Positions 1 through 64,000 of a DNA stretch of 64,000 nt are shown in pieces. This DNA comes from Rhizophagus irregularis (lineage: Eukaryota; Glomeromycota; Glomeromycetes; Glomerales; Glomeraceae), in the NCBI RefSeq assembly GCF_026210795.1, contig NC_089452.1, forward strand, positions 2,170,001-2,234,000. Reading direction: 5' to 3'. The first letter of the stretch is position 1; the number at the start of each line of letters is the position of its first letter. The translations under genes and the position numbers were made by a program. The notes under the pieces are model-generated. The model was not told the origin of the DNA. It worked only from the letters and a program-made list of their open reading frames with translations, and searched no databases.

Positions 1-742
1 TGTTTGAAAATATATGATTTTTTTTATAGTCTTGTATGGTGATCAAGATTTGTTATGAATAATTAAAGAGTACAATAGGAGAGATTTTTTTTTATTAAAT
101 ATAATGCAAAATTAATGAATTATTTATTTAAATAAAACAAAAGTCATAATTATAATTGTATGATCATACTAAAATGATCAACATTAGTTACGAAAGATTT
201 TTATTTCTTTATTATTTTTTGAATTAAAATTAATAATGAATAATTATCTAAGATCTTTAAGATTTTTTTTTCGTCAGAAGTCACATGATCAACATACAGT
301 TTTTTCCCAAATAATCTAAATTAAAGAAAGTACAATAAAACAAATTATTATTTTATTTGTATATGAGAATTTTTTTCTCAAAATTAATAATAAATAATTA
401 TCAAAGATTTTTTTATTAAATAAAAAACAAAAGACATAATTATAATTGTTCAAGACCTTTTTTTCGTTTGGAGTCATACTAAAGAAAAAATTTTTAATAA
501 ACTATTAAAAAAAAACACAATAAATTTAGAACACCCTGTCAGGGAAGTTATTTTGCGGCTCAATACAAAACTTCAGTGTGATGCTATAGAATTTTTTATA
601 CGGGATAAATTACAAATAAATTATTTATAACAAAAATAGATAAGATCAAGTTGGCTGTGCAGTTTTACCTCGAACTACAGTATATAGCTAAATTAAATTT
701 AGTTAATGTAAGATGGTTTTATTAATACCAAATGAGTTGTGA
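1..742. other. AT-rich intergenic sequence
   Basis: I see no open reading frame or RNA gene. The stretch is A/T-rich with poly-T runs and several near-repeats of a segment containing TAATAATGAATAATTATC (around 230, 385 and 110), which look like decayed dispersed repeat fragments. It contains the presumed promoter of the GTPase gene that starts at 743. Confidence 0.5.
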
Positions 743-1838
743 ATGACTTCTGAAATGAGTTTTGAAATGGATTCCGAAAAGGACGTTCAACATCCAGTTA
801 TCCTCTTAATGGGAAAAACAGGCAAGTCTTCTTTCTTTTTTGCTTTTCGTTATTTAGTCGATAATTATTAACTAAAAGAAGAGCTATCTTTGTAGGGGCA
901 GGGAAAAGCGCTCTCGGTAACCTGCTTCTTGGGCATACTGAATTTGAAGTTTCAGACGGATTTGTAAGTGATTATCCTTTGTATTTACTTGGAATTCATT
1001 TTTTTCTCAGTACTAAGGAAGGAATTGATAAAAATATATAGAATTCGAAAACGAAAAAATGTTGCGTAAAAACGTTGTCAATTAAAGGCAATACGTATGA
1101 TATTGTTGACACACCTGGAGTTTTTGACACTAGTCAAGATGACTCTCTTAAAGAAATTGCAAAATTCGTCCATAAATGCGCTTATGGGATCAAGGCAATC
1201 CTTTTTGTTTTAAGTATATAATATCTTTGGTTAATAGCTGTACTTTTATTTAATTTTATTCGCATTTCAAATTCACTTAACCTTGAATTGACTTTGTAGA
1301 GAAGGAAAGGTTCACTGATGAACAAAGGAATACTTTGAAAGAAATAGGAACGTTTCTTGGAAAAGATGCAACAAATAATATCATTGTTGTATTTTCTCAC
1401 GCAAGTCCAGATCAGATTAAGTGTAAAGACAAAATGAGAATGGCTTGGAGTGATGTACCACTTTTTAGTTCTTTTATTCAAGATATTGAATTCCGGTGGA
1501 GTGTCTCTCCAGATCCCCATCATCTTGATGATGACAGACAAATCAGTGAAGAACGATTAATGGAGATCAAGACTTTTATTAGCAATATACGGGAAATTTA
1601 CACCACTCGACAACTTGAAGAAAATTTGGAAAGACAAAAGGAAGCGAAGCGCCTAAAAGAAGAGGAAGAAAGAAGAAGGAGAGAAGAAGAGCGGAGAGAA
1701 AAGGAACTAACAATTTTTGAAATGGTAGCGGTTGGAGCGTCAATCGGAACAGAAGCTCAGCCAGGACTAGGAACAGTAGTGGGTGGCGTTATCGGTCTTT
1801 CGTTTGGCCTTGGGCGTGCAATTAAGAGAAAATTGTAG
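743..1838 (+). CDS. AIG1/IAN-type GTPase, four exons
   Basis: Four exons at 743-821, 896-963, 1042-1213 and 1300-1838 sum to 858 nt (285 aa plus stop). The spliced product has a P-loop G1 motif GKTGAGKS, a G3 motif DTPGVFDT, and a hydrophobic strand (VVFSHASPDQ) at the G4 position. This is the order of AIG1/IAN (GIMAP-like) GTPases. After the G domain come a charged Glu/Arg/Lys coiled-coil segment and a small Gly/Ala-rich C-terminal hydrophobic segment (VGGVIGLSFGLG) that could touch or cross a membrane. The ATG at 743 opens the frame leading directly to the P-loop. Intron 1 starts GCAAGT and ends TGTAG, so it is a GC-AG intron and it splits the P-loop codons; introns 2-4 start GTAAGT, GTATAT and end TAG. 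Family members bind GTP and often act at membranes; no fungal role can be read from sequence. The intron 3 donor is the least certain junction. Confidence 0.8.
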
Positions 1839-3472
1839 CATTGTCCGTTGTTATTAGTTATTATTATCAATATAATAAATTTAAAATTTACTGGTTCAAT
1901 ATAAAATAAAACGACCCATATCGAGTATAATGACGTGAAATTTATTTAGATATACATTATTGCTGATGAAGATCATGATGAAATTATCAATCCGTAATAG
2001 GATTACTATTATCATTGAAAAATACACGACATTCTAAATCGTAATATTATATTTAGGTTAATAAGGTTTCACTCATTTTGGAATCGATTAAGAAAAAAAA
2101 TCAGTAATTTTGCAATGAGCTAATACTTTCTTTGTTATTCTTTGTAAAAGCTTTGTTTTTTCCATATTCTCAACATCATGATAATAGGTTTCGGGTTTTT
2201 GATTTTGACCATATGCATTACCCATGTACTACCAGAAATACTTCATATTCGGACTAGTCAATAACTATGTAATACGATTCCCCTAAATATTCCGGAAAAT
2301 CTTTGTTGTTCTAACGTAAAATATTGGAATGGGGGGTTAATTCTGATGCATCGTTGTAATGTTGCCCTTAAAATATCTTCTGCTATTTAGATGAACGAAT
2401 AACGTAGTAGTTCTATTAAAGAAAATATACGTTGTGCATTCACTTAAAAAATAAAATATTATTAGTAAAAGCGCTTATACAGACTATGAATTTGTCATTT
2501 CTTCGACTTTAATTGCAACTTTATGCATTTACAGAATTTATCATTGGATGTTAATACTTCCAGGACACAAACTTATTCACTTTGCAATTATTGATCAGTG
2601 ATAATGGGTTGGGAAGCATTACTTTGTTATAGATGATGATCTATTAATTCGTTATAAAGAAAAAATTAAGCATAAATTGAGTTACGGGAACAAACAACTA
2701 GACTATTATGTAGTGCAACTCTGTGATAAGTTTACTTGCGACTAGAATTTTTGTATACCAACTCCCATTGATATCTATTTTACAAATGAATACAGCGAAA
2801 ACTTTATTATCCATTCTTGTTATTACATTAATGTAGGAACCAAATAAATGATTAGTGTGTTACGATTATCGATACCATTTTGGATCAGGTTCCATTTGAA
2901 ATATACGTTTCGAAATTTTTATCGGTTACGGAAACACAAACTATCTGATCGCTATAAAATTATTGGTATGTCTGCGCATCGTAGAACTTTAGAACAGAGA
3001 GATCGTGACTTGAGCGTCTTGCCGCACAACCATGCTTCTTTATTCATTTTTTACCTCTTCTTATACAAATTTATTATTGTAGTCTATTACAGTAGTCTAT
3101 TACTGTATATGATTAATAGACAAAACGCATACAAAAAAATCTTCACTTCTTTTAAGTTGTTAGCAAAGTATAAAATTTACAACGTTCCTGTAATGCTAAT
3201 CAGTTTTGCAAGGAAAGTAAACATAGGAGTTAGTATAGCGAATGCAATAGGAAATATATGCGGATTATAGTCTATTAAATTTATTTTGAGCTGGAAACGA
3301 ATCATGTGCAGACGTGCAGTAGGATCAAAGAAAATATCACAGCATACATGTATACACATAAAACTTACACCCGAACACACGTTAAAAAATAAAGCCAGAC
3401 TGACGAAGCTTTATTAAGTATTAATATAGCTACAAACTACATAATGTTGCTGTTTCTCTTCAAATACAAGTT
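1839..3472. other. Intergenic, with an unassigned ORF at 2848-3270
   Basis: Mostly AT-rich sequence without a convincing gene. A 140-codon plus-strand frame at 2848-3270 begins ISVLRLSIPFWIRF and contains a basic stretch (RRTLEQRDRDLS) followed by a hydrophobic segment. I do not recognise it, it has no clear splice sites or neighbours, and it may be a decayed fragment of a transposon-borne gene. Confidence 0.3.
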
Positions 3473-4052
3473 TTATTTTGGATGTAATTTTTGAATCATA
3501 TCCACTTTGATCTGCCAACAATATTTAATTTCTATTTCTTCTAATTTAGGTCGTAATGATGGCATCATAGCGGATTTATGAAATACCCCAAAATTAGTCC
3601 ATCATGTCAAATTAAATAAATATTTGGCAGTATTTAGTCACCAAATTTCTATTTAAGTCCCAAATTTATTAGTAAACAGTCAAAAATGAGCTCTAAAAAA
3701 TTTTTCTGTACCCATAATCTTGCGTCTAACAAATTTTCCCACTATATAACCGATTTTTTCTAGTGTTAAAGGCGCGTCGTTATTTGACATTTTTTAGGGA
3801 AAAAGCTTAATTGGTATCACATGTTTCTATAGGTCAATTTTAATTCCCGAGGGCGCAGCGGGGGTTTTTGCCAAATTTCATAAATCCGCCGCAATGAATT
3901 GTGCTTAAGCAATCAGAACCTATTATTGTGAGTGATTTTAAATTTGAGCAGACAGGTAAAAGCGCTTCTAGATTTTTATTAAGTAGACGCGAATCACAAT
4001 TTTCGAATCTTATCTGTTGCATTTGGACATGCTTTACTCTTCGGAAATTGGC
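3473..4052 (-). pseudogene. F-box/LRR protein 3' fragment split by a MITE
   Basis: On the minus strand, 4052-3890 reads through a leucine-rich-repeat-like segment (ENCDSRLLNKNLEALLPVC then SNLKSLTIIGSDCLSTIHC). After a roughly 320-bp insertion the same kind of sequence resumes at about 3569 as MMPSLRPKLEEIEIKYCWQ and ends at a TAA at 3473. That ending resembles the last LRR of the F-box/LRR proteins common in this genome (compare 59554-61107). The sequence before 4052 is an intron acceptor (TGTTAG) or the broken edge of the fragment; no F-box was found upstream. I read it as a remnant interrupted by a MITE at 3570-3889. Confidence 0.6.
3570..3889. mobile_element. MITE with 15-bp terminal inverted repeats
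   Basis: GCGGATTTATGAAAT at 3570-3584 is the exact reverse complement of 3875-3889. The roughly 320-bp interior has no ORF of note and the element sits inside LRR-like coding sequence. The right end has a GC-rich patch (gagggcgcagcggggg). I could not settle a target-site duplication, so the superfamily is open. Confidence 0.6.
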
Positions 4053-5306
4053 CTAACACAATGAATTAATCATTATTTGGCTAAAATTAACAATAATGCT
4101 GGTCAAATAAACCTTGTTTCGTATTACGTTAAATTGAGTTAATCTAATTTTTGAAATTGACCAGTCCAAAATAATTTTCATTTTTAAAATACAAAAAAAA
4201 GTATTCTCCAAATAAACACCCATTTCAGGAAAGATGAACAAAAAGTATAAAGAAATAATTATCCGAATAAGTTAATTCATTTTGATTTAGTGAATAAACT
4301 TACACAGTATTTATCAATATTTCGGGAAATAATTTTTTTTTTTTTTAAGACGACCTTTCAGATAAACAAATTAAAATTTTCATTTTGGTTTATTACACGA
4401 ACCGTTTATTCTTTTCGAACTGTCAAATAATATTACATACTTTAGGTTCCATGTATTGAATTTGAACCGAAATAATTAATATTAATTATTTGGAAATATA
4501 AACGCTTATGAAATATGTCGTCCGAAACTTTCGGTAATGATGAAACTGAGATTATTTGGGATAAATGCGCCGTAGAAGCTTTCTTTGTGGAGCGATGATC
4601 TTAAATACTTTTGTCCTCGCGTTGAACAGCTTATTTCATCATCACATGCAACAAGTTTGAAGAATTATTTTTTCACGGATGCCTATAGAGCTTCGTGTAG
4701 AAGTTGCTGGAATATTTAGAAATAGATCTTTATCATTACTTAATGACCGTTTTAAAGAATGGAATCAGAGTGACTCTGAATCAATTCTTCAAATTATTGA
4801 AGATCCTCAACTAAGTGGCCCAAAGATAACTTTTTAGAAGCAATGGAGTATATATCTGGATCATCATCAACGAATAAAATTTAATTATAATCATCAACGA
4901 ATAAATTTAATTAATCATCAACTAATAAATTTTAATTATAATCATCATAAAAATATTTTTAGTGAATAATCTCGAGCAACATAGGGTCTTTTAAGAGCGA
5001 CTATCTACGAAAAGGTGGTGATGTATTACAATTGCATGAGCTATTGCTCTGAGTTTTACTGAATCCTCTTTCAACAATGACTTCTAAATCTTATCTATTT
5101 TACCATATCTTTTTCTTTCTGAATGTGTACATACGACCTTTACAAATTTTTCCGAAAAGAAGTAAAAAAAAAGGAATGGTGAAACAAAGATAACCAATTT
5201 GATGAACTCTGGGTAAAGAAACTATTTACAATTATTTTTAATAAAACAAATATAAGCAAGATTTACCTTAATTTCATCTTATGAACAACTCATTTAAATC
5301 GATCAA
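4053..5306. other. Intergenic with a possible coding remnant near 4515-4837
   Basis: Two short plus-strand frames in succession, MSSETFGNDETEIIWDKC from 4515 and MPIELRVEVAGIFRNRS from 4680, look more protein-like than their surroundings. They are in different frames and broken by stops. They may be remnants of one unrecognised gene. From 4860 to 4950 there are three imperfect copies of an ATCATCAACGAATAAATTTA-like repeat. The rest is AT-rich. Confidence 0.3.
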
Positions 5307-6647
5307 TTATTTCTGTTTTCCATAGTAGGTACCACTTTCCAAACATGTTTCATTATTCAGACACTTTGCACATAAATGCCTTTTGTGTTCTACACCATCC
5401 TCCGATAGTACTAGATGTTCATAACCTAAAATAATGCCATCATCACCACATTCCTCTTTCTTGCACTTCTGTATGATATAATCGTCATTAAAACGATTTA
5501 AACGCTTTCCTGGAGTTTTCTCTATATACTTTTGAAGTGATATCCAAGTATAAGCGCTTCTCCATCTCTTTCGGCAACTTGAACATCCCCAATTGCCAAA
5601 TACTCTATACTTATCATTCCATACTAGGTGACGAATTATTTCCATGTCAGGATTTTCCTATTGAGAGGCAAATATTAATAGACATTTTTGAATTTCAAAA
5701 ACGATATATTTGTATTCATAATTTGACCTACATTCGAATTTTCAGAGTTATACAGTAGGAAACTCGAAATCAAATTTCCACCATCGTCCCTATGTTTATC
5801 ACAAATCCGAATGAATAAACCTAACCACTCGAATCTTTTTGGAATTGCTTCTAAGTATTGCTTTAATAATTTCTGATCATACTGTTTTTGCCATTCGCGT
5901 TGACAAAAGTTTTCGCGTTGCCATTGCCTTAAGTTGTATTTTTTTCGACATTCGGTTCGATTTGGGCATTTTTGATTGTGGTTGCACTCATTCCAATAGT
6001 ATACATATTTATGTTTATTTTCACATTGCCTTACCGATAGACACTGCTGTGGTCTATGTCCGCACTGCCATTGATGACATATCCAATAACCATGTACTCT
6101 ATAACTATTGTTATAGGCTAGGTGACGGATGATTTCGATAATCTAAGAAAGAAATATCAAAGAAATGTAGTAAATTTTTTTTTTTTGTATTTAAAAGCGA
6201 CCTACTTGTCTTTTCTCCAGTTCGTATTTTTCCCATTTGTGTCTTTTTTCGCTTTCCCATCTATATCCCAGGAAAGCGTCTATTAATTTGTTAATATTAC
6301 ACCGTTCCAATCCTGTAATATCACTTTCTTCCCAATTAATAATTGAGGTAATCCGACCACTTATTATGACTTTGGTATTACTTTCTTCCAATTTTCTCAC
6401 TGTGGTGTTGCCATCATCCCAACTACTTGATGTGAGTGTAGTATTGCTTTCTTCCAAATTGCTTACTTCCAGCTTGCTTACTATGGTATTAATATTAATA
6501 TCCTGATTATTTACTTCGATATTATCACAACTATTTTCTCCCAAGTTATTTATTCCGGTATTATTATCATAATTTGATACCGGGATATTTACCTATTTCA
6601 TTTTCTGCGGTATCTTGGTCATTAGAGCTATTCACTTCTTTCGACAT
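5307..6647 (-). CDS. Two-module 3CxxC zinc-finger protein, frameshifted first exon
   Basis: Three minus-strand exons: 6206-6647, 5732-6142 and 5307-5657, each ending at a GTAGGT-type donor or at the stop. Exon 3 encodes a 3CxxC-type zinc-binding domain (YRVFGNWGCSSCRKRW, a middle KKEEC, and a late CAKC). Exon 2 carries a diverged Cys/Trp-rich module of the same kind (NNSYRVHGYWICHQWQCGH). The plus-strand gene at 36564-37900 has the same exon lengths except that exon 1 here is 442 nt instead of 441. One extra A near 6590 shifts the frame after ENEIGK and gives an early stop, while exons 2 and 3 remain fully open. Either this copy is a recent pseudogene, or a 55-nt stretch from GTAAAT to a weak GGGAG acceptor is spliced out, which would restore frame. 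Related domains bind RNA or act in receptor trafficking; the role here is unknown. Confidence 0.7.
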
Positions 6648-8829
6648 GATTGTATCCGTTAAAATTTTCGGATAATTAATTAATTCAAGTGTGAGAACGA
6701 CCATGATCAGCGTCCTAAAAATAAACTTTATAAATCATTTAATTATTAGTCACGTGAAAATCATACTTTCGGTTCGGTTAAATATAAATATAACTTTCAA
6801 ACGCCATTATTTGTGTGACAGCCACAAAACTTGAAAAGGCTAAACTCCTCAAAAAAAAAAAAAAAAAAAAAAAAACTCGAATAATGGACACATTTTTATA
6901 TATGCAATGCATGATCAAATGACTACAAAAACTCATTTTAAATTTCATAATAAAGCATAATAAAGAAATTATCGAATCATTCGTTGTGTCAACAATGCCA
7001 ATAAACGAAGAAAGAAAAATTAAATTCTTAATCAAGTATAGCCATTAATGTGACTCCTAAAAAACCAGAAAAAAATATATTGTTGTTAAGATAAAAAATC
7101 CCTTCTTTTCAAAATCTGTGACGAACAACATTATTGTCTGCAATTATCACATGCTCAAAGAGGAACACGTGATATTAGCAATAAGGGCTTAGAAGCGATC
7201 ATCAAACAAATATTCGATTGCATCAATCGGTCAGAAAAAAACAATAAGTCAACAATTACATTATTGATTTCCAAAACTGTTATACAATTAAGAATAAACA
7301 AATCCGTTCACAGTCAAAATAATCAGGCAAATCATATACTGACTATAATGACTGTATCTCTTTTTTAAAGAACAAATTTCAGCATACATTTTCGTTGTAA
7401 CGTAATTCAAAAAAAGATTGCTTCTTATAACCAAAAGAATGCTCAATATCACTTCAATGTCTTATAAAGAAATTTTATGGGACGATTAAATAAAAAACGA
7501 GACGTATTCTTCTACGTATAATACTCGCGACTAAAAATACTTTTTTTTTTAATACGAAAATTTTGTTATATAAATCGACAAATTGCATAATAGGACTCGA
7601 TTACTATGATTACTATTCAAAAAGCACAGGTAAATACGTACTGTACCTATTATAACAAATCATACAAAAAAAAAGAAAAAGAAAAAGAATATAAGAAAAT
7701 AATAGTAGAAAATATTCAGAGGTCGCTGATCTTGAATTTGACGAAACAATATTACTTTTAAATTTTATAATTTTATAGAAAGCGTTAGGTTCAGCGTAAT
7801 CGTAAATAATTGAAGATCTTACATTAAGGGACCTCATGATTACGATATATTGTCGAATCAAATTCACATCAAATTGTCAATCATTCTTGTGATACTGCAA
7901 CTAAAAATTAATAAAAGAAAATATATGTAAAAATAGTTTCGTTTCAACATGGTTACGAATCATTACAAGTTCGTTTCAATATTTAACGTTAGGACTTGGA
8001 AATAAAAATACCAACAAATTTTAATATTATTATTTAAAAAATAAATTCATTATTTATCTAATTTTAATAATTCTTAGTCATAAAATCAAAAAAAAATAAA
8101 GATATACAGTATATTAACGAATGGATTAATTCTATGAATAAAATCAAAGCATTTTTTTTTTTTTAAGGAGCTACATTTTATTATTTTCTAACGTTTTATT
8201 TCTTTCTTTCAACGCATCACAATGTCAGTAAAAAAATTTCATCTGCAAAGTGTTTGTTTATCACCTAATAATTTAAATGAATTATATTAATCAAGCTTAA
8301 TCAAAATTTGATTATATAATCTTTGTAAATTATTTCATATAATTCGATTTTCATCTTACATTTTTTTTTTTTTGCTGCCGACATAATACTTTCTAATAAA
8401 AAACTATATTCTATATTACGAAATTAATTTGTCCCCTTCATTTATTACTTTTTTAATGTTTCAAGTGAACAAATAGAAATGAATATAAAAATAAACGATT
8501 CTTGTCCACTAATAACAAGGACCAGCGGATAAAGATAGTCCCTTTTCAATATTTGGTATCCAATAAAAAATTAATATGAATCAAGATTAATATTAAGGTA
8601 GTATCTGCAAGATAATTTTATTCGAAAGTTGTTTATAAAAACGACAAATTTTTTCTCGTAGAAATCTTAAGAAAAAAATTATCAGGATAATTTATTTTCT
8701 TCATTCTTTCAAAATATAAAATTGATTAAAAAATAAAAAAAAAACAAAAACAAAATAAAAACAAAAAAAAAATTAATAAACAATTTTTTTTTTCTGGCAA
8801 AAAAAAAAAACTTCACATATTTATTAACC
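6648..8829. other. Intergenic; first part duplicated upstream of the 36.5 kb gene
   Basis: From 6648 to about 7200 the reverse complement matches 36120-36563, so the inverted duplication includes several hundred bases upstream of the 3CxxC gene. Shared blocks include AATATCACGTG with CTCTTTG, and TCACAGATTTTGAAA. The remainder is AT-rich, with a poly-A run at 6850-6873 and no supported gene. Confidence 0.55.
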
Positions 8830-10065
8830 ATGATACCTCTTTCATCAGGATCAGGAAAAACTTTATATCATAAAAAACGTAAGGAAACTTGTTCAAAACA
8901 CACAAAACACATTCACACAGTAGATCTGCATTATCGTAATTTGGAATCCGCGAAGAACCTCGTAATCGAAACAATTCAAGAATATCATTCTACGGAGATA
9001 TTTCGTATAAGATTTATAACAGGAAGAGGAAATCATATAAATTCGAGTGGAGAGAGAGCGATCCTTTTTAAAAATTTTCCCAGTTGGATGGCAGACGTCT
9101 CGATCAGTCATTTGATCGAAAGTTATGAACAAGGTAATGGGAATTATTTAGTATTCCTTAAATCTTGTCATAATGATGTTCCTACGGTGGATTTGCAACT
9201 TCGTAGATTACCAAACGCAAAAATTATCACAATAAAAACGATTCAAGAATTTCATTCTCAAGAAATATTCGTCATAAAATTTATAACTGGGAAAACGTCA
9301 ATTTATAAAAATTTTATAAAATGGATTTCGAATATTACGATCAATCATTTGATTAAATTTTACGTACGATATGAAGGATATTATTACGTAGGTCTTAAAT
9401 CGGCAGATCACTTAGAAAGCGAAAGAATAGATTCATTTTTGAATGTAGACCTCATTAAACAAAAAGCTCTAATGGACGACGTTGAAGCTCAATGTGTCCT
9501 TGGATTAATGTATCTTGATGGTGAAGGGGTTAAAAAAGACGTACAAGAGGCTTTGAAATGGTTAGTAAAATCTGCTGAAAACGGAAATCTTGATGCACAA
9601 TTACTTGTTGGACAATTATATATAGACGGAATTGGAATTGGAATTAATATAGAGAAAGAAAATGTAACAGCTTTTGATTGGTTTTGTATGGCTGCTGAAC
9701 AAGGTGACGTTAACGCTCAACTATTAGTTGGACATATGTTATACGAAGGAAAAAGCGTTACAAAAAATATTAATGAAGCTTTTAAATGGTTCGAAAAAGC
9801 TGCTAAAAATAACCATGTTAAAGCACAATTTCTTATTGATAGAATTAGGAATGATAATTCCGGTATTAATTCCAGTAATAATTTCGGTAGTAATAATTCC
9901 GGTAGTAATTCCAGTAATAATTCCAGTAGTAATTCCAGTAGTAATTCCAGTAGTAATTCCAGTAGTAATTCCACTAATGATTCTAGTAATTGTTCCGGTA
10001 ATAATTTCAGTAAAAGTGAAGAAATTTGCCAATATAGAAAAAAGAAAATTAGTTTAGTAAGATAA
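8830..10065 (+). CDS. Smr-like / Sel1-repeat fusion protein (two Smr-like copies)
   Basis: Single-exon gene, 411 aa, starting at the ATG at 8830. Residues about 29-112 form a Smr-like domain: VDLH at 31-34 and FITGRGNH at 62-69, the DLH and GxGxH signatures of small MutS-related domains. Residues about 118-191 repeat this fold in degenerate form, with DLQ in place of DLH and FITGKT with the GxGNH loop shortened, so copy 2 has probably lost activity. Residues about 207-340 hold three Sel1-like repeats (GLMYLDGEGVKKD; ALKWLVKSAENGN). The C-terminus (343-398) is an Asn/Ser repeat encoded by tandem AATTCCAGTAGT-like units. Smr domains elsewhere are nucleic-acid binding or nicking modules; Sel1 repeats mediate protein contacts. 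It is a tandem paralogue of the gene at 11260. No introns are needed and the upstream sequence is poly-A/T rich. Confidence 0.85.
   Translation: MIPLSSGSGKTLYHKKRKETCSKHTKHIHTVDLHYRNLESAKNLVIETIQEYHSTEIFRIRFITGRGNHINSSGERAILFKNFPSWMADVSISHLIESYEQGNGNYLVFLKSCHNDVPTVDLQLRRLPNAKIITIKTIQEFHSQEIFVIKFITGKTSIYKNFIKWISNITINHLIKFYVRYEGYYYVGLKSADHLESERIDSFLNVDLIKQKALMDDVEAQCVLGLMYLDGEGVKKDVQEALKWLVKSAENGNLDAQLLVGQLYIDGIGIGINIEKENVTAFDWFCMAAEQGDVNAQLLVGHMLYEGKSVTKNINEAFKWFEKAAKNNHVKAQFLIDRIRNDNSGINSSNNFGSNNSGSNSSNNSSSNSSSNSSSNSSSNSTNDSSNCSGNNFSKSEEICQYRKKKISLVR
9845..10010 (+). repeat. Coding minisatellite, AATTCCAGTAGT-type units
   Basis: Twelve-base units related to AATTCCAGTAGT run in tandem within the 3' end of the Smr/Sel1 gene and encode Asn-Ser-Ser-Ser. 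Units near both edges are diverged (AATTCCGGTAGT, ATTCTAGTAATT). The reading frame stays open through the array, consistent with unit gain and loss in multiples of three bases. Confidence 0.85.
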
Positions 10066-11259
10066 AATTTTATATAGAATGTATAGAATAGAAAATTCGA
10101 TTTGTAATTATCATATAAGAACTAATGAACAAAAATATAGAATATTTAGATAATCAAATAGTGAACAAATAAAAAAACTAACTATAAATAAATGCACAAA
10201 AATAATTAAAAAAATCTTATTGTATTATTATGATTATTGTACGAATTGCATGCATAACGTTTTATCGACATTTATCGGTAATGCTTGAATGATTGTGTTG
10301 CTGCCAAATTAAACTCTATTTATATAATAATAGAAATAACTTTTAACTCCTAACTCCTAATGTAAGAAGATCATGGATTTTTCTTTTACAAATCTATACT
10401 TCACATTCCACATGTGTTTCCTTAAAAAAAAAATATATATATATAATATTTAAAAAGCGGACTTCATGATTTAAGATTCCGTGATAATATGGATGCATTA
10501 ATTTTTTTTAGTGAAACAAGAGACAATAAATTTGTTTGAAATTGGGCGTATTCTTATCGGCTATTAAACATATTTATAAATAATTTACTATATTATTAAT
10601 TTTTTTTTTCTTTTGCGTTTCATTTGATGCAGTTAATCAAACTTTGTAAAACTGTTGATCGCTCTTTAGCTACTCAAATTAGCAAATACTAGCAAATATA
10701 AGTTGATCTAACTAAATCGAGACATAATAAATTTCCAATACGAGTATTTGTTTATCATTCTATGTTATTCAAATTACCATAACAAAGACAGGGAGATAAG
10801 GAGCTTAAGGAACAATATTAAAAAAAAAATTTTAAAACGTTCAATTATTTCTTTATTTAAAAAAAAATAACTTTTTTACTCTATATTCCAATGATTCCAT
10901 GTTATAAATTATATTTATATTACATGAATATAAATTTAATTACGATAAACTTTAAACAAAGTTTTTCTTTCTTCTTTCGGATCCAAGAAGATGACGTTTT
11001 CATTAGTTCGAATCTTATATAAATACCAACAATGTGTCGTAAGAACTAATTTTTCAAGAAAATTATCTGGAATAATTTTTTCTTCACCCTTGCTCTTTTA
11101 TTTTCCTCACATTATATATAGATATATTTTTTTTTCGACAAAAAAAAAAAAAAAAAAATTTTAAAAAAAAAATAATAATTTCAAAAAAGACCTCCTTAAA
11201 AAAAAAATTCATAACCCATAAAATTATTTATTTATTTCTTATTATTATTATTATTAACA
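10066..11259. other. Intergenic between the two Smr/Sel1 paralogues
   Basis: AT-rich spacer with no supported gene. There are homopolymer runs at 11140-11175 and an ATT trinucleotide run just before the ATG at 11260. Both paralogues have a poly-A/poly-T-rich leader of about 100 bases. Confidence 0.5.
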
Positions 11260-12243
11260 ATGTCGCCCGTCTTGACTGAACCTACTAAACAATTTAAAGA
11301 ATGTGAGGAATCTGACCAAAATTACGTTCCTACGATTGATCTTCACGACCATAATTACCAATCCGCAAAAAATATTGTAATAAATACTATTCAAAAATAT
11401 CATTCTTCAAATATAACTCGTGTAAGATTTATAACAGGAAGAGGAAATCATACGAATTCAAACGGAGAACGTGCAATACTTTACAAGACTTTTCCAAAAT
11501 GGATGTCAGATATTACAATCGATCATTTAATCGATAGTTATATACAATGTAATGGTTTTTATTTGGTAATTCTCAAATCATCTGACGAATTAGAAAAAGA
11601 ATTAGAAAATACTTTTTTTGATATTAATATAATTAAGCAAGAAGCTTCAGATGGTGGAGATGAAGCTCAACTTATTCTTGGTTTAATGTACCTTGATGGG
11701 GAGGGAGTTAAAAAAAATATTAACGAAGCTTTGAAATGGCTTACAAAATCAGCAGAGAACGGTAATGTCAATGCCCAAATACTTATGGGACAATTATGCT
11801 TTGATGGAGTTGGTGTTAACATAAAGAAAAAGGATGCAAGAGCTTTCCATTGGTTTCATATGGCAGCTGAGCAAGGTGATGTCAATGCTCAATTAATAGT
11901 TGGCCACCTATTATATGAAGGAAAAGGTGGCAATAAAAATGTTAATGAAGCTTTTAAATGGTTTGAGAAAGCTGCTGAACAAAATGAAGTTAATGCACAA
12001 TTCATTGTTAGTAGAATGTATTTTAATGGTGAAGGAATTCATCAAAGTAATAAAAAAGCATCGAAATGGATTAGAAGAGCTGCCGAAAATGGTCATCCAG
12101 ATGCTCAATTTATTCTTGGACGAATGTATGCTAAAGGAGAAGGAGTTAAACGAAAAAATGCCGAAGAAGCTATAAAATGGTTTAAAAAAGCTGCTGATCA
12201 AGGACATTTGGAAGCTGGAATTATTACGGAAATTTATGTTTAA
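11260..12243 (+). CDS. Smr-like / Sel1-repeat fusion protein (one Smr-like copy)
   Basis: Single-exon gene, 327 aa, ATG at 11260. Residues about 24-107 are a Smr-like domain with IDLH at 26-29 and FITGRGNH at 57-64, both signatures intact. Five Sel1-like repeats follow from about residue 134 to 322 (GLMYLDGEGVKKN, GQLCFDGVGVNIKKK, GHLLYEGKGGNKN, SRMYFNGEGIHQSNK, GRMYAKGEGVKRKN). It is closely related to the gene at 8830 but lacks the second Smr-like copy and the Asn/Ser tail, so the pair arose by tandem duplication with later domain gain or loss. Function is inferred only from domains: a scaffold of Sel1 repeats carrying a possible nucleic-acid-binding Smr module. The protein is soluble, with no signal peptide or membrane segment. 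Confidence 0.87.
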   Translation: MSPVLTEPTKQFKECEESDQNYVPTIDLHDHNYQSAKNIVINTIQKYHSSNITRVRFITGRGNHTNSNGERAILYKTFPKWMSDITIDHLIDSYIQCNGFYLVILKSSDELEKELENTFFDINIIKQEASDGGDEAQLILGLMYLDGEGVKKNINEALKWLTKSAENGNVNAQILMGQLCFDGVGVNIKKKDARAFHWFHMAAEQGDVNAQLIVGHLLYEGKGGNKNVNEAFKWFEKAAEQNEVNAQFIVSRMYFNGEGIHQSNKKASKWIRRAAENGHPDAQFILGRMYAKGEGVKRKNAEEAIKWFKKAADQGHLEAGIITEIYV

Positions 12244-13101
12244 TCAAATTTCACGTAAATTTTCATATTAAAAGAGATGATTTTCTTTGTGATTATTAAA
12301 TTAAACTGAGAAATTATCGTAAAAAAAAATTTATTAATGAATTATTAAATTTATTAATGATGATTTTATTTAAGATAGTTATTGCGCGTACATATTTAAT
12401 TTATGTAAGACACATTTTTGTAAGAAACATAAAATAAAAATAAAATAATTATTGATTTTTGAAATAATTCAATCATGTGTTTACTCTAAAAATCATTATC
12501 AGAATTTCTTTTTTTTTTCGTTTTTCCATCATTAATAATCATAAAATATTCTCAGACAAAATCTATTATACAATTTAACGTATACTGATATTTTAATATA
12601 CTGATATTTTATTGATATTGATCTAACTGTTATTTGCCGTATTAACTCTAATAACCGAATAGCCGAATTATTATCATGGCGGAGTAAATTTCCGGGACTT
12701 TTCAATTTGTTTCAAGATTTTTAGGTGATACTAATGGTAGATTAAAGATTATCGTTCTAAAAATAAATTTCTTTATGAAACAAAGAATTTTTCTTTCAAA
12801 TGATGATAAATTTGAATCAAAGTATACCATTCGGGTATTATCGACATTTTGTATCATAATATCAGACCTTGTTTTCCTAATTTATAAATGAATGTTAAAA
12901 TAATTTGCAATATAAATAAACTAATAAAAATTTTTGAACTCCTTCGTTCATTACCTAGCCGTCATTGCACAATTTTCTTGCATTTTTTTATAATCAAAAT
13001 TAAATTTACATCTATTATAATAACAGATTACTGTATATCCGGTATCTTATGATACGTACTATTTTATTCATATTCGGTATGTTACGTTTTATTAGATAGT
13101 T

Positions 13102-13153
13102 ATTGGATGGGGGAATAGAGATATCGGTCGAGGACCGATATTCCCCATCCAAT
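13102..13153. repeat. Short GC-containing hairpin
   Basis: ATTGGATGGGGGAAT at 13102 pairs with ATTCCCCATCCAAT at 13140-13153, and an inner ATCGGTC/GACCGAT pair closes on a GAG loop; four bases (AGAG) bulge out of the left arm. It stands out in very AT-rich sequence and is probably a miniature transposon end or the core of one. Confidence 0.6.
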
Positions 13154-14294
13154 AAATATATATTATTATAATATAAATCTTAGATTGCTTATTTTGAAAT
13201 AATTAGTAAACAATTTTTATTGGCGTTAATGTTTAGTATCAAATAATAAAACTTCACAATAAATCTTAAAATAGTTAATAAATAATTTTTTATTGCACTT
13301 TCATTTTATAACAAGATATCATTCATGATACAGTATCCAATAATACGAAAGAATTGTTGTCATGTGCCACATAATGACACAGTGATTCAATAAATATATA
13401 AACTTAACAGATTTCATTATATATAACCATCAAAATCTCATTCGTTTATCAATGATTTCGCTTTATTTGTTATTTTTAGTAGTATTTATCATTTTAAAAA
13501 TAATAAAAATTTAAACTCAAACTAACCAAAGAAATAGAAAAAAAAACAATTCAATTTCAATGCAATTTATCTTAATTTTTTAAAAACTTACTATCAAGTT
13601 TCTATCCCATTATAATATGAAGTGATATCTCTTATTTTTTGCTAATAATATGACTTACCGTGTTATTGCATCGAAAAAAATTACTCGTGCGAAATAAAAT
13701 TATACATGACAACTTGTGCGAAAAAATACTCGTGATATTCAATAAATTAGTGGTTTGTATTACTTATGTCACATTACTTTCTGCCTGTAAAGCATTTGGC
13801 TAATCATTTGTCATTGATTTTGATTTGTTAATATTTTTATCATATGATTTCAATTGAAAAAAAAAATTTATTATAGGCCAGAAAAACAGTATTTTGTCAT
13901 TAAATCATACCGAGCACTTCTGTATGGAGTGTTGCATTCTCCTTTGTCAGCTTCATCAACATTGATTTTTAACACGAAACTAATCGTGATACATCAGGCT
14001 AGCTGAATTATTGCGACCGCAAATTACTATGTCCGATGATATTAATTTAATAAAAATGGGGTATGGAAGAAACCAGAATCAGTGGTCAATCAATGATTTA
14101 TAATAAATTGGAATGCTTATTTTTTTGATAAAAGAAAATTACGGAAGATCAATAAAAGACTGTATGTTGATCGGTTATAATTCGGGCCGAATTAGTATTG
14201 GCATGCACGGGACAGTCTCCAATAAAATGCGATACACGTGATCAATAAACGTGATCCGTTCTATATCAAAAGTCCGCAATAAAATTTCCTTTTG

Positions 14295-14365
14295 CAACAT
14301 CTTACCGAATATGTTGAAAATAAAAAATGAATTTGGTAATTAAAAAATAAATCTAGTAATTAAAT
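14295..14365 (+). repeat. Left arm of a distant imperfect inverted repeat
   Basis: About 70 bases starting CAACATCTTACCGAAT and continuing through AAAATAAAAAATGAATTTGG are closely matched by the reverse complement of 17831-17895. The 3.5 kb between the arms contains the 15.8-16.7 kb intron-unit array. This may be a transposon whose termini these are, or two unrelated copies of a dispersed repeat. Confidence 0.5.
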
Positions 14366-15779
14366 AAATAAATTTAGAAAAATTGGCCAAACTTTTGGTT
14401 AAGAACTAACATCGATATACAGTAAATACATTACAAGCTTTTTATTTTATTGAAAATATTGTTTTATCTTCTAATTTAAAACGAAAAGATTCAAGTTATA
14501 TAATTATAAAAAATATTAAATAAAAAATATATATGAATTGTTCTGAAAATTTTTGAGATTTACTCAATTTTCTGATATATTATTATAAAATAGTATTCTG
14601 TTAAAATTTTAAGCAACAAGAAAATGATATTTATCTATGTATGAAAAAAAGAATAGAAATTTTAAAAATCGCACCATTTTTTGAAGTTTTAACTTTGAAT
14701 ATACCATCTACCCAAAATTTTTTTAAGAAAATTTGTTTCCCGTTAAAGGACTGATCCAGCTAAAATCTACGCTCAAAGTTTCAAATTTCCTAGTATATAT
14801 ATCTGGTATTGTTATTTATTCTTTTATTTAGCTTTATAATTTTATATAAATTATACTATTTCCAAAGTTTATTATCTAAATGTGAGTTTTGATGTCTTTG
14901 GAACATATTCCTAAGTTTAATTGTGTAGTTAAACCTGAAATCTTCATGAAACCATCAAACCAAAGAATAATAATAATAAAAAAAAGATTTTATGCTTCCC
15001 ATTGAATGTAAAAAAAATTTTTTTTAAAGAAATATTTTGTAGTGAAACTGAAAATGAATCATGGTTACGCTATCATCAATTTCATTCTTTAAAATATAAA
15101 AAAAAAAATTTTTAATAGCAATATTTAAAAAAAGCTCAATGTGATTAATCCAACTCCTACTACTTGCAGTACGGACAATAGTAATAAAATAAAATTATTA
15201 TAAAACGAAAGTCTAAAAATAATGCAAAATAGCAGCATCTTCTATTGATAAAAAAAAAAAAAAAAAATGCTATTTCAGTGTATTTTTACTTAGTAACTAT
15301 TTTTGAAATTTTACGGGGTTAGGTATTGATCTGCGTACAATCTGAAGATTTTTAGATTATTAAAATGCGTATTTTTAACAGATTTTTTAGTAGTTTGTCT
15401 GATCATATATATATACACTGTATATATACATAAGATAAATACTGGTAATTAAAATAAATATAATTAACTATTTAGCATAGAAGAAATATGTAACATTTGT
15501 AATATGTTTACAATTAAATAAAAAAAAAAGTTATTACCGTTCCTACTAACGTAGCATTAAAGAACTGACGCAAAATTTCATACTTGCCATAAAAATTAAA
15601 AATCGGTGTCATTAATAATGATGTAATGTGGTAAACTTATTCAGTAAAATTTTGACTGATCGGTTCCTGTGATTCATCAAAAGTATAAAATGTATAACAA
15701 GGAAAAAAAAATTTTTATCACGAGTTTCTCTTTGAAATTTCTTTTTTTTAAATTTTTTTTGATTGTCTTTTTTTATGTA

Positions 15780-16670
15780 AATACTTGGACTTCCTGGATG
15801 ATAGGATGGTAAGTTTCGAAGCGAAACGCTTCAAACCTTTTTTTAAAACTTTTTTTTTTTACAGATACTGTATTGGTGGATTTGAACTTTCAGGATCAGG
15901 TTGGTAAGTTTCAAAGCATTTTGCTTCGAAACTTTTTCAAAATTTATTATTTTTTTTTTAAAATTTTTTTTTAATTAAATCTTCTTCATTTACCTTTTCT
16001 TATAGATACCTGGACTTCTTGGATTATAAGATAATAAGTTGAAGTGTTTCGCTTCAAACTTTTTTAGAACATTTTTTAATTTTTTTTTTTACTAAAAATT
16101 TTTGCGGATTTGGACTTTTGGATCGTATTGGTTCAAAACTTTCTTTAAGAATTTATTCTACGAGCAGGAATTATCTGTGCATCCCAGCGTTAACACTTGC
16201 TCTTATTACTGTACCTGGTGGAAAGGTAACTATTCTCATTTGTATGTAATATATTCTCTGCATTGCCAGGAATCCCTCCTTTATTTGTAGATTCTGATTC
16301 CTTGGACTTCCTAGACTTCCTGGATGATAATATCAGTAAGCTTTGAAGCAAACCGCCTTCAAACTTCCTTTTTGATTTTTAAACACTCCTTTCTTTCTTG
16401 TAAGTTTCAGGAATTTTGGGTCTAGGATTTTTTGTAACTTTTGTTATGAAATATTTTTTGAGGTTTTTTTTATTAGAAACGTTTTTAACATTTTTTTTCA
16501 TTTCTTTTCCTGTAGGTTCAAGCTTTGGGATCGGAATATTAAGGTTGGTAAGTTTCATAAAATTACGAAACTTTATTTTTTCTTTAATTGAAACGTTATC
16601 TAACGTTTATTTCCTTTTTTTGTAGGCTTTTAAGCTTTTGGATTAGGATATCAGCTTCGATTTTAGCTAA
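15780..16670 (+). repeat. Degenerate array of hairpin-bearing intron/exon-like units
   Basis: Repeated plus-strand units join a short exon-like piece rich in TTGGACTTCCTGGAT-type sequence to GTAAGTTT followed by a hairpin, a T-rich stretch and TAG or CAG. Donor-like sites lie near 15810, 15904, 16331 and 16545; acceptor-like sites near 15864, 16004, 16515 and 16625. After the donors, GTTTC...GAAGCGAAACGCTTC... and GTTTCAAAGC...GCTTCGAAAC form stems. Some units have lost a site (for example ATAAGTTGAAG near 16031), so the array looks older than the related one at 21618-21871. No long ORF spans it. Confidence 0.6.
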
Positions 16671-18014
16671 ATGGTAATTTTCGTTTCGAAACACATAAAA
16701 CATTTCTTTTTATTTTATTTTTATAAATTTATCCAATCGGCATCCTACCACTGATCAGAGCTAGTTTTGTTAAACACATTAAATTCACAAGTTGAATGAT
16801 ATGAGTACCTTAGACTAAATTTATAATTTTTTATGTAAAAAATGTGCAATATAATTGAAAATTCAGGTGTATATTCCGTATATATTGGTTTTTTAAAAAT
16901 GGATCCGTATATAAAATATACAGAATTATTGTAATATACCTTCCAGGTTCGTCAAAGTTTCCAGGATTTTGGAGAAGAAAGAAATTCGGCGTTCCTAATA
17001 AAAAATAAAATTTAGTTATAATGATAAAATTATTTAAAAAATAATATAACGGTTTAAAAAATCATAAAAAAAAATTTTTAACGTAAAAAAAAAATCAAAA
17101 AATATTTACAAAAAAAAAAAAACCATAAAAAAAAGAAAATTAAAAAATGGGTTAAAAAAAGTATATAAATCAACTGGAACGAATTTTTTTTATGTAAAAA
17201 AATTCGAAACGTTCTTTTAATATAAGCAATAGGGGTTAATCTCAAATTTTTAAATGGTGTACGCCAGACACATGATTTAAAATAATCACAAATCTGCCAT
17301 AAATCCGCTATATATTCACTATAAAAATATCATGAAAATAATACACCACAAATTTACCTAGTATATCACAAAAAATAATACGAAAATACTATTGAAAACA
17401 CTACAAATCTACCACAAATCCATTACAGAAAAATGAAATAAATTTTATAATACTTTGTTATTAAATAATTTTATTTTTATTTAACTTTGTGTAAAAATAA
17501 TTTAATTGGAAGTAACAATAAGTAACATTTTCTTTGTGAATAATGTGACATAATAAAATAGGATTCTAGGTACAAAATTTCGGACAAATTCTAAACAATT
17601 TTTGGACGAATATAAATTACAAATGAATAATGGATGTGATATAATGAAATCAAATTTCAATTTGTAAATAATACTGTATTGTAAATTCAAAGAATTAAGA
17701 ATTAAATAGCTTATTAACCAATTTATGATTTCTATCTCCAGCTTTTTGCATTAAAAAATTTTTGTATATTTATTCAGATAAACATGAATGTTATCCTACA
17801 TCCCAATATCACCCAAAAATTTGGAAAATATTACTAAATTTATTTTCAATTACCAAATTCATTTTTTATTTTCCAAATATTCGGGTAAGATGTTGTGATC
17901 TGCTTCCTATGAAAACACAATTTCCATAAAATGTATGTAAAAAAATGTTATTTGACCATATATTGTTCGAAAAATCATTATTTGTTTATAATTTAAACAT
18001 AATTTTATTTGATA
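16671..18014. other. AT-rich intergenic region
   Basis: No supported gene. A single further piece resembling the array exons (TTCCAGGTTCGTCAAAGTTT near 16944) lies alone. The right inverted-repeat arm is at 17831-17895. Confidence 0.45.
17831..17895 (-). repeat. Right arm of the imperfect inverted repeat
   Basis: The reverse complement of this segment matches 14295-14365 through CAACATCTTACCCGAATAT and the following AAAATAAAAAATGAATTTGG, with a few substitutions and small indels. Confidence 0.5.
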
Positions 18015-18643
18015 TATTATTAAATATTCGGTTTTATTTATTTATTTATTTTATTACTAAAAGAGTGTTGGAACCCAGACTATTACAAATAAAAGAAGAA
18101 AGAGTTCGAAAAGACTTAAAACTAATATATGTGTATAGACCTTTGTTCGTCATCCCCTACGGGACCCCACTCTTCGATCTGTACTATTTGATAAAGTAGG
18201 ACTACGCTAATAAATCAAATGCAATCAAAATATAAAAAAATTAAGATCCGTATTTTCCTTTCAACCAAGGTTGCCGCCTGTGAATACTGTAAGAGGTGGA
18301 ATGTTTCACACTATTTTAAGTTGTGTTATACATATGATAACATAAAAAGAACTAAAATGTAGTTTATACTACAAGGATAAAGGTATCGTACTCCAAATAA
18401 AGAATACTAATATATATAAATATATAAATGTTAAGGATGTTTAGAACTTGAAGGTCCTGTAACCAGGGAGTCATCATTAGAAGCTGGTGTAGGATGGAAT
18501 CGTTTCATTGTATGATCCAGAAATGAGAAATAATGATTCTCGTTATGAATATCATCACGTTTATTAGGTCAATATTCGACCTCTGCTGTATCATCTGATA
18601 CATCAATATACGGATGTGTAATAAATCGTACAGCCCCTTGAGT

Positions 18644-20729
18644 TCAGATATTGTTATTCTTGAGAAATTTATTAAGATTTTTATCCAACGTGGCGTTACT
18701 GAAACCGAATTCATGGTTTTGTTGTCTCTTGGCTAAATATTTAGGCATGCATTCGTGAAAACTATTTGATGCATTCGTTACAGATCTAACGATATTAGCG
18801 TGAGAATTGTAATACTTGGAAGTAGTTCCATGGTATGCTGCCTCTTTTGTTAAAGCGTCCGCCTTCAATTTTTCAGTCCTACGTAGTTGAGATTTTTCTA
18901 CAATATGTGATGGTACGTAATTTTCTACTACTTCTGAACGGTATATTGGAGTTCTTGCTACATATTTCCCTTTAGCATTGTAACGTGGGGTCCTACTCTC
19001 TGGTGGATAATAAGATTCATCAACGTTGTACATATAAGTAAACCATTCTCTCGATCCAGGAGTCACATAACGATCATTCATGTAAATCAGATCCTTTGGT
19101 ATAATATCACGATATTTTTTAGGTATGAATACATCTGGAATTGGATTATAATTATTAGGTGGTGCAGAAGGACCGGTAGATGATGACGCTTGAGTGAGTT
19201 TTGTCATGATTTGTTTCTTATGATTTGAATCCATCGTGAAATAAGGAACCAAGAACGGGTAATCGTCAGCATTTGGAATTGAGTCAGAATGTTTGTACAA
19301 TAAATGTCGAACAGGTACTTTGATGTATTGAGATTTCAACAAATAGAAGGCGATATTTGCATGCTATCGCTAGATAGTCCTGATTATTAGCCTTGCGATT
19401 AGGCGGTAATCGCATTTTATTGAATACACAACGGCAAGTGCGTTTGAAACATATATTTTGTCTTTTTTGCGTCCATAAATTAGGAGACAAATTGTATTGG
19501 AAGTTGGACAAACATTTTTGATACATGTGTCTGTTGCCCTGTTTGAATGTTGTAGAAGGATCTCTAGCATGAATATTGCTATCATATGAAATACCCAGTC
19601 GTCTAGAGGTAATACGTTTTGATTTACCATTAAGCCATCTGTAATATAATAAATTGGTGTGAGAGGATTTGTCATTAATGAAATCTGTTGGTATATGTTC
19701 TGATTTTGGTTCGTGTTTCTTTTTGATATTCTTGAAGATGTGTGTTTTTGAAAAAGTACGTTGATGAATTATGCATGCGCTTCTATGTCGTGACATGACA
19801 AAGGGAGTAGGGATACCACATTGTGTGTCTTTATGAAAATGTTCAGGGTTGTTAATGTGAGGGCAAGGAATATAAATGCCAAAATGAAAATGACGTTTCT
19901 TGTAAGTGAAATTGAAGAATGTTTTTGTAGAATAATTTTGATTGGTGGTACTAGTTACACGTGATCTTATTATTTTAATTCTATCCAATAGTTTGTTGCG
20001 TAGAAAATTAAAATATTTGTCTTATATTCGACGTGGAATAACTCTTTGTAAGGCAAAAAAATGCGTAAGCATGCAGCTGATTTGATATTTATCATTGGGG
20101 AACAAACTTGTGTTGTTATAACTAATCGGCTTCATTTTCATATGATAATCATTCGTGTGTATCTTCAAATGAATTTCATTGGTATTTTCATTGCAATCAG
20201 CAAGCTCAAAAAAGAAACTCCTAGATCGGCGGATTTCATAAATCTTGTTAAAACCTGATTGTTTTGGCGTAGTTACGTGGAATTTTTTTAGGGAGACCAG
20301 CAAGGTAGTTTTTTTCCCGTCTTTGGGTAAATTTTCTGAGATAGGCACAGTATCCGGAGACGATAAAGGAATATTGTCCTGTATTGGGGTTAAAGGAGTG
20401 TTGGAAATTGAAGGTATATTATTTCCTTCTAATCTGACTTCTTCTATTTCAGCATTTAGTGCAGTATTTAGTAGTTGTTGAAAGTAATCTTCATTGTCAT
20501 AGGTTTCTTCCATTTCATCATCTTCAAAGTGAAGAGTTGAGTATGTAAAAGGATAGATATCATCAATATCAAGGAAAAAAATATCCTTAGAAGAAAGTAC
20601 TGTCAGCGGCTCAGTATTATGTAAAATATTCTCTGAGTCATTTTCAGGTGACGTTGGTTCACCGAGTTGAGGATAAGAATGTTGTGAAGTGGAAGACCAG
20701 TCTATTTCGATATAGGGTGTAGAAGTCAT
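18644..20729 (-). pseudogene. Retroelement ORF of copy B, nonsense and frameshift broken
   Basis: Three minus-strand segments form one broken reading frame. 20729-20022 begins MTSTPYIEIDW with an acidic N-terminus and then a conserved core (KKFHVTTPKQSGFNKIYEIR, later HLKIHTNDYHMK). A CAA-to-TAA change at about 20022-20024 stops it. The same frame resumes to about 19340 (TKTFFNFTYKKRHFHFGIY; SRRLGISYD). A one-base shift then moves it to the frame running to 18644. The intact counterpart is at 43015-44838, whose N-terminus is different and shorter. I recall such proteins being widespread and annotated by a domain of unknown function in Rhizophagus, but cannot confirm this. They are basic and His/Arg-rich, consistent with a nucleic-acid-binding ORF1-like role. 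Confidence 0.8.
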
Positions 20730-20779
20730 ATTTCTTTATTATATAAGTTATAAAGAGAACTAAAAACCTCGTATAAGAC

Positions 20780-20801
20780 AGAGGCGCCCGTTTGGGCCTC
20801 T
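20780..20801 (-). repeat. 5' leader hairpin of retroelement copy B
   Basis: On the element's sense strand AGAGG-CCC, a short loop, then GGG-CG-CCTCT form a stem, about 105 bases from the 5' end and 50 bases before the ORF. Copy A has a stem at the matching place (42897-42918) with CCAC/GTGG in place of CCC/GGG. Confidence 0.6.
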
Positions 20802-20919
20802 CCCCCTTTGGCGTTTCAGATATAAACTAAAAATTGAACTAGTGCAAAATTACTGCGGAAAACTATCGAAAATAAAAAAAGGGGAAAGAGTTTTTTTTTT
20901 TTCTATTATTAAATATTCG

Positions 20920-21617
20920 TAAGTTGTATTGTAAATATAAACTAACTTAACGTACAAATAACATGTTTAAACATAATGCGAAATGCAATCATTACATAAT
21001 AAGGTCAATTTACGTATAGTAAATTCCTATTGTAAAATTTATGACTTTTTATTGTCATTTTTTGACAGGTTTGCTAACTTTGCTTGAATTATTATCTTCA
21101 ATTAGACATTTTCCTTTCTACGAGATGATCTACAAAGTGTTTGCTGCGGTGTCTATTTTCTAATGTTAACAATGTTAACAGTATAAATATTAATAAAATC
21201 AATTATTTATTACACATTTAAAAGATACATACGAATTTGAAGATTTATTTGGCAATTGTTTTGTTTTTCAATTTGCTGCTTTTCGATAGTTTATTTATTT
21301 CTATTGCACTAGTCGAAATCAAAAATTTTGGTCATGTGACTTTTGGCTAAATTTCAGCCAAAGTTCGGTCTTCGACCAAAATTTTGACACATAACTTTCT
21401 GAATATCATTTCTGAGATTATCACGTGTATATGTGATAATCTTTTTTAAATATTTAATTCGATACAGGTTTTAGATAAAGTTTCGTTTCGCTTCGAAACT
21501 TCAAAAAAATGTTTTTACAATTTACAGTAAAGCTTTCACTTTGAAATTTTTTTATTAAAAAAAATTATTTTTATTTTTTATTTTTTTTTATTTTTATTTT
21601 TTTCTTTTATTTTGTAG
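20920..21617. other. AT-rich intergenic with inverted-repeat pieces
   Basis: No supported gene. TCAAAAATTTTGGTCATG at about 21319 pairs with TCGACCAAAATTTTGAC at about 21376. A GTTTCGTTTCGCTTCGAAAC hairpin at about 21480 matches the intron hairpins of the array that follows. Confidence 0.5.
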
Positions 21618-21871
21618 GTTTTGGCTCCAGTTCTTGGTGTTGGATAGGTGAGTTTCATTTCGAATAACACTTTGAAACTTTATTTTTTTTTTTAAAACAA
21701 AATAATTTATTAAAGTTTTTTTTTATATTTCGTAGGTTTCGGCTTCAGTTCTTGGGCTTTGGATAGGTGAGTTTTGAAGATTTTGCTCAAAACTTTTTTG
21801 TAAAAAAATTAAATTTATTAGTTTTTTTTTCTATTTTGTAGGTTCAGCTCTGATTCTTGGGCGTTGGATAG
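21618..21871 (+). repeat. Three-unit array of 30-nt exon-like pieces and hairpin introns
   Basis: Three pieces, 21618-21647 (30 nt), 21736-21766 (31 nt) and 21842-21871 (30 nt), are each preceded by a T-rich tract ending GTAG and followed by GTGAGTTT. Their sequences are alike (CAGTTCTTGG near the middle, TTGGATAG at the end). Directly after each donor there is a stem-loop that keeps pairing while its bases change: GTTTC...GAAAC-type in units 1 and 3 and GTTTTGA...TCAAAAC in unit 2. The units, 106-118 bp apart, look like a multiplied intron plus microexon. I could not connect them to a coding gene. Confidence 0.65.
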
Positions 21872-22854
21872 GTGAGTTTCGTTTTAAACAACACTTCAAA
21901 ACTTTGTTTTTTTTTAAAAGAAATAATTTAATTTATTAATTTTACAAATTTAACAAAGTAACTTATATGTTAAGCGTATATTCATTGGATTGCAGATGTT
22001 AGAGAAGATAGTGTAGGTCTTATCTCATTTCAAAAATTGGGAGCGCATGAATTCATTGATGTATTTGCTATAGACCATTGTGTAGGGGTTTTTCAGATTA
22101 AAACTACTTAAACTACTTATTACGTGATAGATAAGGATGTAGATTATACAGATGAATAACTAATAGAATGGTTATATGCATATTAGTGAGAAATTGAGAA
22201 TAGTACAGTATATTAATAAACAAATAATTTACATTTAGATTTCAAACATAAAATGAATGGGCTCATTTTCCCGTATATTTAACCTTTAAAATTGGTGTTT
22301 CAAGCATAAATTAATATATATATGCATTTTAGCATGTATATTTGTACTATTTGTACTTGTATATTAAGATAGAATAAAGTTAGAAGACTTTGGTTTATCA
22401 AGAAAAAAAAAATAACTGATGCATTAGTATATTATCATTGGAAATGGTTTTATATTATTATTTTGATAATTTATATCATATAAAAAAAGATTTATTTAAA
22501 TTATGAATTAAGAAACTTGTAAAATATTTACTACTCTAGTCTTAGTGTTTAAATAATTCTAAGTATAATAAAAAAAGTGAATATAAACTAAAAAAAAAAG
22601 AATTATTTAAATTACAAACTAAGAAACTTGTAAAATATTTTACTACTCTAGCCTTAGTGTTTAAATAAATCTAAAAAGAATAAAATAAAGAACAATTTCT
22701 TTTGAATACATAATATCAAATATCACTTAAAAAAAACTATAAATTTTTTTAAAAACAAACAATGATTAGTTAATTTTCATCTGTTTTAATATCTAAATAA
22801 TTAAATATTAAATAAAATTAATTTCACATAAATAATTTGCAAGATTAATTTCTT
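21872..22854. other. AT-rich intergenic
   Basis: No supported gene. An imperfect direct repeat of about 110 bp (around 22490-22580 and 22595-22680) shares AAGAAACTTGTAAAATATTT and TTAGTGTTTAAATAA. It lies just downstream of the minus-strand kinase gene. Confidence 0.5.
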
Positions 22855-23003
22855 TTATATATCATAGTACATACCCAATGACCCCAAATCCTTAATTATA
22901 TAATCACTCATATCTTCACTTACTAGCATTTCATTTGCTTTTACACTAGTAGCTTGCGAATCTTCACCTTCAAGAATTTCATTCAACTTACTAGTATTCT
23001 CAA
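22855..23003 (-). CDS. Alternative or additional 3' terminal exon of the kinase gene
   Basis: Minus-strand 23003-22855 follows an AAACAG acceptor and is open to a TAA. Its protein (SKLNEILEGEDSQAT ... DLGSLGMYYDI) is a duplicate of the tail of the upstream exon (KKLNEILESENLND ... DLRTLGIYYNI). If a GTATAT donor at 23083 (after TTAG) is spliced to this acceptor, both sides are phase 1 and the frame continues. Otherwise translation stops at 23064. Both endings sit in near-identical context, so this is a recent terminal-exon duplication that could give alternative C-termini. Confidence 0.6.
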
Positions 23004-23063
23004 CTGTTTTAATAATTAAGTAAATTAATTAATTTCATATAAATAATTTGCAAGATTAATATT

Positions 23064-26000
23064 TTATATATTATAGTATATACCTAATGTTCTCAAATCT
23101 TTAATCGCACAATCATTCAAATTTTCACTTTCAAGAATTTCATTCAATTTTTTACTAGTAAAATCAAGTAAGCGACTTGTATAACATGCTTTAGGGTGAG
23201 ATTTAGTAACAAGGTTGTTATGCACAATTGGTGCATTTATAAATTCCATAATGTTGCTTTTTAATTCTTCACTGACTTTATAAAATCTGAAAATCCATTT
23301 TTCAATAATTCTTAATACTTCTTCAGAAGATGGTCTTTTTAATGGATCTTCATTCCAACATTTTTTCATTAAATCTACATAACATTGTGGAGTATTTTCA
23401 ATAATTTCAGGACGTTCACCTTTACAAATACTTAAACTAAGTTGAATATCATGTGCTCTATTATTAAATGGTGGTACCCCAGATGTAAACTCCCACATAA
23501 TCATAGAAAAACTATATATATCACTAGCTGGAGTATAAGATTTGCCTCTTAAAACTTCAGGAGCCATAAATGATATAACACCATAAATATCATACTTTTT
23601 CAAAAATGATTTTACAGGTTGACATAATCCTAAATCACTAATATAAAATTTATCCTTATTCTTGTCATTATGATTTAAAATATTACCATCATGAAAATCA
23701 CAATGAATAAGATTTTTTTTATGTATCTTACTAAGTCCAGAAATAATTTCATACAACATATATAATTTTTGATTCCAATTATTTTCAACTATATTTGTTA
23801 AATTTTCTCTTAAGTTGCCCTTATTTGCATAATCCATTACTACCATATATTTTGATGTATTTGGATCTTCTGTGAATCCATAAAAGTTTATAATATTGTT
23901 TGAACTTAAAACACTTGTATGATATTCCCACTATAAAAAATAACAATAATTTATTAATATAAATAAATTTTACTTAAATTAAAAATAGAAAATAATATAC
24001 TATCATACTTCTTTTAAAAATTCATTTAAATTTTCATTTAAATTCTTGTGACATTTAAGAATTACTTCTTCACCTCCATTATTCTTTAACCAAATAGCTT
24101 TATATATAGTACCAAATCCTCCTTCATTAAGGTATTCAACATTTTTAAATTTGTTATAAGGAAACCATCTTAATTTTTTTTGAAAAATAAAATCATCTAT
24201 AATTGTATTTCCACTTTTCCCAAATCTATAAATTTAAATAATTAAAATTATAAATTGTATTATAATTTACACTAAAATAAATTATTACTTACTCTAAAAT
24301 TTAAATAGAAATTTAATGTAATTTAAGACTTAGTTTTTGGATAAATACATAACAACCTATAATTTAGAACTTACCAACTAAAGTAACAGATATTTTTTAA
24401 ATGAAAGAATTCAGTTAACAAATTAATATTATATAAAATATATAAAAATAGAGATACTTACAAGCTAGATCATAAATAATTTTTTAAATAAAGAAATAAA
24501 TTAGTTTAAATTATATGTAAATATTATAAGTAACAAATAATAATATTATAATAGAATTAAATAAATAACTTACCATCTATGAAATAAATTTTTAAATAAG
24601 GAAATTAGTTAGTTTAAATTATATGTAAATATTATTATGACAATGAGTAATAATAGAATTAAATAAATATTAACTTACCAGCTATGATATAATTTTTTAA
24701 AATAAAGAAATTAGTTAGTTTAAATTACACATAAATATTAATAATGGAATAAATAAATGACTTATAACTTATAACTTACCAACTAAAAGAAATTACAAAT
24801 AATTTTTTAAATAAAGAAATTAGTTAGTTTAAATTATATGTAAATATTATAACAGTAAGTAATAATAGAATTAAATAAATAACTTACACCCTATATTATT
24901 AATAATTTAAAGAAATTAGCTAGTTTAAATTATATGTAAAGATTATAACAACAAGTAATAATAGAATTAAATAAATAACTTACACCCTATATTATTTAAT
25001 AATTTTTTAAATAAAGAAATTAGTTAGTTTAAATTACACATAAATATTAATAATGGAAATAAATAAATAACTTATAAATTACCAACTAAAAGAAATTACA
25101 AATAATTTTTTAAATAAAAAAATAAATTAGTTTAAATTATATGTAAATATTATAACAGTAAGTAATAATAGAATTAAGTAAATAACTTACACCCTATATT
25201 ATTTAATAATTTTTTAAATAAAGAAATAGTTAATTTAAATTATATATAAATATTATAAAAATAGGTAATAATAGTATTAAATAAATAACTTACACCCTAT
25301 ATTATTTAATAATTTTTTAAATAAAGAAATTAATTAGTTTAAATTATATGTAAATATTATAATAATAAGTGATAATAAAATTAAAAAATAACTTACGGGC
25401 TATATTATTTAATAATTTTTTGAATAAAGAAATTAGATAGTTTAAATTATATGTAAATATTATAACAATAAGTAATAATAGAATTAAATAAATAACTTAC
25501 ACCCTATATTATTTAATAATTTTTAAATAAAGAAATTAGAAATATTATAACAATAACAATAAGTATTAATAGAATTAAATAAATAACTTATAGTAACTTA
25601 CAAACTAAAAGAAATTACAAATAATTTTTTAAATAAAGAAATTAGATAGTTTAAATTATATGTAAACATTATTACAATAAATAATAATAGAATTAAATAA
25701 ATAACTTATAACTTACAATCTATTAAATAAAGAAATCAGTTAGATTAAATTATGTAAATATTATATCAATATGTAATAATAGAATTAAACAAATAACTTA
25801 CTCTCTATATTATTTAATAATATTTTAAATAAAGAAATTAGTTAGTTTAAATTGTATGTAAATATTATAATAATAAGTAATAATAAAATTAAATAAATAA
25901 CTTACCATCTAGAGATTAGTTAGTTTAAATTATTTGTAAATATTATAACAATAAGTAATAATAAAATTAAATAAATAACTTACACACTGTATTATTTAAT

Positions 26001-27848
26001 AATTTTTTAAATAAAGGAATTAGTTAGTTTAAATTATATGTAAGGATTGTAATAATATTAAATAAATAACTTATAACTTACGATCTATTAAATAAAGAAA
26101 TTAGTTAGTTTAAATTATTTGTAAATATTATAACAATAAGTAATAATAGAATCAAATAAATAACTTACTCCCTATATTATTTAATAATTTTTAAATTAGT
26201 TAGTTTAAGTTATATGTAAATAATAACAAAATAAACTTACGAGCTATATTATTTAAATAAAGAAATTAATTAATTTAAATTATATGTAAATATTATAATA
26301 ATAAGTGATAATAGAATTAAATAACTTACTCTCTATATTATTTAATAATTTTTTAAATAAAGAAATTAATTAGTATATAACAATAAGTAATAATAGAATT
26401 AAATAAATAACTTACCATCTATGAAATAATTTTTTAGATAAAGAAATTAGTTAGTTTAAATTATATGTAAATATTATAACTATAAATAATAATAGAATAA
26501 CTTACCATCTATGAAATAATTTTTTAAATAAAGAATTAGTTAGTTTAAATTTTATGTAAATATTATAATAAGTTATAACAATAAGTAATAATAGAATTAA
26601 ATAAATAACTTACTATCTATGAAATAATTTTTTAAATAAAGAAATAAATTAGTTCAAATTATATTATAACAATAAGTAATAATAGAATTAAATAAATAAC
26701 TTACCATCTATGAAATAATTTTTTAAATAAAGAAATTAGTTAGTTTAAATTATATGTAAATATTATAACAATAAGTAATAATAAAATTAAATAAATAACT
26801 TACACCCTAGTATATTATTTCAGTTAATAATTTTAAATAAAGAAATTTGTTAGTTTAAATTATATGTAAATATTATAACAATAAGTAATAATAATAGAAT
26901 TAAATAAATAACTTACTCCCTATATTGTTGAATAATTTTTAAATAAAGAATTTAGTTAAATTATATAGATAATATAAATATAGTTATCATATTATCCATA
27001 TAACTTACACCCTGTAGTATTATTAATTAGTTAGATATAAAGATAACATAAAAGTATTTACTGCAAATTATATATATTACTTACAATCTAGTTATTTAAT
27101 TTAAGAATATAATTAGTTATATTATATAGAAACAAATAAATATAATATATATATTGTAACTTACTATCTGTAATATAATTAATTATTAAATAGTTATTTA
27201 AATAAAGAATTTAGTTATTAACTAAAGATTTAAATAACTGATAACTTACCAACTACAGTATTATTAATCATTAAGTAAATTATTCAGTTTATATGGAATA
27301 CAATAAAAGTAATGAGCAATTCATTATAATAACTTACGAGCTAAATATTTAATATAATTTTTATATAATATAGTTAGTCTAAATTATATTTGCAAATTAT
27401 ATGATGTATAATTATAAATAGTATTTGAATTGTTTATAAATAAAAATTTAATATTTCAGCTTATTTTATGTACCTTTAGATTCCTCAGTGCCAATTTCTT
27501 CAAATTCCTCAATACTACTTCTTTCAAATTCTTCAGTGCCACTTACCACAAATTCTCCCGTGCTACTTCCTTCAAATTCTTCAAATTCTTCAATATTACT
27601 GGAAACTAGTTTTGTTATATTGCAAATTTGGTTTAATTATATTTTATTATTTACAATTAAATTTTTTTAATAAATAAAAATCTTAATATTTCAACTTTGT
27701 TTTGTGTATTATATTTACCTTCAGGTTCTTTGGTGTCGCACAAAACTAGTTTTATTATATTGCAAGTTTGTTTTAATCATTTTGAATAGTTCTAATTTAT
27801 ATTATTATTCATGTTATAGATTTTACCTTTACCAATACATTGGTCCAT
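23064..27848 (-). CDS. Protein kinase gene with a 33-member microexon array
   Basis: Proposed minus-strand exons: 27827-27848 (ATG), 27719-27745, 27474-27605, thirty-two 3-nt exons from 27338 to 24375, a 1-nt exon at 24293, 24009-24225 and 23064-23930. They sum to 1362 nt, 453 aa plus stop. The first three exons, joined in phase 1, encode MDQCIGK, VLCDTKEPE and an acidic repeat (SNIEEFEEFEGSS ... TEEFERSSIEEFEE). The kinase part has a Gly-loop (LNEGGFGTIYKAIW), the lysine in VILK, a catalytic loop HCDFHDGNIL, a DLG in place of DFG (ISDLGLC), and FMAPEVLRG. HCD in place of HRD and the HxDFHxGN style match the kinases expanded in Rhizophagus; the sister gene at 52155 has HKDFHSGNIL. The usual Cys-x2-Cys N-terminus of that family is not seen here; its place is taken by the microexon array. 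The kinase exons are secure; the 5' assembly is inferred from splice sites and phase. Confidence 0.7.
24293..27340 (-). repeat. Tandem intron array with 32 three-nucleotide exons and one single-nucleotide exon
   Basis: The unit, 72-113 bp and about 95 bp on average, reads on the minus strand: TAG or CAG, three bases, GTAAGT, an AT-rich stretch, then CTAAC about 30-40 bases before the next acceptor. Triplets in transcript order start CTC (27338-27340), TTG (27250), ATA (27165), ATT (27085), GGT (27009), GGA (26917), GGT (26804), ATG (26705). Others are AGA (26330), CCC (25397), TTT (25602), TGT (25984), CTG (24679), CTT (24462); the last is TTG (24375-24377). One unit uses GTAATT as donor (25082). 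The last member is a single A at 24293 between TTTTAG and GTAAGT. Triplets vary much more than the splice signals around them. In the phase set by the flanking exons the reading has no stop. Confidence 0.75.
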
Positions 27849-28669
27849 TACTATATCAAAATTCCCACTAATCGGAAAAGATAAAGTAAATATCTTTATT
27901 TCTTTTATTATTATTATTATTAAACGCCTTTATTAGTATAAATAAATAGGTCAATATTAATACATGTGACGGGTCTGGTAACAATATTTATGCAAAATGC
28001 ATTATGTGCAAAAGAGTTGATCACAAGTACAAGCATTGCATCATTGCATATCAAACAAACGGAATGTACAGTATATCAATTATTACAAAATCGCAGTAAC
28101 TGGTTAATCATTTCATCTTAGGTAATTATTAAACACCAGTGAAATGATTATCATTCAATCTATATCTATATCTATATCTATATAATAAAAAAATACATGT
28201 CGATCTTCTAACGTTTAGATTAAGTCTGTATAAATAATCTTGAATTGTGTAGCATGATTCAGTGCTTGATTTAAACTTAAAAGTTAAGGCCATTTATTTG
28301 ATCGGCAAACGACTAGATTTTTTTAACTTAGCTAATTTTTATCGGTTAAACAAAATTTTATTGCGAAGATATTTTTAAAAAATTTTTTTTTGCAAACATA
28401 TTTATTCAAAATAATCTTATTAAATGAAATTTATTAAAATTTAAGTCCCACATTTTCGATTTTAAAGAAAAAAATCACTGTATTTATTTTTAATAAAGTG
28501 ATACAATAAAAAAAACAATAACAATAAATAAAAAAGATAAGTAAATGACAATGATCAAAAAGAAAGATACTAATAAAAAAAATGAAATAACAATGGAGTA
28601 ATGGAAAGTAATAGAAGAAGAAAGGGAGTAAAAAAGAGTAATGAGAAGTGATAGGAAACAAAAAGGAAA
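27849..28669. other. Upstream region of the kinase gene
   Basis: Contains the presumed promoter and 5' end of the minus-strand kinase gene. An ATT trinucleotide run lies at 27908-27924 and a CTATAT hexanucleotide run at 28158-28185. No other gene is seen. Confidence 0.5.
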
Positions 28670-29190
28670 AATAGGACATGATGGATGATGAAAAAGAGTG
28701 ATGGGAGACGAAAAGGAGTGATGGGAGACGAAGAGGAGTGATGGGTAACGAAAAGAAGTGATGGATGACGAAAAGAAGTGATGGGAGACGAAAAGGAGTG
28801 ATGGGAGACGAAGAGGAGTGATGGGTGATGGAAAGGAGTGATGGATGACGAAGAGGAGTGATGGGAGACGAAAAGGAGTGATTAGAGACAAAATGGAGTG
28901 ATGAAGACGAAGAGGAGTGATGGGAGACGAAAAGGAATGATGGGAGACGAAAAGGAGTGATGGGAGACGAAAAGGAGTGATGGGAGACGAAAAAAAGTGA
29001 TAGAAGACAAAAGAAGTAATGGGAGACGAAAAGGAGTGATGGGAGACGAAAAGGAGTGATGGATGACGAAAAGGAATGATGGGAGACGAAAAGGAATGAT
29101 GAAAGATAAAGAGGAGTGATGAGAGACGAAAAGAAGTAATGGAAATGAAAAGAAGTGATTGAGAGACAAAAGAAATGATGGGAACTAAAT
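28670..29190. repeat. 20-bp minisatellite
   Basis: Twenty-base units of the type GATGGGAGACGAAAAGGAGT run for about 500 bp, most regular at 28690-29060 and decaying at both ends, with variants GATGACGAA and GAAGAGGAGT. Because the period is not a multiple of three, a minus-strand frame of about 300 codons arises, cycling through all three frames of the repeat (ITPFRLP / SLLFVSH / HSFSSP). I regard that ORF as a product of the repeat. Confidence 0.9.
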
Positions 29191-32100
29191 AGGAAAGAAA
29201 ATGAAATAATAGAAAATGAAGATGTAATAGAAAATAATGGGAGACAAATAATGAGAAGTAGTATAAAGTGAAAAATGATGAGAGACAAAAATAAAAAAGT
29301 GATCATGAGGAAACAAAGTAAAAAATAAACCATAAAGTAAACAAAAAATGAAGTTAGTAAGAAATGAAATATAAGATAAAAACGAAATAAAAAAAAATAA
29401 AAAAAAATAAAAAAAATACCTTTATTAATTGTAGAACTGAAAGAACTAAAATATCTGAAAAAAAATAAAATAAATTAGTGAAAAACGAAATATGAAACAG
29501 AAACAAAATAAAAAATAAAAAAATGAGTAAGAAACGAAATGTAAAGTGAAAAACAACTGAACCTTACTGGAAGAACTAAAGGACCTAAAAATGATGAAAT
29601 AGAATTAAATATGTAAATTATATAAATTATATAAATTTATTAGTCTAACCTTACCATATTGTAAATATTTATTATCAAAATACTAAGAAGTTTTATCCCC
29701 GCCGGCGCAGCGCGACGGGTTACAACTAGTTTTATATAAAATTAGTTATCTTGTATATGTGGACGACTAATGGTATGGACCGTCTTCACGCAAATGATGG
29801 ATCGCATCAAATAAACCATCTTTTAATGATCTTCTTCAGCATGAACATCGTACTTCCGTTGTGTGAATGCTGGCTGCATGTAGCAGAATTGACATATTTA
29901 GGAGACATTTTGGGTGAACTGGAAGACGCTTTTGGATGAGATTTTTGTACAGTAAGTATAGATCAAATTTGGACAATTTTACAAATTTTTCATGAGTATT
30001 TGTTCGCAACATTAGCAAATAGGTAGTAAAGAAGGTGAGAGATTTAAAATAATGGAAGAATGGACAAAGTACACCCAGTGCGTGGTACTCCTAACCTGGA
30101 TTTCCACTCAGCGTTTTTCGTGTGTAAATTATTGTGCCCAATTAACAACTGGTAATTTAGACGGATTGTACGATTTAAATCAGAATATTAGATTTAATTA
30201 GCCAGCAATGATGTGATTCAAATGAACTACTAATCTTTTTATATAAAAGGATGAATTTTAAGTGGACATTGATCTTAATTAATTAATAATATGTGGAATA
30301 TTGTAAAATAGATATTAAGAAGAATATTAATTTCTTAAAATTGAATATTTAATACAATTAGCTTCAACAAACTATCAAAAGCTCTCAAACCCTTTTTTTA
30401 AAAATTCTTTGAAAATTATATTTACTTCTAAGCATAGCAATGTTACGCTTGAAGTTATCAAACAATGCTCACCCAAAATCCAACTTATTACTAAGAATAT
30501 CGACTTAATTTTGTTTTTTATTAAGTTATGAACTTTAAAAACTATATGTTATTCTGATACAAAGTTACAGACTTTGGAAAGTTAGTGTTACGAGACTTTG
30601 AAAAATACTTAGTGTTAAAGAATTAAAAAGTTTTTATTGGAAATGATATTATCAATTTTTTTTGTCTACACTATTATTACATTTTCTAATACTATGTCGC
30701 CAAGTCACAATAAAAAAATATTGATTAAAAGTTAAATTGGTCGTAAAAATCACAGTAACCAGTTTCCATTGGTTCATTTAGAATATAATCCTTACAGTGA
30801 AATTGGCATGATATTAGAGGTAAAATACAATTCGTAAACTCATAATATATCTATAATTTTGTATTCGGAGCTTTTCTATTGTCAAAGATGCATCTAACGC
30901 TTCTAACGCTAGTACAAAAATAGATAAGTTTGCAAATTACTGAATAGGTGTGTTTTACTGTAAATGGGATAAAGAAGTCTAATCTTAACTTATTCAAATT
31001 TAGCATAATGTTGTTATTTTTATTTAAGAGAACCCTTAATAAAAGCACTGCTCATTTTTACCATCAGTAATAGTAACATCGACAGTACATTGACCTGCAT
31101 CTTCTATTGTTCCCATGTAACTTGCCATCAGGGTTGTCTTCATGGCGCATCCGTTCATACAATTCTAGTGTTCGATAGTACAATGATAAATAAATATTGA
31201 TAAATAAATATTGCGATAATAAATTTATATAACAAAAAACTAGTTATTACCTTCATTAGCTTCGATCAAATCTTCATAAAGCTTAATCATCCCAAAAATT
31301 CCATTAAGTAAAAAAAATAATTGATATTATCCAGATAATCACATACGAGAAATGTAATTAATATCAAGAAGAAATACCTTCTCACTCTTAAAATTACCAT
31401 TGCTTGGCTATAATAAAGATACTGGATTTTAACCTTCGAACGGACAATGGTGCTGAATTGCATTGTGATGTTTTCCGCTTATTTCTGTAATGTTAGGTGA
31501 TCTTCCAGAAAATGTATTTATGATCAATTGAAGTCTTGGTCAATTTTTCCTTTTTCCCTAATCTGTCAAACTCCAATATAACAATGTTGGGACCCATATG
31601 AAAATCATTGAAAAATATCATTATATCAAATTATACTGATATTTATATGTTCTCTTATATATAGTGGAAAAGTAAAATTTTATCGTTGTATATCAGTTAA
31701 ATGAAGTTATCATCAGTAATTAAAGTTTTTAACAAAGAAATCTTTTTGATTATTCATCAATTGGGATCTTAAAATGACGACTTATATTATTTTCATGTAA
31801 ATATTTTTTTACTTATATTTTATTATTCTATTGTATTATAAATTGCTACTTAATAAATTTACAAATTCCTTTATGTATTGATTAAAGAAATAATATGATA
31901 TATTATGCCAGTCTCATAAAATCTTATTTTCAATAATAATATAAACTATGAATAATTTAAATTGGTTATCATATTATCACTATGAAAAAATAAAATCAAA
32001 TCAAGTAATTTTTAAATTAATATTAAATACTGACTTCATATTTCCTATTAAAATTATTATTATAAATTCTATATACTGGAGTAAAATTTTTAAATTAAAG

Positions 32101-32791
32101 GTGGTGTCGTGGTGTAACAATTTATAAGTAACTTAAAGAATATGGAATATAATATCTATGAATAAGATACTTTGTAAGAAACAAATTATCATAGCATACA
32201 TATTATAACAATACATATTTAATAAATTAAGAATCATATTTTGATATAATAATGATATTGTTAATATTTTTTTACTACGAAAATTATTTTAATTTCCTTT
32301 GAATATTATCTCAAATATTTATTAATGTTAATACAGTAATTAATTTTCTTTGGTTACAAATCACTTTTACTTTTACTAAGAAAATTAATTTTACCGATTT
32401 TCTTAATAAAAAAAATCTGCTGCATAATAACTATGTTACAAAAACAAATTTTTAAAATTTTAATTGCAATTCATGATTTACAGTACCGGTCAAAATCTAC
32501 ATACGGTAGACTAGTAATGTTTTCATTATATTATTAATAATATTATACGTCTCATAAAAATTTTATTGTCGGTTTTTTTTGTAATTTAATTGTAACTTGA
32601 AACATTATTATAATTTTGATTCGATTTACTTGATTTGGTCACATTCACTTTTTTTTGTACATTATACTAACTATATCAGTATAAAGCAATCTAGATTATC
32701 TCTTTTTTCAGATCTAACATCATATCTAACTCGATTATCAACTTATCTGAACCCACCTTAAATTTTACTTTTTTTTCAAAAAAAAAAAAAA
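29191..32791. other. Long region with decayed gene fragments only
   Basis: Mostly AT-rich. At 29699-29722 there is a GC-rich patch (CCCCGCCGGCGCAGCGCGAC) next to a near-palindrome (AACTAGTTTTATATAAAATT). At 29820-29960 one frame reads FNDLLQHEHRTSVV then AACSRIDIFRRHFG, with stops, and may be a decayed transposase piece. At 31042-31170 the minus strand has a short exon-like stretch after a CACTAG acceptor that I could not assign; two frames look equally plausible. None of these is a complete gene. Confidence 0.4.
30415..30625 (+). pseudogene. Probable F-box/LRR remnant
   Basis: Short pieces such as SNVTLEVIKQCSPKIQLI and SVKELKSFYWK resemble the leucine-rich repeat lines of the F-box/LRR proteins of this genome, but they lie in different frames with stops between. 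No F-box is visible nearby. Confidence 0.3.
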
Positions 32792-34983
32792 ATGATTAAA
32801 CCTCGAATTCTTGCTAATAATTATAAGAAAATATCAATCATTTTAAACAATATTAACAAGAACAAAATTAATACTCCTCTTGTAGGTCCTGTTCTTATTG
32901 GTTCACGTGCTGCAAAATGGCATGTTTCTTCTTTTCGTGAACCTAATGATTGGGATTTAATAGCAACTCCTTTACAAACAACTTTATTTATTAATAAAGT
33001 TAAAGAATCTAGAGCAATTTTTAATAATATCAACTTAATTCATTATCCGGGAGGTGGACTAAAACTTGTTGGAGAATGTATTGAACTATCAACAAGTGAG
33101 AAACCTATCAGCTTTGATATTGAGCTTGTCTCTGATAAAGTAGATCTCAGAAACATGAAGTCAAATGTAAATTTGAATAAAGAAGAGAATGTTAAGGAAG
33201 ATGTCAACAATTCTAAAGATAATATTCAAGATGATATTAATAAAATTGAATTTGAAAAGTTTAATGATATTCGGCCAAAAATAAGTTCTTTGATGATTTT
33301 AGAAATGTGTCAAAATATAAAAGATAAAATAATGTTTCCATTAATGTCAAATTTTTTATGTATTGTTGCTCCATTGAAAATTCTTGAAGCTTTGAAAACA
33401 TCTCATATTAATTGGCCAGCCGATTTTCATAAAAATATTGCAGATTTGCATCTTTTGAGAATTTTATTGGATTATAATAAAGTGTCAACTATTCAACCAT
33501 TATGTAGTCCACAACGTGATGAACCAATTGAACTTATGTTAAAGACTCGTATTAAAGAAACTGAAATTATACAAGGAAAACCAGGTGCACATATCAACTT
33601 AAACATGTCTAATGAAGATTTCTTAGAAAATGAAGATAATCTTTTTGTACAAAAGCGTGTTCCTCATGATGATTTACATGAACTTGTTAAGTATGGTGAT
33701 CATCCAATTTATCAAGGTCTAAAGGATGATCAGGTATAGAAATTTAATTTAAAGATCTTATAAAGGTTATTTATTTTATTGAAATTTTATTTTAATATTA
33801 ATTGTTTAAATAATTATTATAATATAGTCTAAAGCATGGATAAAAAAATCCCTTTTTGAAAAACTTGACTATCAAACAAAACTTAATTGTGTAAAAGAAG
33901 AAGCAATGGTTATTGCACTTGAAAGATATCTTATTCCAATGATCTCAGAAAATCAAGAAACTTCTTACAATTTGGCACTTATTAGGATTTGCACTACGTT
34001 AACTAAGGGTTGGTTTCGTCAATTTGCAATAGATAATTATCCTCAACTTATAAATCTTGATAAAGATTTATTATCAATTGCTCGTAATGTAATTAAAAAA
34101 TTTCCTATAAAACTAAAAAAGCCAGTTTTATTAATACTTGATCCAGAAACTCAAGCAATTTTTGATTCTATTCGTCCATACACTGAAACACTTTCTTTCT
34201 CTAATAAATTTCTTGGTTATGATCCTGATTTTAATATAACTGGAGTCAAGATTACTTCTCCTGTAAATAATAACATATCAGTAACGGCTATTATTACAAC
34301 TCTGTGTGAATATAATTTTAGTTGCAATCCATCTGCTAGTTGGTCAGCATCTGTTGTCATTTTACCTAGTAAAGACTTGAAAACATTCTTAAGGTAGATT
34401 TCATTAGTAATATTATATTTTTATTTTCTTTTATTTATTTATACTTGTTACTAAACAATTATTTAATTTAAGTAAAAATAATAAAAATGAAGACAGGTAT
34501 GCTTTCTACAATTATTTTTTTTTTTTACAATTTATTTAATCACAAATTTTTATTTTAATTCATTTCAGAAATTACGAAAGTTCAGAATATGGATTTAAAG
34601 ATCCACTGGTCATTCATACTTACTATTATAATCATAATTAACTATTTTCAGATCTTACCTCTAAGTATATATTTTCACTAAGAATTAAAGCAAATACTAG
34701 TGGTTCTAGTTGGGGAGTAGGAGAAGATATTTGGAAACCAATATATATTAAAGCTAAATCAGCTGATGATGTCGCTAGTATACTTGAAATCCCTGGCCTT
34801 ACTGGTGATTTATTATTTAAATATGTGTTGGATTTTTTGAATCCAACTTTAACAAATAATGGAGAGACACCACTTAAACATTGGGTCAATGAATTGAAAA
34901 GTGAAGGAGCTATTCCAATTGAACCAGAACAACATCTTTGGTATCATGCTTGGAATTATGAATTGAAATCATTATTTATGTAG
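32792..34983 (+). CDS. Nucleotidyltransferase-fold-like protein, possibly interrupted
   Basis: ATG at 32792 after an A-run. Exon 1 is 32792-33733 (donor GTATAG), exon 2 is 33828-34393 (starts SKAWIKKSLFEK), exon 3 starts at 34569. Residues 36-55 carry IGS, thirteen residues later DWDL, then D109-E111 in SFDIEL. This fits the hG[GS]...Dh[DE]h...h[DE]h pattern of polymerase-beta-like nucleotidyltransferases, with the three acidic positions kept. The middle has a charged linker (residues about 125-160) and the C-terminal half is a helical or beta region I do not recognise. In exon 3 an in-frame TAA at 34639 separates NYESSEYGFKDPL from DLTSKYIFSLRIK, which then runs open to the TAG at 34981. I found no intron removing this stop in frame (the GTCATT to CAG choice gives the wrong phase), so the allele may be truncated. 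Confidence 0.65.
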
Positions 34984-36119
34984 TATCAATAATTATCAAG
35001 TATTATTAATAAATTGGTGAATAAAATCAATTTATCAATTTATGATATGTTGCGCGCAATAGTTGTGAAAAACCTAACTGACTAGACCTATAAGTCAAGA
35101 TTTATGTAATTCGTTTTTTATTGTTAGTATCGCATTTTTTATTAATAAATATTAAAGTAAAAGTAGATTACGATAACATATAATTAGAAATACATAGCAG
35201 TGTATATATATAACTACGTTTTTTAAAAAAGGACGACCCTATCTAATATTAATCTATCCTCTAAAAGAGTTATTATATATCCCTAGTTTCCTGATCAAAA
35301 TACTATACTAACAATATTATTAACGTTATATATTATTTAAAATTTTGTCTTTTCATCTTTTTTTTCTGATTTTATTATTTTTTTTTCCCGTTAGCTCCTC
35401 TGTCTTATAATTCTGAAATTATTTGATTCAATTATATATTACAAAAAGGATTTTTCTTTTCTTATTTTTAGCCGTTATTCTCATATTTTTCCCTAACTCC
35501 AATACCTCATTACATCGAGATAACCATATCTTTTCACGTATTTTAAGATACGTCTTTTTCCCAAATTTTGTCTAACACCGCAAGTTCTAGTTTATCTTGC
35601 TTTCGCTAATTTTACGATGTTTCATTTTTTTTCAAAATATTATTAAATATTTAAATTTTTTTTTAAATTTTTACATTTATATTTTTTTAATTTTCTATAT
35701 ATATATATATATTAGTACACTTTGCTGTAATAAACACTTTCGATGGCTCTTTTAAGAACAAAACCAATTCTCTTCCAATTAATCTAATAATTTTATATTT
35801 TCCCAAGGAATTGGGATCACCACTATATCTCTTCTTCAACTCAATTAATGTTTCCATTAATAATCCTTCTATATATAAATTTGTTGTGCATGACCAAATA
35901 TTCTTAACGATTAATGTAATCGATCAAGACGATATTTTATTTTTATTTTATTATAACAGTAAAAACTGGGGAAGCAAACCACATGAAATATGAAATAAAA
36001 TTTCTAAGGTAGTATATAGATGAAATTAACCACAAGTCGCCCTAGAACAACAACCATCTACTGTGATGAAAATGATGAAAATGAATAAGGGTAAAATAAA
36101 TTTGAGCATTGATTAACTA
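34984..36119. other. AT-rich intergenic
   Basis: A (TA)n run lies at 35699-35712. A 60-codon frame at 35811-35993 (ELGSPLYLFFNSINVS ...) has no support beyond being open. No other gene is seen. Confidence 0.45.
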
Positions 36120-36563
36120 CATGACTACACGTTAAGTAACGTGATCAAAGCAATTTGATGATCACATCTAAGATACTGCTAATATCACGTTTCTCTTTGG
36201 CATATGACAATTGCTTTACATCACAGATTTTGAAATGGCGTATAAGGAGGATTTTTAATCTTAACCGAATATATATTATTTTTTTTTTATTCTGATTTTT
36301 TTTAATGGCTATACTTAATTAGGAATTTAATTTTTCTTTTTTCGTTAACTGGTAACAACGATAACTTCTTTATTATAAATTTAATTTGATCATGCATATG
36401 AGGATTAGCCTTTTCAAGTTTTGTGGCTGTCACACAATTAATGGCGAGATTTTTCACGTGACCAATATTAAATTTCAGTGTTATTTTCAGGATTCGCCAA
36501 AAAACGCCATTATGGTCGTTCTCACACTCGAATTAATATTCAAAAATTTTAACGGATACAATC

Positions 36564-37900
36564 ATGTCAAAAGAAGTAATTAACTCTAATGACAAAGATA
36601 CCGCAAAAAATGAAATAGGTAATATCACGGTATTAGATTGTGATAATAATACCAGAATAAATAACTTGGATATTAATAGTCATAACGTAGTAAATAATCG
36701 AGGAGAAAATAGTTGTGGTAATATCGAAATAAATAATGGGGATAGTGATATTTATATTATAGTAAGAAAGTTGGAAGAAAGCAAGTTGGAAGAAGACACT
36801 ACTACGCTCACATCAGGTAGTTGGGATGATAGCAACGCCACAGTGAGAAAATTGGAAGAAAGCAGTACCAAAGTCATAATGAGTGGTCCTATAGGATTGG
36901 AAGCGTATAATAATTATAGAATAAGAAGTGTTTCCGATAAATACAGATTTGGGAACAGATTAATATATAGATGGAATGAAGTGTACAAATCGGAAGAAAA
37001 TCAGGTAGGTTGCTTTAAATACGAAAAAAAAGGATTTTTCTACATCTCGTTGATATTCACTTCTTAGATTATCGATATCATCCGTCTCCTAGCCTATAAC
37101 AATAGTTATAGAGTGCATGGTTATTGGATATGTCATCAATGGCAATGTGGACACAGACCACAGAAATGTCGATCGATAAGACAATGTGAAGATATACATA
37201 AATTGCAATTCTATAGGAATGGGTGCAAACACAACCCACAATGCCAAGATGAAATCGAATGTCGAAAAAAATACTACGTAAGGCAATGGCAACACGAAAA
37301 CTTATGTCAACGCGAATGGCGAAAACAGTATGACCAGGAATTATTCAAACAATATTTAGAAGAAATTCCAAAAAGGTTCTATTGGTTGGGTTTATTCATT
37401 CGGATTTGCGATGAACATGGGGACGATAGGGGAAACTTGATTTCGAGTTTCTTATTGTATAACCCAAAAAATTCAAATGTAAGTCATGAATATAAATATG
37501 TCGTTTTTGAAATTCAACGAATTTTCTACTAAAGTTTGCCTCTCGATAGGGAAAGCCTGACATGGAAATAATTCGTCATCTAGTATGGAAAAATAAATAT
37601 AGAGTATTCGGCAATTGGAAATGTTCGAATTGCCAAAAGAGATGGAGAAGCGCTTATACTTGGATATCACTTCAAAAGTTTATAGAGAAAATTCCAGGAA
37701 AGCGTTTAAATCGTTTTAATGACGATTATATCATACAGAAGTGCAAGAAAGAGGAATGTGGTGGTGATGGCATTATTTTGAGTTATGAACCTCTAGTAAA
37801 ATCGGAGGATAATATAAAGCACAGATGTGATTTATGTGCAAAGTGTCAGAATGGTGAGATCTGTTTGGAAAGTGGCACCTACTATGGAAATCAGAAATAA
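36564..37900 (+). CDS. Two-module 3CxxC zinc-finger protein, intact copy
   Basis: Exons 36564-37004, 37068-37478 and 37550-37900, all in phase 0, give 400 aa. Introns of 63 and 71 nt start GTAGGT and GTAAGT and end TTAG and ATAG. Exon 1 (147 aa) is Asn/Ser/Glu-rich with repeated VRKLEESxxK segments and is probably disordered. Exon 2 begins IIDIIRLLAYNNSYRVHGYW and is Cys/Trp-rich (CHQWQCGH, CKHNPQC, CDEHGD). Exon 3 begins DMEIIRHLVWKNKYRVFGNW and has the three CxxC-type pairs of a zinc-binding 3CxxC domain (CSNC, KKEEC, CAKC). The two halves look like an internal duplication. Relative to the minus-strand copy at 5307-6647 it has identical exon borders and an intact frame. Family members bind zinc and are implicated in RNA binding or membrane-protein trafficking. 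Confidence 0.83.
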
Positions 37901-38391
37901 TTCAAACGTAAGGCAGAGAAATTTATGATCGACTTAAATGAGTTGTTCATGAGATGAAATTATTGCAACAATAAATATTGTAATGGCAAAATACTGTATA
38001 AACAGATATATTTATTCTATAAGAATTTACTACTGAGTTATTCTGTAATAATTAGGATAATTGATAATTATTCCAAAATACAAATTTTATTAGAGGAACA
38101 ATTTCATATGGAACGCACAGAAAAAGTTCGTGCGCCATTACAATTGTATTCCTTTTTTTTTCTCTTTATCGAATTGATTTTATTTTATTTTAGTTTTTAT
38201 TGATTTTTATTTTTACTATTCTTTTTTTTCTTTATTATATACTGTATATGTACTGTATGTCTAAATATAATCGCAATAAAATATATTGAACTTTAGGGCT
38301 CTAATCAGTTGCAACATAGTTAATAATTAATACTATAAACGTTAATATTTCATTTATTTTATGCTAATTCATAGAAAACTTTTCTTTTTTT
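37901..38391. other. Intergenic between convergent 3CxxC genes
   Basis: AT-rich with T-runs, no gene. It separates the 3' ends of the plus-strand gene ending at 37900 and the minus-strand gene ending at 38392. Confidence 0.5.
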
Positions 38392-39339
38392 TTAAAAAAA
38401 AAAATCATTTGCAAGTTTACCAGGAACGAATGTGTCATGAACACAGTAAGCGCCACTCAAACACTTGGCACATAATCCAGCTTCATGAGGGGTGTCCCGA
38501 ACTCGGTCAGATTTATTAAGAGGTTTGTAACTCGAGATGACACAATTATCATTGTTCTCTTCTTCACAGTTTTTACATTTTTGCATGTAAAAATCATCCT
38601 TATCTAAACGGGACTTTTCTATAAACTTTTGGAGTGATATGTAAGTATGAGCGCTTTTCCACCTATTTGAGCAACGTTGACATTTCCAAGTACCAAACAC
38701 TCTGTAATAATTATTCCATTCTTTGCTCAATTTGATCTCGATAGTAGGTTTTATCTTTTAAAAAAAAAAAATTTTAGATAAAAGAAATTTGTGTTTCATT
38801 TTGAAAAATGACTTACGTCTATATGATCTTCTAATGGTGACTTCTTGTACAGAAGAAAACTCGAGATCGGCTTCATTTCATTGCATTTTTCGCAAAGTTC
38901 GTTGAGTAATTCATTTGAAGATTCTTTTAGATAGTCTTCGAGTGATTCCTTAGTATAAGGACTTTTACTTTTCCACTCACTTTGACACTCTTGACATGAC
39001 CGCTTACTATACCCGTATATTTTATATCTTTTTTTGCTTTGAACCAACTGACGGATGATTCTGGTAATCTGTCAAAAAAATAATTTTTTTTATTTATGTA
39101 TTTTATTAAAAGTGAAGTACGGTATTAATATAACCTACTTGCTCCTCATGATGATGCTTCCAATGGGAAGTCGATATATTATTCGCAATATAGGAACGGT
39201 GAGAAAGAGATACACTTCTCTTCTTTCCGAAAAGTTTATTAAAATAAAATGTTTTCAATTAAACCAGATAATAAATAAAAATATTATATATATACCATTA
39301 TTTTTCCGAAGTTTGCAATGAAAATTGGTTGTCCCATGT
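38392..39339 (-). CDS. Third 3CxxC zinc-finger gene, diverged
   Basis: Minus strand. Exon 38817-39068 starts ITRIIRQLVQSKKRYKIYGY and contains CQEC and CEKC; exon 38392-38754 starts IKPTIEIKLSKEWNNYYRVF and contains CQRC, CKNC and CAKC. Both are in phase 0 with GTAAGT/AG borders. The pairing of two modules each beginning with an II-R/K segment and YRVFG/YKIYG repeats the design of the genes at 5307 and 36564. An upstream exon ends at 39139 before GTAGGT (reading SHWKHHHEEQ). A possible first exon MGQPIFIANFGKIM from 39339 is less certain. The acidic Asn/Ser exon of the sister genes is absent. The gene converges on the one ending at 37900. Confidence 0.68.
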
Positions 39340-41039
39340 TATAATTATTACGAAATAAAAAAGCTGACATATATAAGAATCTATAATTCTTTTAATAAAA
39401 CAAATATGTTATTATTTATTATAGTAATTGCAATAAGCAAGCGTATTAATAAATTTGAAATATACCATCTTTCCAAACATCGTTGTAAATATTGATTATT
39501 TCACTTTGAGAAAGAAAGAAATTTTATCTCTTATGATAGCAGCATACTTTCATATTGTGTAAAATATTGTGATACGTATGACATCGGAATTGGTCAATCC
39601 AAAATTGTATAAGAGAAACATGTTAATTGTCGGTTTTGGTGGAACCTTAGTATGAGGAAGATACTATCTTTATCTATGATATCCATGATTTAATGTATTA
39701 ATATGTATTAATAAAATTGTCAACGAAAGCAATTCATTTAACTAGTTGATTAGTGGCGTAGCAATCAGAAGTATAGTAGTGTTGCTATAAAAACACTTAA
39801 GCTGTAGGGACGCCCTATAAAAAAATTGGATACGTTTTTTATAAAGTTTTTATACGATTTTTTTCCTTAGAAATAACGTATCATAATAGGATACGGAAAA
39901 ATGCACAATTCCGTATCACTAAAAATATGGTTTGGATACGGAATTTGCACGGAATTCATATGGAATTTACATGATTTGATCACTGATTTTATCACGAAAT
40001 TTGTATTACGATTTGGTCACTGAATTTACTGTTTATATTACAGTTTACTATAATTATATTTACATAAATCTAATTTTACTTTATTAAATTAAATAAAAAA
40101 TAAAAATAAACAAAATACAAATACATTATGAAAATTCCCTCCTTGTTAAAACCACCTATTGCAACCAAAATTATCTATAAGTTCAGGTTCATTTGGAGTC
40201 AAACAACCTAAAAAAAACAAAAAAAGAAACATAAGAACGTCTAACTTAATTGGAAACAAAAACTCCCTTCATATAGTATCTGCAATCGTCCAAGTCACCA
40301 AAGGTCAACATTCCTACAAAAAAAGAAAGAGAACTCCAGAATGTCTGACCTACATAAATGAAAAGAATTATGAAGCATCTGATGAAAAAAGAAACCAAAA
40401 CAACAAAATAAATCCAAAACTGACCTACAAAAAAAGAAGACTCTGAAGCAACAAAACTGAAACAACCTACAAAAAAAAGAATCTGAACCCAACTTACAAA
40501 AAAAAAAAAAGAAAGAAAGAAAATTTGTACTGACCTAAAAAAGAAAAAAAATCCTGAACAATCCTACAAAAAAGGAAAGGACTCCCAAACTGATCTACAA
40601 AAAATAAAAAAGAAACTGAATCTTCTCACAAAAAAAAATCTGCTGGCCTATGAAATTAAAAAAGGGATAAATATAAATAAAAAAGAAAGGGAAATAAAGA
40701 ATAAATCAAAAAAAAATATTTTTTTAAAAAGAAGGTAATGAAGTTAGGAAAGTTAAAAAAAATTTTTTTTTAAAGGGAGGACGTCAAAGTTAGAAAAATA
40801 AAAAAATTTTTTATAAAGAGGAAATAGAAATAGAAAGAAGAAAATTTTTTTTAAAAAAAGAAGAGTGGGAATAAAGAATAAAATCAAAAAAAAATTTTTA
40901 AAGTGAGGTACGAAAAAAAAAATTTTTTTTAAAAGGGGGTGACGAAAAAAGAAGAAAAATTTAAAAAAAATAACAAAAATAAAACAAGAGAAAAGAGAAG
41001 GAAGGGAAAGACAGAAAGGAAGATCGGAAGATCAAACTC
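39340..41039. other. Repeat-rich, gene-free stretch
   Basis: From 39810 to 39970 there are several GGATACG/TTCCGTATC repeats. From 40190 to 40640 the minus strand shows repeated poly-T tracts ending GTAG followed by short pieces such as GTCAGTTTTGG. Poly-A/poly-T runs fill 40640-40980. No gene is supported; the 95-codon frame at 40159-40446 follows the repeat. Confidence 0.5.
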
Positions 41040-41060
41040 ATCAAAGTAAGCAGGGTTTAT

Positions 41061-41229
41061 ATTTATTTATTTTATGTGAAGCCAAACAGACTATTCAACA
41101 GAACATATACCCTCAAAAGGGTGAGTTATCCTACTTCTAGCTATCATCCATCACCAGGATGGACTCGAACTTCTTTAAAGACGTTGGAACCAGCCTGATC
41201 CCCCTCCACTACCGAAAGAAGAACAGGAA
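41061..41229 (-). mobile_element. tRNA-derived SINE-like insertion
   Basis: The minus strand starts about 41229 and has GTTCGAGTC at about 41167-41175, an exact fit to the RNA polymerase III B-box (GWTCRANNC). A weaker A-box-like TAGTGGAGG lies upstream, and there is an ATAAAATAAATAAAT tail at the 3' end. It is flanked by ATCAAAGTAAG-GGTTTAT at 41230 and a copy of the same at 41040 with an extra CA before GGG, a likely target duplication. It does not fold as a functional tRNA gene by eye. Confidence 0.6.
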
Positions 41230-41294
41230 ATCAAAGTAAGGGTTTATATAAAAAACAAAAAACGTATTATAACAAAACAATAAACAATCACGTG

Positions 41295-42179
41295 TAGGGT
41301 TCTGATCGGTACGGTTCGGTTTCAGTTTGAGTCATACCGAAACTGAAACCGAATTTCGGTATCGGTAATCGGTAATTTACCGAATTTTCAATATCGGTAA
41401 ACTGTATAACTGAAATCGGCCGGTAATTACCGATTACCGATACTGATTTACCGAAATTTACTACTCCTCGATGTATTTATTACAAAAACTATATTAAAAA
41501 ATAAATAAGCAAATTTACGATTGAGATCCTTGGATTTAAACTGGAATTTATCGAAGATATAGCACAGACGTTGGAGAATACGGACGTTTATTGGAGATAT
41601 TTTCATAAAAAGTTTAGATTCAGCAATTTAGATTCTTAATGTATTATTTCAATATTATTTTGATTAATTTTTATTTATTTTTTTTTTTTGCAATGTAGAT
41701 ATTATAGGATGTCATTAATTAGTTAGAAAAATTAGAAATCTTGAAAAAATTTAGAAAATATAGTAAAAAATCGTCTTTTGAATTTATCAGTTTTTATTTA
41801 TTTAGTTATAGATTGAACTTAGTTATAGGGGATACTAAATTTATTTTAATATACTCTAGGTATTTATATAAAATTGTAATCCATTGTATGATTGTTATCA
41901 ATTAATACAATTAATAATAAACGTGAAAAAAAAAATATTAAAAAATAAAAACTATATATATGGACTAAAAAAGATTATCAGTTTTCCAAATCACAAAATA
42001 AAAAGTCAGATCGGTAAATCGGTTCGAGAAATGATAAAACCGATACCGAAAACTGAAATTACCAAACCGATCGGTAAATTACCGAAGTGTTAGGTCGGTA
42101 ATTTTTGATGTAATTACCGACCAAAAACTGAAAACCGATCGGTTCGGTTCAATAATTACCAAAACTGATCAGAACCCTA
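41295..42179. mobile_element. hAT-like non-autonomous transposon, 885 bp
   Basis: TAGGGTTCTGATC at 41295-41307 is the exact reverse complement of 42167-42179, and ATCACGTG flanks both sides (41287-41294 and 42180-42187), an 8-bp target duplication. TAGGG-type ends with 8-bp duplications are typical of the hAT superfamily. The subterminal 150 bp on each side is packed with CGGTAATTACCGA-type palindromes. The interior has no transposase frame, so it is non-autonomous. Confidence 0.85.
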
Positions 42180-42896
42180 ATCACGTGATCTCGTGTTATG
42201 ATACAAGATTTTTGTAAAATTATTTTCTAAAAATATTAAGTTTAAAAATTCCGTATACATTCCGTATGATTAATTTTTTCCATATACATTTCGTATACAT
42301 TAGTTTTTTTAAAAAATGTTCAAAAATGAATTGCTTATTAAACATACGGAATTTGTATACGGAATCTATAGAAATGTACATAAAATGTATACAAACGTAT
42401 CCTTTCCGTATACATATTTCTTATAGGGATGGAGAGAGGTATGAGTTATTATAACTTTTTACATTTATTACGTACTGAAAAATTGAAAATGCTTGATTTT
42501 GTTTCTTTACAGTCGCAGATGAGACATGATTTGTTATATAAGATGCAATCCCGAAATCCGTCTATCCGGATAATTCACCTTAATCCAATCCTGAACTCGG
42601 ATAACAGATAATTTTCTGGATGCATCATCCGGTACGGATAAATTTAGACTAACTCATCAGACAATCCGTTATCTGTTGGTATATAGTAAAAAAACAAACT
42701 GTTTAAAAAAATCGCAATGGCGGAGTCACGTGATGGTAATACCAGTCAGAACTACAAACCTGCCAATAATATGATTAACTTGGAGTGACATAAAAAAAAA
42801 ACTCTTTCCCCTTTCCATTTTTTCACATAGAAATCCGCAGTTAAATACTGTTTTTTTTACTTACCCTTTTTTACGTTTGTTAACGCTCGAGAAGAA

Positions 42897-42918
42897 AGAG
42901 GACCACTGGGTGGCCTCT
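42897..42918 (+). repeat. 5' leader hairpin of retroelement copy A
   Basis: AGAGG-A-CCAC, loop TGG, GTGG-CCTCT. It lies at the same place in the leader as the stem in copy B, where the inner pairs differ but still pair. Confidence 0.6.
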
Positions 42919-43014
42919 TATGGAAAGGTTCTTCTCCTTATTACCCGACCTCTGAAAGAAGTTTTTATAATAAAATATTTTTTTATCTCACACCCATACA
43001 ACATATTGAAAAAT

Positions 43015-44838
43015 ATGGCTTCTTTTTTTCCTAAACATATTTCCTTGGGAAAATTTTCTTTCGATGTCTCATTCCACAAATTTCACGTGACTAGACCCAA
43101 ACGGGCTGGATGTAACAAGATTTATGAAATCAGGAGATCAAAAAGTTTCTTTTTTGAGCTAGTCGATCCCTCAACAAACACCAATGATATTCATCTTAAA
43201 ATACACACAAATGATTATCACATGAAATCGACCCCTATTAGCTACTCTTCCACCTGTAGCTTTCCTAATCTGAAATACCAGATTAGTAAGATGTTACAAC
43301 ATTTTTTTTCCCATCAAAAAGTCATCCCCCGATCTATTCAAAAGAAATATTTTAATCTTATTCGTTCCAAATTACTTGATAGATATTTTCTTATCAAATC
43401 ACGTGCTGACACAGTCACACAAAGAAATTCCCGCACAAAAACTTTCTTTAATTTTTCTTATAAACGTTATCGTTTTTACTTTGGTATTTTCACACCATGT
43501 AACTTCTCCATTACTCACAATTTTGGAAGTGAACACACACAGTTGTGTAGTGTCCCCTCTCCCTTCATTATGTCTCATAATAGACGAGCCTGCATTTCTC
43601 ATCATAAAAATTTAGACATTTTTCATAATGTCAAGAAACACACCCCGTTATTGACCCATAATGACACTATTAACCACAAAGAAGCTCACGCATTGCGCAC
43701 TTATTTCAACTGGAAACATGGCACGAAAAAACACGTTTACTCAAATCGCTTAGGCATTTCGTATGATGTCTCGTACTTAGCGAACGAATATAAACATTTC
43801 AACACGCAGAAGAAACACCTTATGTACCGTAAATGGTTAGATAATTTCCGTTCACACCATTCCGACAATAGTAAAAGGAGTAACAAACAAAAATCCCGCT
43901 TTCAGCGGGCATGTAGATCGGTTTTCTACAATCGTGGTAATAACAAAAAGTCACAGAGACGTGTGGATAGTCTTGAAGAAAAACTTCAGCGTGCTAGACA
44001 ACACCGTTTTCTATTTTTACCTTCACAGCATATTAACAGACCTATACAACATGTGAATTACCATAACCCGTTCCGCCGACCCGCTCCACGTTATCCAAGG
44101 GACGATTCAATTAGTACGACAAGTACTAGCTCGCCTGCCACCAATTCACAACCCGTTCCCGTCGAAGATGAGAACATTTGGCACGACAAGCTGGGTATTT
44201 GGATTCCTAACAGTCTCCTTCCTTACGTAACCGACGAACCTGTTTATATTTCTAAAAGACAGGCCAAACTCAAAGGTCAACATTTTACGCCAGGCTGTGC
44301 GTATTGGTTAGATGGTATTAAAAAACGTAAAAAAGCTCATGAATTAGCTTTACGTCAACAAAAAGATCAAGAAGCATATGATAATGCTCGCCTCACTCTT
44401 GAAAAAGAACTTTCTGCCAGAGCTCAACTCTGGGGTACCTCTATCAACCGTATAGAATATCGTGAAGATATGACGAAAGACCTCACCAATTTCCAGGATC
44501 ATTATCACAAGAAAATCTCACCTCTGATTGAGCGTCGTGCTGCTCTAGAGAACAGGCTTAAACAGGGAAAAAACATTTTCAAAACTAACAAACAATTACT
44601 CCAGTTAGAACAGGAGCTTGGTCGTTTTAATATCGACTATTTCTCAGTCATGAACATTGATGACTCCCATTATCGTTATAAAGGACACACATCCGATGAT
44701 GCGAAACAACTTGAAATCAGACCACATAAACGTCCTCCTGTCTCGACTATAAATGCAGACAGGCACACCACCCACATCAAGAAATTGAGACTAGATATTC
44801 TCTCTTCAGCAGACTTTAAAGTCTCCGCCTCACTTTAA
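43015..44838 (+). CDS. Retroelement ORF protein (basic, unknown function)
   Basis: The first ATG in the long frame is at 43015 (MASFFPKHISLGKF), giving 608 aa; the frame is open upstream to 42877 without ATG. An N-terminal core region (FHKFHVTRPKRAGCNKIYEI; later IHLKIHTNDYHMK) is shared with copy B. It is followed by a His/Arg/Asn-rich middle and a Ser/Thr/Pro-rich linker, then a segment with YISKRQAKLKGQHFTPGC. A C-terminal charged coiled-coil follows (KAHELALRQQKDQEAYDNAR). There is no polymerase, nuclease, CCHC knuckle or transposase motif that I can see. High GC for the region and freedom from stops suggest recent activity. By position and charge it could be an RNA-binding ORF1-like protein; this is inference. 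Confidence 0.75.
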   Translation: MASFFPKHISLGKFSFDVSFHKFHVTRPKRAGCNKIYEIRRSKSFFFELVDPSTNTNDIHLKIHTNDYHMKSTPISYSSTCSFPNLKYQISKMLQHFFSHQKVIPRSIQKKYFNLIRSKLLDRYFLIKSRADTVTQRNSRTKTFFNFSYKRYRFYFGIFTPCNFSITHNFGSEHTQLCSVPSPFIMSHNRRACISHHKNLDIFHNVKKHTPLLTHNDTINHKEAHALRTYFNWKHGTKKHVYSNRLGISYDVSYLANEYKHFNTQKKHLMYRKWLDNFRSHHSDNSKRSNKQKSRFQRACRSVFYNRGNNKKSQRRVDSLEEKLQRARQHRFLFLPSQHINRPIQHVNYHNPFRRPAPRYPRDDSISTTSTSSPATNSQPVPVEDENIWHDKLGIWIPNSLLPYVTDEPVYISKRQAKLKGQHFTPGCAYWLDGIKKRKKAHELALRQQKDQEAYDNARLTLEKELSARAQLWGTSINRIEYREDMTKDLTNFQDHYHKKISPLIERRAALENRLKQGKNIFKTNKQLLQLEQELGRFNIDYFSVMNIDDSHYRYKGHTSDDAKQLEIRPHKRPPVSTINADRHTTHIKKLRLDILSSADFKVSASL

Positions 44839-45325
44839 CAATTTTTAGATCACCTATCAGCTTATCTTTTATTTTTAGTGGCACGCTGATAGTCATAGTT
44901 TACGTTATACCTAGCCACTTTTTTTTTTACTTTTTTTGACTAGTATTTTATTACATCTTTTTTTTTTTTGGGTAACCCCCACGTACACCTTTTTAACAAC
45001 GTACAACAATAAGAATAGTGTGAACCATTCCACCTCTTACAGTATTAACAGGTGGCGGTCTTTTCGACCGAAAGAAAAATACGGGTCTATGTTTAGATTG
45101 CCTTTACTTTGGTTTATTGGGATGTGATGTCGTGTTAGGGACTCCTCCAAGTTCGTTGAAAGTACCAGAGTGGCGCTGTCCTCGGGCGGTTTGATTATAG
45201 CTTAGTATTAGATAGCGTTCGACTTTTGTTTTATCTTTTGTTCTTGTCTATCTTTCTGTAATCTTGTTCACGTGGTTTTAAAAATAAAAATAAAAATAAA
45301 AATAAAAAAATGATTAACTTGGAGT

Positions 45326-45660
45326 CTACCTGTAACTTTTTACATAGTGGAACTTGGGAATCTTATAGAGACACTCTACTTTATTCTGATAACAATTATT
45401 TACCCGATTTTACTTTTCCTTAGATCCCCATAGTCCATATTATATTTTATAATTCCTTTTTAGCCCTTCTCTCGTGTTCTTTGGTAGGAAATGCTTCGGT
45501 AGTTCCTCCATAGTTTTTTTTTTCTTCACACCAGGGTGGCGCCGCCTACGGGAGGTTTTGATTATAGTGTAGTTTAGATAGCGTTTGGCTTCTTTATTAG
45601 TTGTTCTTGTCTATCTTTCTGTAATCTTGTTCACATGGTTTATAAAAATAAAAATAAAAT
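45326..45660 (+). mobile_element. 5'-truncated retroelement copy C at the same target site
   Basis: The 3' 140 bp match the end of copy A (GGTGGCGCCGCC / GAGTGGCGCTGTCC; TTGATTATAG; CTTGTCTATCTTTCTGTAAT), with an (AAAAT)n tail. ATGATTAACTTGGA follows at 45661-45674, a third copy of the target sequence. The order is target, copy A, target, copy C, target. Confidence 0.75.
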
Positions 45661-45674
45661 ATGATTAACTTGGA

Positions 45675-46121
45675 TATCCGTAATTGTAGATTGTAAGGGC
45701 TGAATTTATCTAGTGAAATTATTAATTTTAGTCCGCAGTATTATATTCAATTTAAGTGTATAAATTTGAAGTGTTTTAAATTTATAACGTCCGAGATGAC
45801 GTGATTAATATGTTCTACAGGGTGGTTGATATGGAGAATTTGATTAATTGATTTGATAGGGTAATTCGTATAATGCGATTCAGATCATCAGTATTACAAG
45901 GATCAACCAGTAATTTCATATTAAATCGTGTGCGTGGAAAAATTTTATATTAATTAATAATTTTAGAACTTAGAAATTCTGGGAAGAAATCATTTTTAAT
46001 TGGTTATATTTAGATTAGGAAATTATGATTTTTATTGGTTCTTTATTTTTTCTTTAAATGGATGATAAGAGAATTTTATTTAGAACTGGGTGTTACGATA
46101 ACATGTAGTGTATGGATACCT
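45675..46121. other. AT-rich spacer
   Basis: No gene or clear repeat seen between the retroelements and the Mutator-like transposon. Confidence 0.4.
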
Positions 46122-46532
46122 ATGTATGTAGCATCGGTAATACGAAAAGTTGTAGAGTCGGATCAACCAACTGAGTATTGTATGACGTTAAAATTGTATT
46201 GAGTATGGTATGTATAATCATACAATACATTAATTATACAATACATTACATGTTAGTTGATATACTTATTAACATTTGAAATGTGTGATGTATAACTTTT
46301 TAAATTTCAATTTCATACTCAATTGCTTTTTATTTAATTTATGTTATAATTTTACTGAAATCTATTTATTAAAGAATAAATATATGTAAAAACTTAATAA
46401 ATTATCAAATTTTAGTGGTATTTTTGATTTATTTATAAAATTCTATATACCGATATAATAGCGGTCAAAATAGAAATGATCTGCTAATTACTTCGTTTAA
46501 TTTGTAAAAAAAAAAGATTGCTGTTACCTAGA

Positions 46533-49500
46533 CTATTTAGTAGAATTTAACACATGTTCTTTTTCGGCAAGTGATAATTCCATTTCACGAATTTTTGCTT
46601 CTTTTTCTCTTAAAATAAGTTCACGTTCCCTTAAAGCTAAAGCTCGTTCTTGAAATTCAAGCTCACTTAATTTTAAAGTAAATTCACTTTCTTTATCATC
46701 CCCTTCAGTACCATTTCTTGTTTTAATCTTTCTGCTAGAAATCGTACACTCCCGCGCAATAAGTTTAGGACCACCTTATTTTTGTTTATATTAATAAAGT
46801 TTTATTCTTATTTATATAATTTATTTTTTTTAAAAAAAAATTTGTGTTATAATTTTTTGAATAAACATAAAAAATTACCATATTTGCATTTATAAATCAT
46901 GTAAAATAAAGTTTTTTTTTAATAGTAAAATTTTAACTCTTTAACTAAAGCAGTTACAGTAAAATGAATACAAAATTCTAATAGTTTAGCTAACAATAAA
47001 ATTATATTCCAAATTTCATGAAAATTGAGTCAGTAGTTATCGAGAAATTAATAATTAAAGATCGACAATTTATATATGAAAATCATTTATTTATTAGGTC
47101 AAATATATAAATTGTCGATTCTTAATTGTTAATTTCTCAATAACTACTGATTCGATCTTTACGAAATTTGAAATATAATCTTATGTTTACCTAACTATTT
47201 AAATTTTGTACTTATTTTTGTTGTAATCACTCTGGTTGAAAAGTTAAAAATTTGTCATTGAGAAAAAAACCTTGTATTATATGATTTATAAAGATCAATA
47301 TGATAATTTTTTATATTTATTCAAGAAATTACAATGTAAAGAATTTTTTTTAAAAAAAAACTTATATAAATAAGAATAAAACATTATTTATATAAACAAA
47401 AATAAGGTGGTCCTAAACTTATTGCGCGGGAGTGTACATATATTCTCTTTATCATTCTCTTCAATTTCAATAATATTTGTTTTAGTTTTCTTATTAGAAC
47501 CTGTATGTTCATTTTGTTTACGTTTGGTAGGAACTACTTTCGTCAACTTCTTAGCTATATAAATAAATTATAAATTAAAACAATTTAATGTTAATTACAA
47601 TATTTTTATTTAGCATTACAACTGAAATTTTAAAAATATACTTACCATTACGTTTATTGGACATAACATTACGTGAAATCAGACCTTTATCACGTCCTTT
47701 ATTTGGTATATTATATTTTTGGTGAACATAAATGGTAGTAAATCTTTCTTTATCTAATTTTTGACCACTGTAATAAATTAACTTAATAAATAAATAATAA
47801 TTTTTTAAAGAACAAATTATATATCTACATACTGTAAAATAGCCGTTAACAATTTAAGATCTCTTCCACGTCGATTGCTTAGCGCATGAGCCGATTCTGC
47901 TACATTTGTATTATCAGGTGATGTTATCCAAACATCATTAGCAATTTTTGACATGGATTTATTAAGTGACGCAATAACCCATTTTTGACGATAGAACGTA
48001 ATCCAATCTAAAAATAATACCATTTAGTAATATATATTACAATAAAAATTCATTTATTAAGTTTTACTAACCTGCAGCATTCTCTTCAATTGCTTGAATA
48101 TCATCAAATACTTGATTAATTGCACTTTCTGATTCAGCTGTAAGAAGTGCAATCATTTTGTTCTTTACAATATCATTGTAACCCTTTTCCCGAATTTTTC
48201 TAAATATTAATAATTAAATAAATTAGTTTTTTTGTTTAAATAAAGTTTATTTATAAATATAATATCTTTTTTTAATAGTTTTTCTTTAGACTTAAAAAAA
48301 AACAAATAATTACCTTTTATAATGGACTAAACAAGATCTAAAAATATGAACCAAATGTTCCTCCCAGTCCTTTGTATTATCAATTTCATTTAGAGCCAAT
48401 CCAAGTCCTTTTGCTTGGGCATAATCAAGATCTGCAATGATGCAATTCCAACCAGATCCATGAATATGTTTAAACTGAGGGGTGAACCCGTTAATTGTAA
48501 TACAAGATCAAATAAAACGCGAAAAATTCTTTGATACGCAATAGTTGTTGCACGATTAGTAAACACTCGGGCAAATGTAAGAACTAAAAATAAATATCAA
48601 TTATCAATTAATATATATAGTAATTTCAAAATTTATAGTATTAAAAACAATAAAATATATTAAATTATCATATAGTAAGAAACTTACTCAAGTTATGTTC
48701 ATTACTATAATAATTAATCTCAAATTCATTTATTTCACCCATTACACGCTTGAAAGACAAATCGATTTGAAAATGTTTGCACTTTATCCATTCATTTAAT
48801 TGTTCAGAAGTTGTACAAACAATTATTACATGTTCATCTTCAAAGAATTCTAATAATAAAAATAATATATTATTTCCTTAAAACTGTCATTAAATAAATT
48901 AAATACAAAAAGTAAAATTTACTTTTAATTTTTACCTAAACGTTTTACATAATCACGAAAATTATTAATATTACGTGAATAATTGTAAACAACTCCTAGC
49001 AATCCTTGCCCTTGTGGATGAATTTCTTTCTGAATCTTATCAATATAATACCGAAGACGATCAGTATTATTTAATGATGCATGTATATCAGAAAGATATT
49101 CAACGCCAAAATAAGTTTTAATTAAATTTCCTATCAAATAAAATACATACAATTAGTATGAATTTAAAAAATTTTTATAAAAATAAAAAAAAATCTTGTA
49201 TAATAAATATAAATAAATATAAATAAATATTTATATATTTTATTTTTTTATTATTTACCTGTTATAATATGAGTTGGAGTAACATCAGTATTATCATTAT
49301 TTGCTTGGTGAATTAATTCTTGTAGACGTGTACGAATAGTAACAGGTACTTGGTTTGGAGGTGGTGGAGGATGAGTATGAATTCCTTTTGATGTAAGGAT
49401 CACAAATGGACAGCTTTTAATATCAACAGGAATTAGTTTAGAAAATCTAACTTCACATAATTTTTTCATAAGCTTTCCTTGCGTAATGGTATTTTCTGAA

Positions 49501-50675
49501 CGATGTGGATGTGCTGATAGTATACATAATTATGTGAATAAACTGAAGTAATTTAGCAGTAAAAGTTAAAAATTATATTAAAATTTAATGACTTATGACA
49601 ATATATTCTTTTCGTACTATTGCTGAATACTGAATAACAATTATTTACTGGTTCATCCGTTTCTCCCTAGAGTATATATTAAATAAATTAAATAAGCAAA
49701 TAAAATATTTAATTTAATATTCAAAATATTTATATCTAACCTCATATAATCCATTTAAAAGTTGTTGAAGTAAGTTAAGGTCTACATTTTCTTTAATACT
49801 AATAAACCGATGAAATTTTTCATTCATTCTCCAACCAGTACAACCAATAAAATATGATGGAGGTACAGTTTCATCATGACGTCGTAAACATTTTAATATA
49901 GGTTTTCCATTACATTGAACTCCATCACGCATATATCGACATTCAGTTTTGTATGCAGCTAAATATTTACTAAAATAAAAATAATAAGCAAATGATCGCT
50001 ATTATGCATGACAAGGATTATTGTACAACTAAAAATAGTATAAAAGACCTTAAGTTTCCAAATACTTACGCAAAAGTGTTATAATTCACATTATCAGTTG
50101 ATAACTCTTTACTCATTCTTAAACGTAAATCTGAGTTAGGATCTACCGACTTGTGTTCCATTTCCCGAAGTTCTGGATCTGCAAATTCACAAATCTTTAC
50201 TCCGTGGCATGTTCTATCTTTTTTAATTACAGCAATATCACCAAGATATGTACAAGTTGTTTTATTTTGGCCACAAGGCAAACCCATAGAATACTGAACC
50301 TTCAAAAATAATGAAATAATTAGTATTTTTAATATAATATATAATTTAAAATTAACTGATATTACATCTTCAAATGCCATTTCTATATTTTGCCACCCTT
50401 CAACATGATAAATTATTGCAGTTCCTTCTTCACTAGTTGGTGGGTATTCTAATGGAGTTAATGAGTGAATTATCGTTTTAACTGTGATATTTTTTGTAAT
50501 ATATATTTCTGTATTATCTTCCTGTTTAATTAAGAATATATTTATATAATTGAAATTTTTTATTATTATAATATATTTACTTTATGAATATACACGTAAA
50601 AAGCAAGTTTACCTCCGAAACAAGATCTTCTTCATAGATGATATCTTCTTTATTAACAAAATTAGTATAAGACAT
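46533..50675 (-). pseudogene. MULE transposase-like gene, about 13 exons, frameshifted and MITE-interrupted
   Basis: Starts at ATG 50675 (MSYTNFVNKEDIIYEED, exon 50613-50675) and ends at TAG 46533. Recognisable pieces in order: a Cys/His N-terminal region (RYMRDGVQCNGKPILKCLRR; YFIGCTGWRMNEKFHRF), a linker HTHPPPPPNQVP, then EYLSDIHASLNNTDRLRYY. Next come FQIDLSFKRV with a candidate first catalytic Asp, IIADLDYAQAKGLG with the second, and a region WVIASLNKSMSKIA ... NTNVAESAHALSNR. The tail is a Glu/Arg coiled coil (LSELEFQERALALRERELI). This is the layout of MULE-type DDE transposases. At about 48478-48488 one base is missing so GSP and QFKHIHGSG are in different frames. A 688-bp MITE (46747-47434) splits the last exon; removing it and one TA restores the frame. 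The gene is therefore inactive as it stands. Confidence 0.75.
46747..47434. mobile_element. Mariner-like foldback MITE, 688 bp, TA duplication
   Basis: CACTCCCGCGCAATAAGTTT at 46747 is exactly inverted at 47415-47434, and TA flanks both ends (46745-46746, 47435-47436). Pairing continues inward (GGACCACCTTATTTTTGTTT), and a second inverted block (AACTACTGA... with ATTGTCGAT) meets near 47090. Most of the element is therefore one large palindrome without coding capacity. TA duplication and CAC ends suggest the Tc1/mariner superfamily. The insertion sits in the last exon of the MULE gene. Confidence 0.88.
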
Positions 50676-50990
50676 GTTTATTTCACAGTGAAAAGTCATC
50701 TGTTTAACACGAAAACAATAAATGGTATTTAAACGCGTGAAAAAAAATTTTTCTCTTTCTTTATTTTATATCGTGTATAACTGACCAGATTATCAGATCA
50801 TAAGATGATTTTATACTATATATATACTAGTATTAGTTTCACAAATCATGCTGTATAAACTAATTTCGAAAGTTGTCAAGTGATCATACACATCATCAAT
50901 TTAATATCATACAGTACTCAGTTGGTTGATCCGACTCTACAACTTTCCGTATCACTCATGTAGCATGGGTATGCAAAATTTCACACGCGT

Positions 50991-52154
50991 TCCATACAGA
51001 TCTACATTGTTTATTACCAAATAAGGAAAGGCCTAGACCGTTCTATTCTGTACCACGTATGGTCACGTGATCCTTTTATATGTGATGTTTAACCATACTC
51101 TACATAAATAGCCAACCATGTTTACTATGCTCTCGTTCTCGGGTGTTCTCGGGGTCCTCATAAAATATCAAAAAGTTGGGTTCATAAACAATTATTAAGA
51201 AACTATATTTACCATTTCTATTAAGACTTTTTAAACTTTAATATGAGGTATTTCTTATATTTTGTTTTATTAAAGATATTATTCAATTTCAGTAAATATT
51301 TGTATGTTATTGTACGGGCGTGCTTAATAATGATCTGATGTAGAGCGAAGCGCCACATCATACCCGCCCGTTACAATAACAAACAATCATCAAAGTTTAT
51401 TGCTTGTAATTTCTAGTAACTTAATATCAAATTTTCATTATTTTTTGAAATTAATTTATTGACATAATCTGTAATTGTTATAATTCATGTGTTGACAATA
51501 TATCTTTTAAGGAAGAAACATCATTAGATATCTTGTTATAGGGATTAAGAGTACAAAGTTTTATTAATAAAAGAGTGAAAGAATTATTACGCAGACTTGA
51601 ATGTAACAATCATAATTGTTTATGATACAGCCGTATATAATAAGATTTTTAATACTTGGCTTATGCATATTTAGTAATTTATTTTTAATTATATAATTTT
51701 TTATTTTCTTTCATAAAATACTATGTTAACATAATGAATATTTTTATTTCAATTTTATACTCATATTTAAACAATATTTATGCTCAAGATTATAAAAAAA
51801 ATAAAATAAAAATATCACTCATTAATTAGGGTTTAATTCAGAAATGCAACGGAAGATTATTTCTGGAACTTTTATTTCTAATTTTACAAACGCCTGTTAC
51901 TTTCATCAATAATTAATATAAACTATAATAAATAGTTATGCAATAATCTAATTTAAAAATTTTCGTGATACCGAAAATACGGCCCGAAAAAAAAATTAAA
52001 TGATCATTTGAATTGTACAATAATCGGAGTAATTTCCGCTTTTGATTTAAAGTAGCCTTTTTTAGTAACTCATTATAAATATATATTTCGTCCATAAAAA
52101 AAAGGTAATTTTATTTTTCTTTTTTTGAATACTGTATATTACGAAAATAACCTA
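50991..52154. other. Intergenic
   Basis: No gene is supported apart from the palindrome at 51305-51381. The last 60 bases form the leader of the kinase gene at 52155. Confidence 0.45.
51305..51381. repeat. Miniature palindrome with GAGCGAAGCGCC core
   Basis: TGTTATTGTACGGGCG at 51305 pairs with CGCCCGTTACAATAACA ending at 51381 (one base extra in the right arm), and GATGT/ACATC pairs inside around the core AGAGCGAAGCGCC. Similar GC-rich cores appear at 58236-58249 (CCGGAGCGAAGCGA), 29699-29718 and 3849-3865. Confidence 0.6.
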
Positions 52155-53763
52155 ATGGAAACCGAACTTAGTAAATTAAAAATCTCAGATAATCATAAAA
52201 ATTGTTCGTATTGTAATAAACCCTTTACTGAAGAATTATGGTGTAAAGAATGTGACCCATTTAGAATAATGGAAGGATGGACCAGTGGAAATTCTGGTAT
52301 TGATAAGTTTATAAAAGATACAATGTATAATGCAAGGAATGATAGTTATAATGGTTATAATGGTTATAATTTTCTTGAATGGGTACCACTTTATAACTTT
52401 TTAAATATAGAAGCAATTGGTGAAGGTGGATTTGCCAAAGTATATTCTGCAAGTTGGTATAATGGTAAATCAGCATATGAATATGTTCATGGAATTTGGA
52501 AAAAAAGAGAACCTAAACCTACGAAAGTTGCTTTGAAAAGATTAAATGGATCACAGAATATCTCAGATAAATATTTAAATGAAGTACGTTTTTATATATA
52601 TTGTATTTATTTCATTTAGGTGTTTAATATTAAGAATCCTTTAAATTATTTTATTTTAACTTTATTAAAATATAGCTTAAAATACATTGGGAAATTTCTA
52701 ATAAAAATGGATTAAAATTTTATGGATTAACTAAATGCCCAAAAACTAAAGAATTTATGATGATTATGGAATTTGCTAATAAAGGAAGTTTGAGAAGTAA
52801 TCTTTCAAATAACTTTAACAACACTACGTGGGGAAATAAAATTAATTGTTTATTTCATATATTATTTGGATTAGATTCATTACATGAATTAGGATATTGT
52901 CATAAAGATTTTCATAGTGGGAATATTTTACAAATTTATGACAATTTTAATCAAATTTCGGACTTTGGATTATCAGGACCAGCAAATGAACAAAAATCAG
53001 ATGATAAAGTAGTATATGGAGTAATGCCATATATTGCACCAGAAGTCTTAAACGGAGAACCATATACATCATCATCCGATATTTATAGTGTAGGTGTAAT
53101 TATGGCCGAATTATCATCAGGAAGACCACCTTTTTACAATAAAAAACATGATTTAAATTTAGCATTAGCTATATGTAATGGACTCAGACCAGAATTTGGA
53201 AAAGGAACTCCTGAATTTTATAAGAAATTAGCTTATAAATGCATGAATGCCAATCCAAATGAAAGACCAACAGCCGAAGAATTAAGGAATATATTTAATT
53301 TTTGGGATAATTCTATTAAAGGCATAAATAATGACAGATTCGGTTATAAAGGAAAAGAAATTAAAGCGGCATTTGAAGAAGCTGATAAGGAAATACCAAA
53401 TATCTTAACTTCATATAAAAAGAATTCAGATGCTGTATATACTAGTAGGGCGTTTACATTTAGTAATTTATTACCAAAACCCGTTAATTCATCCATTATT
53501 ACTTCATATGTTAATAATGAAGGTATTTTCTGTTTTTAAACATTTTTATTTTTTTAATAATTGATAATCATTAACTTTTTATTGCTTTAATAGTTTGTGA
53601 CTCTCAATTAATCGACTTGGAAATATCTAATTCAATACAATTAAGAGGTACATTAAACATAATTTACCACTTATTTTTATACATTTAAATATACTAATAA
53701 TATTTATATTATTTATATTATTTATATTGCTGATATTTAGATACCGACGATGAAATCAATTGA
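52155..53763 (+). CDS. Serine/threonine/tyrosine-type protein kinase, four exons
   Basis: Exons 52155-52583, 52676-53522, 53594-53647 and 53741-53763 give 1353 nt, 450 aa. The N-terminus has C17, C20, C30 and C33 (CSYC ... WCKEC), a putative zinc knuckle usual in this family, then GWTSGNSGIDKFIKD. Kinase motifs: Gly-loop IGEGGFAKVYSASW (87-101), K128 in VALK, catalytic loop HKDFHSGNIL, DFG in ISDFGLS, MPYIAPEVL and a C-lobe with the conserved Arg in NPNERPTAEEL. HKD in place of HRD is typical of the expanded fungal kinase group. The last two exons (VCDSQLIDLEI, DTDDEIN) were placed by phase-1 GT-AG junctions and by resemblance to the usual tail. The ATG at 52155 was chosen because the frame upstream has only a TTG. 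It is probably a cytosolic signalling kinase; the substrate is unknown. Confidence 0.85.
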
Positions 53764-55569
53764 ATTGAATATAATTTATTTATAAGCTATAGTATAATTG
53801 GTAGCTTAATTGACTTTATAATCATGTAAGCTTATGATAAATTAAGTAACTTAAAACTTTTAACAAACTTATGTATGTTTAAAATTTATATACTGTATAA
53901 TTATTATTTGTAAAATTCCGTTTCCAGAAACAAAAGTTTTTTTGAATTTCAAAAATTTTACAATTTATTTGAACGTGTATGTTTTGGTATTGACATAGTT
54001 TAATTTTCAAAGTAAAAAAAAAATTTATATAAACGTAAATCACATGGATCGGAAATTTTAAAAATCATCTGAAAAATATTTTCTGAAATTTAATACGTTT
54101 AAACGAAGATTTTGTAAAATGATGGATTATCATAAAAAAGTTATTATAATTGTTTTACATAACAAATCTTACCCAAGTTTTTATGGGAATTATCAATATG
54201 ACCATAATTATTTTTGAACATATCAACAATAAATTCTAATTCACTAATTGATTTTGCATATTTCTGTCAACTAATCTAAAAACATTATTACAGTACTTAA
54301 CAAGTATTGCAACTAAGGAATTTATTATCAGAAAAGTATATTTCTAAATCAGGAATAAGTTGTATTTGGATTCCAAATTATTGAGATATGTAAAGATGCG
54401 TTGATTTTTGTATTTTTCATTAATAAAAAGATTATTGTATATCTCACTTTTAATTTTAAAATCTTTATTAATAACAATTTTATTTAATTATTTAAATCTA
54501 AATTTCTACTAATTAAATAAAGTTCTTTTTTATGCGAGTTTGTTTAAAAATCAAATTTTTTTTAATTTGTTTCTTGATTCGTCAAAAATTACGTTTAAAA
54601 ATTTAATTCGCAATTCGATAATAATCGGTGGAGCATTTTACATATTAATTTTTGTACGTTTTATTTATAATTAAGCAAAGCAGCCCATATTATAATAATT
54701 TTAATTGCTATAATATAAAATTTGGCCAGCACTATGAGAGTTCTTAATCGTTGAAAAATACAATATGCCTAAATATACCTATAATCTCCAGCTCGACGAT
54801 TTTAATAGTAAATTCTAACGAAAATGTCTAATTTTGTAATTTCAGATCTCATTTGGAATTTGCAATTTTGAAGATTATCCTCATGATTTATTTAATGAGA
54901 GATAGCCAGAAAGTCAAGAATTGTTTGGTACTTTTAAACGTTTGAAATTACAATAAAACTTTACCAATAATTGCATTTCGGCTCTAGATTATGGATACTA
55001 ATATAAAATTGCTCCGCCGATCAATCTCTCACGAATTGCGAATTAACTTTTTATGGTTCTTTAAGGAATTCCAAGCAAGATTTTCCTATAATGTTAGAAC
55101 AATAATTACGCACAAAGATCTATTAGCAAAAAGTGCCTTTTTATTATAATATATTTCATAAAAATATCATTTGTTAACTTGAACATTTTTAATAAAATAG
55201 AAAAAAAAAAGCGCAAAATGTTAAATATAAGGTGCAAGTGATGTACAAGGCGTTCAACATTGTGACGTTTCATCATGTTAGCCAAAATCATACTAAAAAT
55301 CATTTACTCAATGTACGTTATTTGTCATTTATGAAGATATTAAAACTCTTTTTTGAAAATAAATGATCTAAATTTTCAATTTTTTACACGCACGTCGCAC
55401 AAATAAGAATTTGATAACAAATATACGTATTTTATTAAAAAAAAATTTCAATATTTATGTAGGTAATTTAAAAAATTCATTTTTATCAACATAAAATTTA
55501 ATTTATACGGTGAGATTATGAATAAAAGGAGTAAAAAAGTAAGTAATCAAACAATCAAATAAACTAAAA
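53764..55569. other. Intergenic with an F-box/LRR trace
   Basis: AT-rich. The minus-strand piece near 54180-54280 reads QKYAKSISELEFIVDMFKNN, which resembles the middle of F-box/LRR proteins here; the rest of that gene is eroded. No intact gene is seen. Confidence 0.4.
54170..54400 (-). pseudogene. F-box/LRR fragment
   Basis: A short minus-strand segment with KSISELEFIVDMF and LEIYFSDNKFLSCNT-like pieces, with stops between. The equivalent line in the F-box pseudogene at 55570 reads KSVSELELLVNDAYN. Only a fragment survives. Confidence 0.4.
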
Positions 55570-56986
55570 TCATCTTCTGAACGAATAATTTGCTATAACT
55601 CTTTCTCCCTTATATTTTTTTATTAAATCTAATAAATCAGAAGTAAAATCCCTTCCATTTTTAAAATCAAATTCCAAAAAAGACATCGGATGTCTACCTT
55701 TCCAATTATCGAAAAATAACTTTAAAGATTCTGGTTTAGATAAATTCCAAATTCTAAACTTATATAAACTAGTTGGTGATGATTTAGTTAATATTTCAAA
55801 TAATTTATCCGGTTCAAACAAATTATCAACTGAAATAAATAATTCATCCAAATATTGACAATTAATCAATATTTTTTCAAATTCTGTGATATTTTCACCC
55901 AAAAAGATTGATTTAAGATACTTAAGTTTTGGACATTTTTTATATATAGCCTGAATGATTTTTTTATTATTAATCTCTTCCGGTAAACTGAATTCAATAC
56001 TTATTTCGTTAAGATAACCACCTGTATTTTCAATTAAACTTGCTAATTTTTCACCTGGTATAGTTTTAGCTTTTAAAATTTGTAAAAAAGGTAAACATAA
56101 ATTCTCTAAACAATTCCATGAACAATAACGACCACAATCCAATTCCAATTCTTTTAAATTTATAAAAGATGAAAGTATATTCGTGATTGGTTGTCTGGTC
56201 ATCTTAAAATATCGCATAGTATTTGCATGTTTGATTAACGAAGTTTCAAAAGATTTTTGTGAAATAATATTTCAGCAGAATAATCTCGATTATAATTATC
56301 GCTTAATATGACTTTAGTTAAATTTTCAGACATATTAATTAATTCATAATTGGTGTTATATGCATCATTAACCAAAAGTTCCAATTCACTAACTGATTTG
56401 CACACCCTAACAACTCAGTTATAACGTTATTATCCATAAAGACACCACAATAAATGCTTCTCAATTCAGAAAAACATTGTTTTGCTCCAGGAATATCAAG
56501 TATTTGATAATCAAATTGTCGAAACACCAAAATATGTGAATTTTGTATTTTCATTGATATAAATTCTGAGAAGTTCATTTTGTAAGATTTCATGTTTTTC
56601 ATAATTATTAATTAAGTTAAAAATTATAATTTCAAACGTATTCGAATAAAAATATCTACAAAAAACTAATATAATTAAATAAAAGCTTTTCATATACTAA
56701 ATATGTTAAATGAATTCCATGACTATTTAAGATATTCCTTGATTCATTGGATAAATGTGAAATTAATCAATTTATCTATCATCTCAATCTTTATTATGTG
56801 TTCCCAAGGGTTTTCCCGTAAAATTGGAATAATTATTTGACACCATGTTTTATTAACTAAAAGAGATGAATAAAGGGTGCTAATATTAAAACGCAATTCT
56901 CTGAATATCAAATAAAGAATATCATTGTTTAACTTGGGACATTTTTGTGACCATTTTATACTGTATGTCTGTGACACATTGTACAA
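55570..56986 (-). pseudogene. F-box/LRR protein pseudogene
   Basis: Minus strand. 56986-56744 holds the F-box (LNNDILYLIFRELRFNISTL; LLVNKTWCQIIIPILRENPW). The middle is broken over 56740-56220: NYEKHEILQNELLRIYINEN and DYQILDIPGAKQCFSELRSI and KSVSELELLVNDAYNTNYEL are in different frames. 56217-55570 is a long clean LRR half (NILSSFINLKELELDCGRYC; CPKLKYLKSIFLGENITEFE) ending at a stop. At least three frameshifts separate otherwise well-preserved pieces, so the gene is recently dead or sequence errors occur in A/T runs. F-box proteins of this type would recruit substrates to SCF ubiquitin ligases; the intact relative is at 59554-61107. Confidence 0.75.
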
Positions 56987-57384
56987 TTACGTTATGCGAT
57001 TGCGTGCTCAATATTTATTTATACGATGATTTTCCGGTAATTATAACGTTTTTATTTAAAGGCTAGAAACTTTTAAATCTTTTTTGGGACATCTTAATGT
57101 ACTGCACATTTTTAGCATATTTAAACTCTTTCAAAAAGGAGAACTATAAGCGGATTAAATTAGTCATCAATCAGCAAGATTTCAATCCGTTTTAATTTTC
57201 AAAATCGCCCACACGATAAGTCACGAAAAATTCACATGATAATTTACGTCATATCGGTGGAAACCGCAAAAACATAAATAAAAAAAATTGTTATTTGATT
57301 TTTTTCTACTACAAGACTGAGAATATGAAACACAATTAAGTTCGATAGCAAACCGAATAGATTGTTTTGTAGTTTGATATTTGG
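56987..57384. other. Intergenic
   Basis: No gene is seen; it includes the presumed upstream region of the F-box pseudogene. Confidence 0.45.
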
Positions 57385-57883
57385 GGACCTCCACAGGAAA
57401 AGCTGGGACTCGGCCCAATCACATGATTTTGAAATTTTGCAATGATCATGTGCTTATAAATCTAACCGTATAACTGATAAGTTTTTTCGGCGAATTGATT
57501 TTTTTTACAAGATATTACAATAATTTTATTAAAAATAACAAATATATAAATTTCATGATTTTAATAAAAAGAAAATAAATGCTTGCAAATTTTCGTCCCA
57601 AGTTATAAAGACCGTTTTTGAGAAATCGCAAATGATCGTCAAAATCGATTGCGTAGTTTACAGCTGATTTCAGGACACTTTGCCGGCTGTCGGCAAATTG
57701 AAAAAATAACGAACACATGATTTAGCCAATATCACGTGATACCTGTTTTTGAGCTGATTGGCTACCTACAATCCGACAACCTGACAAGTCTCGGCCAAGT
57801 GCCCCGTTATGAAATCAACTGTAAACCTCGATTTTCTCGAAAATACGTAATCGGCCGAGCCCCGGCTTTTCCTGTGGAGGTCC
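57385..57883. mobile_element. MITE with about 30-bp terminal inverted repeats
   Basis: GGACCTCCACAGGAAAAGC at 57385 is exactly inverted at 57865-57883, and the next bases continue to pair with two mismatches (TGGGACTCGGCC against CGGGGCTCGGCC). ATATTT lies on both sides but two Gs separate it on the left, so the duplication is uncertain. There is no coding capacity. Confidence 0.75.
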
Positions 57884-59553
57884 ATATTTATTAACACTAT
57901 TAATAATTATTTTAGATAATTCTCATTTACTTAAATTCTTTATTCCAAAATGCATTGTTAATTTGGTTAATTTAAAAATGTCATGACAAGGCATTTTAAG
58001 TTCAATAAAAAAAATAATATAATAATAATACTTTTCATCATGAATTACGAATTACGGAAAGTTAATGGTTGATTCTGGATATTATGATTTTTCGGATTAA
58101 ATAATTATATTTTAATTTCACCAAGGTAAACTACATTATACTATGCATTTATGTTGGCAAACTTAATTTTAATTTACGTCATCATACAAATATTTATAAA
58201 TCTTTTTAAAATGTCTAATAATTTAATAGAATTTGTCCGGAGCGAAGCGAAAATAAATTATCTAGAGAGGGGTGATACAAAATGTTGTTCTGTTTGTCCA
58301 CTCAGTCACGCGTGATTGGTTACATGTAAATTCTCGTAATAAAAGATCTTCCGCTCCAAACTTAACAACGGTCTCAAGAATCGTTTTCTAGTTTTGGTTA
58401 AATTTTGTTTAGTATTCTAATATAATATCTATAATTTTTAGAAATATTTATTTCGCCTCTTTATAACTGAATCTAACTGAATCTATTATGATATAAATAA
58501 TTGTAATTTTTTCGTAAAATTATTTCTTTCTTTTATCTAATTTATAAATTTTTATTGATTGAAATAAGTTGTTATTAAATACCCTATACGATATAAAGAA
58601 CTAAAAAAATACATATTCATGCCGTAATTACAATTTCCAATATAAATTCTGATAGCAAAAATACCATATATCAGTACATTGTAAACTTCTATGAAGGATT
58701 AGAAAGAGAATAAGCGTTTGGTAATTGAGAAAAAAAAAAATTCATATAAATTAATAAAAACTGCTTACTCTTCATACGTATCATTTTTTTGTCGGACTTT
58801 CTTCCTTAACCTGATTTATTTCATGGCTTTTATTTTACTTTTACCTTTTCATGTATCATAATTTTGATGATGATGAAAATCTTAAATTTTTCAAAAAAAA
58901 AAAACTTATATATATAGGAATTTTATTAGAATATCCTAATTATAACGAAATAGTTAAAAGTGTATCCATTTATAGAAATTGATATGGTCATATGAAGATA
59001 TTTTAAAAGTTCATGGTTTTGGTTTATTGATTTATTGAGTACAATGGCTCAGGAATTTCTTCTCCATATAGATCCTTATACTTGAATAACTGTCGGTTAA
59101 ATTAACCAGTACATTGATTTAATTTCCTTTAAGGGATTAATATGATCATTATGACATCACTACTACATAATAATATCAAATTTTCTGATTATCAAAGTTT
59201 GTGTGATAGTAAAATTATCTGACTTTTTGGATTACTAAATTAAGTAAATTGAATGATCTTTTTTCATAATCTTTCAAAAAATCTATTAAGGTTATGAATC
59301 TTATGATTATATGATTATATGCAAAGCTAATTGAATTCAAAAATTATTTATTTATTTTAATATATGACTGGAAAATGAATTCCGTTTTATTCACACAAAT
59401 CATTGCATTGGTATTTTTCAATAATTTTATTACACGTTTCTTTGACTTGTATGGTATATTTTTTTCAAACGCCACTTTCTCCGTGTTACTGAAACTGTCA
59501 CGAGATTACATATTTACTAACTATATATATATTCACAAGTTCTTAATATCCTA
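57884..59553. other. AT-rich intergenic
   Basis: No supported gene. A GC-rich patch, CCGGAGCGAAGCGA at 58236-58249, resembles the core of the palindrome at 51305-51381. The last part holds the promoter of the F-box gene at 59554. Confidence 0.45.
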
Positions 59554-61107
59554 ATGGTTCTTTTCGTTCCCAAAAGATATATTATAACCTTTTTAACTTT
59601 TTTAACAAAGATGGTAGTAACTGATAAAGACTGTCTTCCACTTATATTTGAAGAACTTCATGATGATAGACGTTCCCTGTATTCTTGTCTATTAGTTAAT
59701 AGACTTTGGTGTAAAACTGTCGTTCCAATTTTATGGAAGGATCCATGGAAGTTCTTAAATAATCTCAAGGATTTTAATAGAGATAAGCTATTTCTCAATA
59801 CTATTCTTTTACATTTATCAGAAGAATCAAAAAATTATTTAAGAAATCAGGATAGCATTAATAAATATATAAACATACCTCAACAACAACAAACTCCATT
59901 ATTTAATTACATTCACTTAATTAAATATATTAGAAAAAAATACCAATGTTTGAATGTCAAAAATATTTGTTATCAACCCTTTTATGATAAATGTATATTG
60001 GAACAAGAAGTTTATAAACTTTTTATCGATAAATGCACTTCCCTTAAATTTTTAGACATCACTGATATTAAGTGTCCGATATACGAGTATCCCGGAGCCG
60101 CGGCTAATCTTTCACGTATTAAAGAATTACAATGTAAAAGTTGTGATGATGAAGAATTCTTCTATGGATTAACTAAGATGTGTAATTTAATAGAAAAGCT
60201 TTGTATTTTATATACAAGTTCGAATCCTGGCCTTGCTAAATTAATAGAAATACAGAAAAATTTAAAATACATAAAAATTTCGGTTAATAGAAATTTTAAC
60301 ATGATGATGAAGTGGGAAGACAAATGTCAAATGATTGACCAAGCTATAATTAAGCATTCTAATAAACTTATATATTTAGATATTCCGATTGAAAGTATAA
60401 GTTTATCCTTTTATATTAATTTTTTTCCAAAATTAATCAATTTACGAACATTTATATTAGATGGTAATATGTTATTTGATACAGGATTAGAAGATCAATT
60501 AGTTTTTTCATCATATACAAAATTACAAGTAATTCATTTAGATTGTGTATCATTTTCTACGGCGAAAAGAATAATACAAAATACTGAACGTAATCTTCAA
60601 ATAATTTGGACGAATAATATTTGTTACAGTACGGTAGAGTTAGTAGATCAATCAAGAAATTTTATTCAGATAATCTATCAAAATTGTCCTTATCTTAAAT
60701 ATGTTAAATTTTCATTAAAAGGTCAATATTTTGAAGAAATTAAACAACTTTTAATAAATTGTAAATTTTTAGAAGGTTTATATATTGACGTGGATAATCA
60801 AATTAATAATTATCTTAATGGGGATGAATTATTAGATATATTAATTAAATTTGCTCCAAATAGTCTTTTTAAATTACAACTTAATTTTTTCGAATTCAAA
60901 ACGAAAAATTTTGAATCATTTTTTAATAAATGGGAAAAACGAAAATCTTTATGGTTATATTTAAATAACGTAAAATTGGATGAAGATTATAAGATTGAAT
61001 TTAAAGATTTGATCAAAAAATATGAGAGTGAGGAAGTTATTAAGAAGTATGAATCTGATGATTATTTAAATTTTATTAATGATTATACAGAATTTATAAC
61101 ATATTAA
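59554..61107 (+). CDS. F-box/LRR protein
   Basis: Intact single-exon gene, 517 aa from ATG 59554 or 498 aa from ATG 59611. The second start (MVVTDKDCLPLIFEEL) puts the F-box at the extreme N-terminus, as is usual in this family, so it is the likelier one. The F-box is DCLPLIFEELHDDRRSLYSC then LVNRLWCKTVVPILWKDPW. The rest is a series of irregular leucine-rich repeats (CTSLKFLDITDIKCPIYEY; LIEIQKNLKYIKISVNRNF; NCPYLKYVKFSLKGQYFEE; NCKFLEGLYIDVDNQ). There is no signal peptide or membrane segment. It is expected to be an SCF ubiquitin-ligase substrate adaptor; substrates are unknown. It belongs to the same expanded family as the pseudogenes at 3473, 54170 and 55570. Confidence 0.87.
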   Translation: MVLFVPKRYIITFLTFLTKMVVTDKDCLPLIFEELHDDRRSLYSCLLVNRLWCKTVVPILWKDPWKFLNNLKDFNRDKLFLNTILLHLSEESKNYLRNQDSINKYINIPQQQQTPLFNYIHLIKYIRKKYQCLNVKNICYQPFYDKCILEQEVYKLFIDKCTSLKFLDITDIKCPIYEYPGAAANLSRIKELQCKSCDDEEFFYGLTKMCNLIEKLCILYTSSNPGLAKLIEIQKNLKYIKISVNRNFNMMMKWEDKCQMIDQAIIKHSNKLIYLDIPIESISLSFYINFFPKLINLRTFILDGNMLFDTGLEDQLVFSSYTKLQVIHLDCVSFSTAKRIIQNTERNLQIIWTNNICYSTVELVDQSRNFIQIIYQNCPYLKYVKFSLKGQYFEEIKQLLINCKFLEGLYIDVDNQINNYLNGDELLDILIKFAPNSLFKLQLNFFEFKTKNFESFFNKWEKRKSLWLYLNNVKLDEDYKIEFKDLIKKYESEEVIKKYESDDYLNFINDYTEFITY

Positions 61108-62805
61108 AAAAATATGGTTCAACATATAATAACTCTCATCGTTGAAACAGGAGCAGAGGCGGGTGAATAGGAATGTTTTATAATCATATTAAATAAGTAA
61201 TTAAGTGATTATAAGAGTAGTATTAATTAACGATGTACTTTTAAATATTCGCAAATAGCTCTCAAATATTATTTTTTTTTTTTTGAAAATTGATATTTAT
61301 TTATCCACGGCGTCTAGTTTTACGTTAGGTTAGGTAGAGGTTGGTTAGATGTTTATCAGTTTATCAGTCATATACTTGAGATTTTTTTTGTGCGACCATA
61401 TATTTATTTTTTTTAATCAATAAAAGTTTCTCTTTTTTTCGTGATAAGATAGGTTATTGTACGTGAGCGAACAACTTTTTTTATATTTAACAAATTACGA
61501 TTGGATCGGAACCGTTGTCGTTGTCACAAATTCTGATCATTTTGAGCCAATAATACCTAATATTTCTTTAATTACAGTTTTTTTTTTAGATGAACTCAAT
61601 TGGCGTAATGTTATCTGAAATTTGAATTTTTTTTAATGAACCTCGATTAAGGCAGGGTTCTGATTTCAACTGACGGAATTTTCATAGTCAGTGAGGTATT
61701 TTTCACAAATTAATATTTTTTTTCATCTTTGTGCATGACGTGTGATAAATTTAAACTCTAACATTTATTAATTTCCTTAAATTTAGGCATCTGTTTAAAA
61801 TAATTCTTTTATAAAAATTTTTTGCATCACACATTAACAAAATTTTGCAATGTCATAACGTTTAGCTTGGTTCGTTATCATGTCCTCTAATATTTTATTT
61901 TTCTCTTATTAACTAATTCATTCTCGTTCCCCTTACATAATAGTGCTTTTCGGAAATATTGTGCTTACTCGTCATTTGTATTAATGATTAAGTACTATAG
62001 CCCTACTTACGCGTAATATCATACCATACACAACCATCACAAGGATGTGCCCACGAGTTTACTAAACATAAGCATCTCGCGCATAGAATCATATCGCCCT
62101 CCCGTTCACTACCTCCCTCTTCCATCATTGTCGCACATTCTCACCACGAGATTAGGGAAAGAAATTAAGGAACAGGGGAATGAATAATTTTATAAAGTTT
62201 ATAAATCCTAAGCCTATCTTAGATTTACCTTTAGAACCCAATTTATACTAAGAAGTGGGGTGTCTAGAAACTCATAGCTATTTTCCTACTAACCCTTGCA
62301 CATGGAGCTTTACTGTATCTTTACAGAAATATATTTCTTATTCCTTTTTTATGTTACCGCATTGGCGTATATTAAAGAACAATGAAATTTTTTTTTCACT
62401 TTTTTTTGAATTTTTGAATTTTTTATTTTTTAAGCCGAAAAGTGATTTTCTAAATTCTAATTTTCTTTTTAAATTATCTTTATAGGCTAATAAAATTTAC
62501 CTCTTGGACTATTTATTTATGTTAATCACATTGTGGGCTTGTATGATTTAGCACTAATAAACAATAAAACATTGGTACGAAATGTGCTGTAATATTTGTC
62601 ATAAATAATTAAATATGCTATAATAATGACATATATATAAGTAGTGTTCGCTCCCGTAAAATTACTGTCATTACTATTATATCACGTGTACAATCATTAT
62701 CTGTTATTATTGGTCGGGAATCATGCTGATTTTGACGGATAGACATTTTTATTTTCATCGGTCTTAATATACCCTTTTGTTTGACTGGCGCAGTAACCTA
62801 GTTAT
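61108..62805. other. AT-rich intergenic
   Basis: No supported gene. Short frames such as 62255-62485 are A/T-run artefacts with no domain features. The TTAGGTTAGGTAG piece near 61325 is too short to be a telomeric tract. Confidence 0.45.
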
Positions 62806-63048
62806 GACTTTCCCAGCGTAACCTGAAAAAAATGTCACGAAAAATCACGTGACATTTTTTTGTCACAACCGTCACACCCCACTGCGCTTCCATTTTCTAT
62901 AAGTATCTGAGGGACTCGGTTTTTTTCGAGTAGGTAAAAACTTATTCGTCACACATTATTCGTCACATGTGCGCCACACTTAATTTTAGTCAAGTTGCGT
63001 AATGCCGGCCATTTCGTGACATTTTTTTCAGGTTACGCTAGGGAAGTC
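62806..63048. mobile_element. MULE-type MITE, 243 bp, with 9-bp target duplication
   Basis: CCTAGTTAT at 62797-62805 and 63049-63057 flanks an element whose ends, GACTTTCCCAGCGTAACC and (inverted) GACTTCCCTAGCGTAACC, pair over about 37 bases with two mismatches and run into TGAAAAAAATGTCACGAAA on both sides. Nine-base duplications suit the Mutator superfamily. The interior has short CGTCACA repeats and no ORF. Confidence 0.87.
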
Positions 63049-63057
63049 CCTAGTTAT

Positions 63058-64000
63058 TGATGTGTCATTCCTGCTAGGGTGACCGATATTTTACCTAACC
63101 AATAACTATAATTTATTTATGCTTTTTATTACACATGTACAAATCATTTTTTTTTCTTTTCTTTACTTCAACAAATATTTTTTTAGTTCTTTAAAGTAAA
63201 CTTACGTTCATGTTTTTTTTACTGCTAATATAAATGTATTGGTAGTAGTAACTAATAAATTTTTACCTGATATTCTAGCTCAGACTATAGATGCCAAAAG
63301 TTAGTCATTAACTGGTTTGTTTATTATAATGCAAATTTATATATTTGTTATTATCAGTTAGTATGTTTGATTCATGTTGTTATATAGCCCTTGTTTAACT
63401 CTTAAACAGTGATAAATCAAATGACTCAGGACATTAGCCATGTAAGGCTAATTGACAAATAATATAGTCATTTGTTTAATCAATCAGAATGAAAAAAAAA
63501 TTATTTGTGTTATTTTAATAAATTTTTTAAAAAAAACTCATTTTTTTTTATTAAAATTCCGCAGTAAAAAATTTTTTAACAAAACACTAACTACACGCCG
63601 GGGAGAGGCTACCCAACAAAATTTAGCGATCACGTGATTTTTTCTCTGTCACATCACATTTTATCATCACATTGTGCGTAACGTAACCATAACACTTAGA
63701 AAAATTAGAAAAATAAAAAAAATAAATAAAGTTTTTTTTTTTGTAACAACTTAGAAAAAAAAGGAAGTTTTTATAACAACTTAGAAAAAAAGGGGATTTA
63801 TTTTTTTTTTAAGACAATTATAAAAGAACAAAGTAATATAATTATACAGTAATTATGGTAACTACGCCATGGGAAAAACTTCTGATTAGATAACTCGTAA
63901 TCACCAACACTTATATTTCCATATTTGGCTAAATATGAGAAACCAAGCTTTGTAGTAGTGTATTATTGCGTCACAACAAGCTAATGTATCCGGAAAGATA
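63058..64000. other. AT-rich end of window
   Basis: No supported gene. A GGAAGTTTTTATAACAACTT / GGGATTTATT repeat block based on AACTTAGAAAAA occurs three times between 63690 and 63800. Confidence 0.4.

Follow-up and report, generated by a model that had tools for sequence, protein, structure and literature searches.

Tandem one-codon exons appear to encode a variable protein segment in more than 100 kinase genes of Rhizophagus irregularis

Within a window of 64,000 nucleotides (the whole stretch of DNA analysed here) from Rhizophagus irregularis, a kinase gene carries a run of splice-site-like units that each enclose exactly three bases. What, if anything, does such a run encode, and are its triplets used all together or in subsets? 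A first-pass annotation had read the run as 32 tandem exons that enter the kinase in frame, and had proposed that any subset of them might be included to yield combinatorial protein variants.

Exon structure of the window gene

We recovered exactly 32 units of the form [CT]AG-NNN-GTAAGT on the minus strand, as annotated, 31 of them with the donor GTAAGT and one with GTAATT (at 25085). Exon starts run from 27340 to 24377 at a spacing of 72-115 nt (Table 1). No strict 3-nt unit was found outside the array in the whole window on either strand, and none of the window gene's six non-array introns has a GTAAGT donor (0/6). The accompanying statement that most units contain CTAAC was too strict: the exact motif is present in only 15 of the 32 window introns, while branch-point-like CTAAY, TTAAC or CTGAY sequences are present in 28.

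Table 1. Predicted exons of the window gene
Feature	Coordinates	Strand	Remarks
Exon 1	27827..27848	-	MDQCIGK/G; starts with ATG; donor GTAAAA; 1 base left over; conserved in paralogs
Exon 2	27719..27745	-	V-LCDTKEPE/G; phase 1-1; kept in paralogs, relative place unchanged
Exon 3	27474..27605	-	acidic repeats VSSNIEEFE...ESK/G; donor GTACAT; fixes array phase 1
Array, 32 three-nucleotide exons	24375..27340	-	introns 69-112 nt; predicted to read (A)LDNWWRYDNDETRNLYENFWSRWFGWFADAF
3-nt exon 1, CTC	27338..27340	-	conserved start
3-nt exon 2, TTG	27250..27252	-	
3-nt exon 3, ATA	27165..27167	-	
3-nt exon 4, ATT	27085..27087	-	conserved start; 14/14 arrays sharing exon 4 acceptor
3-nt exon 5, GGT	27009..27011	-	conserved start; 14/14 arrays sharing exon 5 acceptor
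3-nt exon 6, GGA	26917..26919	-	
3-nt exon 7, GGT	26804..26806	-	
3-nt exon 8, ATG	26705..26707	-	
3-nt exon 9, ATA	26614..26616	-	
3-nt exon 10, ATG	26506..26508	-	
3-nt exon 11, ATG	26416..26418	-	
3-nt exon 12, AGA	26330..26332	-	
3-nt exon 13, CTC	26241..26243	-	
3-nt exon 14, GGA	26169..26171	-	
3-nt exon 15, ATC	26082..26084	-	
3-nt exon 16, TGT	25984..25986	-	
3-nt exon 17, ATG	25906..25908	-	
3-nt exon 18, AGA	25802..25804	-	
3-nt exon 19, ATT	25717..25719	-	
3-nt exon 20, TTT	25602..25604	-	
3-nt exon 21, GGT	25501..25503	-	
3-nt exon 22, CCC	25397..25399	-	
3-nt exon 23, GGT	25294..25296	-	
3-nt exon 24, GGT	25191..25193	-	
3-nt exon 25, TTG	25083..25085	-	donor GTAATT
3-nt exon 26, GGT	24984..24986	-	
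3-nt exon 27, GGT	24888..24890	-	
3-nt exon 28, TTG	24780..24782	-	
3-nt exon 29, CTG	24679..24681	-	
3-nt exon 30, ATG	24574..24576	-	
3-nt exon 31, CTT	24462..24464	-	conserved end
3-nt exon 32, TTG	24375..24377	-	conserved end
1-nt exon, A	24293..24293	-	required by the frame
Kinase N-lobe exon	24009..24225	-	FGKSGNTIIDDF...GGFGTIYKA...KE
Main kinase exon	23084..23930	-	PF07714
Downstream coding exon, C-terminal tail	22875..23003	-	frame runs on; boundaries inferred

The phase proposed for the array, 1-nt exon included, proved sound, and the joined exons form an open frame into the kinase exon. Exon 3 leaves one base over, and the frame is regained by adding the 96 nt of triplets, the 1-nt exon and the kinase exon's first base. 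Joined in this way, the gene has a 490-aa open frame from the ATG at 27848 with zero stops. Its array would encode peptides that each span several introns, with ALDNWWR, YDNDETR, NLYENFWSR and WFGWFADAFEFGK among those predicted. Upstream of exon 3 lie two further coding exons (27848-27827 and 27745-27719), and the first of these reads MGQCIGK, MGQCISK, MGQSNGK or MAQSNDK in paralogs.

The joined protein matches PF07714 at 148 bits (cut-off 23.1, E=4.1e-43), is similar to the CTR1, RIPK1 and TAK1 kinases, and is predicted to retain the catalytic residues (the VILK lysine, HCDFHDGN and DLG). By eye, there is no hydrophobic leader at the N-terminus MDQCIGK. Kinases with this Pfam domain have been described as expanded in R. 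irregularis; exon arrays go unmentioned in the part of that paper considered here (PMC6123716).

Arrays across the genome

Counted across the genome, the single unit YAGNNNGTAAGT has 7,430 occurrences and its reversed pattern 2,257. Neighbouring pairs of 3-nt units number 3,024 genome-wide versus 2 in the reversed control, and the pair test redone with 4-nt or 6-nt exons returned 0 and 8 pairs, respectively. These controls rule out chance or a repeat artefact. The window gene's kinase exon has at least 151 matches genome-wide. The terminal TTG followed by the 1-nt exon A is found at 109 places (control 0), and 28 of the 30 such ends that we inspected enter the same kinase exon with the phase unchanged. 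Across the genome, a stretch of protein seems to be encoded codon by codon in more than 100 kinase genes, and in at least one gene unrelated to them; within the kinases this stretch is wholly different from one gene to the next. That the window gene belongs to so large a set lay beyond the view of the first-pass annotation.

Most kinase arrays hold 16-57 consecutive 3-nt exons, and GTAAGT accounts for 932 of 1,060 array donors genome-wide. Gaps in some arrays, which might be taken for missing units, mostly proved to be variant donors (GTAAAT, GTGAGT, GTTAGT or GCAAGT). For a few units the parsed exon is 2, 4, 6, 9 or 12 nt long; these units, including the frame-breaking ones in arrays L039 and L045, may reflect decayed genes or parser errors.

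The unrelated gene (L002) encodes a coiled-coil protein, and its 68 triplets are open in one phase only. They would give a coherent proline-rich N-terminus, MDERLWEELEESLKGLLPPTPPPPPLPGRLP..., ahead of the coiled-coil exon, with LWEELEESLK and GLLPPTPPPPPLPGR among the predicted peptides that each span several introns. Two other arrays are incomplete: non-kinase L078, where more than one phase is possible, and L079, too incomplete for a single phase.

Stop codons at triplet junctions

If the triplets are translated in order, stop codons should be rare where neighbours meet. In the predicted phase, adjacent triplets form 2 stops at 971 junctions (one array each, L041 and L049), against an expectation from within-array shuffles of 27.4 +/- 4.0, with a minimum of 11 among 5,000. 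The other phase has 145 junction stops where 138 are expected. Reversing the order of neighbours gives 34, which rules out clustering of like units as the source of the avoidance. Intron retention by frame was also considered and rejected, intron lengths modulo 3 being roughly even.

We weighed these counts against the possibility that the arrays are noncoding, each a tandem series of units resembling splice sites, within the 5' region or a long intron, that is removed stepwise in a recursive-like manner or skipped, with translation starting downstream. The repeats are indeed made of AT-rich, intron-like units. However, stop avoidance between neighbours points to translation, and the fixed end triplets, the frame match through the 1-nt exon at the 28 of 30 loci and the single open phase of L002 with its coherent peptide all argue against this reading, which we consider very improbable.

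The claim that any subset might be included found no support, as the main mode of splicing, in the same test. Combinatorial splicing, in which subsets of triplets would give many variants per gene, is favoured by the strong and similar splice sites on all units and by the frame-neutrality of the triplets, about 97% of skips making no stop (21 of 905 single-triplet skips make one). Were subsets used, non-neighbouring triplets should also avoid stops; yet the stop rate is 0.2% at a triplet distance of 1 and 2.3-4.2% at distances of 2-10, with about 2.8% expected, and no selection for skip-compatible junctions was detected at those distances. Moreover, the diversity is already present in the DNA, between genes. 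We therefore regard combinatorial splicing as unlikely. Avoidance confined to immediate neighbours suggests instead that each unit is probably spliced in. On the evidence of the junctions, the full ordered product is seemingly the sole thing that selection sees, and variation is apparently seated between genes, in the DNA, rather than between splice forms.

Conserved ends, variable middles and known systems

Across kinase arrays, the end units ATT, GGT, CTT and TTG are near-invariant, and the predicted protein keeps A-L/F-x-D/N-W at one end and F-E-F-G-K-S-G at the other. Among 1,426 pairs of units taken from different arrays and matched by identical 78-nt flanks, 40% of triplet sites differ. 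Selecting the least changed flanks somewhat overstates this contrast, and the ungapped comparison inflates flank divergence away from exons. In an intron-identity comparison confined to the arrays, whole introns of 81-108 nt are letter-identical in up to nine arrays and flanked by different triplets. Paralogs with 93-96% identity across some 1.2-1.3 kb share triplet order no better than shuffles do (excess -0.19, 16 pairs).

Could these triplets be ancestral coding remnants, left where introner-like mobile introns repeatedly inserted into an ordinary exon, rather than a diversifying segment? Identical introns beside different triplets in several arrays fit this account, as does the presence of arrays in two unrelated genes with differing intron families and phases. 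It leaves the exact 3-nt insertion interval unexplained, however, and the triplets are tied to intron-end classes as units. Since paralogs share ends without sharing triplet order, the middle is not old conserved sequence. We find the account doubtful for the present arrays, although introner-like insertion could have been the origin of the first ones. Targeted hypermutation, in place of recombination and selection, would likewise explain 40% divergence beside unchanged flanks, but the end units, whose geometry is the same, are invariant. Under the reading phase, change is lowest at the third base of the codon, a pattern that selection on amino acids accounts for better than blind mutation does, with a contribution from intron class, to which triplet choice is partly linked; hypermutation seems highly unlikely.

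We think it likely that the arrays consist of constitutive one-codon exons and that duplication and exchange of units diversify the segment without ever leaving the frame. The DNA itself points to the geometry and phase of the exons, to the complete ordered product as what selection acts on, and to a hypervariable middle with conserved ends. Every 3-nt exon would be spliced in constitutively and in sequence, flanked by full-strength introns about 95 nt long. Because two splicing complexes cannot fit one 3-nt exon, the introns are probably removed sequentially, each ligation leaving a GTAAGT that serves as donor for the step after it. The triplet would be free to vary because the donor signal is entirely intronic. 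Single codons would be gained, lost or swapped when near-identical introns recombine, or when units between them are duplicated or lost, with frame and splicing left intact, making the array an in-frame diversification device in DNA. Fixed ends would anchor the variable middle ahead of a cytosolic kinase, and selection for novelty would maintain differences among the middle triplets. The most likely role of the variable segment is to determine the binding or recognition target of each kinase. More tentatively, and with some doubt, we raise the possibility of an active system in which unit exchange between genes or nuclei, via near-identical introns, continually rewrites, one codon at a time, the recognition peptides carried by over 100 kinases, giving a multinucleate fungus a large heritable repertoire for self, partner or invader.

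Should transcripts confirm this structure, more than 100 genes would have introns between single codons for dozens of consecutive codons, and 1-nt exons as a regular component, setting a new lower bound on routine exon size. The arrays would be an ideal system for studying how the spliceosome handles back-to-back introns, and would show that a protein segment can evolve codon by codon without frameshifts. In that case a hypervariable segment, present in a very large family of kinases and possibly relevant to recognition in an apparent major plant symbiont, would probably be absent from current gene models and proteomes of R. irregularis.

The one-codon-exon array architecture is without precedent in the literature searched: among open-access PMC papers, searches on 3-nt exon arrays and on Rhizophagus microexons turned up no such arrays. 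Schistosoma micro-exon genes are alternatively spliced and encode secreted proteins; their short exons measure 6 to 81 bp (3 bp in the abstract), most often 15 bp, and their introns range from 100 to about 5,000 bp (PMC10526429). They share with the fungal arrays runs of short, mostly frame-neutral exons that make up a good part of the coding region, variable protein families and difficulty for automatic annotation (PMC10526429). In the fungal arrays, by contrast, nearly all exons are 3 nt and introns are near-identical at about 95 nt, a signal peptide is not obvious in the kinases, and the evidence favours inclusion of every unit. Splicing of exons as short as 1-3 nt is known from Arabidopsis APC11, with a 1-nt exon whose flanking introns were proposed to be removed in sequence (PMC4674806), and from an alternative 3-bp microexon in Drosophila homothorax (PMC7392893); each is a single exon in a single gene, neither arrayed nor hypervariable. 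Fungal introners, or introner-like elements, are introns that have spread through a genome in almost identical copies (PMC4457414, PMC9860276). The arrays resemble them in having near-identical introns in several genes, but introners insert across many genes, whereas the units here are in tandem with exact 3-nt spacing. At the ratchet points of recursive splicing, a donor adjoins an acceptor and ligation makes the next 5' splice site; such points add 0 nt and divide one long intron. The proposed array splicing would likewise make the next 5' splice site at each ligation, with each step adding a codon, and the window holds no juxtaposed YAG/GTAAGT (a zero-length exon) against 31 strict 3-nt units.

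Layout of the array gene and its relatives

The array gene lies on the minus strand of contig C24 (window, C24:2170001-2234000; 26.7% G+C), and the genome searched was a single one of 146.7 Mb in 32 contigs. A published account of Rhizophagus irregularis gives 149.8 Mb, 27.9% G+C and PF07714 as the commonest expanded motif (PMC6123716). Joined in silico, with gene ends inferred, the exons form a single open frame of 490 aa containing a kinase domain. The array shares phase 1 with every junction upstream of it; an array codon would therefore combine a triplet's last base with the next triplet's first two. Apart from those of the array, the introns of this gene carry weaker donors (GTAAAA, GTAAAT, GTACAT, GTATGA, GTATAT, GTATGT). 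Exon 1 encodes MD in this gene, MGQC (similar to a lipid-attachment signal) in several paralogs and MA in others.

Features of the array gene, of other array loci and of the window (window coordinates unless a contig is named)
Feature	Position	Strand	Description
Exon 1, start	27848	minus	
Three ordinary exons 5' of array		minus	MDQCIGK/G, V-LCDTKEPE/G, V-SSNIEEFE...ESK/G; recovered via paralog comparison
Array	27340-24375	minus	32 consecutive units YAG-NNN-GTAAGT, 72-115 nt spacing, GTAATT in one unit
1-nt exon	24293	minus	TTTTAG-A-GTAAGT, after last triplet
Kinase exon, start	24225	minus	after 1-nt exon
L002 array	C1:1723678-1731439 (L002 1179-8940)		68 consecutive triplets before coiled-coil exon
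L054 array locus	C24:851010-856510		6-nt exons (ATTCTT) among last units
L055 array locus	C24:970282-975782		6-nt exons (ATTCTT) among last units
L078 array locus	C10:2418500-2422700		3-nt exons, other intron family, two phases open
L079 array locus	C17:3901900-3904500		short array of 3-nt exons, other intron family, adjoins different kinase type
20-bp repeat	28679-29183		~25 copies of TGATGGGAGACGAAAAGGAG
Second kinase exon	52757-53539	plus	MMIMEFANKGSLRSNLSNN...
Putative Sel1-like gene pair	8830-10065, 11260-12243	plus	neighbouring, related

Adjacent pairs of strict 3-nt units occur 3,024 times genome-wide, versus 2 for the reversed pattern. The same pattern has no match with 4-nt exons and 8 with 6-nt exons; of these 8, three carry the ATTCTT unit of L054/L055-type array ends, as if two codons had been fused into one exon. 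Exon size is tested independently by these counts. Across 49 loci, the splice-site model assigns 3 nt to 1,060 and 1 nt to 37 of its 1,114 exons, with odd lengths in a few arrays, but its parser penalises other lengths. In almost every longer locus retrieved the model assembles a chain of 16-57 units. The donor is nearly invariant, being GTAAGT in 932 of the 1,060 3-nt exons. The final triplet with its 1-nt exon (TTG ... A) recurs 109 times, over most contigs, against none for the control; 28 of 30 such loci lead in one and the same phase into this kinase exon, other phases soon reaching stops. By protein search, the exon is present in at least 151 copies.

The L002 gene is unrelated to the kinases, and its introns form a different family, with CAG acceptors. 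Its phase also differs, joining triplet bases 2-3 to base 1 of the next. The sole open phase reads MDERLWEELEESLKGLLPPTPPPPPLPGRLPLGTKIPSPPPLPGRLPIKKIINERNERPRRRHAIKG, a predicted N-terminus that is first acidic and helix-like, then proline-rich; on sequence grounds, the acidic start and repeated proline motifs look like real protein. Further units may lie in gaps of 218 and 240 nt.

Among known systems, schistosome micro-exon genes and isolated exons of 1-3 nt come closest; a search of open-access papers turned up no array of 3-nt exons.

Evidence for reading of the triplets in order

Among 1,037 triplets with 971 neighbour junctions, only 2 junctions create a stop in the predicted phase, against 27.4 +/- 4.0 (minimum 11) in 5,000 within-array shuffles. 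Stops are not avoided in the alternative phase (145 vs 138), nor between triplets 2 to 10 apart, where the rate of 2.3-4.2% is at chance level. Clustering of like units is ruled out as the source, since neighbours read in reversed order, which keeps the clustering, give 34 stops. Because avoidance is confined to neighbours in the predicted phase, we infer that selection acts on the full triplet series in order. This restriction argues for coding more strongly than any other evidence and is the main argument against subset splicing; it runs counter to the first-pass annotation, in which any subset of the 32 triplets could be included as a possible source of combinatorial protein variants. Rare or unselected skipping may possibly accompany full-series use. 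Two otherwise regular arrays, L041 and L049, each contain one in-frame junction stop (CGT-AAC and ATT-AGA) and would represent either decayed genes or skipped units.

Fixed ends and a variable middle

The genome sequence alone gives the exact exon size, the phase, the coding in order, the fixed ends and the variable middle. Kinase arrays start with conserved CTC-TTR-NNN-ATT-GGT (A-L/F-x-D/N-W) and end with CTT-TTG-A; heterozygosity of the end-unit triplets ATT, GGT, CTT and TTG is near zero. For units in mid-array that belong to the commonest intron class, the value is as high as 0.43-0.66 per triplet site; the ten adjoining intron bases on each side show 0.09-0.13. Between units of different arrays with identical 78-nt flanks, 40% of triplet sites differ (1,426 non-independent pairs from 91 array pairs, a choice of flanks that favours the contrast); weighted by array pair, divergence is 0.45, 0.25 and 0.58 at the three sites. 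Variation is lowest at the third base of the codon, which fits selection on amino acids, although intron class also ties that base. Up to nine arrays share identical whole introns of 81-108 nt whose neighbouring triplets differ on both sides, and in kinases 93-96% identical over ~1.2-1.3 kb array order is no more similar than in shuffles.

Since a 3-nt exon is too small for two complexes, the introns would be removed one at a time; in Arabidopsis APC11, similar two-step splicing has been suggested for a 1-nt exon (PMC4674806). The near-invariant GTAAGT would place the donor signal inside the intron, freeing the triplet. Near-identical introns would be natural recombination substrates, and each gain, loss or swap of a unit would be an in-frame change of about one codon in the protein. 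The variable peptide sits between the short N-terminus and the kinase and would most likely serve recognition or partner choice.

Other features of the window

The 20-bp repeat lies ~0.8 kb upstream of exon 1 and is crossed by a 299-aa minus-strand ORF, probably by chance. No 3-nt exon array occurs anywhere near the second kinase exon within the window. By eye, the paired genes encode a short N-terminal domain and Sel1-like repeats, and the first has a long tract of Ser/Asn-rich 12-bp repeats at its end.
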